DNA from: Curtobacterium luteum
Lineage (GTDB): Bacteria > Actinomycetota > Actinomycetes > Actinomycetales > Microbacteriaceae
DNA length: 37,833 nucleotides
Direction: 5' to 3'
NCBI RefSeq assembly: GCF_001475545.1
Contig: NZ_LDQC01000035.1
Coordinates: 1-37,833, forward strand
Shown: positions 1-37,833 of the stretch, in pieces
Numbering within the stretch: position 1 is the first letter of the stretch
How the letters are laid out: every line of letters starts with the position of its first letter
The notes under the pieces: model-generated
What the model saw: only the letters and a program-made list of their open reading frames with translations
Databases searched by the model: none
What the model was told of the DNA's origin: nothing
Translations under genes and position numbers: made by a program

Positions 1-31
1 GTACGACGACGACGGAGTCGTTCCACGACAA

Positions 32-75
32 CGGCCGGGAGGCGCGGGGCGGGCTGGCACCGTGCCTCCCGGCCG
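32..75. terminator. GGGAGGC-type inverted repeat
   Basis: A 12-bp arm at 32-43 is exactly complementary to 64-75, with a 20-nt loop. The right half resembles the palindromes at 5658 and 35877, so this is a member of the dispersed family. No U-tract follows. It could terminate a gene lying to the left of the window. I see no supportable gene between position 1 and the end of ctaA at 242. Confidence 0.55.
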
Positions 76-187
76 GTGTGTGGTCGAGACCAGATCGCGG
101 CACGCGCGCGTTTCGACGTCCCACGCGTCGATCACGTGGTGCGTCGTCGGATCGGCGGTGCGTGCGTGGGATCGCGGAACCGGCTCA

Positions 188-229
188 GAGCGACGGAGCG
201 CGCGTCGATCGACGCGCGCTCGGTCGCTC
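188..229. terminator. 42-bp near-perfect palindrome downstream of ctaA
   Basis: The two 21-nt halves meet at CGATCG (centre 208/209) and are complementary except for one position pair. It lies 12 bp past the ctaA stop codon on the minus strand, so it is the likely ctaA terminator. It has no loop and no U-tract, as is common for GC-rich actinobacteria. Confidence 0.6.
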
Positions 230-241
230 CCGCGGTGCGGA

Positions 242-1213
242 TCAGGCGCCGAGCGGCTCGCGCACGGCGTGACGGCCCGCGCTCCTGCGCGTCGAGAGCA
301 CCACGGCGGTGGTCGCGGCGACCAGCAGGCCCGCGAGCACCATGTGCGTCCCGACGAGCCCGACGGGGAGGCCCGTACGCGCCTGGGTGAGCCCGACAGC
401 GATCTGCACGAACTCGACGACGAGGAGTGCCAGTGCCCAGCGGCTCGAGAGCTGCAGGCGCACCGCGCCGACCACGAGCACCAGGGTCAGGGCGAAGAGG
501 ACGTACGCAGGGACCGCGTGGACGTGCTCCATGACGGCCGGGTCGAAGCCCGTGCGGTGGAGTCGTCCGCCGTCGACGGCCTCGTCGGCGCCGGCGTGCG
601 GTCCGCTGCCCGTGGTCAGGATGCCCACGAGGACGGTGACCGCGACGGCCGCGACGGTGCTGCGGACGACGTTCGTGTACCAGGCGGGGACGAGCCGGAC
701 GTCGGTGCGCGGGCCGTTCATCGCCCGGTAGACGAGCGCGGCGGTGACCATCGTGAGCAGGGCCGAGACGACGAAGTGCAGACCGACGACGAAGGGGTTG
801 AGGTTCGTCCGGACGCTGATGCCGCCGATGACCGCCTGTACCGGGATGGCAGCGCCCTGCGCGAACGCGAGCCAGAAGAGCTCGGGGCGGGTGCGCCGCA
901 TCCGCACCACCGCGAGGAACGTTGCGATCGCGACGACGACCAGCACGACGGTGAGCAGGCGGTTGCCGAACTCGATGATGCCGTGCACGCCCATCTCCGG
1001 CGTGGACACGAGGGAGTCGGCGGTGCACTTCGGCCACGTCGGGCAGCCGAGCCCCGACGCCGTCAACCGCACGAGGCCACCGGTGCCGATCAGGACCACC
1101 TCGACCACGAACGACGCCCACGCCAGCCAGATCACGCGGGAGTCGACGGTGCGGGGGAGGGACCACCACCGGGTGCGGACGTCCAGCTCGACGGGGGATC
1201 CGACGCGAGTCAC
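242..1213 (-). CDS. ctaA: Heme A synthase (CtaA/COX15)
   Basis: CtaA oxidises the C8 methyl group of heme O to the formyl group of heme A, the cofactor of aa3-type cytochrome c oxidase, in the cytoplasmic membrane. The 323-residue product shows about eight hydrophobic segments. It has the conserved EFGNRLL and GLHFVVSAL stretches, EHVHA, and GTHMVLAG near the end, consistent with the heme-ligating histidines of the family. A cysteine pair (C57, C63) sits in the first extracytoplasmic loop, as in Bacillus-type CtaA. The start is GTG at 1213, with an AGGAAGG sequence about ten bases upstream. It diverges from the suf operon, an arrangement also seen around Rv1456c-Rv1461 of Mycobacterium tuberculosis. 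Confidence 0.93.
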   Translation of the reverse strand: MTRVGSPVELDVRTRWWSLPRTVDSRVIWLAWASFVVEVVLIGTGGLVRLTASGLGCPTWPKCTADSLVSTPEMGVHGIIEFGNRLLTVVLVVVAIATFLAVVRMRRTRPELFWLAFAQGAAIPVQAVIGGISVRTNLNPFVVGLHFVVSALLTMVTAALVYRAMNGPRTDVRLVPAWYTNVVRSTVAAVAVTVLVGILTTGSGPHAGADEAVDGGRLHRTGFDPAVMEHVHAVPAYVLFALTLVLVVGAVRLQLSSRWALALLVVEFVQIAVGLTQARTGLPVGLVGTHMVLAGLLVAATTAVVLSTRRSAGRHAVREPLGA

Positions 1214-1252
1214 GAGGGTGGTGCCTTCCTGTTGTTCCGTGCACCGAACCTG

Positions 1253-1258
1253 TAGGAT
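1253..1258 (+). promoter_or_regulatory. Candidate -10 for the suf operon (TAGGAT)
   Basis: TAGGAT fits the actinobacterial TANNNT -10 element. Transcription starting near 1265 would give sufB a leader of about 200 nt, unlike most genes here. I see no recognised riboswitch and no clear SufR-type operator in 1214-1464. No better promoter stands out, so this is tentative. Confidence 0.3.
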
Positions 1259-1464
1259 TCGAGGGTTCAGCGGCAGTCAAGTCTAGGCAGGCGCCGGCTC
1301 CGAATGGGCCGTGATCGTCACTACGGCCCGCGACCGCGTGGAACCATTGACGTTGCGAGGTAGCAGCACCCTGGTCGCCCGTGTCGGTGGCCCGGGGTGG
1401 AATGGCGTCCAGCCGTGCCGGGTTGGTCCTGGTGACGCTGCCGCGAGAAGGAAACGAGGAGACC

Positions 1465-2883
1465 ATGTCCGACGTGCTCATCGACCGTCCCGAGCTCGAA
1501 GGGCTCGGCCAATACGAGTTCGGCTGGTCCGACTCCGACTCCGCCGGTGCCTCAGCGCGCCGTGGTCTCTCGGAAGAGGTCGTGGCCGACATCTCGGCGC
1601 GCAAGTCCGAGCCGGAGTGGATGACGAAGAACCGGCTCAAGGCGCTCACGCTGTTCGACCGGAAGCCGATGCCCTCGTGGGGTGCCGACCTGTCGGACAT
1701 CGACTTCGACAACATCAAGTACTTCGTGAAGTCCACGGAGAAGCAGGCCCAGACCTGGGAAGAGCTGCCCGAGGACATCCGCAACACCTACGAGCGCCTG
1801 GGCATCCCCGAGGCCGAGCGTCAGCGCCTCGTCGCCGGCGTCGCCGCACAGTACGAGTCCGAGGTCGTCTACCACCAGATCCGCGAGGACCTGGAGCAGC
1901 AGGGCGTCATCTTCATGGACACCGACACGGCGCTCCGCGAGCACCCGGAGTTCTTCGAGGAGTACTTCGGCACCGTGATCCCCGCCGGCGACAACAAGTT
2001 CGCCGCGCTGAACACGGCCGTGTGGTCCGGCGGGTCCTTCGTCTACGTGCCGAAGGGCGTCCACGTCGAGATCCCGCTGCAGGCCTACTTCCGGATCAAC
2101 ACCGAGAACATGGGCCAGTTCGAGCGGACGCTGATCATCGCGGACGAGGACTCCTACGTCCACTACATCGAGGGCTGCACGGCGCCGATCTACAAGTCGG
2201 ACTCGCTGCACTCCGCGGTCGTCGAGATCATCGTCAAGAAGAACGCCCGCGTGCGGTACACGACGATCCAGAACTGGTCGAGCAACGTCTACAACCTCGT
2301 CACGAAGCGTGCGATCGCGCACGAGGGCGCGACGATGGAGTGGATCGACGGCAACATCGGGTCGAAGGTCACGATGAAGTACCCGTCGATCTACCTCGCC
2401 GGTGAGCACGCCAAGGGTGAGACCCTGTCGGTCGCCTTCGCGGGCCCGGGCCAGCACCAGGACGCCGGCGCGAAGATGATCCACATGGCGCCGTACACGA
2501 CGTCGTCGATCGTCTCGAAGTCGATCGCCCGTGGCGGCGGTCGTGCCGGGTACCGCGGTGAGGTCCGGGTCGACCCGAACGCGCACCACGCGGCCAACAC
2601 GGTCCGGTGTGACGCGCTCCTCGTCGACACGGTGAGCCGCTCGGACACCTATCCGGCGATCGACATCCGCGTCGACGACGTCCAGCTCGGCCACGAGGCC
2701 ACCGTCTCGCGCGTGAGCGAGGAGCAGTTGTTCTACCTCATGTCCCGCGGTCTGCCCGAGGACGAGGCGATGGCGATGATCGTCCGCGGCTTCATCGAGC
2801 CGATCGCCCGCGAGCTCCCGATGGAGTACGCGCTCGAACTCAACAAGCTCATCGAGATGAGCATGGAAGGATCCGTCGGCTAG
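1465..2883 (+). CDS. sufB: Fe-S cluster assembly scaffold SufB
   Basis: SufB is the scaffold subunit of the SufBC2D complex, on which nascent iron-sulfur clusters are built in the cytoplasm. The 472-residue product has the usual SufB length. It carries the beta-helix core and the RCDALLVD segment, whose cysteine (C382) corresponds to the essential Cys405 of E. coli SufB. The open frame extends upstream to 1381, but ATG 1465 is preferred: it has a GAAACGAGGAG ribosome-binding region and gives the N-terminus [10 protein letters not shown] typical of actinobacterial SufB. Its stop codon abuts the sufD start with no gap. It is the first gene of a sufB-sufD-Rieske-sufC-sufT operon. Confidence 0.95.
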
Positions 2884-4155
2884 ATGTCCAGCACCACCGA
2901 ACAGCCCAGCGCCGCCAACACCAGCGGCACCGAGCAGCACGGCGCTCGTGCACACTCCGACGGCGGGTGGGACGCGGCCGACAAGAAAGTCCCCGTCCAG
3001 ACCCGCTCGGAGCGCTTCCAGTCGGCAGACCTCGATGCGTTCCCGAAGGTGACTGGTCGCGAGGTGAACTGGAAGTTCGCCCCGCTCGCCAAGCTCCAGC
3101 CGCTCCTCGACGGTGGGCTCGACGGCGCGCCGTACCCGTACCTCGCGCGCCAGTCCGACGGCGCTGACGTCGAGTGGGGTCGCAGCGACGACCCGCGCGT
3201 CGGCTCGGCCGGGCTCCCCGAGGACCGCGCGTCCGCCGCCGCCTGGTCGGCGCGTGACGCGGTGCTCGCCGTCACGATCAAGGCGACCGAGCAGCACGAG
3301 TTCATCACCATCACGCGCTCCGACTTCGGGTCGCAGCCCCGTGCCGCGCACACCGTGATCACCGCGGAGCCGAACGCGCAGGGCATCGTCGTGATCGACA
3401 ACCGCGGCTCGGCGCTCCTGAGCGAGAACGTCGAGATCGTCGTCCGGGACAACGCCCGGCTCACGGTGGTCAGCCTGCAGGACTGGGACGACGACGCCGT
3501 GCACGTGTCGACGCACTTCGCCGAGGTCGGTCGCGACGCCTTCCTCAAGCACGTGGTCGTCTCACTCGGTGGTGACGTCATCCGGGTGAACCCGTCGACG
3601 CACCTCGGGGCGCAGGGCGCGGACACCGAGATGTACGGCGTGTACTTCGCCGACGCGGGCCAGTACATCGAGCAGCAGGTCTACGTGAACCACGACGCGC
3701 CGAACACGCGCGGTCGTGTCAACTACAAGGGCGCGCTGCAGGGCGAGGGCGCGCACACGGTCTGGATCGGCGACGTGCTGATCAGCCGCCCGGCCGACGG
3801 CACCGACTCGTACGAGCAGAACCGCAATCTCGTCCTCACCGACGGCACCCGTGCGGACAGCATCCCGAACCTCGAGATCGAGACCGGCAACATCGAGGGT
3901 GCCGGTCACGCCAGCGCCACCGGTCGGTTCGACGACGAGCAGCTGTTCTACCTCCAGGCCCGCGGCATCCCCGAGGAAGAGGCTCGACGACTCGTCGTGC
4001 TCGGCTTCCTCGTCGAGGTCATCCAGAAGATCGGTGCGCCTGAACTCGAGGAGCGCCTCATCGCCGCGGTCGAGGAGGAACTGGCGGCCGGCCGATCGGT
4101 CATCGCCGAGGCCGACCCGCAGACCGACCCCGAGGCCGTGCAGGCGGACGCCTGA
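2884..4155 (+). CDS. sufD: Fe-S cluster assembly protein SufD
   Basis: SufD pairs with SufB and the SufC ATPase in the cytoplasmic scaffold complex and is needed for iron acquisition during cluster assembly. The 423-residue product has the SufB/SufD beta-helix fold signatures. Near the C-terminus is the GRFDDEQLFYLQARGIPEEE stretch, which matches the equivalent [17 protein letters not shown] region of SufB. The ATG follows the sufB stop directly, and its own TGA overlaps the next ATG by one base, so translation is coupled. The N-terminal 30 residues and the acidic C-terminal tail look low in complexity and are probably disordered. Confidence 0.94.
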   Translation: MSSTTEQPSAANTSGTEQHGARAHSDGGWDAADKKVPVQTRSERFQSADLDAFPKVTGREVNWKFAPLAKLQPLLDGGLDGAPYPYLARQSDGADVEWGRSDDPRVGSAGLPEDRASAAAWSARDAVLAVTIKATEQHEFITITRSDFGSQPRAAHTVITAEPNAQGIVVIDNRGSALLSENVEIVVRDNARLTVVSLQDWDDDAVHVSTHFAEVGRDAFLKHVVVSLGGDVIRVNPSTHLGAQGADTEMYGVYFADAGQYIEQQVYVNHDAPNTRGRVNYKGALQGEGAHTVWIGDVLISRPADGTDSYEQNRNLVLTDGTRADSIPNLEIETGNIEGAGHASATGRFDDEQLFYLQARGIPEEEARRLVVLGFLVEVIQKIGAPELEERLIAAVEEELAAGRSVIAEADPQTDPEAVQADA

Positions 4156-4481
4156 TGGCCGAGAAGGTCTGCGCCGAGGGCGACATCGCGGTCGACAGCC
4201 CGATGCGGGTCGTGGTCGACGGCACCGCGGTGGCGATCGTGAAGGACTCCGCCGGCGTCGTGCACGCGATCGGGGACACCTGCACCCACGGCGACATCTC
4301 CCTGGCCGAGGGCTTCGTCGAGGGGGACGCACTCGAGTGCTGGGCCCACGGGTCGAAGTTCTCCCTGACGACCGGCAAACCGCAGAACTTCCCGGCGTAC
4401 GAGCCGGTGCCGGTCTTCCGGGTCGAGGTCCGTGACGGCGACGTCTACGTCGACGTCCACGACACCGTCCCGGTCGACTGA
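4155..4481 (+). CDS. Rieske-type [2Fe-2S] ferredoxin of the SUF operon
   Basis: This 108-residue protein has a complete Rieske motif: C43-T-H45 and C62-W-A-H65, separated by 16 residues, so a [2Fe-2S] cluster held by two cysteines and two histidines is expected. Related proteins are often annotated as the ferredoxin subunit of non-heme iron oxygenases, but no oxygenase is encoded nearby. Its place between sufD and sufC suggests that it supplies electrons for cluster assembly or acts as a cluster carrier; that role is inference. Its start overlaps the sufD stop by one base. A 59-bp gap with a GAAGGAA site separates it from sufC. Confidence 0.9.
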   Translation: MAEKVCAEGDIAVDSPMRVVVDGTAVAIVKDSAGVVHAIGDTCTHGDISLAEGFVEGDALECWAHGSKFSLTTGKPQNFPAYEPVPVFRVEVRDGDVYVDVHDTVPVD

Positions 4482-4540
4482 CCGACCCCCATTCTCTTCC
4501 GCGGCTGACGCCGCACACCAGCTGCAACCGAAGGAACGCA

Positions 4541-5314
4541 ATGTCCACTCTCGAAATCCGCGACCTCCAGGTCTCGATCGACACCGATCAGGGCACGAAG
4601 GAGATCCTCAAGGGCGTCGACCTCACCATCAACGAGGGTGAGATCCACGCGATCATGGGTCCGAACGGCTCCGGCAAGTCGACCCTCGCGTACACGATCG
4701 CCGGGCACCCGCGCTACAACGTCGTCGGTGGGTCGATCACGCTGGACGGCGAGGACGTCCTGTCGATGAGCGTCGACGAGCGCGCCCGTGCCGGTATGTT
4801 CCTCGCCATGCAGTACCCGGTCGAGATCCCGGGCGTCACGGTGTCGAACTTCCTCCGCACCGCGAAGACCGCCATCGACGGTGAGGCGCCCGCACTCCGC
4901 GGCTGGGTGAAGGACCTCCGCCAGTCGATGGCCGACCTCAAGATGGACTCTGCGTTCGCCGAGCGCAACGTCAACGAGGGTTTCTCCGGCGGCGAGAAGA
5001 AGCGCCACGAGATCATGCAGCTCGAGCTCCTCAAGCCGAAGTTCGCGGTCCTCGACGAGACCGACTCCGGCCTCGACGTCGACGCGCTGAAGATCGTCTC
5101 CGAAGGCGTCAACCGTGCCAAGGCGGCCACCGGCCTCGGCGTGCTGCTCATCACGCACTACACGCGCATCCTCCGCTACATCAAGCCGGACTTCGTGCAC
5201 GTGTTCGTCGCGGGCAAGGTGGCGGAGCAGGGCGGCCCCGAGCTCGCCGAGCGTCTCGAGAACGAGGGGTACGACCGCTACGTGCAGGCCGCTGCCGTCG
5301 AGGCGCAGTCCTGA
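4541..5314 (+). CDS. sufC: Fe-S assembly ATPase SufC
   Basis: SufC is the ABC-type ATPase that drives conformational change of SufBD during iron-sulfur cluster assembly. The 257-residue product shows Walker A GPNGSGKST (40-48), an ABC signature FSGGEKKR (148-155) and a Walker B/D-loop segment VLDETDSGLD (170-179). The signature and the ETDSGLD form are characteristic of SufC rather than of transporter ATPases. ATG 4541 follows GAAGGAACGCA. The stop overlaps the ATG of sufT by one base. Confidence 0.96.
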   Translation: MSTLEIRDLQVSIDTDQGTKEILKGVDLTINEGEIHAIMGPNGSGKSTLAYTIAGHPRYNVVGGSITLDGEDVLSMSVDERARAGMFLAMQYPVEIPGVTVSNFLRTAKTAIDGEAPALRGWVKDLRQSMADLKMDSAFAERNVNEGFSGGEKKRHEIMQLELLKPKFAVLDETDSGLDVDALKIVSEGVNRAKAATGLGVLLITHYTRILRYIKPDFVHVFVAGKVAEQGGPELAERLENEGYDRYVQAAAVEAQS

Positions 5315-5643
5315 TGATCACCGCGCTCTCCCCGGAGAAGTTCGATGAGGTCGTCGAGGGCCTCAAGGAGGTCCAGGACCCGGAGCTCGGCGTGAACATC
5401 GTCGACCTCGGCCTGATCTACGACCTCGCGATGGACGACGAGGCGAACGCGCTCGTCATCAGCATGACGCTGACGAGTGCGGGCTGCCCGCTGACCGACG
5501 TCATCGAGGGCGACACGGCGAACGCGCTCGACGGCATCGTCGATGCCTTCCGGATCAACTGGGTCTGGATGCCGCCGTGGGGTCCGGAGCGGATCACGGA
5601 CGACGGGCGCGAGATGATGCGCGCACTCGGCTTCTCGATCTAG
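5314..5643 (+). CDS. sufT: SufT, MIP18/DUF59-family Fe-S maturation factor
   Basis: SufT-type proteins help deliver iron-sulfur clusters to client enzymes. The 109-residue product carries the DUF59 hallmarks: DPELGVNIVDLGLIYDL near residues 28-44, and TSAGCPLTD with the conserved cysteine. It closes the operon and is translationally coupled to sufC through a one-base stop/start overlap. In many actinobacteria sufS (cysteine desulfurase) and sufU lie between sufC and sufT; here they are absent, so sulfur must come from a desulfurase encoded elsewhere. Confidence 0.9.
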   Translation: MITALSPEKFDEVVEGLKEVQDPELGVNIVDLGLIYDLAMDDEANALVISMTLTSAGCPLTDVIEGDTANALDGIVDAFRINWVWMPPWGPERITDDGREMMRALGFSI

Positions 5644-5657
5644 TCGCGACCACCCAT

Positions 5658-5701
5658 CGAACGGGAGGCGCGGTGCCAGCTGGCACCGCGCCTCCCGTTC
5701 G
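5658..5701. repeat. 44-bp perfect loopless palindrome, copy 1
   Basis: The sequence is exactly self-complementary around CCAGCTGG (centre 5679/5680). Its central 38 bp also form the core of the palindrome at 35877-35922. It begins 14 bp after the sufT stop and probably acts as the suf operon terminator. Confidence 0.85.
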
Positions 5702-5959
5702 TCGTGCGGTCGCGGCCTCCCGTCCGTCGTGCGGTCGCGTCGAGAGCACCGGACATGCCCGGCTTCGTTCGCCGTGGTCGCAGGACCTGTCGGCCGCGGC
5801 GCCGCCGGACGACACTTCTTGCGCCCGGCCCGTGCAGCGCACGGCATGTTCTGCGACCAACCCGCCTGCAACGCGTCGTCCGCCGCGCACCCGAGGGCCC
5901 GCCCCACGAGGTTCCACGACGCGCCGTGTGTCCTCCGCCGAGGTTCCGCCCGCTGACGA
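5702..5959. other. Non-coding stretch between sufT and bioY
   Basis: About 260 bases separate the sufT palindrome from the bioY terminator. Open frames cross it, but none has a credible start, ribosome-binding site or recognisable protein. It is rich in short complementary GC blocks. I see no defined element. Confidence 0.5.
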
Positions 5960-6005
5960 CGAGAGCGGCCGAGGTCCCAGCATCCTGGAACCTCGGCCGC
6001 TCTCG
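5960..6005. terminator. Hairpin terminator downstream of bioY
   Basis: Arms at 5960-5980 and 5985-6005 pair over 19 of 21 positions with a CATC loop; the only mismatches are two adjacent pairs near the loop. It lies 20 bp past the bioY stop on the minus strand. Confidence 0.8.
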
Positions 6006-6025
6006 GAGAACGACGTGCGCCGCGA

Positions 6026-6625
6026 TCAGCGCCGGGCGAGCGCCTTCCACGCCAGGGGCAGGACGCCCGCCGCGATGAGGGCCTTCGCCACGCCGCCGAC
6101 CACGAACGGGTAGAGGCCCGCCGCGAGCACCGACTGCAGGTCGTTCGGCGCGCCGAGGTGGCCGAGCGCCGCTGCGAGCCACGGCAGGCCGGTCACGAAC
6201 GGGATCGCGCTCGCGAGGAGCATCGCCACGGTGGCGCGACCGACGTGGCGGTCCCAGTTGCGCCGCGCGAACCAGCCGACGAGCCCTGCGGCCGGGATGA
6301 ACCCGATCACGTAGCCGAAGCTCGGTGAGGCCAGTGCGGACAGGCCACCGGAGAACCCGGCGAAGAACGGTGCACCGGCGAGACCTGCGACCGCGTAGAC
6401 GAGCAGCGAGAGCATGCCGCGACGAGCGCCGAGTGTGGCGCCGACGAGGACGACGGCCAGGGTCTGCCCGGTGATCGGTACGGGCCACATCGGCACCTCG
6501 ACCTGCGCCATGGCGGCGGTGAAGAGCGCGCCGCCCGCGACGAGGGCGGCATCGGTGGCCAGGCCGTGGGTGCGCAGACGGTCGGCGAGCACTGCGCGGC
6601 GAGCGAACCCGGTGGCGTTCGTCAT
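6026..6625 (-). CDS. bioY: Biotin transporter substrate-binding subunit BioY
   Basis: BioY is the membrane S-component that captures biotin in energy-coupling-factor transport. The 199-residue product has about six hydrophobic segments and the family motifs VPITGQTLAVVLVGATLG near the N-terminus and PSFGYVIGF in the middle. The frame runs upstream to 6724, but ATG 6625 is chosen because AGGAG lies five bases before it and the shorter product matches family length. No bioM or bioN partner is adjacent; the next gene is an ABC-F protein, not an ECF ATPase. It may use a shared ECF module or work alone. No BioR or BirA site is recognised in the 116-bp gap upstream. Confidence 0.92.
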   Translation of the reverse strand: MTNATGFARRAVLADRLRTHGLATDAALVAGGALFTAAMAQVEVPMWPVPITGQTLAVVLVGATLGARRGMLSLLVYAVAGLAGAPFFAGFSGGLSALASPSFGYVIGFIPAAGLVGWFARRNWDRHVGRATVAMLLASAIPFVTGLPWLAAALGHLGAPNDLQSVLAAGLYPFVVGGVAKALIAAGVLPLAWKALARR

Positions 6626-6741
6626 GGATTCTCCTAGAATGGACTGCTGGTCCCGTTCTGGAACCATCGGTCCCGTCAGCGTAGCGGTGCACCTCCCGCA
6701 CACGTCGTTGTGCAAAACCACCAACTGATTGGACGTCCACT

Positions 6742-8340
6742 GTGCTTGCCGTGCACGATCTCGAGATCCGCGTCGGGGCCCGCCTCCTCATGGAGAACGT
6801 CTCCTTCCGTGTCGAGAAGGGCGACAAGATCGGTCTCGTCGGGCGCAACGGCGCCGGCAAGACCACGATGACGAAGGCGCTGGCGGGGGAGACGCAGCCC
6901 ACCGCGGGCAAGATCGAGCGCGGTGGCGAGATCGGCTACCTGCCGCAGGACCCTCGCTCCGGCAACCCGGAGGACACGGCCCGCAAGCGCATCCTCGACG
7001 CCCGCGGTCTCGGTGAGCTCGTCGAGGGAATCCGACTCGCGACGCTCGACATGGCGAGCGACGACCCCGCCGTCGCCGAGAAGGCCATGCGCCGGTACAG
7101 CCGTCTCGACGACCAGTTCAACGCGCTCGGCGGGTACGCGGCCGAGGCCGAGGCTGCCTCGATCGCGTCGAACCTCAAGCTGCCGGACCGCATCCTCGAC
7201 CAGCCGCTCAAGACGCTCTCGGGCGGTCAGCGGCGGCGCATCGAGCTCGCGCGGATCCTGTTCTCGGACGCCGAGACGATGATCCTCGACGAGCCGACGA
7301 ACCACCTCGACGCCGACTCGATCGTCTGGCTGCGCGAACACCTGAAGACGTACCCGGGCGGCGTCATCGTCATCTCGCACGACGTCGAGCTCGTGGACGA
7401 GGTCGTCAACCGCGTGTTCTACCTCGACGCCAACCGGCAGTGCATCGATGTCTACAACATGGGGTGGAAGCTCTACCAGCGGCAGCGCGCAGCCGACGAG
7501 GAGCGCCGCCGCAAGGAGCGCGCGAACGCCGAGAAGAAGGCCGCGACGCTGAAGGACCAGGCCGCCCGCTTCGGTGCGAAGGCCACGAAGGCCGCCGCAG
7601 CGCACCAGATGGTCGCCCGTGCCGAGAAGCTCCTCGCCGGGCTCGAGGACGAGCGCGCCGTCGACCGCGTCGCCAAGCTGCGGTTCCCGACGCCGACACC
7701 GTGCGGCCGGACGCCGCTCATGGCCGAGGGGCTGTCGAAGTCCTACGGATCCCTGGAGATCTTCGCGGGCGTCGACCTGGCGATCGACCGCGGTTCGCGA
7801 GTCGTCATCCTCGGGTTCAACGGCGCCGGCAAGACGACACTGCTCCGGATCCTCGCGGGAGCCGACGAGCCGGACACGGGCGAGATCCTGCCGGGCCACG
7901 GCCTCCGCATCGGGTACTACGCGCAGGAGCACGAGAACATCGACGTCAACCGCACCGTGATCGAGAACATGGTGTCGGCGTCGAACGACCTCAACGAGAC
8001 CGAGGCCCGCCGCGTGCTCGGCTCGTTCCTCTTCACCGGGGACGACGGCTACAAGAAGGCCGGGGTGCTCTCCGGCGGTGAGAAGACCCGTCTGTCACTG
8101 GCGATGATCGTCGTGTCGGGAGCGAACGTGCTGCTGCTCGACGAGCCGACGAACAACCTCGACCCGGCGTCCCGCGAGGAGATCCTCGGTGCCCTCGCCG
8201 GCTACGAGGGCGCGGTCGTGCTCGTCTCGCACGACGCGGGCGCGGTCGAGGCCCTCAACCCGGAGCGCGTCCTCCTGCTGCCGGACGGCACCGAGGACCA
8301 CTGGAACAAGGAGTACGCGGAGCTCATCGAGCTCGCCTGA
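6742..8340 (+). CDS. ABC-F family ATPase, ribosome-associated
   Basis: This 532-residue protein has two tandem ABC domains and no membrane segment, the layout of ABC-F translation factors and antibiotic-protection proteins. Domain 1 has Walker A GRNGAGKTT (34-42), signature LSGGQRRR and ILDEPTNHLD. Domain 2 has GFNGAGKTT, LSGGEKTR and LLDEPTNNLD. A charged linker rich in Lys, Arg and Ala joins them. The start is GTG 6742, giving MLAVHDLEIRVGARLL, as in actinobacterial relatives. An ABC-F gene (Rv1473) also follows the suf genes in M. tuberculosis. Whether it protects against a drug or serves general translation cannot be told from sequence. Confidence 0.9.
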   Translation: MLAVHDLEIRVGARLLMENVSFRVEKGDKIGLVGRNGAGKTTMTKALAGETQPTAGKIERGGEIGYLPQDPRSGNPEDTARKRILDARGLGELVEGIRLATLDMASDDPAVAEKAMRRYSRLDDQFNALGGYAAEAEAASIASNLKLPDRILDQPLKTLSGGQRRRIELARILFSDAETMILDEPTNHLDADSIVWLREHLKTYPGGVIVISHDVELVDEVVNRVFYLDANRQCIDVYNMGWKLYQRQRAADEERRRKERANAEKKAATLKDQAARFGAKATKAAAAHQMVARAEKLLAGLEDERAVDRVAKLRFPTPTPCGRTPLMAEGLSKSYGSLEIFAGVDLAIDRGSRVVILGFNGAGKTTLLRILAGADEPDTGEILPGHGLRIGYYAQEHENIDVNRTVIENMVSASNDLNETEARRVLGSFLFTGDDGYKKAGVLSGGEKTRLSLAMIVVSGANVLLLDEPTNNLDPASREEILGALAGYEGAVVLVSHDAGAVEALNPERVLLLPDGTEDHWNKEYAELIELA

Positions 8341-8367
8341 GCCGCGTGCGCGCGCTGTGCGCGTGGA

Positions 8368-8411
8368 CGGACGGGAGGCCCGTGGCGACACCGCCACGGG
8401 CCTCCCGTCCG
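8368..8411. terminator. Bidirectional terminator between ABC-F and SURF1 genes
   Basis: Twenty-base arms (8368-8387 and 8392-8411) pair perfectly around a four-base loop. The outer arm carries the GGACGGGAGGC motif of the dispersed palindrome family. It sits between two convergent genes and can serve both. Confidence 0.85.
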
Positions 8412-8424
8412 GAACCGGTCGCGT

Positions 8425-9390
8425 TCAGCGACCGGCGTTCAGCAGTTCGTCCTCGACCTCGGCGTCGGACTTCGGCTTCGCGTCCTTGCGGCGGCGACGC
8501 TCCTCGGCGCGTTCGCGTTCCTCGGGGTCGTCCTGGTTCAGGTTGCGGTACTCCTGCACCATCACGTAGCCGAGGAAGCCGAAGCCCCCGGCAGCGAACA
8601 GGAACCACTGGATGAAGTAGCTGAGGTGCAGGCCGGTGTCGGCCGACGGGCGGTCCCAGCCGAGCGGCGCAGCCTGTGTCGGCGCAGGCGTCTCGGACGC
8701 GAGTTGCCCGTAGGCGCCGGTCCAGATCGGCGTCCCGACCCTGTCGCGGACGTCCGCGAGCGTGACCGACTGCACCTGGTCGGTGTGCGACGGATCCGAG
8801 CGGCCGGGGATCCGCGGCTCGCTCTGCTGCAGGCGCACGACGACGGTCACCTCGCCGCTCGGTGGTGCCGGGACGTGGTCGGGCGCGTCCTGCCGGTTGC
8901 CGGTCGGCACCCATCCGCGATCGACGATGAACGCGCGGCCGTCGGCGGTGACGAGCGGGGTGAGGACCTCGAAGCCGGGCTGGCCGTTGTGCACGCGGTT
9001 CCGGACGAGGAGCTGCGCGTCGGTGTCGTAGCGGCCGGTGGCGGTGACCCGGAGCCAGGTCTGGTCGTCGTCCCAGCTCGAGGCCCGGGGGAGGGCCCGG
9101 TCGAGCGGGACCGGGGTGTGGTCGTAGTTCTGCGCGATCTGCTCGTTCTGGCGGACGGCCTCGTTCCGCCGGTCCCACTGCCACATGCCGAAGAGGGCAC
9201 AGACGATCGCGAAGGCCACGGCGATCGCGAAGTACCCGAGCCAGCGACGGCTCCGGACGAAACGCCACCCGACGAACGGCTCGTCGGGATCGCGCTCGTG
9301 CGGGGCGTCCGACGTCGCGGCGACCTCGCGCTGCAGCTTGGCGGCGTGCCGTCGGCCGTAGCGGGAACCCGGGTCGAAGCCGTCGGTCAT
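8425..9390 (-). CDS. SURF1-family cytochrome oxidase assembly protein
   Basis: SURF1 proteins help insert heme A into cytochrome c oxidase subunit I at the membrane. The 321-residue product has a transmembrane helix near residues 50-70 followed by the typical FGMWQWDRRNE segment. A soluble extracytoplasmic domain contains FIVDRGWVPTGN, and a second helix precedes the charged C-terminus (FIQWFLFAAGGFGFLGYVM). It is the last gene of a three-gene minus-strand cluster. Its ATG overlaps the upstream stop codon (9387-9390), so it is translationally coupled. Its function connects it with ctaA, the heme A synthase 7 kb away. Confidence 0.9.
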   Translation of the reverse strand: MTDGFDPGSRYGRRHAAKLQREVAATSDAPHERDPDEPFVGWRFVRSRRWLGYFAIAVAFAIVCALFGMWQWDRRNEAVRQNEQIAQNYDHTPVPLDRALPRASSWDDDQTWLRVTATGRYDTDAQLLVRNRVHNGQPGFEVLTPLVTADGRAFIVDRGWVPTGNRQDAPDHVPAPPSGEVTVVVRLQQSEPRIPGRSDPSHTDQVQSVTLADVRDRVGTPIWTGAYGQLASETPAPTQAAPLGWDRPSADTGLHLSYFIQWFLFAAGGFGFLGYVMVQEYRNLNQDDPEERERAEERRRRKDAKPKSDAEVEDELLNAGR

Positions 9391-9695
9391 CGATCGGTGC
9401 CGGTGGCGCGCATCCCGACGTCGTTCTTCGGTCCGGCGTTCGGGTCACGCAGGTCGTCGAGTCGGTCGACGTCCTCGTGCATGCCGGTGACCCGCACCGG
9501 GAAGTTCCGCGACCGGAGGTAGTCGGCGAGGAAGTCGCGGTGGTCCTCGCACGCCGCCCAGATCTTCACCCGGTCGGTGGCGTGGATGCGGGGGTTCCGC
9601 CAGTTGATCCGCCAGGCGGCCGTCTCGGTGCAGCCGGCGCGCGAGCACACCGGGGTCGATCCGGGCTCCGTGAAGAGGTCGAACGTCGCCCCCAT
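9387..9695 (-). CDS. Conserved small protein with a C-x4-C / C-x2-H motif
   Basis: This 102-residue protein has C17 and C22 (CSRAGC) and C49 and H52 (CEDH), spaced like four ligands of one zinc site. There is also a conserved-looking block WRNPRIHATDRVKIW. I recall similar actinobacterial proteins carrying the implausible label acetone carboxylase; nothing here supports that activity. ATG 9695 overlaps the stop of the upstream gene, and its own stop overlaps the SURF1 start, so all three genes are translationally coupled. The longer frame to 9755 is rejected because it would overlap the upstream gene. Function is unknown; a link to oxidase assembly or metal handling is only suggested by context. 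Confidence 0.8.
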   Translation of the reverse strand: MGATFDLFTEPGSTPVCSRAGCTETAAWRINWRNPRIHATDRVKIWAACEDHRDFLADYLRSRNFPVRVTGMHEDVDRLDDLRDPNAGPKNDVGMRATGTDR

Positions 9696-10141
9696 CAGCG
9701 TCGTCCGCCGGTCTTCGGAGGCCAGACGTTGGTGTGGTCGCCGTTCCGCTGCCATTCGTCCTGCGCGTGCTGTGCCTGGTCACGGAGGCGATCCTGCTCG
9801 TCGCGGTAGGCCTGCGCACGGGCGGCCTCGTGTTCCTCGCGGATGCGCACGTCGTCGGCGTCGTAGAGCTGGACCGCTCCGGCCGGGGCGACGACGTCGT
9901 TCTCGGCTCGGTTGCCGGCGTTCGCGAGGATGACCGCGACCCACGGGATGACGCCCGCGAGGATGATCGGGATCACCACGAGCCAGGTGTGGAACGCGGT
10001 CCAGATGAGCACCGCGGCGACGAAGCAGACGACCCTGACGGCCATCTGCCAGACGTAGCGGGAGAGCCGGTGCGCACGGTCCTGCTCCGGCGACTCGGGG
10101 AGTGCCGTGATGCTGTGCGTGGTCTTCATTCGGATGTCCAT
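9695..10141 (-). CDS. DUF3099-like two-helix membrane protein
   Basis: The 148-residue product has two adjacent hydrophobic helices (about residues 32-50 and 55-75) after a charged N-terminus, and a long polar, Gln/Arg-rich C-terminal tail. This fits the DUF3099 family of small actinobacterial membrane proteins of unknown role. ATG 10141 is preferred over 10129 because GGGAGACG precedes it. A TAGGCT -10 element (10162-10157) would put transcription start only about eight bases upstream, just enough to include that ribosome-binding site. It heads the cluster with the 102-residue protein and SURF1. Confidence 0.75.
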   Translation of the reverse strand: MDIRMKTTHSITALPESPEQDRAHRLSRYVWQMAVRVVCFVAAVLIWTAFHTWLVVIPIILAGVIPWVAVILANAGNRAENDVVAPAGAVQLYDADDVRIREEHEAARAQAYRDEQDRLRDQAQHAQDEWQRNGDHTNVWPPKTGGRR

Positions 10142-10156
10142 CGTCTCCCGGTGACA

Positions 10157-10162
10157 AGCCTA
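10157..10162 (-). promoter_or_regulatory. -10 element (TAGGCT) of the SURF1 cluster
   Basis: On the minus strand TAGGCT lies 15 bases before ATG 10141. The predicted leader is about eight bases and holds only the GGGAG ribosome-binding site. Confidence 0.55.
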
Positions 10163-10222
10163 AGCCTCCGTCGGACATTCCGGTTCCGCCGCGCGCGATC
10201 GGAGTGCGCGGATCGGCTCGGG

Positions 10223-10228
10223 TACGCT
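10223..10228 (+). promoter_or_regulatory. -10 element (TACGCT) of fabG
   Basis: TACGCT fits TANNNT and would give fabG a leader of about 45 nt, ending in a GAGGAGC ribosome-binding site. Confidence 0.4.
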
Positions 10229-10279
10229 CGTCCGGGCGTGTCCGGCGGCACGCCGTCCGACACACCCCGAGGAGCGACC

Positions 10280-10993
10280 ATGAGCACCCCCCGTACCGTC
10301 CTGATCACCGGCGGCAACCGCAGCATCGGCTACGCCCTCGCGGAGCGCTTCGTCGCCGAGGGACACCGCGTCGCGGTCACGTCGCGCAGCGGCACGGGCG
10401 GCCCCGAGGGTGCGCTGACCGTGCAGGCCGACATCACCGACACGGCGTCGGTGGACGCGGCGTTCACGCAGGTCGAGGCGGAGCTCGGCCCGGTCGAGGT
10501 GCTCGTCGCCAACGCGGGCATCACGAACGACCAGCTGCTGCTCCGCATGTCGGAGGAGGACTTCACGAGCGTCATCGACACGAACCTCACCGGGACGTTC
10601 CGGGTGGTCAAGCGCGCCACGAAGGGCATGATGAAGGCGAAGTTCGGCCGCATCGTGCTCATGGGCAGCGTCGTCGGCACGTTCGGCCAGGTCGGGCAGG
10701 TGAACTACGCGTCGTCGAAGGCCGCCCTCATCGGTATGGCCCGGTCGATCACCCGCGAGCTCGGCTCCCGCGGCATCACCGCCAACGTCGTCACGCCCGG
10801 GTTCATCCAGACGGACATGACGGCGTCGCTGCCGGACGAGCTCGTCGCCGAGTTCAAGAAGCAGATCCCCGCCTCGCGCTACGGCACGGTCGACGACGTC
10901 GCGGACGCCACGCTGTTCCTGGCGGGCGACGGCGCCGGGTACATATCCGGCGCGGTCATCCCGGTCGACGGCGGCCTCGGGATGGGCCACTGA
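10280..10993 (+). CDS. fabG: 3-oxoacyl-ACP reductase FabG (SDR family)
   Basis: FabG reduces 3-oxoacyl-ACP to 3-hydroxyacyl-ACP with NADPH in fatty acid elongation. The 237-residue product is a classical short-chain dehydrogenase: cofactor loop TGGNRSIG (10-17), NAG (78-80), and catalytic N102, S130, Y143 and K147 in VNYASSK. The N-terminus and the MabA-like sequence point to the fatty acid enzyme rather than a sugar or alcohol SDR. ATG 10280 follows GAGGAGC. The frame is open far upstream to 9734, but that part overlaps the DUF3099 gene and is not coding. It converges on serB. Confidence 0.88.
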   Translation: MSTPRTVLITGGNRSIGYALAERFVAEGHRVAVTSRSGTGGPEGALTVQADITDTASVDAAFTQVEAELGPVEVLVANAGITNDQLLLRMSEEDFTSVIDTNLTGTFRVVKRATKGMMKAKFGRIVLMGSVVGTFGQVGQVNYASSKAALIGMARSITRELGSRGITANVVTPGFIQTDMTASLPDELVAEFKKQIPASRYGTVDDVADATLFLAGDGAGYISGAVIPVDGGLGMGH

Positions 10994-11005
10994 CGAACCG
11001 CTGAC

Positions 11006-11032
11006 GGCCTGCGCGGTTCAGCCGCGCAGGCC
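11006..11032. terminator. Hairpin between fabG and serB
   Basis: Arms 11006-11016 and 11022-11032 pair perfectly around TTCAG. The right arm lies inside the last codons of serB and the loop includes its stop. The serB-side bases 11029-11036 could instead pair with 10981-10988 at the end of fabG, so two hairpins compete. Confidence 0.7.
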
Positions 11033-11656
11033 CATCGTCGCGAGGACGGCCGACAGGTCGCGGTCGACCACCGCGAGGTCGGCGTCCGCCCGGACCCGAG
11101 GCTTCGCGTCGAACGCCACCGACAGGGCGGCGACCCGCATCATCTCGAGGTCGTTCGCGCCGTCGCCGACCGCGATCGTCCGTCCCGGGTCGACGCCGTC
11201 CGCCGCCGCCCACTCCCGGAGTGCGGTCGCCTTCGCGTGCGCGTCCACCACGTCGCCGAGGACTCGTCCGGTGAGCACGCCGTCGACCACCTCGAGCCGG
11301 TTCGCTCGGCAGTGGTCGAGGCCGAGCTCGGCGGCGAACGGATCGAGCACCTCGTGGAAGCCGCCGGACACGACGCCGGCGGTGCCGCCTGCGGCGTGCA
11401 CGCCGCGCACCAGTTCGGCCGCGCCCCGCGTGACGCGGACCGCCTGCTGTGCACTGCGGAACACGTCGGCCTGGAGGCCCGCAAGGGTCGCGACACGCTC
11501 CCGGAGGCTCTCCGCGAAGTCGATCTCCCCGCGCATGGCGCGCTCCGTCACCGCCGCGACCTGTGGTCGGGTCCCCGCCGCGTCGGCGAGGAGTTCGATC
11601 ACCTCGTCCTCGAGGAGGGTGGAATCGGCATCGAGGACGACGAGGAAGCGGGGCAC
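11018..11656 (-). CDS. serB: Phosphoserine phosphatase SerB (HAD family)
   Basis: SerB hydrolyses O-phosphoserine to serine, the last step of the phosphorylated serine pathway. The 212-residue product opens with VPRFLVVLDADSTLL, placing the HAD nucleophile and acid at D9 and D11. Later come SGGFHEVLDPF (motif II) and VGDGANDLEMM (motif III), and the variant is SerB-like. It lacks the N-terminal ACT domain found in some actinobacterial SerB proteins. The frame is open upstream to 11935, but GTG 11656 is chosen because a TACCGT -10 element lies six bases before it, so the message should be leaderless. Confidence 0.85.
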   Translation of the reverse strand: MPRFLVVLDADSTLLEDEVIELLADAAGTRPQVAAVTERAMRGEIDFAESLRERVATLAGLQADVFRSAQQAVRVTRGAAELVRGVHAAGGTAGVVSGGFHEVLDPFAAELGLDHCRANRLEVVDGVLTGRVLGDVVDAHAKATALREWAAADGVDPGRTIAVGDGANDLEMMRVAALSVAFDAKPRVRADADLAVVDRDLSAVLATMGLRG

Positions 11657-11662
11657 GGACCA

Positions 11663-11668
11663 ACGGTA
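11663..11668 (-). promoter_or_regulatory. Leaderless -10 (TACCGT) of serB
   Basis: TACCGT on the minus strand ends six bases before GTG 11656. There is no Shine-Dalgarno site in between. Confidence 0.6.
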
Positions 11669-11677
11669 CCGACTGAC

Positions 11678-11715
11678 GGAGGCACGGCCGCGTCCGTGAC
11701 GCGAGCCGTGCCTCC
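11678..11715. terminator. Hairpin downstream of glgC
   Basis: Arms GGAGGCACGGC (11678-11688) and GCCGTGCCTCC (11705-11715) pair perfectly around a 16-base loop. The element belongs to the GGAGGC family. It lies between the glgC stop and the serB promoter on the same strand. Confidence 0.7.
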
Positions 11716-11729
11716 AGACAGGTGCGCGG

Positions 11730-12971
11730 CTACGCGTCGACCCGCACGCCCTTGCCGACGACCGTGATGCCCGACTCGGTGACCGTGAAGCCGCGCGCCT
11801 CGTCGGCCTCGCGGTCGACACCCACCTGCGCACCCGGTGCGATGACCACGTCCTTGTCGAGGATCGCGCGGTTGACGACGGCGCCCGCGCCGATCGAGGC
11901 ACGCTCGAACACGATGGAGTCGAGGACCTTCGCACCGGAGTCGATGCCGCACCAGGGTCCGATCATGCTCCGCTCGACCTGCGCGCCGGACACGAGACAG
12001 CCGAGCGACACGAGGGAGTCGACCGTCGAGCCGGTGTTGCCGTTGGCGTCGCGCACGAACTTCGCCGGTGGCAGGTTCGTCTGCTGGTTGAAGATCGGCC
12101 AGTCCTGGTTGTACAGGTTGAAGACGGGCACGGGGGCGATGAGGTCCATGTGCGCGTCGAAGAACGAGTCGATCGTCCCCACGTCCCGCCAGTAGTAGCG
12201 ATCGCGCTCGTTCGAGCCGGGCACGTCGTTGCGCTTGAGGTCGTACACACCGGCGTCACCGCGCGCGACGAAGTCCGGCACGATGTCGCCGCCCATGTCG
12301 TGGTTCGACGTCTCGATCTGTCCGTCACGGAGCACGGCGTCCACGAGCGCGTCGGCGTCGAAGACGTAATTGCCCATCGACGCGAGGATCTCGCCGGGGG
12401 AGTCGGCCAGACCGACCGCGTCCTTCGGCTTCTCGAGGAACGCGTCGATCTTGGTCGGGTCGTCCTCGGCGACCTGGATGACGCCGAACTGGTCGGCCAG
12501 GCCGATCGGCTGGCGGATCGCGGCGACCGTGGCACTGCGGCCGGACGCGATGTGGGCCTCCACCATCTGGTGGAAGTCCATCCGGTAGACGTGGTCGGCA
12601 CCCACCACGACGACGATGTCGGGGCGCTCGTCACGGAGGAGGTTGAGCGACTGCAGGATCGCGTCGGCCGACCCGGCGAACCAGCGCTTGCCGAGTCGCT
12701 GCTGCGCGGGCACGGACGCGACGTAGGAGCCGAGCAGCCCCTCCATGCGCCAGGTCTCCGCGACGTGGCGGTCGAGACTGTGCGACTTGTACTGGGTCAG
12801 GACGACGATCTTCTGCAGCCCGGAGTTCACGAGGTTCGACAGCGCGAAGTCGATGAGCCGGAAGTTGCCGCCGAACGGGACTGCTGGTTTCGCACGGTCC
12901 GCCGTGAGCGGCATGAGGCGTTTGCCCTCTCCACCGGCGAGGACGATGCCGAAGACCTTCTTTGGTGCCAT
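11730..12971 (-). CDS. glgC: Glucose-1-phosphate adenylyltransferase GlgC
   Basis: GlgC makes ADP-glucose from glucose 1-phosphate and ATP, the committed step to glycogen and related alpha-glucans. The 413-residue product has the N-terminal nucleotidyl transferase motif [16 protein letters not shown], the [14 protein letters not shown] substrate loop, GADHVYRMD and the ASMGNYVFD segment, followed by a C-terminal left-handed beta-helix. ATG 12971 gives [14 protein letters not shown], as in actinobacterial GlgC; the frame to 13052 is rejected. TACTGT ends seven bases before the ATG, predicting a leaderless message. It diverges from the glgM/glgA gene, as Rv1213 and Rv1212c do in M. tuberculosis. 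Confidence 0.95.
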
Positions 12972-12978
12972 ACCGCTC

Positions 12979-12984
12979 ACAGTA
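12979..12984 (-). promoter_or_regulatory. Leaderless -10 (TACTGT) of glgC
   Basis: TACTGT on the minus strand ends seven bases before ATG 12971, with no Shine-Dalgarno site. Confidence 0.55.
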
Positions 12985-13006
12985 TGCGTCCGGACCGGTG
13001 AACGGT

Positions 13007-13012
13007 TACGTT
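13007..13012 (+). promoter_or_regulatory. Leaderless -10 (TACGTT) of glgM/glgA
   Basis: TACGTT ends six bases before GTG 13019. The opposing glgC hexamer lies 22 bp away and does not overlap. Confidence 0.55.
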
Positions 13013-13018
13013 GAACGC

Positions 13019-14215
13019 GTGCGAGTCGATCTGTTGACCAGGGAATACCCACCAGAGGTGTACGGCGGGGCGGGCGTCCACGTCGCCGAGCTCACCGCAG
13101 CGCTGCGGTCGGGCACGGACACCGAGGTGCGGGTCCGCGCCTTCGGGGCGTTCCGGGACGAGGCCGACGTCTGGGCCTACCGGACGCCGAACGGCCTCGA
13201 GCAGGCCAACGGCGCGCTGCAGGCACTCGGCACCGACGTGGCGATCGCCGCCGACGTCGAGGGCGCCGACCTCGTGCACTCGCACACCTGGTACGCGAAC
13301 GCCGCGGGCCGGATCGCGCAGTTGACCTACAACATCCCGCACGTCGTCACCGCCCACAGCCTCGAGCCGCTCCGGCCGTGGAAGGCCGAGCAGCTCGGCG
13401 GCGGCTACCGGCTGTCGAGCTGGATGGAGCGCGAGGCGTTCGAGCGCGCCGACGCGGTCGTCGCGGTGTCGAAGGCCATGCGCGCGGACATCCTGCGCTC
13501 GTACCCGTCGATCGACCCGGAACGGGTGCAGGTCGTCTACAACGGCATCGACATCGACGCGTGGCGGCCGGACGTCGACGAGGACGCCGTGCGCGCTCTC
13601 GGGATCGACCCCTCCCGTCGCAGCGTCGTGTTCGTCGGACGGATCACGCGGCAGAAGGGACTGCCGTACCTGCTCCGCGCGGTGGCGTCGCTGCCGTCGG
13701 ACGTGCAGATCGTGCTCTGCGCCGGGGCTCCGGACACCCCGGAGATCATGGCCGAGGTGACCGGCCTGGTCGACTCCCTGCGTTCGGAACGGGACGGCGT
13801 GGTCTGGATCGACCGCATGCTCTCCCACGGTGAGATCGTCAACGTGCTGTCCTCCGGCACGGTGTTCGTCTGCCCGTCGATCTACGAACCCCTCGGCATC
13901 GTGAACCTCGAGGCCATGGCGTGCGGCATCCCCGTCGTCGGCACCGGCACCGGGGGCATCCCCGAGGTCGTCGCGGACGGGCTCACCGGGCGCATCGTCC
14001 CGATCGACCAGGCGCAGGACGGCACCGGCACGCCGACCGATCCCGACCGCTACGTCGCCGACCTCGCGGCGACGCTGAACGAGGTCCTCGAGGACGAGGG
14101 GCTCGCGAAGCTGATGGGCCGCGCCGGACGACTCCGTGTCGAGAGCGAGTTCACGTGGGACGCCATCGCCCGCCGGACCCGCGCCGTCTACGACCAGGTC
14201 CTCGCCGGGCGCTGA
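13019..14215 (+). CDS. glgM: GT4 ADP-glucose glucosyltransferase, probably maltose-1-phosphate synthase GlgM
   Basis: The 398-residue product starts [25 protein letters not shown], closely like Rv1212c of M. tuberculosis. That enzyme, once called GlgA, joins ADP-glucose and glucose 1-phosphate into alpha-maltose 1-phosphate for the GlgE pathway. GT4 features include [21 protein letters not shown] and the E-x7-E segment [15 protein letters not shown]. Product annotation as glycogen synthase is also common, and sequence alone cannot settle it. GTG 13019 is chosen over the longer frame from 12962 because TACGTT ends six bases before it. The nearby treS supports GlgE-pathway metabolism, although glgE, glgB and maltokinase are outside this window. 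Confidence 0.87.
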
Positions 14216-14265
14216 CCGGCTGGGCGCTGACCGGCTGGGCGCTGACCGGCCGGGTGCTGGCCGGG
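14207..14265. repeat. 15-bp minisatellite across the glgM stop codon
   Basis: The unit GGGCGCTGACCGGCT occurs at 14207-14221 and 14222-14236, then with a changed last base at 14237-14251. A degenerate fourth copy follows. The first unit contains the glgM stop codon. Confidence 0.85.
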
Positions 14266-14323
14266 CACGTCCGCGGCGCGCGCCGACCCGGTGTCGCGCC
14301 GTGGGCCTGCCGGTCGGACCCCG

Positions 14324-14329
14324 TAGGCT
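14324..14329 (+). promoter_or_regulatory. Leaderless -10 (TAGGCT) of the orphan ABC ATPase
   Basis: TAGGCT ends six bases before ATG 14336. The intervening GGGGGC could also act weakly as a ribosome contact. Confidence 0.6.
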
Positions 14330-14335
14330 GGGGGC

Positions 14336-15118
14336 ATGCCCTCGGTCGTGCGCCTGTCAGACGTCTCCGTTGTCCGCAACGGAGCAACCATCCTCGACTC
14401 CGTCTCGTGGGAGGTGCAGGACGACGAGCGCTGGGTCGTGCTCGGTGCGAACGGCGCCGGCAAGACCACGCTGCTGCAGGTCGCGGGCGCGCAGACGTTC
14501 CCGACCTCGGGCGACGTGCACGTCCTCGACGTCGAGCTCGGGACGGCCGACCTGGCCGAACTCCGCCCCCGGATCGGGTTCGCCTCGACCGCCCTCGCGC
14601 GGCGCATCCCGTTCACCGAGACCGTGCTCGACGTCGTGCTGACCGCGGCCTACTCGGTGACCGGTCGGTGGAACGAGGAGTACGAGGAGCTCGACGTCCG
14701 TCGTGCGCAGCGCGTGCTCGACGAGTGGGGCCTCGGCGCCTTCACCGAGCGGACGTTCGGCGAGCTGAGCGACGGCGAGCAGAAGCGCGTGCAGATCGCC
14801 CGCGCGGTCATGACCGACCCCGAGGTCCTGTTCCTCGACGAGCCGGCTGCGTCGCTCGACCTCGGCGCCCGCGAGAGCCTCGTCCGGACCCTCGGCGGCT
14901 ACGCGCAGAGCCCTGATGCGCCCGCGATCGTCATCGTGACGCACCACGTCGAGGAGATCCCCGTTGGCTTCACGCACGCCCTCGTCCTCACCGACGGCCG
15001 GGTCCAGGCCGCTGGTCCGATCGACGAGGTCCTGACCGACGAGACGCTCTCGCAGGCCTTCGGCGTCGGCCTCGCCGTGACGAAGGACGACGGGCGTTGG
15101 ACGGCCCGCGCGTCGTAG
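14336..15118 (+). CDS. Orphan ABC transporter ATP-binding protein
   Basis: This 260-residue single ABC domain has Walker A GANGAGKTT near residues 38-46, a signature written LSDGEQKR rather than LSGGQ, Walker B VLFLDEPAASLDL and the switch THHVEE. The domain resembles YlmA/ModF-type ATPases. No membrane permease or binding protein lies on either side, so its partner is encoded elsewhere or it has a non-transport role. ATG 14336 fits both the family N-terminus (MPSVVRLSDVSVVRNGATIL) and the TAGGCT leaderless promoter. It follows glgM after a minisatellite and precedes rpmE2. Confidence 0.83.
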   Translation: MPSVVRLSDVSVVRNGATILDSVSWEVQDDERWVVLGANGAGKTTLLQVAGAQTFPTSGDVHVLDVELGTADLAELRPRIGFASTALARRIPFTETVLDVVLTAAYSVTGRWNEEYEELDVRRAQRVLDEWGLGAFTERTFGELSDGEQKRVQIARAVMTDPEVLFLDEPAASLDLGARESLVRTLGGYAQSPDAPAIVIVTHHVEEIPVGFTHALVLTDGRVQAAGPIDEVLTDETLSQAFGVGLAVTKDDGRWTARAS

Positions 15119-15139
15119 CGGCTCGCCGGACCGATCTGG

Positions 15140-15145
15140 TAACGT
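15140..15145 (+). promoter_or_regulatory. Candidate -10 (TAACGT) of rpmE2
   Basis: TAACGT would start transcription near 15152 and give a leader of about 78 nt, among the longer leaders here. No clear Zur box is visible. Confidence 0.4.
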
Positions 15146-15159
15146 AGACGGCTGGCGCA

Positions 15160-15191
15160 CGCCGAAGACTTCCCGCACGGCGTCCTTTCGG
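15160..15191 (+). promoter_or_regulatory. Possible structured leader of rpmE2
   Basis: CCGAAGAC (15162-15169) can pair with GTCCTTTCGG (15182-15191) with a small bulge. A competing stem pairs CGCCG (15160-15164) with CGGCG (15178-15182). L31 leader RNAs have been described in actinobacteria; I cannot match this one to a known family from memory. Confidence 0.3.
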
Positions 15192-15229
15192 ACCCGCGCA
15201 TCCCGACCGCACCCAACCGAGGAATCTCC

Positions 15230-15478
15230 ATGAAGACCGACACCCACCCCGAGTACAACGCCATCGTCTTCCGCGACCTGGCCTCCGGTGAGACGTTCCT
15301 GACGCGCTCGACCGCGACCAGCGACAAGACCATCGAGCTCGACGGTGCGACCTACCCGGTCATCGACGTCGAGATCTCGTCCGCGTCGCACCCGTTCTAC
15401 ACGGGCAAGCAGCGCATCCTCGACTCGGCCGGTCGCGTCGAGAAGTTCAACCAGCGCTTCAAGGGCTTCTCCAAGTAA
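15230..15478 (+). CDS. rpmE2: Ribosomal protein L31, type B
   Basis: The 82-residue product matches type B L31: [16 protein letters not shown] at the start, [13 protein letters not shown] in the middle and [12 protein letters not shown] at the end. It has no cysteine and so cannot bind the zinc ion held by type A L31. This paralogue usually replaces the zinc form when zinc is short, commonly under Zur control, but no Zur operator is recognised here. ATG 15230 has a weak CCGAGGAATC ribosome site. The hairpin at 15496 ends the unit. Confidence 0.95.
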
Positions 15479-15495
15479 GCAGCCTCGCGTTCCGC

Positions 15496-15529
15496 AACGG
15501 GCGGTCCTCCTCCGGGAGGGCCGCCCGTT
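15496..15529 (+). terminator. rpmE2 hairpin terminator
   Basis: Fifteen-base arms (15496-15510 and 15515-15529) pair around TCCG with a single G-T wobble. A short TTC follows rather than a full U-tract. Confidence 0.8.
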
Positions 15530-15626
15530 CGGCGTTCCGAGGGCGGTGATCACGCGGTTCGGTCGCGGGCGGCGCGGTGCCGAGCGCGGGCAGCGCCGTG
15601 CTGGTGCCGGCGGCGCCGTTCACCAG

Positions 15627-15688
15627 CGCACAACCAAAGTCCATCGGAATCACGCCGATCCGAGGTGCGAACGAATTCTGGTTGTGCG
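15627..15688. repeat. Inverted repeat with nested hairpin
   Basis: CGCACAACCA (15627-15636) is complementary to TGGTTGTGCG (15679-15688). Inside, ATCGG (15643-15647) pairs with CCGAT (15655-15659). The 42-base interior is clearly lower in GC than its surroundings. It could be a small RNA or a remnant of a miniature element. Confidence 0.5.
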
Positions 15689-15799
15689 GCGCACGCGCGG
15701 GCGCGGCGCACCGACGCGCGGGTGCGGCGCAATCCCTCGCGACGGCGCGGCGACCGGCGCGAGGAGCGCGGCGTTGCGCGGCCCGGTCGACGAGCGCGC

Positions 15800-15850
15800 C
15801 GGCGGCGGCCCGGACGGCGCGCGCGTCGGCGGCGGCCCGGACGGCGCGCG
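15800..15850. repeat. Direct repeat, 24 bp twice at 27-bp period
   Basis: The block CGGCGGCGGCCCGGACGGCG plus CGCG occurs at 15800-15823 and again at 15827-15850 without change. It lies just past the exonuclease stop codon. Confidence 0.75.
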
Positions 15851-15857
15851 TGTCGCG

Positions 15858-16604
15858 CTACGAGCCGTTGCGGTGCGGCCAGCGCCCGTCGGCCGTGAAC
15901 GCCGGGTCGCGCTTCGAGCGCATGTACTCCTGGAAGGACGCGGCCTGGTCGGCGCACCAGCCGACCTGCTTGCGGTGCAGCTCCTCGGCGGAGACTCCGA
16001 GCTCGTCCGGGTACTTCGCGGCGATGGCCTGCGCCACCCGTCCGGCAGCGATCGCGTCCGCGCCGGCGTCGTGCGCGTCGGACAACGTGACGCCGTACAG
16101 CTCGGACGCGGCCTCGAGCGTGCGCTTGCCCTTGCGGTAGGTGTCGAGCGCCTTGTCGATGACGAGCGGGTCGACCACGTTGCCGATGACCGGGGACGCG
16201 AGGCCGTGCCGCTTGGCTTCGCGGTCGAGGACGGTCAAGTCGTACGGGGCGTTGTAGATGACGAGCGGGATGCCGCGGGCGAACACGGCCTCGACCGCGG
16301 CGATGACCTCGGCCACGACCTCACCGGCGGGACGGCCCTCGGCCCGGGCACGCTCGGTGGTGTACCCGTGCACGGCGGCGGCGCCCTCGGGGATGGGGAT
16401 GCCCGGGTCGGCGACCCAGGCGCCCTCGACGATGGAGCGGCCGGTCATGTCGATCAGGCCGACGTGCGCGGTGACGATCCGGGCGGTCTCCACGTCGACG
16501 CCGGTGGTCTCGAGGTCGAAGACGCCGAGTGCGTGCCACCAGGGGCGGCCGGAGAGGTCCTGCACCGCGCGTGCCGGTGCGGTTGCTGTCGCCGAGTACG
16601 TCAC
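15858..16604 (-). CDS. DEDDh 3'-5' exonuclease, DNA polymerase III epsilon-like
   Basis: The 248-residue product has the exonuclease fold with motif Exo I at D30 and E32 (FDLETTG), Exo II around D122 (NAPYDLTVLD) and Exo III H178 to D183 (HDAGAD), the DEDDh set. In actinobacteria such stand-alone proteins are labelled polymerase III epsilon subunit or exonuclease; proofreading as part of a replicase is not shown. The C-terminal 60 residues lie beyond the catalytic core. GTG 16604 is chosen because TAGCCT ends six bases before it, predicting a leaderless message. Confidence 0.85.
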   Translation of the reverse strand: MTYSATATAPARAVQDLSGRPWWHALGVFDLETTGVDVETARIVTAHVGLIDMTGRSIVEGAWVADPGIPIPEGAAAVHGYTTERARAEGRPAGEVVAEVIAAVEAVFARGIPLVIYNAPYDLTVLDREAKRHGLASPVIGNVVDPLVIDKALDTYRKGKRTLEAASELYGVTLSDAHDAGADAIAAGRVAQAIAAKYPDELGVSAEELHRKQVGWCADQAASFQEYMRSKRDPAFTADGRWPHRNGS

Positions 16605-16610
16605 GCGGCC

Positions 16611-16616
16611 AGGCTA
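16611..16616 (-). promoter_or_regulatory. Leaderless -10 (TAGCCT) of the exonuclease gene
   Basis: TAGCCT on the minus strand ends six bases before GTG 16604. Confidence 0.6.
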
Positions 16617-16623
16617 ACGGGAC

Positions 16624-16683
16624 GCACCGACACGGACGGCACCGACACGGACGGCACCGACACGGGCGGCGCCGACACGGACG
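16624..16683. repeat. 15-bp minisatellite between treS and the exonuclease gene
   Basis: Four head-to-tail units of GCACCGACACGGACG: the first two are identical and the others differ by one base each. It lies just upstream of the exonuclease promoter and is not part of a gene. Confidence 0.9.
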
Positions 16684-16766
16684 GGCCGGTGCCGCGCGCC
16701 CGCGAGGACGCCAGCGACACGGACGACGTGACCCGCCTGGCGGGGGCGTGCCGCGCCTCCAGGCCG

Positions 16767-18521
16767 CTACGCCGTCGTCGCGGCGGAGGCGGGAGCGACC
16801 GCCGGAGGTGCGACTGCCGGAGCCGCACCCACGTGCAACCAGTAGAACGACTGCGTCCCGAGCGTCAGCGTGACCGATCCGTGCTCGTCGAACGACGGGA
16901 ACACGCTGCCGCCGAAGAGGTCGTACAGCGGCCGACCGGCGTACTCCGGCACCGAGATCGTCACCGACGTCGGGTTCGTCGCGAACGAGAAGACGCAGAG
17001 GACGTCCTCGGCCGACGGTCCGAACTGCTGCCCGGACCCCTCCCACGAGCGCACGAACGCGAGGACGGACTCGTTCGACGTGTCCTTGACGTCGAGCGTG
17101 CCGAGGCCGAACACCGGGTGGGCCTTGCGGACGTGGATGACGTTCCGGACCCAGTGCAGGAGCGACCGCGACTGCGCGAGCTGCGCCTCGACGTTGACCT
17201 GCTGGTAGTTGTACACGAGCGACTGGACGACGGGCAGGTAGAGCTTGCCCGGGTCCGCCGTCGAGAACCCGGCGTTCCGGTCGGGCGTCCACTGCATCGG
17301 CGTGCGGGACGAGTCGCGGTCGGGCAGCCAGATGTTGTCGCCCATCCCGATCTCGTCGCCGTAGTAGAGGAACGGCGACCCGGGCAGCGAGAACAGCAGC
17401 GCGTGGATGAGTTCGAGCTCGGCCCGCGAGTTGTCGAGCAGGGGAGCGAGCCGTCGACGGATGCCGATGTTGGAGCGCATCCGCGGGTCGTAGCCGTACC
17501 AGCCGTACATCGCCTGGCGGTACTCCTCGCTGACCATCTCGAGGGTGAGCTCGTCGTGGTTGCGGAGGAAGACGCCCCACGCGGCCGACTGCGGCACGTC
17601 GAGCGTCTCGGACAGGATCGCCTTGAGTTCCGAGGCGTGCTGTGCGCGCAGCGAGTAGAAGATGCGCGGCATGACGGGGAAGTCGAACGCCATGTGGCAC
17701 TCCGGTTCCTCGTCGGTGCCGAAGAACGCAGCGGTCTCGCGCGGCCACTGGTTCGCCTCGGCGAGGAGGACCCGCCCGGGGTACTCGTCGTCGACCATGG
17801 CGCGGAGCTTCTTGATGAACTCGTGGGTCTCCGGCTCGCCCTCGCCGTTGCCGTCTTCGGACTCGAAGAGGTACGGGATCGCGTCGAGCCGCAGCCCGTC
17901 GACGCCCATGTCGAGCCAGTGGCGGACGACGTCGTACACGGCCTCGACGACGGCGGGGTTCTCGAAGTTGAGGTCGGGCTGGTGCGAGAAGAACCGGTGG
18001 AAGAAGAACTGCCGCCGGACCGGATCGAACGTCCAGTTCGACTCCTCGGTGTCGACGAAGATGATCCGGATGTTCTCGTACTCCTGGTCGGTGTCGCGCC
18101 AGACGTAGAAGTCGCCGTACGGACCGTCCGGGTCCTCGCGCGACTGTTGGAACCACTCGTGCTGGTCGCTCGTGTGGTTGATCACCATGTCGATCACGAT
18201 GCGCATGTTGCGCTCGTGGGACTTCGTGACCAGCTCGCGGAAGTCGTCGAGCGTGCCGAACTCGGGCAGGATCGCCTTGTAGTCGGCGATGTCGTACCCG
18301 CCGTCGCGCATCGGCGACTGGAAGAACGGCGGCAGCCAGATGGCGTCGACGCCGAGCCACTGCAGGTAGTCGAGCTTGCCGATCACGCCCTGGATGTCAC
18401 CGATGCCGTCGCCGTTGGAGTCGACGAACGAGCGGATCATGCACTCGTAGAAGACGGATCGCTTGTACCACTGCGGGTCCAGGGTCAGGCCTGGGAGCTG
18501 GATCGGGGCCGTGAACGTCAC
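16767..18521 (-). CDS. treS: Trehalose synthase TreS (GH13)
   Basis: TreS interconverts trehalose and maltose and feeds maltose to maltokinase and GlgE in actinobacteria. The 584-residue product has the GH13 motifs INHTSD (115-120), GVDGLRLDAIPYL with nucleophile D213, LLAEANQWP with acid/base E255, and FLRNHDE with D323. The early WYKRSVFYECMIRSF and GYDIADY are typical of TreS. No maltokinase domain is fused. The C-terminus ends in an Ala/Pro-rich tail. The frame opens at 18620, but GTG 18521 is chosen because TAGCGT ends seven bases before it and the N-terminus then matches family length. Confidence 0.94.
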   Translation of the reverse strand: MTFTAPIQLPGLTLDPQWYKRSVFYECMIRSFVDSNGDGIGDIQGVIGKLDYLQWLGVDAIWLPPFFQSPMRDGGYDIADYKAILPEFGTLDDFRELVTKSHERNMRIVIDMVINHTSDQHEWFQQSREDPDGPYGDFYVWRDTDQEYENIRIIFVDTEESNWTFDPVRRQFFFHRFFSHQPDLNFENPAVVEAVYDVVRHWLDMGVDGLRLDAIPYLFESEDGNGEGEPETHEFIKKLRAMVDDEYPGRVLLAEANQWPRETAAFFGTDEEPECHMAFDFPVMPRIFYSLRAQHASELKAILSETLDVPQSAAWGVFLRNHDELTLEMVSEEYRQAMYGWYGYDPRMRSNIGIRRRLAPLLDNSRAELELIHALLFSLPGSPFLYYGDEIGMGDNIWLPDRDSSRTPMQWTPDRNAGFSTADPGKLYLPVVQSLVYNYQQVNVEAQLAQSRSLLHWVRNVIHVRKAHPVFGLGTLDVKDTSNESVLAFVRSWEGSGQQFGPSAEDVLCVFSFATNPTSVTISVPEYAGRPLYDLFGGSVFPSFDEHGSVTLTLGTQSFYWLHVGAAPAVAPPAVAPASAATTA

Positions 18522-18528
18522 CCTGGAC

Positions 18529-18534
18529 ACGCTA
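18529..18534 (-). promoter_or_regulatory. Leaderless -10 (TAGCGT) of treS
   Basis: TAGCGT on the minus strand ends seven bases before GTG 18521. A GTG placed directly after the hexamer would lie upstream of the predicted transcription start and is therefore not used. Confidence 0.6.
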
Positions 18535-18653
18535 GGCCGCCCGGCTGGCGCTGTCCGCAGGAAGACCACGGCCGCGCGCGTCGGGCGCGCTTCCCCGTGG
18601 ACGGACCGGCCTGGAGGCACGGATCACCTCCGCGCACACGCCCCGTCTGCGAG

Positions 18654-18667
18654 TTCTCCACATCCGG
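18654..18667 (+). promoter_or_regulatory. TTCTCCACATCCGG box upstream of the hydrolase promoter
   Basis: The box is one mismatch from the DnaA-box core TTATCCACA and from the actinobacterial form TTGTCCACA. It ends 34 bases before the -10 hexamer, the same distance as its twin at 24338-24351. Confidence 0.4.
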
Positions 18668-18701
18668 CCCCCGGTGCGGTGGGCGCCCGGGTCGCCTTCC
18701 T

Positions 18702-18707
18702 TAGACT
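18702..18707 (+). promoter_or_regulatory. Leaderless -10 (TAGACT) of the alpha/beta hydrolase
   Basis: TAGACT ends seven bases before ATG 18715, with no Shine-Dalgarno site. Confidence 0.6.
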
Positions 18708-18714
18708 GGCCGGG

Positions 18715-19800
18715 ATGCGCCCGCCCCTGCTCTCCCCGTACCAGTCCCTCATGGCCGCGACCCCGGTCGTGCACCGCGCGGTGCGGACCGACGGACGGAC
18801 GACGCACTACTGGGTCTACGGACCCGAGGACGCGTCCCGTACGGTGCTCGCGGTGCACGGGTTCCGCGGCGACCACCACGGCCTCGAGACCATCGCGGCA
18901 CACCTGCAGGGCGTCCGCGTGGTCGTGCCGGACCTCCCGGGGTTCGGCGCGTCGGACCCGCTGCCGTCGTCCGACATCGACTCCTACGTGGCCTGGTTGA
19001 CCGCGTTCCACCGGGCGCTCGGCATGGACGAGCAGACGGTCGTCCTCGGGCACTCGTTCGGGTCGATCGTCGTCGCCGCCACCGTCGCCGCAGGCCTGCG
19101 CACCCGACTGCTCGTGCTGGTCAACCCGATTGCCGCGCCGGCGCTGCAGGGGCCGCGAGCGATCGCGACGGGTGTCGCCATCGGTTACTACAAGGCCGGC
19201 GCCGTCCTCCCGAAGCCGCTCGGCCTCGCGCTGCTCCGGAACCCCGCGATCGTGCGGGTGATGAGCATCGCCATGCTCAAGTCGCATGACCGCGAGCTCC
19301 GCCGCTGGGTGCACGACCAGCACGACCGCTACTTCTCGGCGTTCTCCGACCGTACGAGCGTGCTCGAGGCGTTCCGCACCTCGGTGACGCACGATGTCTC
19401 CGAGTACGCCGACCGCATCGACGTCCCCGTGCTGATGATCGCAGCCGAGCACGACGACATCACGGCGGTCCCCGAGCAACAGGCCCTGGCCGCGCGGCTC
19501 GCGGACGCCGAACTCGTGGTCGTGCCGGGCGTCGGGCACCTGGTGCACTACGAGACTCCGGCGGCGGCTGCCTCCGCCGTGCTCCGACGGATGGACGACA
19601 CCGGGGCTCCGGCGCGCGGCGGACGGCGACGTCGTCCGCAGCAGCGGCGAGGACGGCGACCGGACGGCAAGCCGGACCCGCAGCAGGCGGCGCCGGATGC
19701 GCAGCCGGTGGTGCCGGACGCGCGGCAGACCGGGGTGACGGACGGGGCGGGGCCGAGCCGTGCCTCCCGGCCGGACCGACGCGGGGAGCACTCGTCGTGA
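18715..19800 (+). CDS. Alpha/beta hydrolase with Arg/Pro-rich C-terminal tail
   Basis: The 361-residue product has the alpha/beta hydrolase fold: oxyanion segment VHGFRGDHHG (48-56), DLPGFGASDP, nucleophile elbow GHSFGS with S114, an AEHDDI acid strand and a GVGHLVHYE histidine loop. Substrate cannot be predicted. After about residue 296 the protein continues for 65 residues of low-complexity sequence rich in Arg, Pro, Gln and Asp. That tail contains a copy of the dispersed GCCTCCCGGCC motif (19758-19774), suggesting extension by a repeat. ATG 18715 fits the TAGACT leaderless promoter. Its TGA overlaps the GTG of the glycosyltransferase. Confidence 0.85.
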   Translation: MRPPLLSPYQSLMAATPVVHRAVRTDGRTTHYWVYGPEDASRTVLAVHGFRGDHHGLETIAAHLQGVRVVVPDLPGFGASDPLPSSDIDSYVAWLTAFHRALGMDEQTVVLGHSFGSIVVAATVAAGLRTRLLVLVNPIAAPALQGPRAIATGVAIGYYKAGAVLPKPLGLALLRNPAIVRVMSIAMLKSHDRELRRWVHDQHDRYFSAFSDRTSVLEAFRTSVTHDVSEYADRIDVPVLMIAAEHDDITAVPEQQALAARLADAELVVVPGVGHLVHYETPAAAASAVLRRMDDTGAPARGGRRRRPQQRRGRRPDGKPDPQQAAPDAQPVVPDARQTGVTDGAGPSRASRPDRRGEHSS

Positions 19801-20915
19801 GCCGCCTGCGCATCGGGATCGACTGCCGGTACGTCCGGATCGGACGCCACGACGGGATCTCGCGGTTCACCGCCGGGATCGTCGCGCACCTGCCCGACCG
19901 CCACGAGTACGTCCTGCTGGTGCACGACGTCCGGCAGCTCGAGTCGCTGCCGGCGGGCCTGCCGCACGAACTCCTGCCGGCCCCGACCGACGCCGGTGAG
20001 CCGTTCGTCGCGCGGCGGGTCAACGCGCTCGGCCTCGACGCGGTGTTCTCGCCGATGCAGACGATGGGCTCCCGGGGGCGCGACCACGCCCTCGTGCTCA
20101 CCCTGCACGACCTCATCTACTACCGGAACCGCACGCCCCCACGAGAGTTCTCGTGGCCGATCCGGCTCGGGTGGCGGGCCTTCCACCTGTCCTGGGCGCC
20201 GCAGCGGTTCCTGCTGAACGGCGCGGACGGCGTGGTCACGGTGTCCGAGACGACCGCGGGGCTCATCCGCGAGCACCGGTTGACGAAGCGCCCCGTGACG
20301 GTCGCGTACAACGCAGCCGACCCGGCCGAGCGGCGTCCGGTGGACGGGGAACGACGTCGCGACCTCGTGTACATGGGGTCGTTCATGCCGTACAAGAACG
20401 TCGAGACCCTCGCGGCCGCGCTGCCACTGCTCGGGGCGGACTGGCGACTGCACTGCATGTCGCGGGTGTCGGACGCCGACCGGGCACGACTGACGCGGCT
20501 CGCGCCGGCGGACTCGCTCGTCTTCCACGACGGTGCCTCCGACGAGACCTACCTCGACGTCCTCCGGACCGCGACGGCACTCGTGACGGCATCGTACGAC
20601 GAGGGGTTCGGCATCCCGCTCGTCGAGGCGATGGGCGTCGGCACGCCGGTGGCGGTCAGCGACATCCCGATCTTCCGCGAGATCGGGGGCAGCGCGGCCG
20701 AGTACTTCGACCCGTCCTCGCCGTCGGCGGTCGCTGCCGCGGTGCGGCGGCTCGAGGACCGGTGGGACGACGCCTCGGAGCAGTCCGTGGCCCAGGCGGC
20801 ACGGTTCCGCTGGGCGGACTCGGCCGAGCACGTCGTCGCTGCGGTCGAGCGGGCCGTGGCCGACCGCGCTGCCCGGACGCGTCGGCCCCCTTCGCCTCGG
20901 TCGACCGCTGAGTAG
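19797..20915 (+). CDS. GT4-family glycosyltransferase
   Basis: The 372-residue product has two Rossmann-like halves of a GT-B enzyme. Features are GIDCRYVRIGRHDGISRF near the start, LTLHDLIYY, VSETTAGLI, YMGSFMPYKN, and the E-x7-E donor-binding motif in DEGFGIPLVEAMGVGTPV. The donor is probably a nucleotide sugar and the acceptor is unknown. GTG 19797 overlaps the upstream TGA by three bases (GTGA), so it is translationally coupled to the hydrolase. The two may act on the same surface glycan or lipid, but that is inference. It converges with the next gene across five bases. Confidence 0.88.
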   Translation: MSRLRIGIDCRYVRIGRHDGISRFTAGIVAHLPDRHEYVLLVHDVRQLESLPAGLPHELLPAPTDAGEPFVARRVNALGLDAVFSPMQTMGSRGRDHALVLTLHDLIYYRNRTPPREFSWPIRLGWRAFHLSWAPQRFLLNGADGVVTVSETTAGLIREHRLTKRPVTVAYNAADPAERRPVDGERRRDLVYMGSFMPYKNVETLAAALPLLGADWRLHCMSRVSDADRARLTRLAPADSLVFHDGASDETYLDVLRTATALVTASYDEGFGIPLVEAMGVGTPVAVSDIPIFREIGGSAAEYFDPSSPSAVAAAVRRLEDRWDDASEQSVAQAARFRWADSAEHVVAAVERAVADRAARTRRPPSPRSTAE

Positions 20916-20920
20916 ACGGG

Positions 20921-21646
20921 TCAGGTCGGCGGTCGCTCGCTCAAGACCTCCGCGCCGGGGAACACGGACTGCGTCTCCTGACGGGCCTTCGACACGACCG
21001 CGCCGAGCGCTGCCCCACGCCCTGTCGTCTGGACCGTCACCAGCTGCACCTTCGCGTCGTCGGAGGGCGTCTCCGGCACCCACGCGCACCGCACGGCCCG
21101 GACGCCGCCGATCGCGTCGACACGGCGCGCCAGATCGAGCCGCCGTCCACTGACGTCCGCATCGGCGGAGACCCCGACGCGCATCGTGTCGATCGCGACG
21201 ACGGCGAACACGCGCACACCGTTGCCGCCGGTCGTCGCCGCGGCCTGACTGAGCGCCGCGACCAGTCCGTCCTGGGCTGCCTCGTCCAGCCCCTCGTCAG
21301 CGGTGGCCACGGAGACCACGTCGTAGCTCGCGAACCCGGTCTTCGTCGTCCGGATGCCCTCGACCGAGGCGACGCCGTCGACCGCACGCGCGGCCGTCTC
21401 GAAGCGGGACAGTGCAGCCTCGGGCTGGGGGAACACGCCGCCGACGCCGTCCTGCACGCTGCCGATGATGGTCATGAGCGCGACGGCGAGGACGCCTGCT
21501 GCGAGGACGACACCGGCGGCGACGAGGGCGCTCCGTCGGACGCGCTGCGGCGTGGTGCGGGTCGGCACCGATGCGGTGTCGGGTCCGAACGCCCGGTCGA
21601 GGTCGTCGTCGGGCTCGGCGGGCCACCCGGGTCGCTCGGTGCTCAT
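20921..21646 (-). CDS. Single-pass membrane protein of unknown function
   Basis: I do not recognise this 241-residue protein. It has an acidic cytoplasmic N-terminus, one strong transmembrane helix (about residues 40-62) and an extracytoplasmic region of alternating strand- and helix-like segments. These include AVDGVASVEGIRTTKTGF and ARRVDAIGGVRAVRC, which look like two repeats of a small alpha-beta domain in which a residue set recurs as VDGV and IDAIGGV. One cysteine is present in the mature domain. ATG 21646 has an AGGGGG site six bases upstream, so unlike its neighbours it has a true leader. Confidence 0.8.
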   Translation of the reverse strand: MSTERPGWPAEPDDDLDRAFGPDTASVPTRTTPQRVRRSALVAAGVVLAAGVLAVALMTIIGSVQDGVGGVFPQPEAALSRFETAARAVDGVASVEGIRTTKTGFASYDVVSVATADEGLDEAAQDGLVAALSQAAATTGGNGVRVFAVVAIDTMRVGVSADADVSGRRLDLARRVDAIGGVRAVRCAWVPETPSDDAKVQLVTVQTTGRGAALGAVVSKARQETQSVFPGAEVLSERPPT

Positions 21647-21828
21647 GCCGTCCCCCTCTCAGGACCTCTTGCCCGGGTCGGCGGGTCGGGCGGCGCCCGG
21701 CCTCGGCCCGGAGTGCCCCGGAGCATAGTCCGACGGCGCGGAGCGGGTCCCGAGCCTCGCGCTGCCTGCCGGGGGCACGCTCGCCACGCGGGCCAGGCCC
21801 GGCACTCGGGCGCGCGAGCGCGCCGACG
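21647..21828. other. Intergenic gap with hairpin after the phosphatase gene
   Basis: A GC hairpin at 21809-21824 (GGCGCG/CGCGCC arms, CGAG loop) lies five bases past the stop of the histidine phosphatase gene and probably terminates it. The rest shows nothing specific. Confidence 0.55.
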
Positions 21829-22467
21829 TCAGCCGCGGCGCTCGAGGGGGTTCTGGTACTCGAAGGCGGAGCCGCCCGGACCGTCCGACTCGTCGTCGAT
21901 CGGGTCGTCGAACCGCACGAGCTCGGCGTGGAAGCGTTCCGGATCCCAGCGGAACGAGTGGATCGACCCGTTGCGGATCGGCGTGCTGTGCCGGTCGGCG
22001 GTCCCCGGCGCGGCGGCGTTCACCACACTCCGGATGACCGCGCCGTGGGTGGCGACCACGACGGACGCGCCGTCGTAGCGGATCGCGATCTCCCCGAGCT
22101 GTTCCGTCACGCGGGCGAGGAGGGCCGACCGGGACTCACGCCCGGGGACGTCGTCGTACGGCCACCGCGCGCGGATCTCGACGTCCGTCAGCCCTTCGGC
22201 GTCACCGTAGGAGCGTTCAGCCAGGCCGGGGTAGGTGTCCGGCACGGCGAGCCCGAGTCGGGACGCGATGATCGACCCGGTCTCGCGGGCACGGGAGAGC
22301 GGCGACGCGACGACGGCGTCGAACGCCCGGCGAGCCAGGAGTTCGGCTGCGTCGGCGGCCTGGGCCCGCCCGACGTCGTTGAGCGGGATGTCCGTCGACC
22401 CCTGGATGCGGCGCTGCTTGTTCCAGTCGGTCTCGCCGTGGCGGACGAGGGAGAGGTGGGTCGTCAC
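21829..22467 (-). CDS. Histidine phosphatase family protein
   Basis: The 212-residue product has the phosphoglycerate-mutase-like core: the catalytic LVRHGETDWN at residues 7-16 with H10 as the phosphorylated residue, an RARET arginine, the ERSYGDAEG acid region and the second histidine in VVATHGAVIR. Substrate range in this family is wide and cannot be fixed. The last 35 residues are acidic and probably disordered. GTG 22467 overlaps the sirtuin stop codon (GTGA), so the two are translationally coupled. Confidence 0.88.
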   Translation of the reverse strand: MTTHLSLVRHGETDWNKQRRIQGSTDIPLNDVGRAQAADAAELLARRAFDAVVASPLSRARETGSIIASRLGLAVPDTYPGLAERSYGDAEGLTDVEIRARWPYDDVPGRESRSALLARVTEQLGEIAIRYDGASVVVATHGAVIRSVVNAAAPGTADRHSTPIRNGSIHSFRWDPERFHAELVRFDDPIDDESDGPGGSAFEYQNPLERRG

Positions 22468-23360
22468 CCGACGATCATCCCAGGCTCGCCGGTGCCGGTG
22501 CCGGTGCCGGTGCCGGCGACCACTGCGCCGAGCCGCGAGGCGAGCGCCACGAGGGTCTCGGTGGTGCCGGCGTCGAGCTTCACGGCGGCCCGGCGGTCGC
22601 TGCGCGTCGTCCCGCGGTTCACGATCACGACCGGGTGCTTCCGCCGGACCGCGTGGTCGACGAGCCGCACGCCCGAGTTCACCGTGAGCGAGGACCCGAC
22701 GACGAGCAGTGCGTCGGCGTCCGCGACGATCGACACGGACTCGCGGAACTTCTCGGCGGGGACGAACTCACCGAAGAACACCACGTCGGGCTTGAGCACG
22801 CCACCGCACACCGAGCAGTCGGGCACGACGAATCGCTCGACGTCGGTGATCTCGACGTCGCCGTCGGGCTGGAGCTGCACCGACCCGGGCTCGTCGATCC
22901 ACGGGTTCGCGCGGTCGAGCGTGGCCGCGAGGTCCGAGCGCGAGAACACCTGCCCGCACGTCAGGCAGACGGCACGGTCCATCGAGCCGTGGATCTCGAC
23001 CACCCGCCGCGAACCGGAACGCAGGTGCAGCCCGTCGACGTTCTGCGTGATGACGCCCGTGACGATGCCCTCGCGCTCGAGCTCGGCGAGCGCCCGGTGC
23101 CCGTCGTTCGGCACCGCCGCGGCGAAGGTCCGCCACCCGAGGTGCGAGCCGGCCCAGTACCGCTGCCGTTTCGCCGGGTCCGACCGGAACTCCTGGAAGG
23201 TCATCGGCTTCCGCACGACGCGGCCCTCGCCCCGGTAGTCGGGGATCCCCGAGTCGGTGCTGAGTCCGGCGCCGGAGAGGACCGCGATGCGCTTGCCGGC
23301 GAGCAGCTCGACCACGCGGTCGAGGTCGGCCGCGGTGCTGTGCTCGTCGCTCGGGGGCAT
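22464..23360 (-). CDS. cobB: Sir2-family NAD-dependent protein deacylase
   Basis: Sirtuins remove acyl groups from lysine with NAD. The 298-residue product shows GAGLSTDSGIPDYRG (30-44), TQNVDGLH (105-112), catalytic H124 in VEIHGS, four zinc cysteines C132, C135, C182 and C185, and VVGSSLTVNS for NAD binding. It is longer than compact CobB proteins owing to an insertion between the zinc cysteine pairs. The C-terminus has a Gly-Thr dipeptide run from a CCGGTG hexamer repeat. ATG 23360 is chosen because TACCGT ends seven bases before it. It is coupled to the downstream phosphatase. Confidence 0.92.
   Translation of the reverse strand: MPPSDEHSTAADLDRVVELLAGKRIAVLSGAGLSTDSGIPDYRGEGRVVRKPMTFQEFRSDPAKRQRYWAGSHLGWRTFAAAVPNDGHRALAELEREGIVTGVITQNVDGLHLRSGSRRVVEIHGSMDRAVCLTCGQVFSRSDLAATLDRANPWIDEPGSVQLQPDGDVEITDVERFVVPDCSVCGGVLKPDVVFFGEFVPAEKFRESVSIVADADALLVVGSSLTVNSGVRLVDHAVRRKHPVVIVNRGTTRSDRRAAVKLDAGTTETLVALASRLGAVVAGTGTGTGTGEPGMIVG
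22489..22518. repeat. Hexanucleotide repeat inside the sirtuin gene
   Basis: CCGGTG occurs four times in a row at 22489-22512, then once as CCGGCG. It encodes alternating Gly-Thr near the C-terminus, and length changes would stay in frame. Confidence 0.85.
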
Positions 23361-23367
23361 CGTCTCC

Positions 23368-23377
23368 ACGGTACCCT
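23368..23377. promoter_or_regulatory. Interlocked divergent -10 elements (ACGGTACCCT)
   Basis: TACCGT on the minus strand (23373-23368) ends seven bases before the sirtuin ATG. TACCCT on the plus strand (23372-23377) can serve the methyltransferase with a leader of about 39 nt. The two hexamers share the central TA. Confidence 0.5.
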
Positions 23378-23422
23378 CAACAGCCGACCGAACCGCGTCC
23401 TTCCCTCCCAGAACGGAACCCC

Positions 23423-24238
23423 GTGCAGCCCGTCCGCATCGACTCGCTCGACGACCCCCGCCTCGACGACTTCGCACGACTCACCGACGTGGCACTCCGG
23501 CGGGTGACCGAGCCGGAGGGCGGGCTCTACATCGCCGAGTCCAACACCGTGATCGAGCGTGCGGTCCGGGCCGGACACGTCCCGCGGAGCGTGCTCGTGC
23601 AGGAGAAGTGGCTCGACGACGTGCTGCCGCTCGTCTCCGAGCACGAGGGTCCGGTGTTCGTGGGCCCCGACGCGCTGCTCGAGGAGCTCACCGGGTTCCG
23701 CATGCACCGCGGTGCGATCGCGGCGATGCACCGTCCCGAGCTGCCGACCGTCGCCGAGGTCGTCCGCGACGCGAAGCTCGTCGTCGTGCTCGAGGACATC
23801 GTCGACCACACGAACGTCGGTGCCGTGTTCCGGAGCGTCGCCGGGCTCGGCGCGGACGCAGTGCTCGTCAGCCCGCGGTGTGCCGATCCGCTCTACCGCC
23901 GGAGCGTCCGGGTCAGCATGGGGACCGTGCTGCAGGTGCCCTGGACCCGGATCGGCGAGTGGCCGGAGGCGGGAGAGGAGCTCCGTGAGCAGGGATTCCA
24001 CCTGGCCGCGATGGCGCTCACCGATCGCTCGGTCGACCTCGATGCGTTCGTCGCCGACGTCCCGGAGCGGGTCGCCCTCGTGATGGGCACGGAAGGGCAG
24101 GGGCTCACGGCGCGGGCGATCGCGGCCGCGGACACGACGGTGCGGATCCCGATGTCGCACGGGGTCGACTCGCTCAACGTGGCCGCGGCGAGCGCCGTGG
24201 GCCTGTGGGCCGTCGCGCACGCGCAGCGAGCGCGCTGA
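23423..24238 (+). CDS. SpoU/TrmH-family RNA 2'-O-methyltransferase
   Basis: SpoU-type enzymes methylate ribose 2'-hydroxyls in tRNA or rRNA using S-adenosylmethionine. The 271-residue product has the N-terminal L30e-like substrate-binding domain and the C-terminal knotted SPOUT domain. The three motifs are visible: DHTNVGAVFRS, VMGTEGQGL and IPMSHGVDSLNVAAASAV. The specific nucleotide target is unknown. The start is GTG 23423, behind a GGAACC that is only a weak ribosome site. It diverges from the sirtuin. Confidence 0.9.
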   Translation: MQPVRIDSLDDPRLDDFARLTDVALRRVTEPEGGLYIAESNTVIERAVRAGHVPRSVLVQEKWLDDVLPLVSEHEGPVFVGPDALLEELTGFRMHRGAIAAMHRPELPTVAEVVRDAKLVVVLEDIVDHTNVGAVFRSVAGLGADAVLVSPRCADPLYRRSVRVSMGTVLQVPWTRIGEWPEAGEELREQGFHLAAMALTDRSVDLDAFVADVPERVALVMGTEGQGLTARAIAAADTTVRIPMSHGVDSLNVAAASAVGLWAVAHAQRAR

Positions 24239-24243
24239 CCGAC

Positions 24244-24262
24244 CGGCGCGCGCAGCGCGCCG
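24244..24262 (+). terminator. Hairpin after the RNA methyltransferase gene
   Basis: Arms of eight bases (24244-24251 and 24255-24262) pair perfectly around GCA, six bases after the stop codon. Confidence 0.65.
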
Positions 24263-24312
24263 CTCCACGTCCTGGGCACACCCCGCCCGCCGGCGCAGGC
24301 GGGGCGACCGAT

Positions 24313-24385
24313 CCGGCCTGGAGGCGCGCGACCTGCGTTCTCCACAGCCGGAGCGTCCTCGCAGGGCCGGGCCGCGCCTCCCGGC
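24313..24385. repeat. Inverted GGAGGC pair enclosing the TTCTCCACA box
   Basis: CCGGCCTGGAGGCGCG (24313-24328) and CCGCGCCTCCCGGC (24372-24385) can pair with one mismatch. The loop of about 45 bases includes the TTCTCCACAGCCGG box at 24338-24351. The structure ends right at the -10 hexamer. Confidence 0.55.
24338..24351 (+). promoter_or_regulatory. TTCTCCACAGCCGG box upstream of the DD-carboxypeptidase promoter
   Basis: This twin of the box at 18654 differs at one of 14 positions. It also ends 34 bases before a TAGRCT hexamer. Confidence 0.4.
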
Positions 24386-24391
24386 TAGGCT
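24386..24391 (+). promoter_or_regulatory. Leaderless -10 (TAGGCT) of the DD-carboxypeptidase gene
   Basis: TAGGCT ends eight bases before GTG 24400. Confidence 0.55.
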
Positions 24392-24399
24392 CCTTGGCT

Positions 24400-25632
24400 G
24401 TGCCACGAGTCGTCCGCCGCCCCCGATCCGCCGTCCGGCGGCCCGTGGCGATCGGCGTGATCGCGGTGCTCCTCCTCGCCGTCGGCTACCTCGTGGCGGC
24501 CGCAGTCGTGCCGTTCGCCCCGGCGAGCGCTGCGACGACGACCTACTCGGCACCGAGGTCCACGGTGCCGGACCTCACGTTCCCGGGCTACGGTGCCACC
24601 GCGGTCGAGGCGACGGACTTCCCGGAGAGCCTGCGCACGAGCGGTGACCGGAAGCAGCGGTCGATCGCGAGCATCACGAAGGTGGTGACGGCCCTCGTCG
24701 TGCTCGAGGAGAAGCCCCTGGCGAAGGGGGAGCGCGGTCCGACGATCCGCTTCACCAAGCAGATGCAGGGGCTCTACGCCGAGTACCTCGCGAAGAACGG
24801 TGAGGTCGCGCCGATGCCCGACGGCCTGAGGTTGTCCGAGTACCAGACGTTCCAGGTCATGCTCATGAAGTCGGCGAACAACTACGCGGGGTCACTCGCG
24901 CTCTGGGCGTTCGGGTCGATGGATGCGTACGAGAAGGCGGCGGGTACGTGGCTCGACGAGCACGGGCTCGACGACACGGTGATCCACGAGCCGACCGGCC
25001 TCGACCCTCGGAACCGCTCGACCGCGACGGACCTCGTCGACCTCGGGCAGCTCGCGCTCGCGAACCCCGTGGTGAAGGAGATCGTCGGGACGAAGCAGGT
25101 CACGGTGCCCGGCGCCGGCGAGATCGAGAACTCGAACAAGCTGCTCGGGCTGGACGGCGTCGAGGGGATCAAGACGGGCACGCTCGACGAAGCGGGAGCC
25201 TGCCTGCTGTTCGCAGCGACCTACGAACGGGGCGGCCGCTCGGTGACGGTGGTCGGGGCGATGCTCGGCGGGGTCGACCACGATTCGCTCGACGACGACG
25301 TGCAGCGGCTGCTGCGGTCGGTGGCGGACAACTTCCAGGTCGTGACGCTGACACACGAGGGGCAGACCTTCGGCACCTACAGCACGCCGTGGCAGGACGG
25401 GGCGGACGCGGTCGCGGCGAAGGCGTCCGAGGTGCTGGTGTGGGGGAAGACCACGGTCACGGCGAAGACGCACCTCGACCCGGTGACGGTCGGCGACCGC
25501 GGGGAGCGGGTCGGCCGGGTGCGGTTCACGATCTCGGACCACGCAGCGGTGACCGTGCCGCTCGAACTCGACCGATCGATCACCGACCCCGGCGTCTGGT
25601 GGCGCTGGACGAACCCGTTCCGCGGCACCTAG
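24400..25632 (+). CDS. D-alanyl-D-alanine carboxypeptidase-type penicillin-binding protein
   Basis: The 410-residue product has a basic N-terminus and one membrane helix or signal sequence (about residues 16-40, ending APASA), so the catalytic domain lies outside the membrane. The serine peptidase motifs are SITK (91-94), SAN (158-160) and KTG (258-260), the set of S11-family carboxypeptidases that trim peptidoglycan pentapeptides. The C-terminal 130 residues could form the beta domain seen in PBP5-like enzymes. GTG 24400 is chosen for the TAGGCT leaderless promoter and because it places the signal at the N-terminus; the open frame upstream to 24205 is not coding. Confidence 0.87.
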   Translation: MPRVVRRPRSAVRRPVAIGVIAVLLLAVGYLVAAAVVPFAPASAATTTYSAPRSTVPDLTFPGYGATAVEATDFPESLRTSGDRKQRSIASITKVVTALVVLEEKPLAKGERGPTIRFTKQMQGLYAEYLAKNGEVAPMPDGLRLSEYQTFQVMLMKSANNYAGSLALWAFGSMDAYEKAAGTWLDEHGLDDTVIHEPTGLDPRNRSTATDLVDLGQLALANPVVKEIVGTKQVTVPGAGEIENSNKLLGLDGVEGIKTGTLDEAGACLLFAATYERGGRSVTVVGAMLGGVDHDSLDDDVQRLLRSVADNFQVVTLTHEGQTFGTYSTPWQDGADAVAAKASEVLVWGKTTVTAKTHLDPVTVGDRGERVGRVRFTISDHAAVTVPLELDRSITDPGVWWRWTNPFRGT

Positions 25633-25642
25633 GCGGTCGCGG

Positions 25643-26104
25643 TCAGTCCTGATCGCTGCGGACGTGCAGCGTCCAGGCGCTGTCGCGGGTGCTGCGGAAC
25701 GCGGAGAAACCGACCTCCTCGACGCCGGTCCGTTCGGACTCCGACAGGTCGAAGCGGAACCGTCCGTCGGCGCACGAGACGGCGTGTTCAAGGCTGATGT
25801 ACCTGCTGGTGGACCCGCCTCGGAGCTGGAGCGCGCCCTCCATGCTGCCGTCACCGAAGCACGCGAGCTCGATCGACCGGACCTTCGTCGGTGCGGGGAA
25901 GGTCATCGAGACCGAGGGCTTGCTCACGTCGGATCGTTCATCGGCCCTGGCGGAGATCCGAGCGAACAGGAGGGCGTCGTCGGACGCCCGCTCGCGCACC
26001 TCCCACCGGTGGAGCGCGGCCTCGTCGACCGGGGCCGGCCCGCTGCAGCCGGTGAGCACCCCGGCCAGGACGACGGCGGTGAGGACGGGGGAGACGAGAC
26101 GCAC
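25643..26104 (-). CDS. Small lipoprotein of unknown function
   Basis: The 153-residue product starts MRLVSPVLTAVVLAGVLTGC, a lipoprotein signal with lipobox LTGC and acylated Cys20. The mature part is short, polar and contains two further cysteines (ELACFGDG and AVSCADG), which may form a disulfide. I recognise no family. GTG 26104 lies six bases after a TAGCCT -10 element that interlocks with the promoter of the divergent hydrolase. It converges on the DD-carboxypeptidase gene with a ten-base gap. Confidence 0.8.
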   Translation of the reverse strand: MRLVSPVLTAVVLAGVLTGCSGPAPVDEAALHRWEVRERASDDALLFARISARADERSDVSKPSVSMTFPAPTKVRSIELACFGDGSMEGALQLRGGSTSRYISLEHAVSCADGRFRFDLSESERTGVEEVGFSAFRSTRDSAWTLHVRSDQD

Positions 26105-26110
26105 CCGATG

Positions 26111-26120
26111 AGGCTAGCGT
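26111..26120. promoter_or_regulatory. Interlocked leaderless divergent promoter (AGGCTAGCGT)
   Basis: Minus-strand TAGCCT (26116-26111) ends six bases before GTG 26104, and plus-strand TAGCGT (26115-26120) ends seven bases before GTG 26128. Both share the TA at 26115-26116. Only 23 bp separate the start codons. Confidence 0.7.
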
Positions 26121-26127
26121 CGTCCTC

Positions 26128-27471
26128 GTGACGACGACGTTCCCGCGCAGCTCCCCGTCCGCCCTCGGCATCGACGCACGCGGGGTGTCCGCGTTCCTCG
26201 ACGCCCTCGAGTCCACGCCCGACGTCGAGGCGCACTCCTTCGTGCTCCTCCGGCACGGCCAGGTGGCCGCCGAGGGCACTTGGGACCCGTACCGCGCCGA
26301 GGCCGTGCACCTGCTGTACTCGCTCAGCAAGAGCTTCACCGCCGCCGGTGTCGGAATCGCCGTCCGCGAGGGCCTGGTCGACCTCGACGCAACCGTGCTG
26401 TCGTACTTCCCGGAGCTCGACGCCGAGGTCACGGACGAGCGGAGTCGACGCATCCTGGTGCGTCACGTCCTGGCGATGGCGAGCGGACACCGGGAGGAGA
26501 CGCTCGAGCGCGCCCGCGCGATCGACCCGACGAACACCGTGCGGGGCTTCCTGCTGCTGCCGCCCGACGAGGAGCCCGGCTCGGTCTTCGCCTACAACCA
26601 GCCGTGCACGTACACCCTCGCCGAGATCGTCCGTCGCGTGTCCGGCGCTTCGCTCGTCGACTGGTTGCGGCCGCGCCTGCTGGACCCCCTCGGCATCACC
26701 GACCTCGCGTGGAAGCGGGACGAGCACGGCAACGAACTCGGCTTCAGCGGTTGCTACGCGCCGGTCGAGGCCGTCGCGAAGCTCGGGCAGCTGTACCTGC
26801 AGCACGGCGTGTGGGACGGGCAGCGCATCTTCGACGAGGACTGGGTCGACGCGGCCACCCGCGTCCAGGTTGAGAACCCGCAGGAGGAGAACCCCGACTG
26901 GAGCCAGGGGTACGGGTTCCAGTTCTGGATGGCCAGGCACGGCTTCCGCGGCGACGGTGCGTACGGGCAGTTCTGCGTGGTGTTGCCGGAGCAGGACGTC
27001 GTGCTCGCGCTGACCGGGCAGAGCGCCGACATGCAGGCGGTCCTCGACGCGGCGTGGCAGCACCTGCTGCCCGCCGTCGATGCTGCATCCGTGGACGCTG
27101 GCGCGGACGCCGGCCTGGAGGCACGGGTCGCCTCGCTCGGTCTGCCCCCGGTCTCGGGTGAGCGGCTCCCGGACGCCGCTGCCCACGGCCCGCTGCACCG
27201 CGACGGCGCCGCGTGGCGCCTCGAGCTCGACGTCGAGGGCGGCCACCTGTCCGTCCCGGTCGGCGAGGGGGAGTGGGCGGTCGAGGGGCCGCTCGCGGGC
27301 AGCGCCGCGCTGGTCGAGGACGGCGCAGCGGTGCTCGTCGCCGTGCGGTTCGTGGAGACCCCGCACACGGCGCACGTCCGCATCGCGATCGACTCGGGCG
27401 ACGCGACCTTCGTGTGGGTCACGCAGCCGCTGCACGACGGTCCGACGACGCTCCGGCGTCCCGCAGACTGA
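26128..27471 (+). CDS. Class C beta-lactamase-like serine hydrolase
   Basis: The 447-residue product has the beta-lactamase/transpeptidase-like fold, with S-x-x-K in YSLSKSFTA and a tyrosine motif YNQ in FAYNQPCTYTL, as in esterase-type family VIII relatives. There is no signal peptide, so it is cytoplasmic and more likely an esterase or amidase than a drug-resistance enzyme. After about residue 325 a separate C-terminal beta-rich domain follows. A copy of CGGCCTGGAGGCACGGG (27111-27127) is embedded in frame near the domain border. GTG 26128 is fixed by the interlocked leaderless promoter. Confidence 0.87.
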   Translation: MTTTFPRSSPSALGIDARGVSAFLDALESTPDVEAHSFVLLRHGQVAAEGTWDPYRAEAVHLLYSLSKSFTAAGVGIAVREGLVDLDATVLSYFPELDAEVTDERSRRILVRHVLAMASGHREETLERARAIDPTNTVRGFLLLPPDEEPGSVFAYNQPCTYTLAEIVRRVSGASLVDWLRPRLLDPLGITDLAWKRDEHGNELGFSGCYAPVEAVAKLGQLYLQHGVWDGQRIFDEDWVDAATRVQVENPQEENPDWSQGYGFQFWMARHGFRGDGAYGQFCVVLPEQDVVLALTGQSADMQAVLDAAWQHLLPAVDAASVDAGADAGLEARVASLGLPPVSGERLPDAAAHGPLHRDGAAWRLELDVEGGHLSVPVGEGEWAVEGPLAGSAALVEDGAAVLVAVRFVETPHTAHVRIAIDSGDATFVWVTQPLHDGPTTLRRPAD

Positions 27472-27505
27472 CAGCGGTCGACCGCGCGACGCCACCGGGC
27501 GGGCG

Positions 27506-28315
27506 CTACGGCGTGTCGGAGCGGTACTCCACGACGTCCTGGAGCTCGGGACGCTTCGGGGAGACGCCGTCGCCCGAGGACGTGTGCTTGATGCGCCGCA
27601 CCACCCAGGGGACGAGGTACTCCTTCGCCCACCCGAGGTCCTCGACGCGTGCTTCCCGCCACGGTCGGGCCTCGAGCGGCTCCGGGGCGAACGGCGCGAG
27701 CCCGTGGTCGACGCCGAGCGTGTCGAGCACGGCGGCGGCGACGGTGGCGTGTCCGGTCGGAGAGTGGTGCAGCCGATCTGGTGCCCACATCCGCGGGTCC
27801 CGGAGCACCCGGAGCGCCCACATGTCGGCGACGAGTGCGCCGTGCTTCAGGGCGATCGCGTGCAGGTTCTCGTTGTAGATGGCGGTCTTGCCGCGGACCA
27901 TGCCGAGCACCGGCGTCATGCCGACGTCCGGACCGGTGAACATGACGACCGTCGCGCCGTCGCTCCGGAGTCGGGCGATCATCGCGTCGACCTTCGCGGC
28001 GAGGTCGTCCGGGTCCGTGCCGGGGCGGATGATGTCGTTGCCGCCGGCCGACACCGTGACGAGGTCCGGTCGGAGGTCGAGCGCCGGTTCCACCTGCTCG
28101 TCGATGATCTGCTGCAGCAGGCGACCGCGGATCGCGAGGTTGGCGTACGCGAAGTCGCCGGCGCCGGTCGCGTCCGCCTGGTGCGCGAGGACCTCGGCCA
28201 CCCGGTCCGCCCAGCCCCGGTTGCCGCCCGGCACCGTGGGGTCCGGGTCCCCGATCCCCTCGGTGAACGAGTCACCGATCGCGACGTACCTGGACCACGG
28301 ATGACGTTCTGACAC
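27506..28315 (-). CDS. SGNH/GDSL-family hydrolase
   Basis: The 269-residue product has the SGNH blocks: AIGDSFTEG with the nucleophile serine near residue 15, a block II glycine, SAGGNDI (block III) and APDRLHHSPTGH with the catalytic D-x-x-H. It has no signal peptide and is predicted cytoplasmic. Substrates in this family include acyl esters of lipids and sugars and cannot be told apart here. The frame is open to 28618, but GTG 28315 is chosen because TAGGGT ends seven bases before it and the N-terminus VSERHPWSRYVAIGDSF then has family length. It converges with the beta-lactamase-like gene. Confidence 0.9.
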   Translation of the reverse strand: MSERHPWSRYVAIGDSFTEGIGDPDPTVPGGNRGWADRVAEVLAHQADATGAGDFAYANLAIRGRLLQQIIDEQVEPALDLRPDLVTVSAGGNDIIRPGTDPDDLAAKVDAMIARLRSDGATVVMFTGPDVGMTPVLGMVRGKTAIYNENLHAIALKHGALVADMWALRVLRDPRMWAPDRLHHSPTGHATVAAAVLDTLGVDHGLAPFAPEPLEARPWREARVEDLGWAKEYLVPWVVRRIKHTSSGDGVSPKRPELQDVVEYRSDTP

Positions 28316-28322
28316 GCATCGG

Positions 28323-28332
28323 ACCCTAGTCT
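28323..28332. promoter_or_regulatory. Interlocked leaderless divergent promoter (ACCCTAGTCT)
   Basis: Minus-strand TAGGGT (28328-28323) ends seven bases before GTG 28315, and plus-strand TAGTCT (28327-28332) ends six bases before ATG 28339. The hexamers share the TA at 28327-28328. The start codons are 23 bp apart. Confidence 0.7.
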
Positions 28333-28338
28333 CGTGGC

Positions 28339-29484
28339 ATGAGCACGGCCAACCCGATCCCCGCGGACCTCCTCGAGCGCATCGCCGCCCGAGCGCCCGG
28401 GTACGACGCCGCGAACGCGTTCTGCACCGAGGACCTCGACGAGCTGCGCGCCGCCGGGTACCTGCGACTCGGCGTGCCCGCCGAGCACGGCGGCCAGGAC
28501 CTCGGGCTCCGCGCGACGGTCGCGGTCCAGCGGACCCTCGCGAAGGCGGCGCCGGCGACCGCGCTCGGGCTGGGGATGCACCAGGTGTGGGTGCAGGCGG
28601 CCCGCAGCGTGCGTGCACGGGGCGGGTCGTTCCTCCAGGCCGTCACCGACCACGCGGCGGCCGACCACCTGCTCGCGTTCGGGGTGAGCGAGCCGGGCAA
28701 CGACGCCGTGCTCTTCGACTCGTCGACGACGGCGGAGCCGGACGGCGACGGCGGCTACCGGTTCACCGGCACGAAGGTCTCGACCTCGCTCGCGCCGGTC
28801 TGGGACGTCCTCAGCCTGTTCGGGAAGGACACGTCCGGTCCCGAGCCGGTGCTCGTGCACGGCTTCACCGTCCGCGACGACGGCGGCGTGACGCACCACG
28901 ACGACTGGGACACCCTCGGGATGCGGGCGACGCAGAGCCGCACGACCGTCCTCGACGCCGTGCACGTGCCTGCCGAGCGGATCGTGCGGGTGCTGCCGGT
29001 CGGACCGAACCAGGACCCGCTGACGTTCGGCGTGTTCGCCGCGTTCGAGCTCCTCGTGGCGTCCGTGTACGTCGGGATCGCCGAGCGCGCGGTCGAACTG
29101 GCGGTGACGGCCGTGCGGGACCGCACGTCGCTCGACGGCGCGCGCAGGTCGGACGACCCGGACGTGCGCCGCGCCCTCGCCGACGCGCAGGGGGCCGTGG
29201 ACGCGGTCGCGCTGCAGGTCGACGCCCTCGCACGCGACGTCGACGACCTCGTCGACCACGGCGCGCGGTGGTTCCCGTTGCTCGTCGGGACCAAGGCCCG
29301 CACCGTCGACGCGGCGCAGCACGTCGTCGACGAGGCGCTGCGTGTCGTCGGCGGCTCCGCCTACCGGGCGGGGAGCGAGCTCGCCCGACTCGCGCGGGAC
29401 GTGCGCGCCGGCCAGTACCACCCGTCGTCGCGGGACTCGGCCGCCCGGACGATCGCGACGGCCCTGCTCGGCCCGATCCGCTGA
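28339..29484 (+). CDS. Acyl-CoA-dehydrogenase-fold flavoprotein, possibly a group D monooxygenase
   Basis: The 381-residue product has the three-domain acyl-CoA dehydrogenase fold, with the FGVSEPGND flavin region near residue 115 and a C-terminal VVGGSAYRAGSELARLARDV. True short- and medium-chain dehydrogenases place their catalytic glutamate in a YEGT-like motif after that arginine-aspartate pair; here the sequence reads RDVRAGQYHPSSRD instead. The H-P pattern recalls group D flavin monooxygenases such as DszC. The annotation as acyl-CoA dehydrogenase should therefore be treated with care. ATG 28339 follows TAGTCT by six bases. No electron-transfer flavoprotein or flavin reductase gene is adjacent. 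Confidence 0.8.
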   Translation: MSTANPIPADLLERIAARAPGYDAANAFCTEDLDELRAAGYLRLGVPAEHGGQDLGLRATVAVQRTLAKAAPATALGLGMHQVWVQAARSVRARGGSFLQAVTDHAAADHLLAFGVSEPGNDAVLFDSSTTAEPDGDGGYRFTGTKVSTSLAPVWDVLSLFGKDTSGPEPVLVHGFTVRDDGGVTHHDDWDTLGMRATQSRTTVLDAVHVPAERIVRVLPVGPNQDPLTFGVFAAFELLVASVYVGIAERAVELAVTAVRDRTSLDGARRSDDPDVRRALADAQGAVDAVALQVDALARDVDDLVDHGARWFPLLVGTKARTVDAAQHVVDEALRVVGGSAYRAGSELARLARDVRAGQYHPSSRDSAARTIATALLGPIR

Positions 29485-29503
29485 CACAGGCGCACCGACC
29501 GGG

Positions 29504-29520
29504 CCGCCGACACGCGGCGG
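29504..29520 (+). terminator. Hairpin before dinB
   Basis: CCGCCG (29504-29509) and CGGCGG (29515-29520) pair around ACACG, about 20 bases after the preceding stop codon. Confidence 0.5.
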
Positions 29521-29544
29521 ACCGGCGATGTCGGTGGCCGGTGG

Positions 29545-29550
29545 CAACAT
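29545..29550 (+). promoter_or_regulatory. Weak leaderless -10 (CAACAT) of dinB
   Basis: CAACAT departs from TANNNT at the first base but sits six bases before GTG 29557, the spacing used by the other genes. No LexA box is recognised. Confidence 0.35.
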
Positions 29551-29556
29551 CGCCGT

Positions 29557-30807
29557 GTGAGCAAGCAGGACGGACGCAACCGGCTCGTCTCCGACGCACC
29601 GGTCGACGACGTCACCGCCACCGTGCTGCACGTCGACATGGACGCCTTCTTCGCCTCCGTCGAGCTGCTCGACCGCCCGGACCTGGTCGGGCTGCCGGTC
29701 ATCGTCGGCCATGACTCCGACCGCTCCGTCGTGACCGCCGCCACGTACGAGGCTCGTCGCTACGGCGTGAACTCCGCGATGCCGATGGCCGTCGCCAAGC
29801 GCCGCTGCCCGAACGCCGTCGTCGTCGAGCCGCACTTCGAGAAGTACCGCGAGCAGTCCGCGGCCGTGATGAGCGTCTTCGACCGCTTCACCCCTCGCGT
29901 CGAACGGCTCGGCATCGACGAGGCCTTCCTCGACGTCGCCGGCGCCCTCCGGCTCTACGGCACGCCGTGGGAGATCGGCGCGGCCATCCGTCGCGCGGTG
30001 TTCGAGCAGACGGGGCTGCACTGCTCGGTGGGTGCCGCGTCGACCAAGTTCGTGGCGAAGCTCGCGTCGAGCCGCGCCAAACCGGACGGTCTCCTCGTCG
30101 TCCCCGCCGCCGAGACCGTCGCGTTCCTCCACCCGCAGCCCGTGTCCGCGCTCTGGGGCGTCGGCGGCAAGACGCAGGAGACCCTCGAACGGCGGGGCAT
30201 CCGGACCGTCGGCGACCTCGCGACGACACCGCTGCCGTCGCTCGTGGCGGCGCTCGGGCCGGCCGGCGGGCAGCGGCTCCACGACCTCTCGTGGGGGCGC
30301 GACCCTCGGACGGTCGAGACCGGCGTCGGCGAGAAGTCGATCGGGCACGAGGTCACGTTCGGTCGCGACCTGACCGACCGTGACGACGTCGCCCGCGAGC
30401 TCCTGCGGCTGGCCGACAAGGTGGCCGTCCGGCTCCGCCGCGCCGACGTCCAGGCCCGCACGGTCGCGCTCAAGGTCCGGTACACCGACTTCACCACGCT
30501 CACCCGCTCGCGCACGCTGGCCGAGCCCACCGACGTCGCCAGGCGGATCCACCGCGAAGCCGTCGAGCTGTACGACGTCCTGCACCGTGCGGGCAACCGG
30601 ATCCGGCTCATCGGGGTGCGCGGCGAGAACCTCGTCCCGGCGGCCGCGAGCAACGCGCTGTGGGACGACGACGCGCCGTGGCGGGAGACGGAGACGACGG
30701 TCGACGCGGTCGCCGCACGGTTCGGAGCCGGCGTGCTGCGGCCGGCGTCGCTCGTGCGGAACGCGCCCGAGCAGCGTGCCCCGCACGCTCGTCAGGACCC
30801 TGCGTGA
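29557..30807 (+). CDS. dinB: DNA polymerase IV (Y family)
   Basis: DinB copies damaged or misaligned templates with low fidelity. The 416-residue product has the palm carboxylates D27 and D29 in VDMDAFFASVE, the FF pair that supplies the steric gate, and D121-E122 in LGIDEAFLD, where many relatives have SVDE. The thumb helix-hairpin-helix region ALWGVGGKTQETLERRG and the little-finger domain follow. No clear beta-clamp-binding pentapeptide is visible at the C-terminus. GTG 29557 is supported by the spacing of a weak -10. The helicase gene begins 17 bases after its stop. Confidence 0.93.
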   Translation: MSKQDGRNRLVSDAPVDDVTATVLHVDMDAFFASVELLDRPDLVGLPVIVGHDSDRSVVTAATYEARRYGVNSAMPMAVAKRRCPNAVVVEPHFEKYREQSAAVMSVFDRFTPRVERLGIDEAFLDVAGALRLYGTPWEIGAAIRRAVFEQTGLHCSVGAASTKFVAKLASSRAKPDGLLVVPAAETVAFLHPQPVSALWGVGGKTQETLERRGIRTVGDLATTPLPSLVAALGPAGGQRLHDLSWGRDPRTVETGVGEKSIGHEVTFGRDLTDRDDVARELLRLADKVAVRLRRADVQARTVALKVRYTDFTTLTRSRTLAEPTDVARRIHREAVELYDVLHRAGNRIRLIGVRGENLVPAAASNALWDDDAPWRETETTVDAVAARFGAGVLRPASLVRNAPEQRAPHARQDPA

Positions 30808-30810
30808 CGG

Positions 30811-30816
30811 TAGAAT
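30811..30816 (+). promoter_or_regulatory. Leaderless -10 (TAGAAT) of the helicase gene
   Basis: TAGAAT, the closest to the ideal TATAAT in the window, ends eight bases before GTG 30825 and lies three bases after the dinB stop. Confidence 0.6.
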
Positions 30817-30824
30817 CGCGTGAA

Positions 30825-32750
30825 GTGAGCGCAGCGGAGTACGACAACCAGCAGCAGCCCGCCACGCTGTGGGCCGACGCGTCGGCGACGCCGGACGGAC
30901 ACGTCCCGAGCGGAGACGACGGAACTCCGGCCCGCCCGCACGACGAGGCCGCGGCCCAGGCCGAGGCCGCCGGCAACGCCGCTGCCGAGCACCTCTCGCC
31001 CGCGTTCCCGGACCGCGCAGCGTGGGGTACCGCGTCCAAGCTCCGTGCCTGGCAGGTCGAAGCCCTCACGAAGTACTTCGAGACGGAACCGCGCGACTTC
31101 CTCGCCGCGGCCACCCCCGGCGCCGGCAAGACGACCTTCGCGCTCCGGCTCGCCACCGAGCTGCTCGCCCGCGGGACGGTCGACCGGATCGTCGTCGTGG
31201 CCCCCACCGAGCACCTCAAGCGCCAGTGGGCGGACTCCGCGGACCGCGTGGGCATCCGCATCGACCCGATGTTCAAGAACGGCGACGGCATGTTCGGCCG
31301 GCACTACCAGGGCGTGGCGATCACCTACGCCCAGGTCGGCATGAACCCCGAGGTGCACCAGCGGATCACGGCCGGCGGCAGGACCCTGGTCATCCTCGAC
31401 GAGGTCCACCACGGTGGGGACGCTCTCACCTGGGGCGACGGCATCCGGGAGGCCTTCACCAAGGCCACGCGTCGGCTGTCCCTGTCGGGCACCCCGTTCC
31501 GCTCGGACACGGCACCGATCCCGTTCGTGCAGTACGCGCCCGACGAGCAGGGCATCCGGACGTCGATCTCCGACTACAACTACGGCTACGGGCGGGCGCT
31601 CAAGGACGGCGTCGTCCGGCCCGTGCTCTTCATGGCCTACGCCGGGCAGATGCGCTGGAAGACCCGCATGGGCGACGAGATGTCGGCGTCGCTCGGCGAG
31701 CAGGTGACGAAGGACATCACCGCGCAGGCGTGGCGGACCGCGCTCTCACCCGACGGCGAGTGGATGCCCGCGGTGCTCAGCGCCGCCGACAAGCGCCTCA
31801 CCGAGGTCCGGCGTGGCGTCCCGGACGCGGGCGGCCTGGTGATCGCGACCGACACGACCACCGCCAGGGCGTACGCGCGGATGCTCACGCAGATCACGGG
31901 CGAGCGGCCGACCGTCGTGCTGTCCGACGAGGCCGCAGCATCCGAACGCATCGGCGCCTTCGCCGAGGGCGACTCGCGCTGGATGGTCGCCGTCCGCATG
32001 GTCTCCGAAGGCGTGGACGTGCCCCGGCTCTGTGTCGGCGTGTACGCCACGAGCGCGAGCACGCCGCTCTTCTTCGCCCAGGTGATCGGCCGCTTCGTGC
32101 GAGCCCGACGCCGCGGCGAGACGGCGTCGGTGTTCCTCCCGAGCGTGCCCGGGCTGATGGCACTCGCGGCCTCCCTCGAGCTCGAACGCGACCACGCGCT
32201 CGACCGCCCGAAGGACGCCGACGACGGGATGTACAACCCCGAGGACGCGATGGTCGCGGAGGCCAACCGCGAGGACCGCGCCTCGGAGAGCCTGCTGGAG
32301 GTGCAGCCGTTCGAGGCGCTCGACTCGCAGGCCTCGTTCGACCGCGTGCTCTACGACGGGGGCGAGTTCGGTACCGGGGGCGAGGTCGGTTCGCTCGAGG
32401 AGCTCGACTTCATCGGCATCCCCGGGCTGCTCGAACCCGACCAGGTGCGCGACCTCCTGCGGGCCCGGCAGGCCTCCCAGGCGAAGCGGTCCAAGGGTCG
32501 GACGGCGAAGGACGGACTGCCGAAGCCCAAGCCGGAGACCGACCGACCGATGTACCTGACGCTCAAGGAGCAGCGGACCGAGCTCGCACGCCTCGTGTCG
32601 ATCTGGTCACGCCACTCGAACGAGCCGCACGGCGCGATCCACGCCGAACTCCGTCGGATCAGCGGCGGCCCGGCGGTGGCGCAGGCGAGTGTCGAGCAGA
32701 TCCAGAAGCGCATCGACGTGCTGCGCTCCCGGATCGGCGGCCGACGGTGA
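30825..32750 (+). CDS. DEAH-box superfamily 2 helicase
   Basis: The 641-residue product has a polar N-terminal extension of about 65 residues, then the SF2 core: motif Q-like LRAWQVEAL, Walker A ATPGAGKTT (97-105), DEVHH (192-196), SGTPFR (221-226) and, in the second RecA lobe, VSEGVDVPRL and the arginine-finger motif VIGRFVRARRRG. A basic C-terminal region follows, consistent with nucleic-acid binding. RNA or DNA cannot be decided as substrate. GTG 30825 is preferred to GTG 30804 because the TAGAAT promoter lies between them. It follows dinB on the same strand but has its own promoter. Confidence 0.88.
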   Translation: MSAAEYDNQQQPATLWADASATPDGHVPSGDDGTPARPHDEAAAQAEAAGNAAAEHLSPAFPDRAAWGTASKLRAWQVEALTKYFETEPRDFLAAATPGAGKTTFALRLATELLARGTVDRIVVVAPTEHLKRQWADSADRVGIRIDPMFKNGDGMFGRHYQGVAITYAQVGMNPEVHQRITAGGRTLVILDEVHHGGDALTWGDGIREAFTKATRRLSLSGTPFRSDTAPIPFVQYAPDEQGIRTSISDYNYGYGRALKDGVVRPVLFMAYAGQMRWKTRMGDEMSASLGEQVTKDITAQAWRTALSPDGEWMPAVLSAADKRLTEVRRGVPDAGGLVIATDTTTARAYARMLTQITGERPTVVLSDEAAASERIGAFAEGDSRWMVAVRMVSEGVDVPRLCVGVYATSASTPLFFAQVIGRFVRARRRGETASVFLPSVPGLMALAASLELERDHALDRPKDADDGMYNPEDAMVAEANREDRASESLLEVQPFEALDSQASFDRVLYDGGEFGTGGEVGSLEELDFIGIPGLLEPDQVRDLLRARQASQAKRSKGRTAKDGLPKPKPETDRPMYLTLKEQRTELARLVSIWSRHSNEPHGAIHAELRRISGGPAVAQASVEQIQKRIDVLRSRIGGRR

Positions 32751-32757
32751 GCGTCCG

Positions 32758-32967
32758 GTGATCGAGCCCGTCGACGACCGGACGTGGCTCGTCAAGCGTG
32801 ACGCGGAGTCCTCGCCCGAGGCGATCATCGACCGCTTCGGCGGCGGCTACCGATTGCGGCGGTTCTCGCTCACGGAGTCCCGGCGGACGCCGCACGGGGT
32901 GTTCACGGGCCCCGAACTCGCCGAGACCGCGTGGTGGCGCCTCCGTGATCGTCGCGGCGCACTTTGA
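32758..32967 (+). CDS. Small hypothetical protein, 69 residues
   Basis: I do not recognise a family. The product is soluble, mixed charge, and reads like one small domain (RTWLVKRDAESSPEAIIDRF, GGGYRLRRFSL). GTG 32758 lies seven bases after the helicase stop, with GGTGAG just upstream that could act as a ribosome site. The short gap and shared strand suggest co-transcription with the helicase. G/C-ending codons throughout support real coding. Confidence 0.6.
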   Translation: MIEPVDDRTWLVKRDAESSPEAIIDRFGGGYRLRRFSLTESRRTPHGVFTGPELAETAWWRLRDRRGAL

Positions 32968-32981
32968 CAGCACGACGGGGC

Positions 32982-32987
32982 TAGCGT
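32982..32987 (+). promoter_or_regulatory. Leaderless -10 (TAGCGT) of the FNT channel gene
   Basis: TAGCGT ends seven bases before GTG 32995. Confidence 0.6.
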
Positions 32988-32994
32988 CCGAGCG

Positions 32995-33834
32995 GTGACC
33001 GACGATCAGCGCCGCGAAGCCGGCCGGAGTGACGCCCCGGTCGAGGACGAGATCCACGACTCCTTCGAGGCCGTCGTCGAGGAGGGCACGGAACGCCTCC
33101 GACGGACGACCCGGGTCGTGCTCGCCACCGGGTTCGCCGGCGGACTGGAGATCGGCCTCGGCGTGATGGCGTACCTCGCCGTCCTGCACGAGACCGACAG
33201 CCACCTCCTCGCCGGCCTCGCGTTCGGCGTGGGACTCGTCGCGCTGTACCTGGCGCACAGCGAGCTGTTCACAGAGAACTTCCTCATGCCGATCGTGGCG
33301 CTGGTCGCGCGTGAGGGGACGGTCGGCCAACTGCTGCGCCTCTGGGCCGGGACCCTCGCGGCCAACCTCGCCGGCGGGTGGCTGTTCATGTGGCTCGTCG
33401 TCCAGGCGTTCCCGCAGTGGCACGACGAGCTCGAGGAGTCCGCACGGCACTACGTCGACACGCCGTTCGGGCTCCAGGTCGCGGTGCTCGCCGTCCTCGG
33501 CGGCAGCACGATCACGCTCGTGACGCGCATGCAGCAGGGCACCGACTCCGACCCCGCGAAGATCGTCGCCGCGGTGATCGGCGGGTTCCTCCTGTCCGGG
33601 CTCCAGCTGTTCCACTCGATCCTCGACTCACTGCTCGTCTTCGGAGCGATCCAGGCCGGGGCGTCGATCAGCTACGGGCAGTGGATCGGGTGGTTCGGCT
33701 ACACCCTCCTGTTCAACGTGGTCGGGGGCGTCGTCCTCGTCACCGCCCTCCGCCTCGTCCGGTCGGCGGACCTCCTGCAGCACCGCCGACGCGGCGCTCC
33801 GGACGAGCCGGGCCGGGGGAGCGGCGAGCAGTGA
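32995..33834 (+). CDS. Formate/nitrite transporter (FNT) family membrane protein
   Basis: The 279-residue product has a soluble N-terminus (EIHDSFEAVVEEGTERLRRT) followed by six hydrophobic segments, the FNT channel layout. FNT-like stretches include NFLMPIVAL, the reentrant-loop region around AGTLAANLAGGW, and LFHSILDSLL with the histidine expected in the pore. The extended N-terminus is more like the YfdC branch than FocA or NirC, so the substrate could be an anion other than formate. GTG 32995 follows a TAGCGT leaderless promoter. It converges on the GNAT gene with a three-base gap. Confidence 0.85.
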   Translation: MTDDQRREAGRSDAPVEDEIHDSFEAVVEEGTERLRRTTRVVLATGFAGGLEIGLGVMAYLAVLHETDSHLLAGLAFGVGLVALYLAHSELFTENFLMPIVALVAREGTVGQLLRLWAGTLAANLAGGWLFMWLVVQAFPQWHDELEESARHYVDTPFGLQVAVLAVLGGSTITLVTRMQQGTDSDPAKIVAAVIGGFLLSGLQLFHSILDSLLVFGAIQAGASISYGQWIGWFGYTLLFNVVGGVVLVTALRLVRSADLLQHRRRGAPDEPGRGSGEQ

Positions 33835-33837
33835 TCG

Positions 33838-34338
33838 TCAGCGGACCATGCGGAGCGACCGTTCGATCGGGCCGAACGACGACGTCGCCCCGTCCGTGAC
33901 GAACCCGTTCCGCCGGTAGAACGCCTGCGCCCGCGGGTTGTCGTCGGCCACCCACAGCGAGGCCGGCCGGTCTCCGAGCACCGCGTCGAGCAACGCCTGC
34001 CCGGCACCCGTGCCGTGCGCGCGGGCGAGGACGTAGAGCATCGTCAGCTCCTCCGGTCGCACCGGTGACCCGCCGTCCGCCGTCGGCGTCGGCTGCACGG
34101 CGCCGAACCCGACGATCTCGTCGCCGTCGAGGGCGACCACCGACGAGAGCACCTGTTCGGTCAGGTTCGTCCGCCACATCGCGATACGGGGTTCGACCGC
34201 GAACCACGGACTGGAGTCCGGGTCGTCGACGTGCCGCCAGTAGGTCTCCCGCCACGAGGTCGCGTGCACGAAGGCGATCTGCTCCGCGTCCGCGAGCGTC
34301 GCCGGTCGGACGGTCAGGGCGTGCGCGAGGGGAGCCAT
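33838..34338 (-). CDS. GNAT-family N-acetyltransferase
   Basis: The 166-residue product has the GNAT fold: an N-terminal VRPATLADAEQIAFVHATSWRE, the strand LTMLYVLARAHGTGAGQALL with the acetyl-CoA-binding R-x-x-G-x-G/A, and a final NPRAQAFYRRNGF. The substrate is unknown. The frame extends to 34404, but ATG 34338 gives the usual N-terminus and lies six bases after a TACCGT -10 element. Confidence 0.88.
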   Translation of the reverse strand: MAPLAHALTVRPATLADAEQIAFVHATSWRETYWRHVDDPDSSPWFAVEPRIAMWRTNLTEQVLSSVVALDGDEIVGFGAVQPTPTADGGSPVRPEELTMLYVLARAHGTGAGQALLDAVLGDRPASLWVADDNPRAQAFYRRNGFVTDGATSSFGPIERSLRMVR

Positions 34339-34344
34339 GCGGTC

Positions 34345-34350
34345 ACGGTA
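34345..34350 (-). promoter_or_regulatory. Leaderless -10 (TACCGT) of the GNAT gene
   Basis: TACCGT on the minus strand ends six bases before ATG 34338. Confidence 0.55.
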
Positions 34351-34418
34351 CCGATCCGGCGAACGACGACGCCGATCCCGGTCGGCGCGGCTTGGTGACG
34401 CCACCAGGGAAACTCCGG

Positions 34419-34424
34419 TAGACC
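34419..34424 (+). promoter_or_regulatory. Weak leaderless -10 (TAGACC) of ndh
   Basis: TAGACC misses the final T of TANNNT but ends six bases before ATG 34431, matching the other leaderless genes. Confidence 0.4.
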
Positions 34425-34430
34425 GGACAC

Positions 34431-35759
34431 ATGGCAGATTCGATCCCGCACGTCCTGGTCCTCGGTGGCGGCTCCGCCGGCTACACGACCGTCAAGCAGC
34501 TGCAGAAGCACGCTGCGACGGTCCCGATGCGCATCACGCTCGTCGACCAGAACACCTACTACACGTACCTGCCGTTCCTGCCGGAGGTCGCCGGCGGTCA
34601 CATCGCGCCGAAGGACGTCACCTTCGAGCTGCGTCGTGCGCTGAAGCGGACCCGGGTCATCCAGGGCAAGGTCACCGGGATCTCGTCGAAGGACAAGACC
34701 GTGTCGATCTCGACGGCCGGCGGCGACGACCGCACCCTCGGGTACGACCAGCTCGTCGTCGCGCTCGGGTCGGTGACGCGCACGTTCCCGACCCCGGGCC
34801 TCGAGGAGTACGGCGTCGGCTTCAAGACCGTCGAGGAAGCCGCGTACGTCCGTGCGAAGCTCCTCGACAACATCGCCAAGGCAGCAGCGACCCGCGACGA
34901 AGACGAGCGACGTCGCCTCCTCACGAGCATCTTCGTCGGCGGTGGGTACACCGGCGTCGAGGCCATCGGCGAGCTCTTCGACGTGTCGCAGGCCGCGATC
35001 GGGACCTACCCGTCGCTGGCCGGTGAGCACCCCCGTTGGGTCCTCATCGACGCCCTCGACCGCGTGGCACCCGAGGTCGGCCCCGAGCTGTCGAAGTGGA
35101 CCCTCGAATCGCTGCGCGCCCGCGGGATCGACGTCCGCTTGAAGACGACCATGCCGAGCGCCGAGGGCGGCGTCATCAAGCTCTCCGACGGCGACGAGTT
35201 CGCTGCCGGGCTGCTCGTGTGGACCGCCGGCGTGAAGCCGAACCCGCTGCTCGACGCCACCGACCTGCCGCGCGGACCGAAGGGCCACCTCGCCGCGAAC
35301 GCGAAGCTCCAGGTCGAGGCCGAGGACACCCACGAGGTCGTCCCCGGCGTCTGGGGCCTCGGCGACGTGGCGCAGGTCCCCGACCTCACGGCGGAGAAGC
35401 AGCCGGCGTACTACCCGCCGAACGCCCAGAACGCCGTCCGTCAGGCCGTGGTCGCGGCGGACAACGTCGTCGCGACGATCACCGGCAAGCCGCTCGAGGA
35501 GTACCGCCACCCGTCGATCGGCACCGTGGCCTCCTACGGTGTCGGCAAGGGCGCGGCGAACATCAAGGGCGTCAAGATGACGAACCTGTTCGCCTGGCTC
35601 GCGCACCGCGCGTACCACGTGTACGCGATGCCGACGCTGAACCGGAAGGCGCGCATCGTCATCGGCTGGATCACGGGTGCCGTGTCCGGTCGCGACGCGA
35701 CCTCCCTGATCAAGGAGACGGACCCGCGACGCAACTTCGTCGAGGCGTCGAAGAGCTAG
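34431..35759 (+). CDS. ndh: Type II NADH dehydrogenase
   Basis: NDH-2 passes electrons from NADH to the quinone pool without pumping protons. The 442-residue product has the FAD motif VLVLGGGSAGYTT (8-20), the NYYTYLPFLPEVAGG-type segment after the first strand, the NAD-binding IFVGGGYTGVE, and VWGLGDVAQVPD for FAD. A C-terminal amphipathic stretch could attach it to the membrane. Length fits the family. The last codons, including the stop, are part of a 52-bp tandem duplication. It complements the heme A and oxidase-assembly genes at the other end of the window. Confidence 0.9.
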   Translation: MADSIPHVLVLGGGSAGYTTVKQLQKHAATVPMRITLVDQNTYYTYLPFLPEVAGGHIAPKDVTFELRRALKRTRVIQGKVTGISSKDKTVSISTAGGDDRTLGYDQLVVALGSVTRTFPTPGLEEYGVGFKTVEEAAYVRAKLLDNIAKAAATRDEDERRRLLTSIFVGGGYTGVEAIGELFDVSQAAIGTYPSLAGEHPRWVLIDALDRVAPEVGPELSKWTLESLRARGIDVRLKTTMPSAEGGVIKLSDGDEFAAGLLVWTAGVKPNPLLDATDLPRGPKGHLAANAKLQVEAEDTHEVVPGVWGLGDVAQVPDLTAEKQPAYYPPNAQNAVRQAVVAADNVVATITGKPLEEYRHPSIGTVASYGVGKGAANIKGVKMTNLFAWLAHRAYHVYAMPTLNRKARIVIGWITGAVSGRDATSLIKETDPRRNFVEASKS

Positions 35760-35851
35760 GAGACGGAACGCGGCATCAGGCCGCAACTTCGTCGAGGCGT
35801 CGAAGAGCTAGGAGACTGAACGCGGCACCAGGCCGCGACTTCGTCGAGGCC
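35730..35851. repeat. 52-bp tandem duplication of the ndh 3' end
   Basis: Units at 35730-35781 and 35782-35833 differ at two bases; a third partial copy starts at 35834. The first unit holds the last codons and stop of ndh, and the later copies repeat them outside the gene. Confidence 0.9.
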
Positions 35852-35876
35852 TCCACGTCGTCGACGCTCCCACCTG

Positions 35877-35922
35877 ACGGACGGGAGGCGCGGTGCCAGC
35901 TGGCACCGCGCCTCCCGTCCGT
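35877..35922. repeat. 46-bp perfect loopless palindrome, copy 2
   Basis: The sequence is exactly self-complementary around CCAGCTGG (centre 35899/35900). Its central 38 bp also occur at 5658-5701; only the outer flanks differ. It probably terminates ndh. Confidence 0.85.
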
Positions 35923-36083
35923 TCGTGGTACGTGCCCGTCGCGACGCGCGCGGTTCGTGACGTGACCTCAGCCGCAGTGCGCCGCGTCGCGCGCGGACAG
36001 CGTGCGTGGACAGGGTGCGCGGACCTGGGACGGCGTGGACGCCCGAGCGGTGAGCGTGGATGTTCCGAGCGAGAGGAGCGTCC

Positions 36084-37223
36084 ATGCGCGCCATGACGTA
36101 CCGCGGCCCGTACCGGGTCCGCGTCGAGGACAAGCCGGACCCGCGGATCGAGCACGAGAACGACGCCGTCGTCCGGGTCGAACGGGCCGCGATCTGCGGT
36201 TCCGACCTGCACCTGTACCACGGGATGATGCCCGACACCCGGGTCGGCCACACGTTCGGGCACGAGTTCATCGGGGTCGTCGAGCAGGTGGGTCCCTCGG
36301 TGGCGCACCTCAACGTCGGTGACCGGGTGATGGTGCCGTTCCACATCTCGTGCGGGTCGTGCTGGTTCTGCGCCCGCGGGCTCTTCACCAACTGCCACAA
36401 CGTGAACGCGAACGCCACCGCTGTCGGCGGGATCTACGGCTACTCCCACACCACCGGTGGCTTCGACGGCGGGCAGGCGGAGCGGGTCCGCGTCCCGTTC
36501 GCGGACGTCGGCCCCGAGGTCATCCCGCCGTGGCTCGACGACGAGGACGCCCTCCTCCTGACCGACGCCCTCGGCACGGGGTACTTCGCGGCGCAGCTGG
36601 CATCGATCCGGGAAGGGGACACCGTCGTGGTGCTCGGTGCGGGGCCGGTGGGACTGTTCGCGGCGAAGTCGTCGTGGTTCATGGGGGCAGGTCGCGTGAT
36701 CGTGGTCGACCAGCTCGAACACCGCCTGGAGAAGGCGCGGACGTTCGCGCACGCCGAGACGATCAACTTCGCCGAGGTCCCCGACGTCGTGCTCGAGATG
36801 AAGCGGCAGACGGACTTCCTCGGTGCCGACAGCGTGATCGACGCCGTCGGGGCCGAGGCGGACGGCAACGCCACCCAGCAGGTCACGGCCTCGAAGCTCA
36901 AGCTGCAGGGAGGGTCGCCGACCGCGCTGAACTGGGCGATCGACGGCGTCCGGAAGGGTGGCACGATCTCCGCGATCGGTGCGTACGGCCCCATCCCGAG
37001 TGCGGTGAAGTTCGGCGACGCGATGAACAAGGGCGTCACCATCCACGCGAACCAGGCGCCCGTGAAGCGGCAGTGGCCGAGGCTGCTGGAACACATCCGG
37101 GCCGGGCACCTCAAGCCGAGCGACATCATCACGCACCGCATCCCGCTCGAGCACATCGCCGAGGGCTACCACCTGTTCTCGTCGAAGCTCGACGGGATCA
37201 TCAAGCCCGTCATCGTCCCGTGA
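36084..37223 (+). CDS. Zinc-dependent alcohol dehydrogenase
   Basis: The 379-residue product is a medium-chain zinc dehydrogenase: catalytic zinc ligands C38 and H60-E61, four structural zinc cysteines C90, C93, C96 and C104, and the NAD motif VLGAGPVG. The insertion and the LTDALGTGYFAA segment are like formaldehyde dehydrogenase-type members, but the substrate is not established. ATG 36084 has GAGAGGAG seven bases upstream; the earlier ATG at 36060 lacks a site and would swallow it. It forms a two-gene operon with the following small gene. Confidence 0.9.
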   Translation: MRAMTYRGPYRVRVEDKPDPRIEHENDAVVRVERAAICGSDLHLYHGMMPDTRVGHTFGHEFIGVVEQVGPSVAHLNVGDRVMVPFHISCGSCWFCARGLFTNCHNVNANATAVGGIYGYSHTTGGFDGGQAERVRVPFADVGPEVIPPWLDDEDALLLTDALGTGYFAAQLASIREGDTVVVLGAGPVGLFAAKSSWFMGAGRVIVVDQLEHRLEKARTFAHAETINFAEVPDVVLEMKRQTDFLGADSVIDAVGAEADGNATQQVTASKLKLQGGSPTALNWAIDGVRKGGTISAIGAYGPIPSAVKFGDAMNKGVTIHANQAPVKRQWPRLLEHIRAGHLKPSDIITHRIPLEHIAEGYHLFSSKLDGIIKPVIVP

Positions 37224-37234
37224 AGGAGCACGCC

Positions 37235-37828
37235 ATGACCGACCACACCCCGTACATCGCGGACCCGCCCCGTCGTGTCCCGACCGCCGACGAGCTCCGC
37301 GCCCGGATCCCCGGGTGGGGGAGCGACCTCGACCCTGCCGATCGCCCGTCGGTGCCCAAGCTCTCGCGAGCGGCCGGGTCCGCGACGGGCGTGCACTGGG
37401 ACGTCCCCACGCAGCAGCTCGGCGCCGAAGGACGCGAACGCTCGATCGAGCACGCGCACGTCACGCCGGTGTTCGGGACGGCGCAGCCCCTGCGTGGCGT
37501 CGCCGGAGCGGTCCGGCGGGTCGCCTACGCGAGGTTCAGCGAGGGGCGCCTGGCGCACTGGTTGCTGCTCGTCCTCGGGGACCGGATCGACGTGGCGACG
37601 CACCGCGTGACGGATGCGCTCCGGGGCCGACCGGACCGGGTCGTGCACGAGACGGGGGTGCGCGCTGAGCTCGTCGGGCGCCCGGTCGCGTCGCGCCTCG
37701 GCTCGTCGCGACGGGACTGGCGGCACGGGGTGCTCGATCCGCTGGTCGCCAACTGGGGCTGGCTGGCCGCGGCCGCCGGCGTCGTGCTGGTGGTGCGTCG
37801 GGTCGCCCGCTCGCGTCGCTCACGGTGA
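37235..37828 (+). CDS. Conserved hypothetical protein partnered with the alcohol dehydrogenase
   Basis: The 197-residue product begins with a polar region containing PTADELRARIPGWGSDLDPA and a RSIEHAHVTPVFGTAQP block. It ends with one hydrophobic helix (about residues 173-190) and a basic tail, so it is probably attached to the membrane by its C-terminus. I recall similar proteins next to zinc alcohol dehydrogenase genes in other actinobacteria, but no function is known to me. ATG 37235 has AAGGAG eight bases upstream and follows the dehydrogenase stop by 11 bases. Confidence 0.8.
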   Translation: MTDHTPYIADPPRRVPTADELRARIPGWGSDLDPADRPSVPKLSRAAGSATGVHWDVPTQQLGAEGRERSIEHAHVTPVFGTAQPLRGVAGAVRRVAYARFSEGRLAHWLLLVLGDRIDVATHRVTDALRGRPDRVVHETGVRAELVGRPVASRLGSSRRDWRHGVLDPLVANWGWLAAAAGVVLVVRRVARSRRSR

Positions 37829-37833
37829 CGGCC

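Follow-up and report, generated by a model that had tools for sequence, protein, structure and literature searches.

In the window, which is the whole stretch of 37,833 nucleotides of Curtobacterium luteum DNA analysed here, the start codons of a small lipoprotein gene and a serine hydrolase gene diverge across a gap of 23 bp, and this junction is probably a bidirectional promoter whose two elements share a TA (the geometry of about 23 bp) and from which both messages would be leaderless. The GTG of the lipoprotein gene lies on the minus strand at 26102–26104 (CAC on the plus strand), that of the serine hydrolase gene lies on the plus strand at 26128–26130, and the whole intergenic gap occupies 26105–26127. 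The gap contains the interlocked −10 pair AGGCTAGCGT (26111–26120), in which the lipoprotein −10 TAGCCT (minus strand, 26111–26116) ends 6 nt before its GTG and the hydrolase −10 TAGCGT (plus strand, 26115–26120) ends 7 nt before its own. The two hexamers lie on opposite strands and have the TA at 26115–26116 in common, which is a reciprocal −10 overlap. The TANNNT spacing of 6–7 nt before the start codon, used here as the mark of a leaderless gene, was found on both sides of the junction, and no Shine-Dalgarno-like run was seen by eye on either side of the gap. The core was not TANNNTA, and the 18-bp form, in which −7T and −11A are reciprocally paired, is therefore not present; the distance between the two transcription starts, derived from the positions of the −10 elements, is predicted to be 23–24 bp. 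The geometry given by the initial annotation, with the GTG codons 23 bp apart and a 10-mer holding TAGCCT and TAGCGT that share a TA at spacings of 6 and 7 nt, was exact to the base.

The architecture is real and well supported at the level of the sequence, and as transcription it is predicted. Two leaderless genes fired from one interlocked −10 element had been proposed; this reading is supported by the statistics of the spacing, by the conservation of each element within its own gene family, and by the finding of the same layout between other pairs of genes. The layout is not singular: a second, better conserved site was found 2.2 kb off. Once one element is given, an interlocked partner requires only one extra base (an A, about 14% by composition) and a well-placed start codon; taken by itself, the local sequence therefore says little for the second element, whose case is carried by the comparisons within the gene families. 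The density of ANNNTANNNT in the window was not enriched (4 found vs 6.08 expected) and was dropped as evidence for the site.

The serine hydrolase gene (26128–27471, plus strand, GTG start) belongs to PF00144 (E 1.1e-34) and is predicted to be leaderless. Its start is not movable, because its frame is closed upstream by a stop at 26080 and no ATG, GTG, or TTG lies between that stop and 26128; many close relatives align from residue 1. The nearest relatives of the hydrolase are Curtobacterium. In all 28 hydrolase loci compared, 27 labelled Curtobacterium and the other L026, a TANNNT hexamer precedes an in-frame start by exactly 7 nt. Among the other Microbacteriaceae, 18 hydrolase loci were present in the 80 fetched; the hexamer was found at 6–7 nt in 14 of them and was absent in 4. 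The −10 variants of the relatives were TAGGGT, TAGTGT, TAGAGT, TAGCGT, TAGGCT, and TACGCT. The three letters specified by the motif (first T, A, last T) were invariant in 28/28 loci; TANNNT was the search condition, yet all 28 loci contained it. At the position where an A would create a partner element, 4 of the 28 loci have that A, which is near the expectation from composition, and no lipoprotein gene adjoined the hydrolase in those four. In one locus (L029, 3001–3355) the best hydrolase match covers the protein only from residue 119 onward, and gene calling gave no hydrolase gene close to the start, although the −10 element is present; this hydrolase gene may be broken.

The lipoprotein gene (25643–26104, minus strand) encodes 153 aa with a lipobox LTGC, recognized by eye. 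Its GTG (26102–26104) is also the predicted +1 of the message. The start cannot lie earlier, because the TAG of the minus-strand −10 element is itself an in-frame stop four codons upstream, and a later start is unlikely because the signal peptide (MRLVSPVLTAVVLAGVLTGC) would be cut into. The protein had no family match in Pfam or NCBIfam, and its 11-sequence profile yielded no credible relative of solved structure (best E 0.6). Of the 66 genomes of the genus, 27 contain a match to the lipoprotein, that of the window included. The upstream DNA was tested in 27 of the 30 non-window matches, those left out being L116, L117, and one match without a locus. An in-frame start preceded by TANNNT at 6–7 nt was found in 21 of the 27 loci (19 at 6 nt and 2 at 7 nt), with up to six upstream starts tried in each, which makes a chance match easier. 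The starts used in L106 and L109 lie upstream of the matched part, by 75 and 48 bases, and are less sure. The remaining 6 loci were without the signal; in one of these (L105), a TANNNT lies 8 nt before a far start. Two of the 21 signal-bearing loci (in genomes G060 and G063) sit at the same junction as in the window. The partner-completing base was A in only 1 of the 21 loci, namely that of G060 at this junction.

The hydrolase and lipoprotein genes were seen as neighbours in three genomes, those of the window, G060, and G063, and the interlocked form was found at this gene pair in two, the genome of the window and G060, with both halves present in each. Between these two, 22 of the 23 bases of the gap are the same, and the lipoproteins are 64% and the hydrolases 94% identical. 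In G063 (same contig as L015), a gap of 38 bp separates the starts and there is one −10 element for each gene, which shows that the gene pair does not need interlocking. Two loci with close hydrolases (L001 and L002; 92 and 90% identical) contained the hydrolase element alone, with no lipoprotein match adjoining. Because the hydrolase element is present with or without the lipoprotein gene, it is likely to be the older one, and the lipoprotein gene probably came to share it in the lineage of the window species and G060; the −10 of the type found in the lipoprotein family would then have merged onto the TA of the hydrolase element. A possible alternative history is the loss of the lipoprotein gene in the other relatives.

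The main alternative is that only the hydrolase element works, the minus-strand TAGCCT being a by-product of near-symmetry and the lipoprotein gene being read from elsewhere or hardly at all. That TAGCGT needs just one more base, which four hydrolase loci possess without any lipoprotein gene, speaks for such a by-product, as does the lower identity of the G060 lipoprotein compared with its hydrolase. However, 20 of the 26 lipoprotein loci other than that of G060 have their own TANNNT at 6–7 nt before an in-frame start, a spacing of 6 nt recurs in both the window and G060, and the lipoprotein frame has stayed open in G060 despite its divergence; we consider the by-product unlikely.

The statistics of the spacing were obtained from a sample of the relative G060, in which 60 stretches of 20 kb (1.2 of 3.68 Mb, about one third of the genome) gave 1037 called starts. 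The genes were called by a purpose-made codon score that ignores the upstream DNA, and the choice of starts was likewise our own. TANNNT was found to end 6 nt before 100, 7 nt before 66, and 8 nt before 13 of the 1037 starts, and the background at 14–29 nt had a mean of about 2 per position (33 over 16 positions). With 166 of 1037 starts set against such a background, TANNNT at 6–7 nt is mostly signal. TAGCGT was the commonest of these 166 hexamers (23) and TAGCCT was tied fourth (12). No clear −35 signal was found in the leaderless genes of the sample (at most 0.07 bits in any column between 34 and 4 bases upstream of the hexamer), and the claim of a −35 element was dropped. Double-leaderless divergent pairs were not in excess, with 8 among 176 vs 11.4 expected from the separate rates; two of these 8 were interlocked, both from this gene neighbourhood. 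In a map of 21 by 21 spacings, the cell (6,7) was the highest, a peak that rests on 3 sites where the average cell has 0.15; the runners-up contained 2 and the cell (6,6) none. When both starts were at 6–8 nt, the TA-sharing core was found at 5 sites and the 18-bp core at 1; gene calling gave a gene pair at only two of the 5, both in this gene neighbourhood, and the other three are no more than candidates.

The 7-nt spacing of the hydrolase element is constant despite differing upstream DNA, in which genes were called in 13 loci. The end of a D-alanyl-D-alanine-peptidase-like gene was found upstream in L001 and L003, and an acetyltransferase-like gene (by eye), with its end overlapping the hydrolase start, in L005 and L007; elsewhere different genes lie upstream. 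In L005 and L007 the hydrolase −10 is kept inside the end of the called upstream gene (about 2985–3004). One or both genes of the junction could also be read from a promoter within the opposite gene, with an ordinary leader and with the TANNNT motifs present by chance, and many M. tuberculosis genes do have a leader without a Shine-Dalgarno run (PMC3898074); the constant spacing in 28/28 hydrolase loci over such different upstream DNA makes this very improbable.

The second interlocked double-leaderless pair of the window (28313–28341) contains a minus-strand GTG at 28313–28315, the core ACCCTAGTCT at 28323–28332, and a plus-strand ATG at 28339, and it is flanked by SGNH-hydrolase-like (by eye) and acyl-CoA-dehydrogenase-like genes. 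The core was kept in 22 of 22 relatives with that gene pair, with 23 bp between the starts in 20 of them and 22 bp in 2; 5 further Curtobacterium loci did not contain the gene pair within the fetched stretch. This site was found in more relatives and is better conserved than the hydrolase/lipoprotein site, and it is the better model for long-term selection. In 21 aligned sequences, the A, the TA, and the T of the core were fixed and the minus-side spacer was variable. Most of the inner core bases and nearly all plus-side bases from the core to the ATG (28328–28338) were also fixed in the 21 sequences, which appears to exceed what −10 elements demand. Such fixed inner bases (21/21), together with the near-palindromic 10-mer, could suggest that the GCTAGC at the hydrolase/lipoprotein junction is the operator of a regulator and not a −10 pair, but this is scarcely credible, as the inner bases of the hydrolase promoter vary while its first T, A, and last T stay constant in 28/28 loci. 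Elsewhere in the window, a sirtuin-like gene (by eye) has, at 23361–23373 on the minus strand, a TACCGT that ends 7 nt before an ATG and may be leaderless too.

The layout was scanned for as start-N6-ANNNTANNNT-N7-start with divergent start codons, and the reversed pattern served as the control. The genome of the window contained 8 matches vs 1 of the control, and the uniqueness of the layout at 26102–26130 was rejected on this count. ORFs of at least 148 aa were found on both sides at 6 of the 8 sites and not at L082 and L087. Four other interlocked sites of this genome (L081, L083, L084, L088) have such ORFs on both sides; at L084, a TetR-like regulator faces a transporter-like gene (names given by eye). 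Across 66 genomes of the genus, 336 matches vs 58 of the control were found, and 64 of the 66 genomes were above the control; the matches are not independent, and the genus-wide control is the reversed pattern at unshifted spacing. The 148 matches of 28 genomes were listed in full and grouped by short expressions on the letters of the match alone. The resulting sets occur in 23, 20, 18, 21, and 26 genomes and one in 5, with 32 matches outside the sets; the set of 26 also picked up a second group, its main group being present in 24 genomes by eye. The second site of the window (28313–28341) makes up one of these sets.

In the rest of the family (117 genomes), 367 matches vs 250 of the control were found, with 68 genomes above and 29 below the control, which is a smaller excess than in the genus. 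ORFs of at least 100 aa were present on both sides in 21 of 28 placed family loci (L190 was not placed), or in 19 of 26 without the genus loci L200 and L201; this check is weak because GC-rich DNA gives long ORFs by chance. In several other genera of the family (L180, L184, L191, L196, L206), the layout was seen by eye between the start of a thiamine-monophosphate-kinase-like gene and a small, often lipoprotein-like gene. In the scan of the phylum (197 genomes), the control was of similar size in many genomes, and the scan was therefore set aside as evidence on the class of promoters; the subsets summed gave 9 vs 1 for the order (4 genomes besides that of the window) and 51 vs 35 for the taxonomic class (13 genomes). 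A near-identical interlocked site with TATGAT on one strand was found in 6 of 7 genomes of the genus g6 of the same class (G088, G188, G218, G227, G237, G247), and it seems to be a pair of long standing.

Many prokaryotes are known to have bidirectional promoters in which the −10 elements overlap, and the common start-to-start distances of these promoters are 18, 10, and 23 bp (PMC12825309). They are defined by divergent start sites 7–25 bp apart, and the commonest form pairs −7T with −11A at 18 bp (PMC10268837). The junction resembles the bidirectional promoters of E. coli and other prokaryotes described by Warman, Grainger, and colleagues in having reciprocally overlapping −10 elements on opposite strands at such a predicted distance. 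In contrast to the 18-bp form, positions −12 and −11 are shared here; by our own derivation, a shared −12/−11 works out at 23 bp, and the junction is therefore placed in the 23-bp class. As a further difference, both predicted transcription starts fall on the start codons of two protein genes, and the word leaderless is absent from the main text of both PMC12825309 and PMC10268837. Mycobacterial leaderless genes, with TANNNT 7–12 bp upstream of their starts and no −35 consensus (PMC3898074, PMC5741613), have the same type of −10 element and likewise no −35; they are described singly in these sources, whereas two are interlocked here. A transcription start within 5 nt of the start codon is the limit for a leaderless gene (PMC3898074). 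The divergent neighbours prpD and Rv1129c of M. tuberculosis, whose starts were mapped to the start codons, yield leaderless mRNAs, and closely juxtaposed divergent promoters are called a common feature in the legend of the prpD/Rv1129c figure (PMC3898074). This pair, divergent and doubly leaderless, is like what is predicted for the junction, but its description in PMC3898074 contains neither the distance nor a shared element. Our literature search found no description of the interlocked and double-leaderless combination; a prior one in the founding Warman paper of 2021 is possible.

In the proposed mechanism, the housekeeping sigma factor would read TAGCGT on the plus strand and TAGCCT on the minus strand, and the −12/−11 base pairs of both elements would be the same two base pairs. 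RNA polymerase would bind in one orientation at a time, presumably with mutual exclusion of the other. Both sides would be transcribed, each from the GTG or from one base before it, and two leaderless messages would result. The initial annotation had also held that the two genes are forced to compete for polymerase, which is unsupported and appears to be the weakest part of that first reading: in E. coli, all five bidirectional promoters tested had too little basal activity for their two directions to compete, though one side could be repressed once the other was substantially activated (PMC12825309).

Bidirectional promoters and leaderless TANNNT genes were already known, and what appears to be new here is their interlocked double-leaderless variant, recurrent in the genus. 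With a promoter of 10 bp and no leader, two divergent protein genes could hardly be arranged more compactly. The genus provides natural comparisons, with the interlocked pair in two genomes, separate elements in one, and the genes apart in many; because of these comparisons and the few bases involved, the junction offers a clean test of whether the orientation of the polymerase couples two genes and of the way in which such promoters originate. We suggest only tentatively, and with some doubt, that interlocked double-leaderless promoters may form a kept regulatory class in Curtobacterium and its kin, in which selection holds the start codons 22–24 bp apart at certain gene pairs. If so, one −10 pair would serve both genes and their messages would be mutually exclusive at each firing; translation would be tied to the orientation of the polymerase, and neither gene would have a leader that allowed it to be tuned separately.
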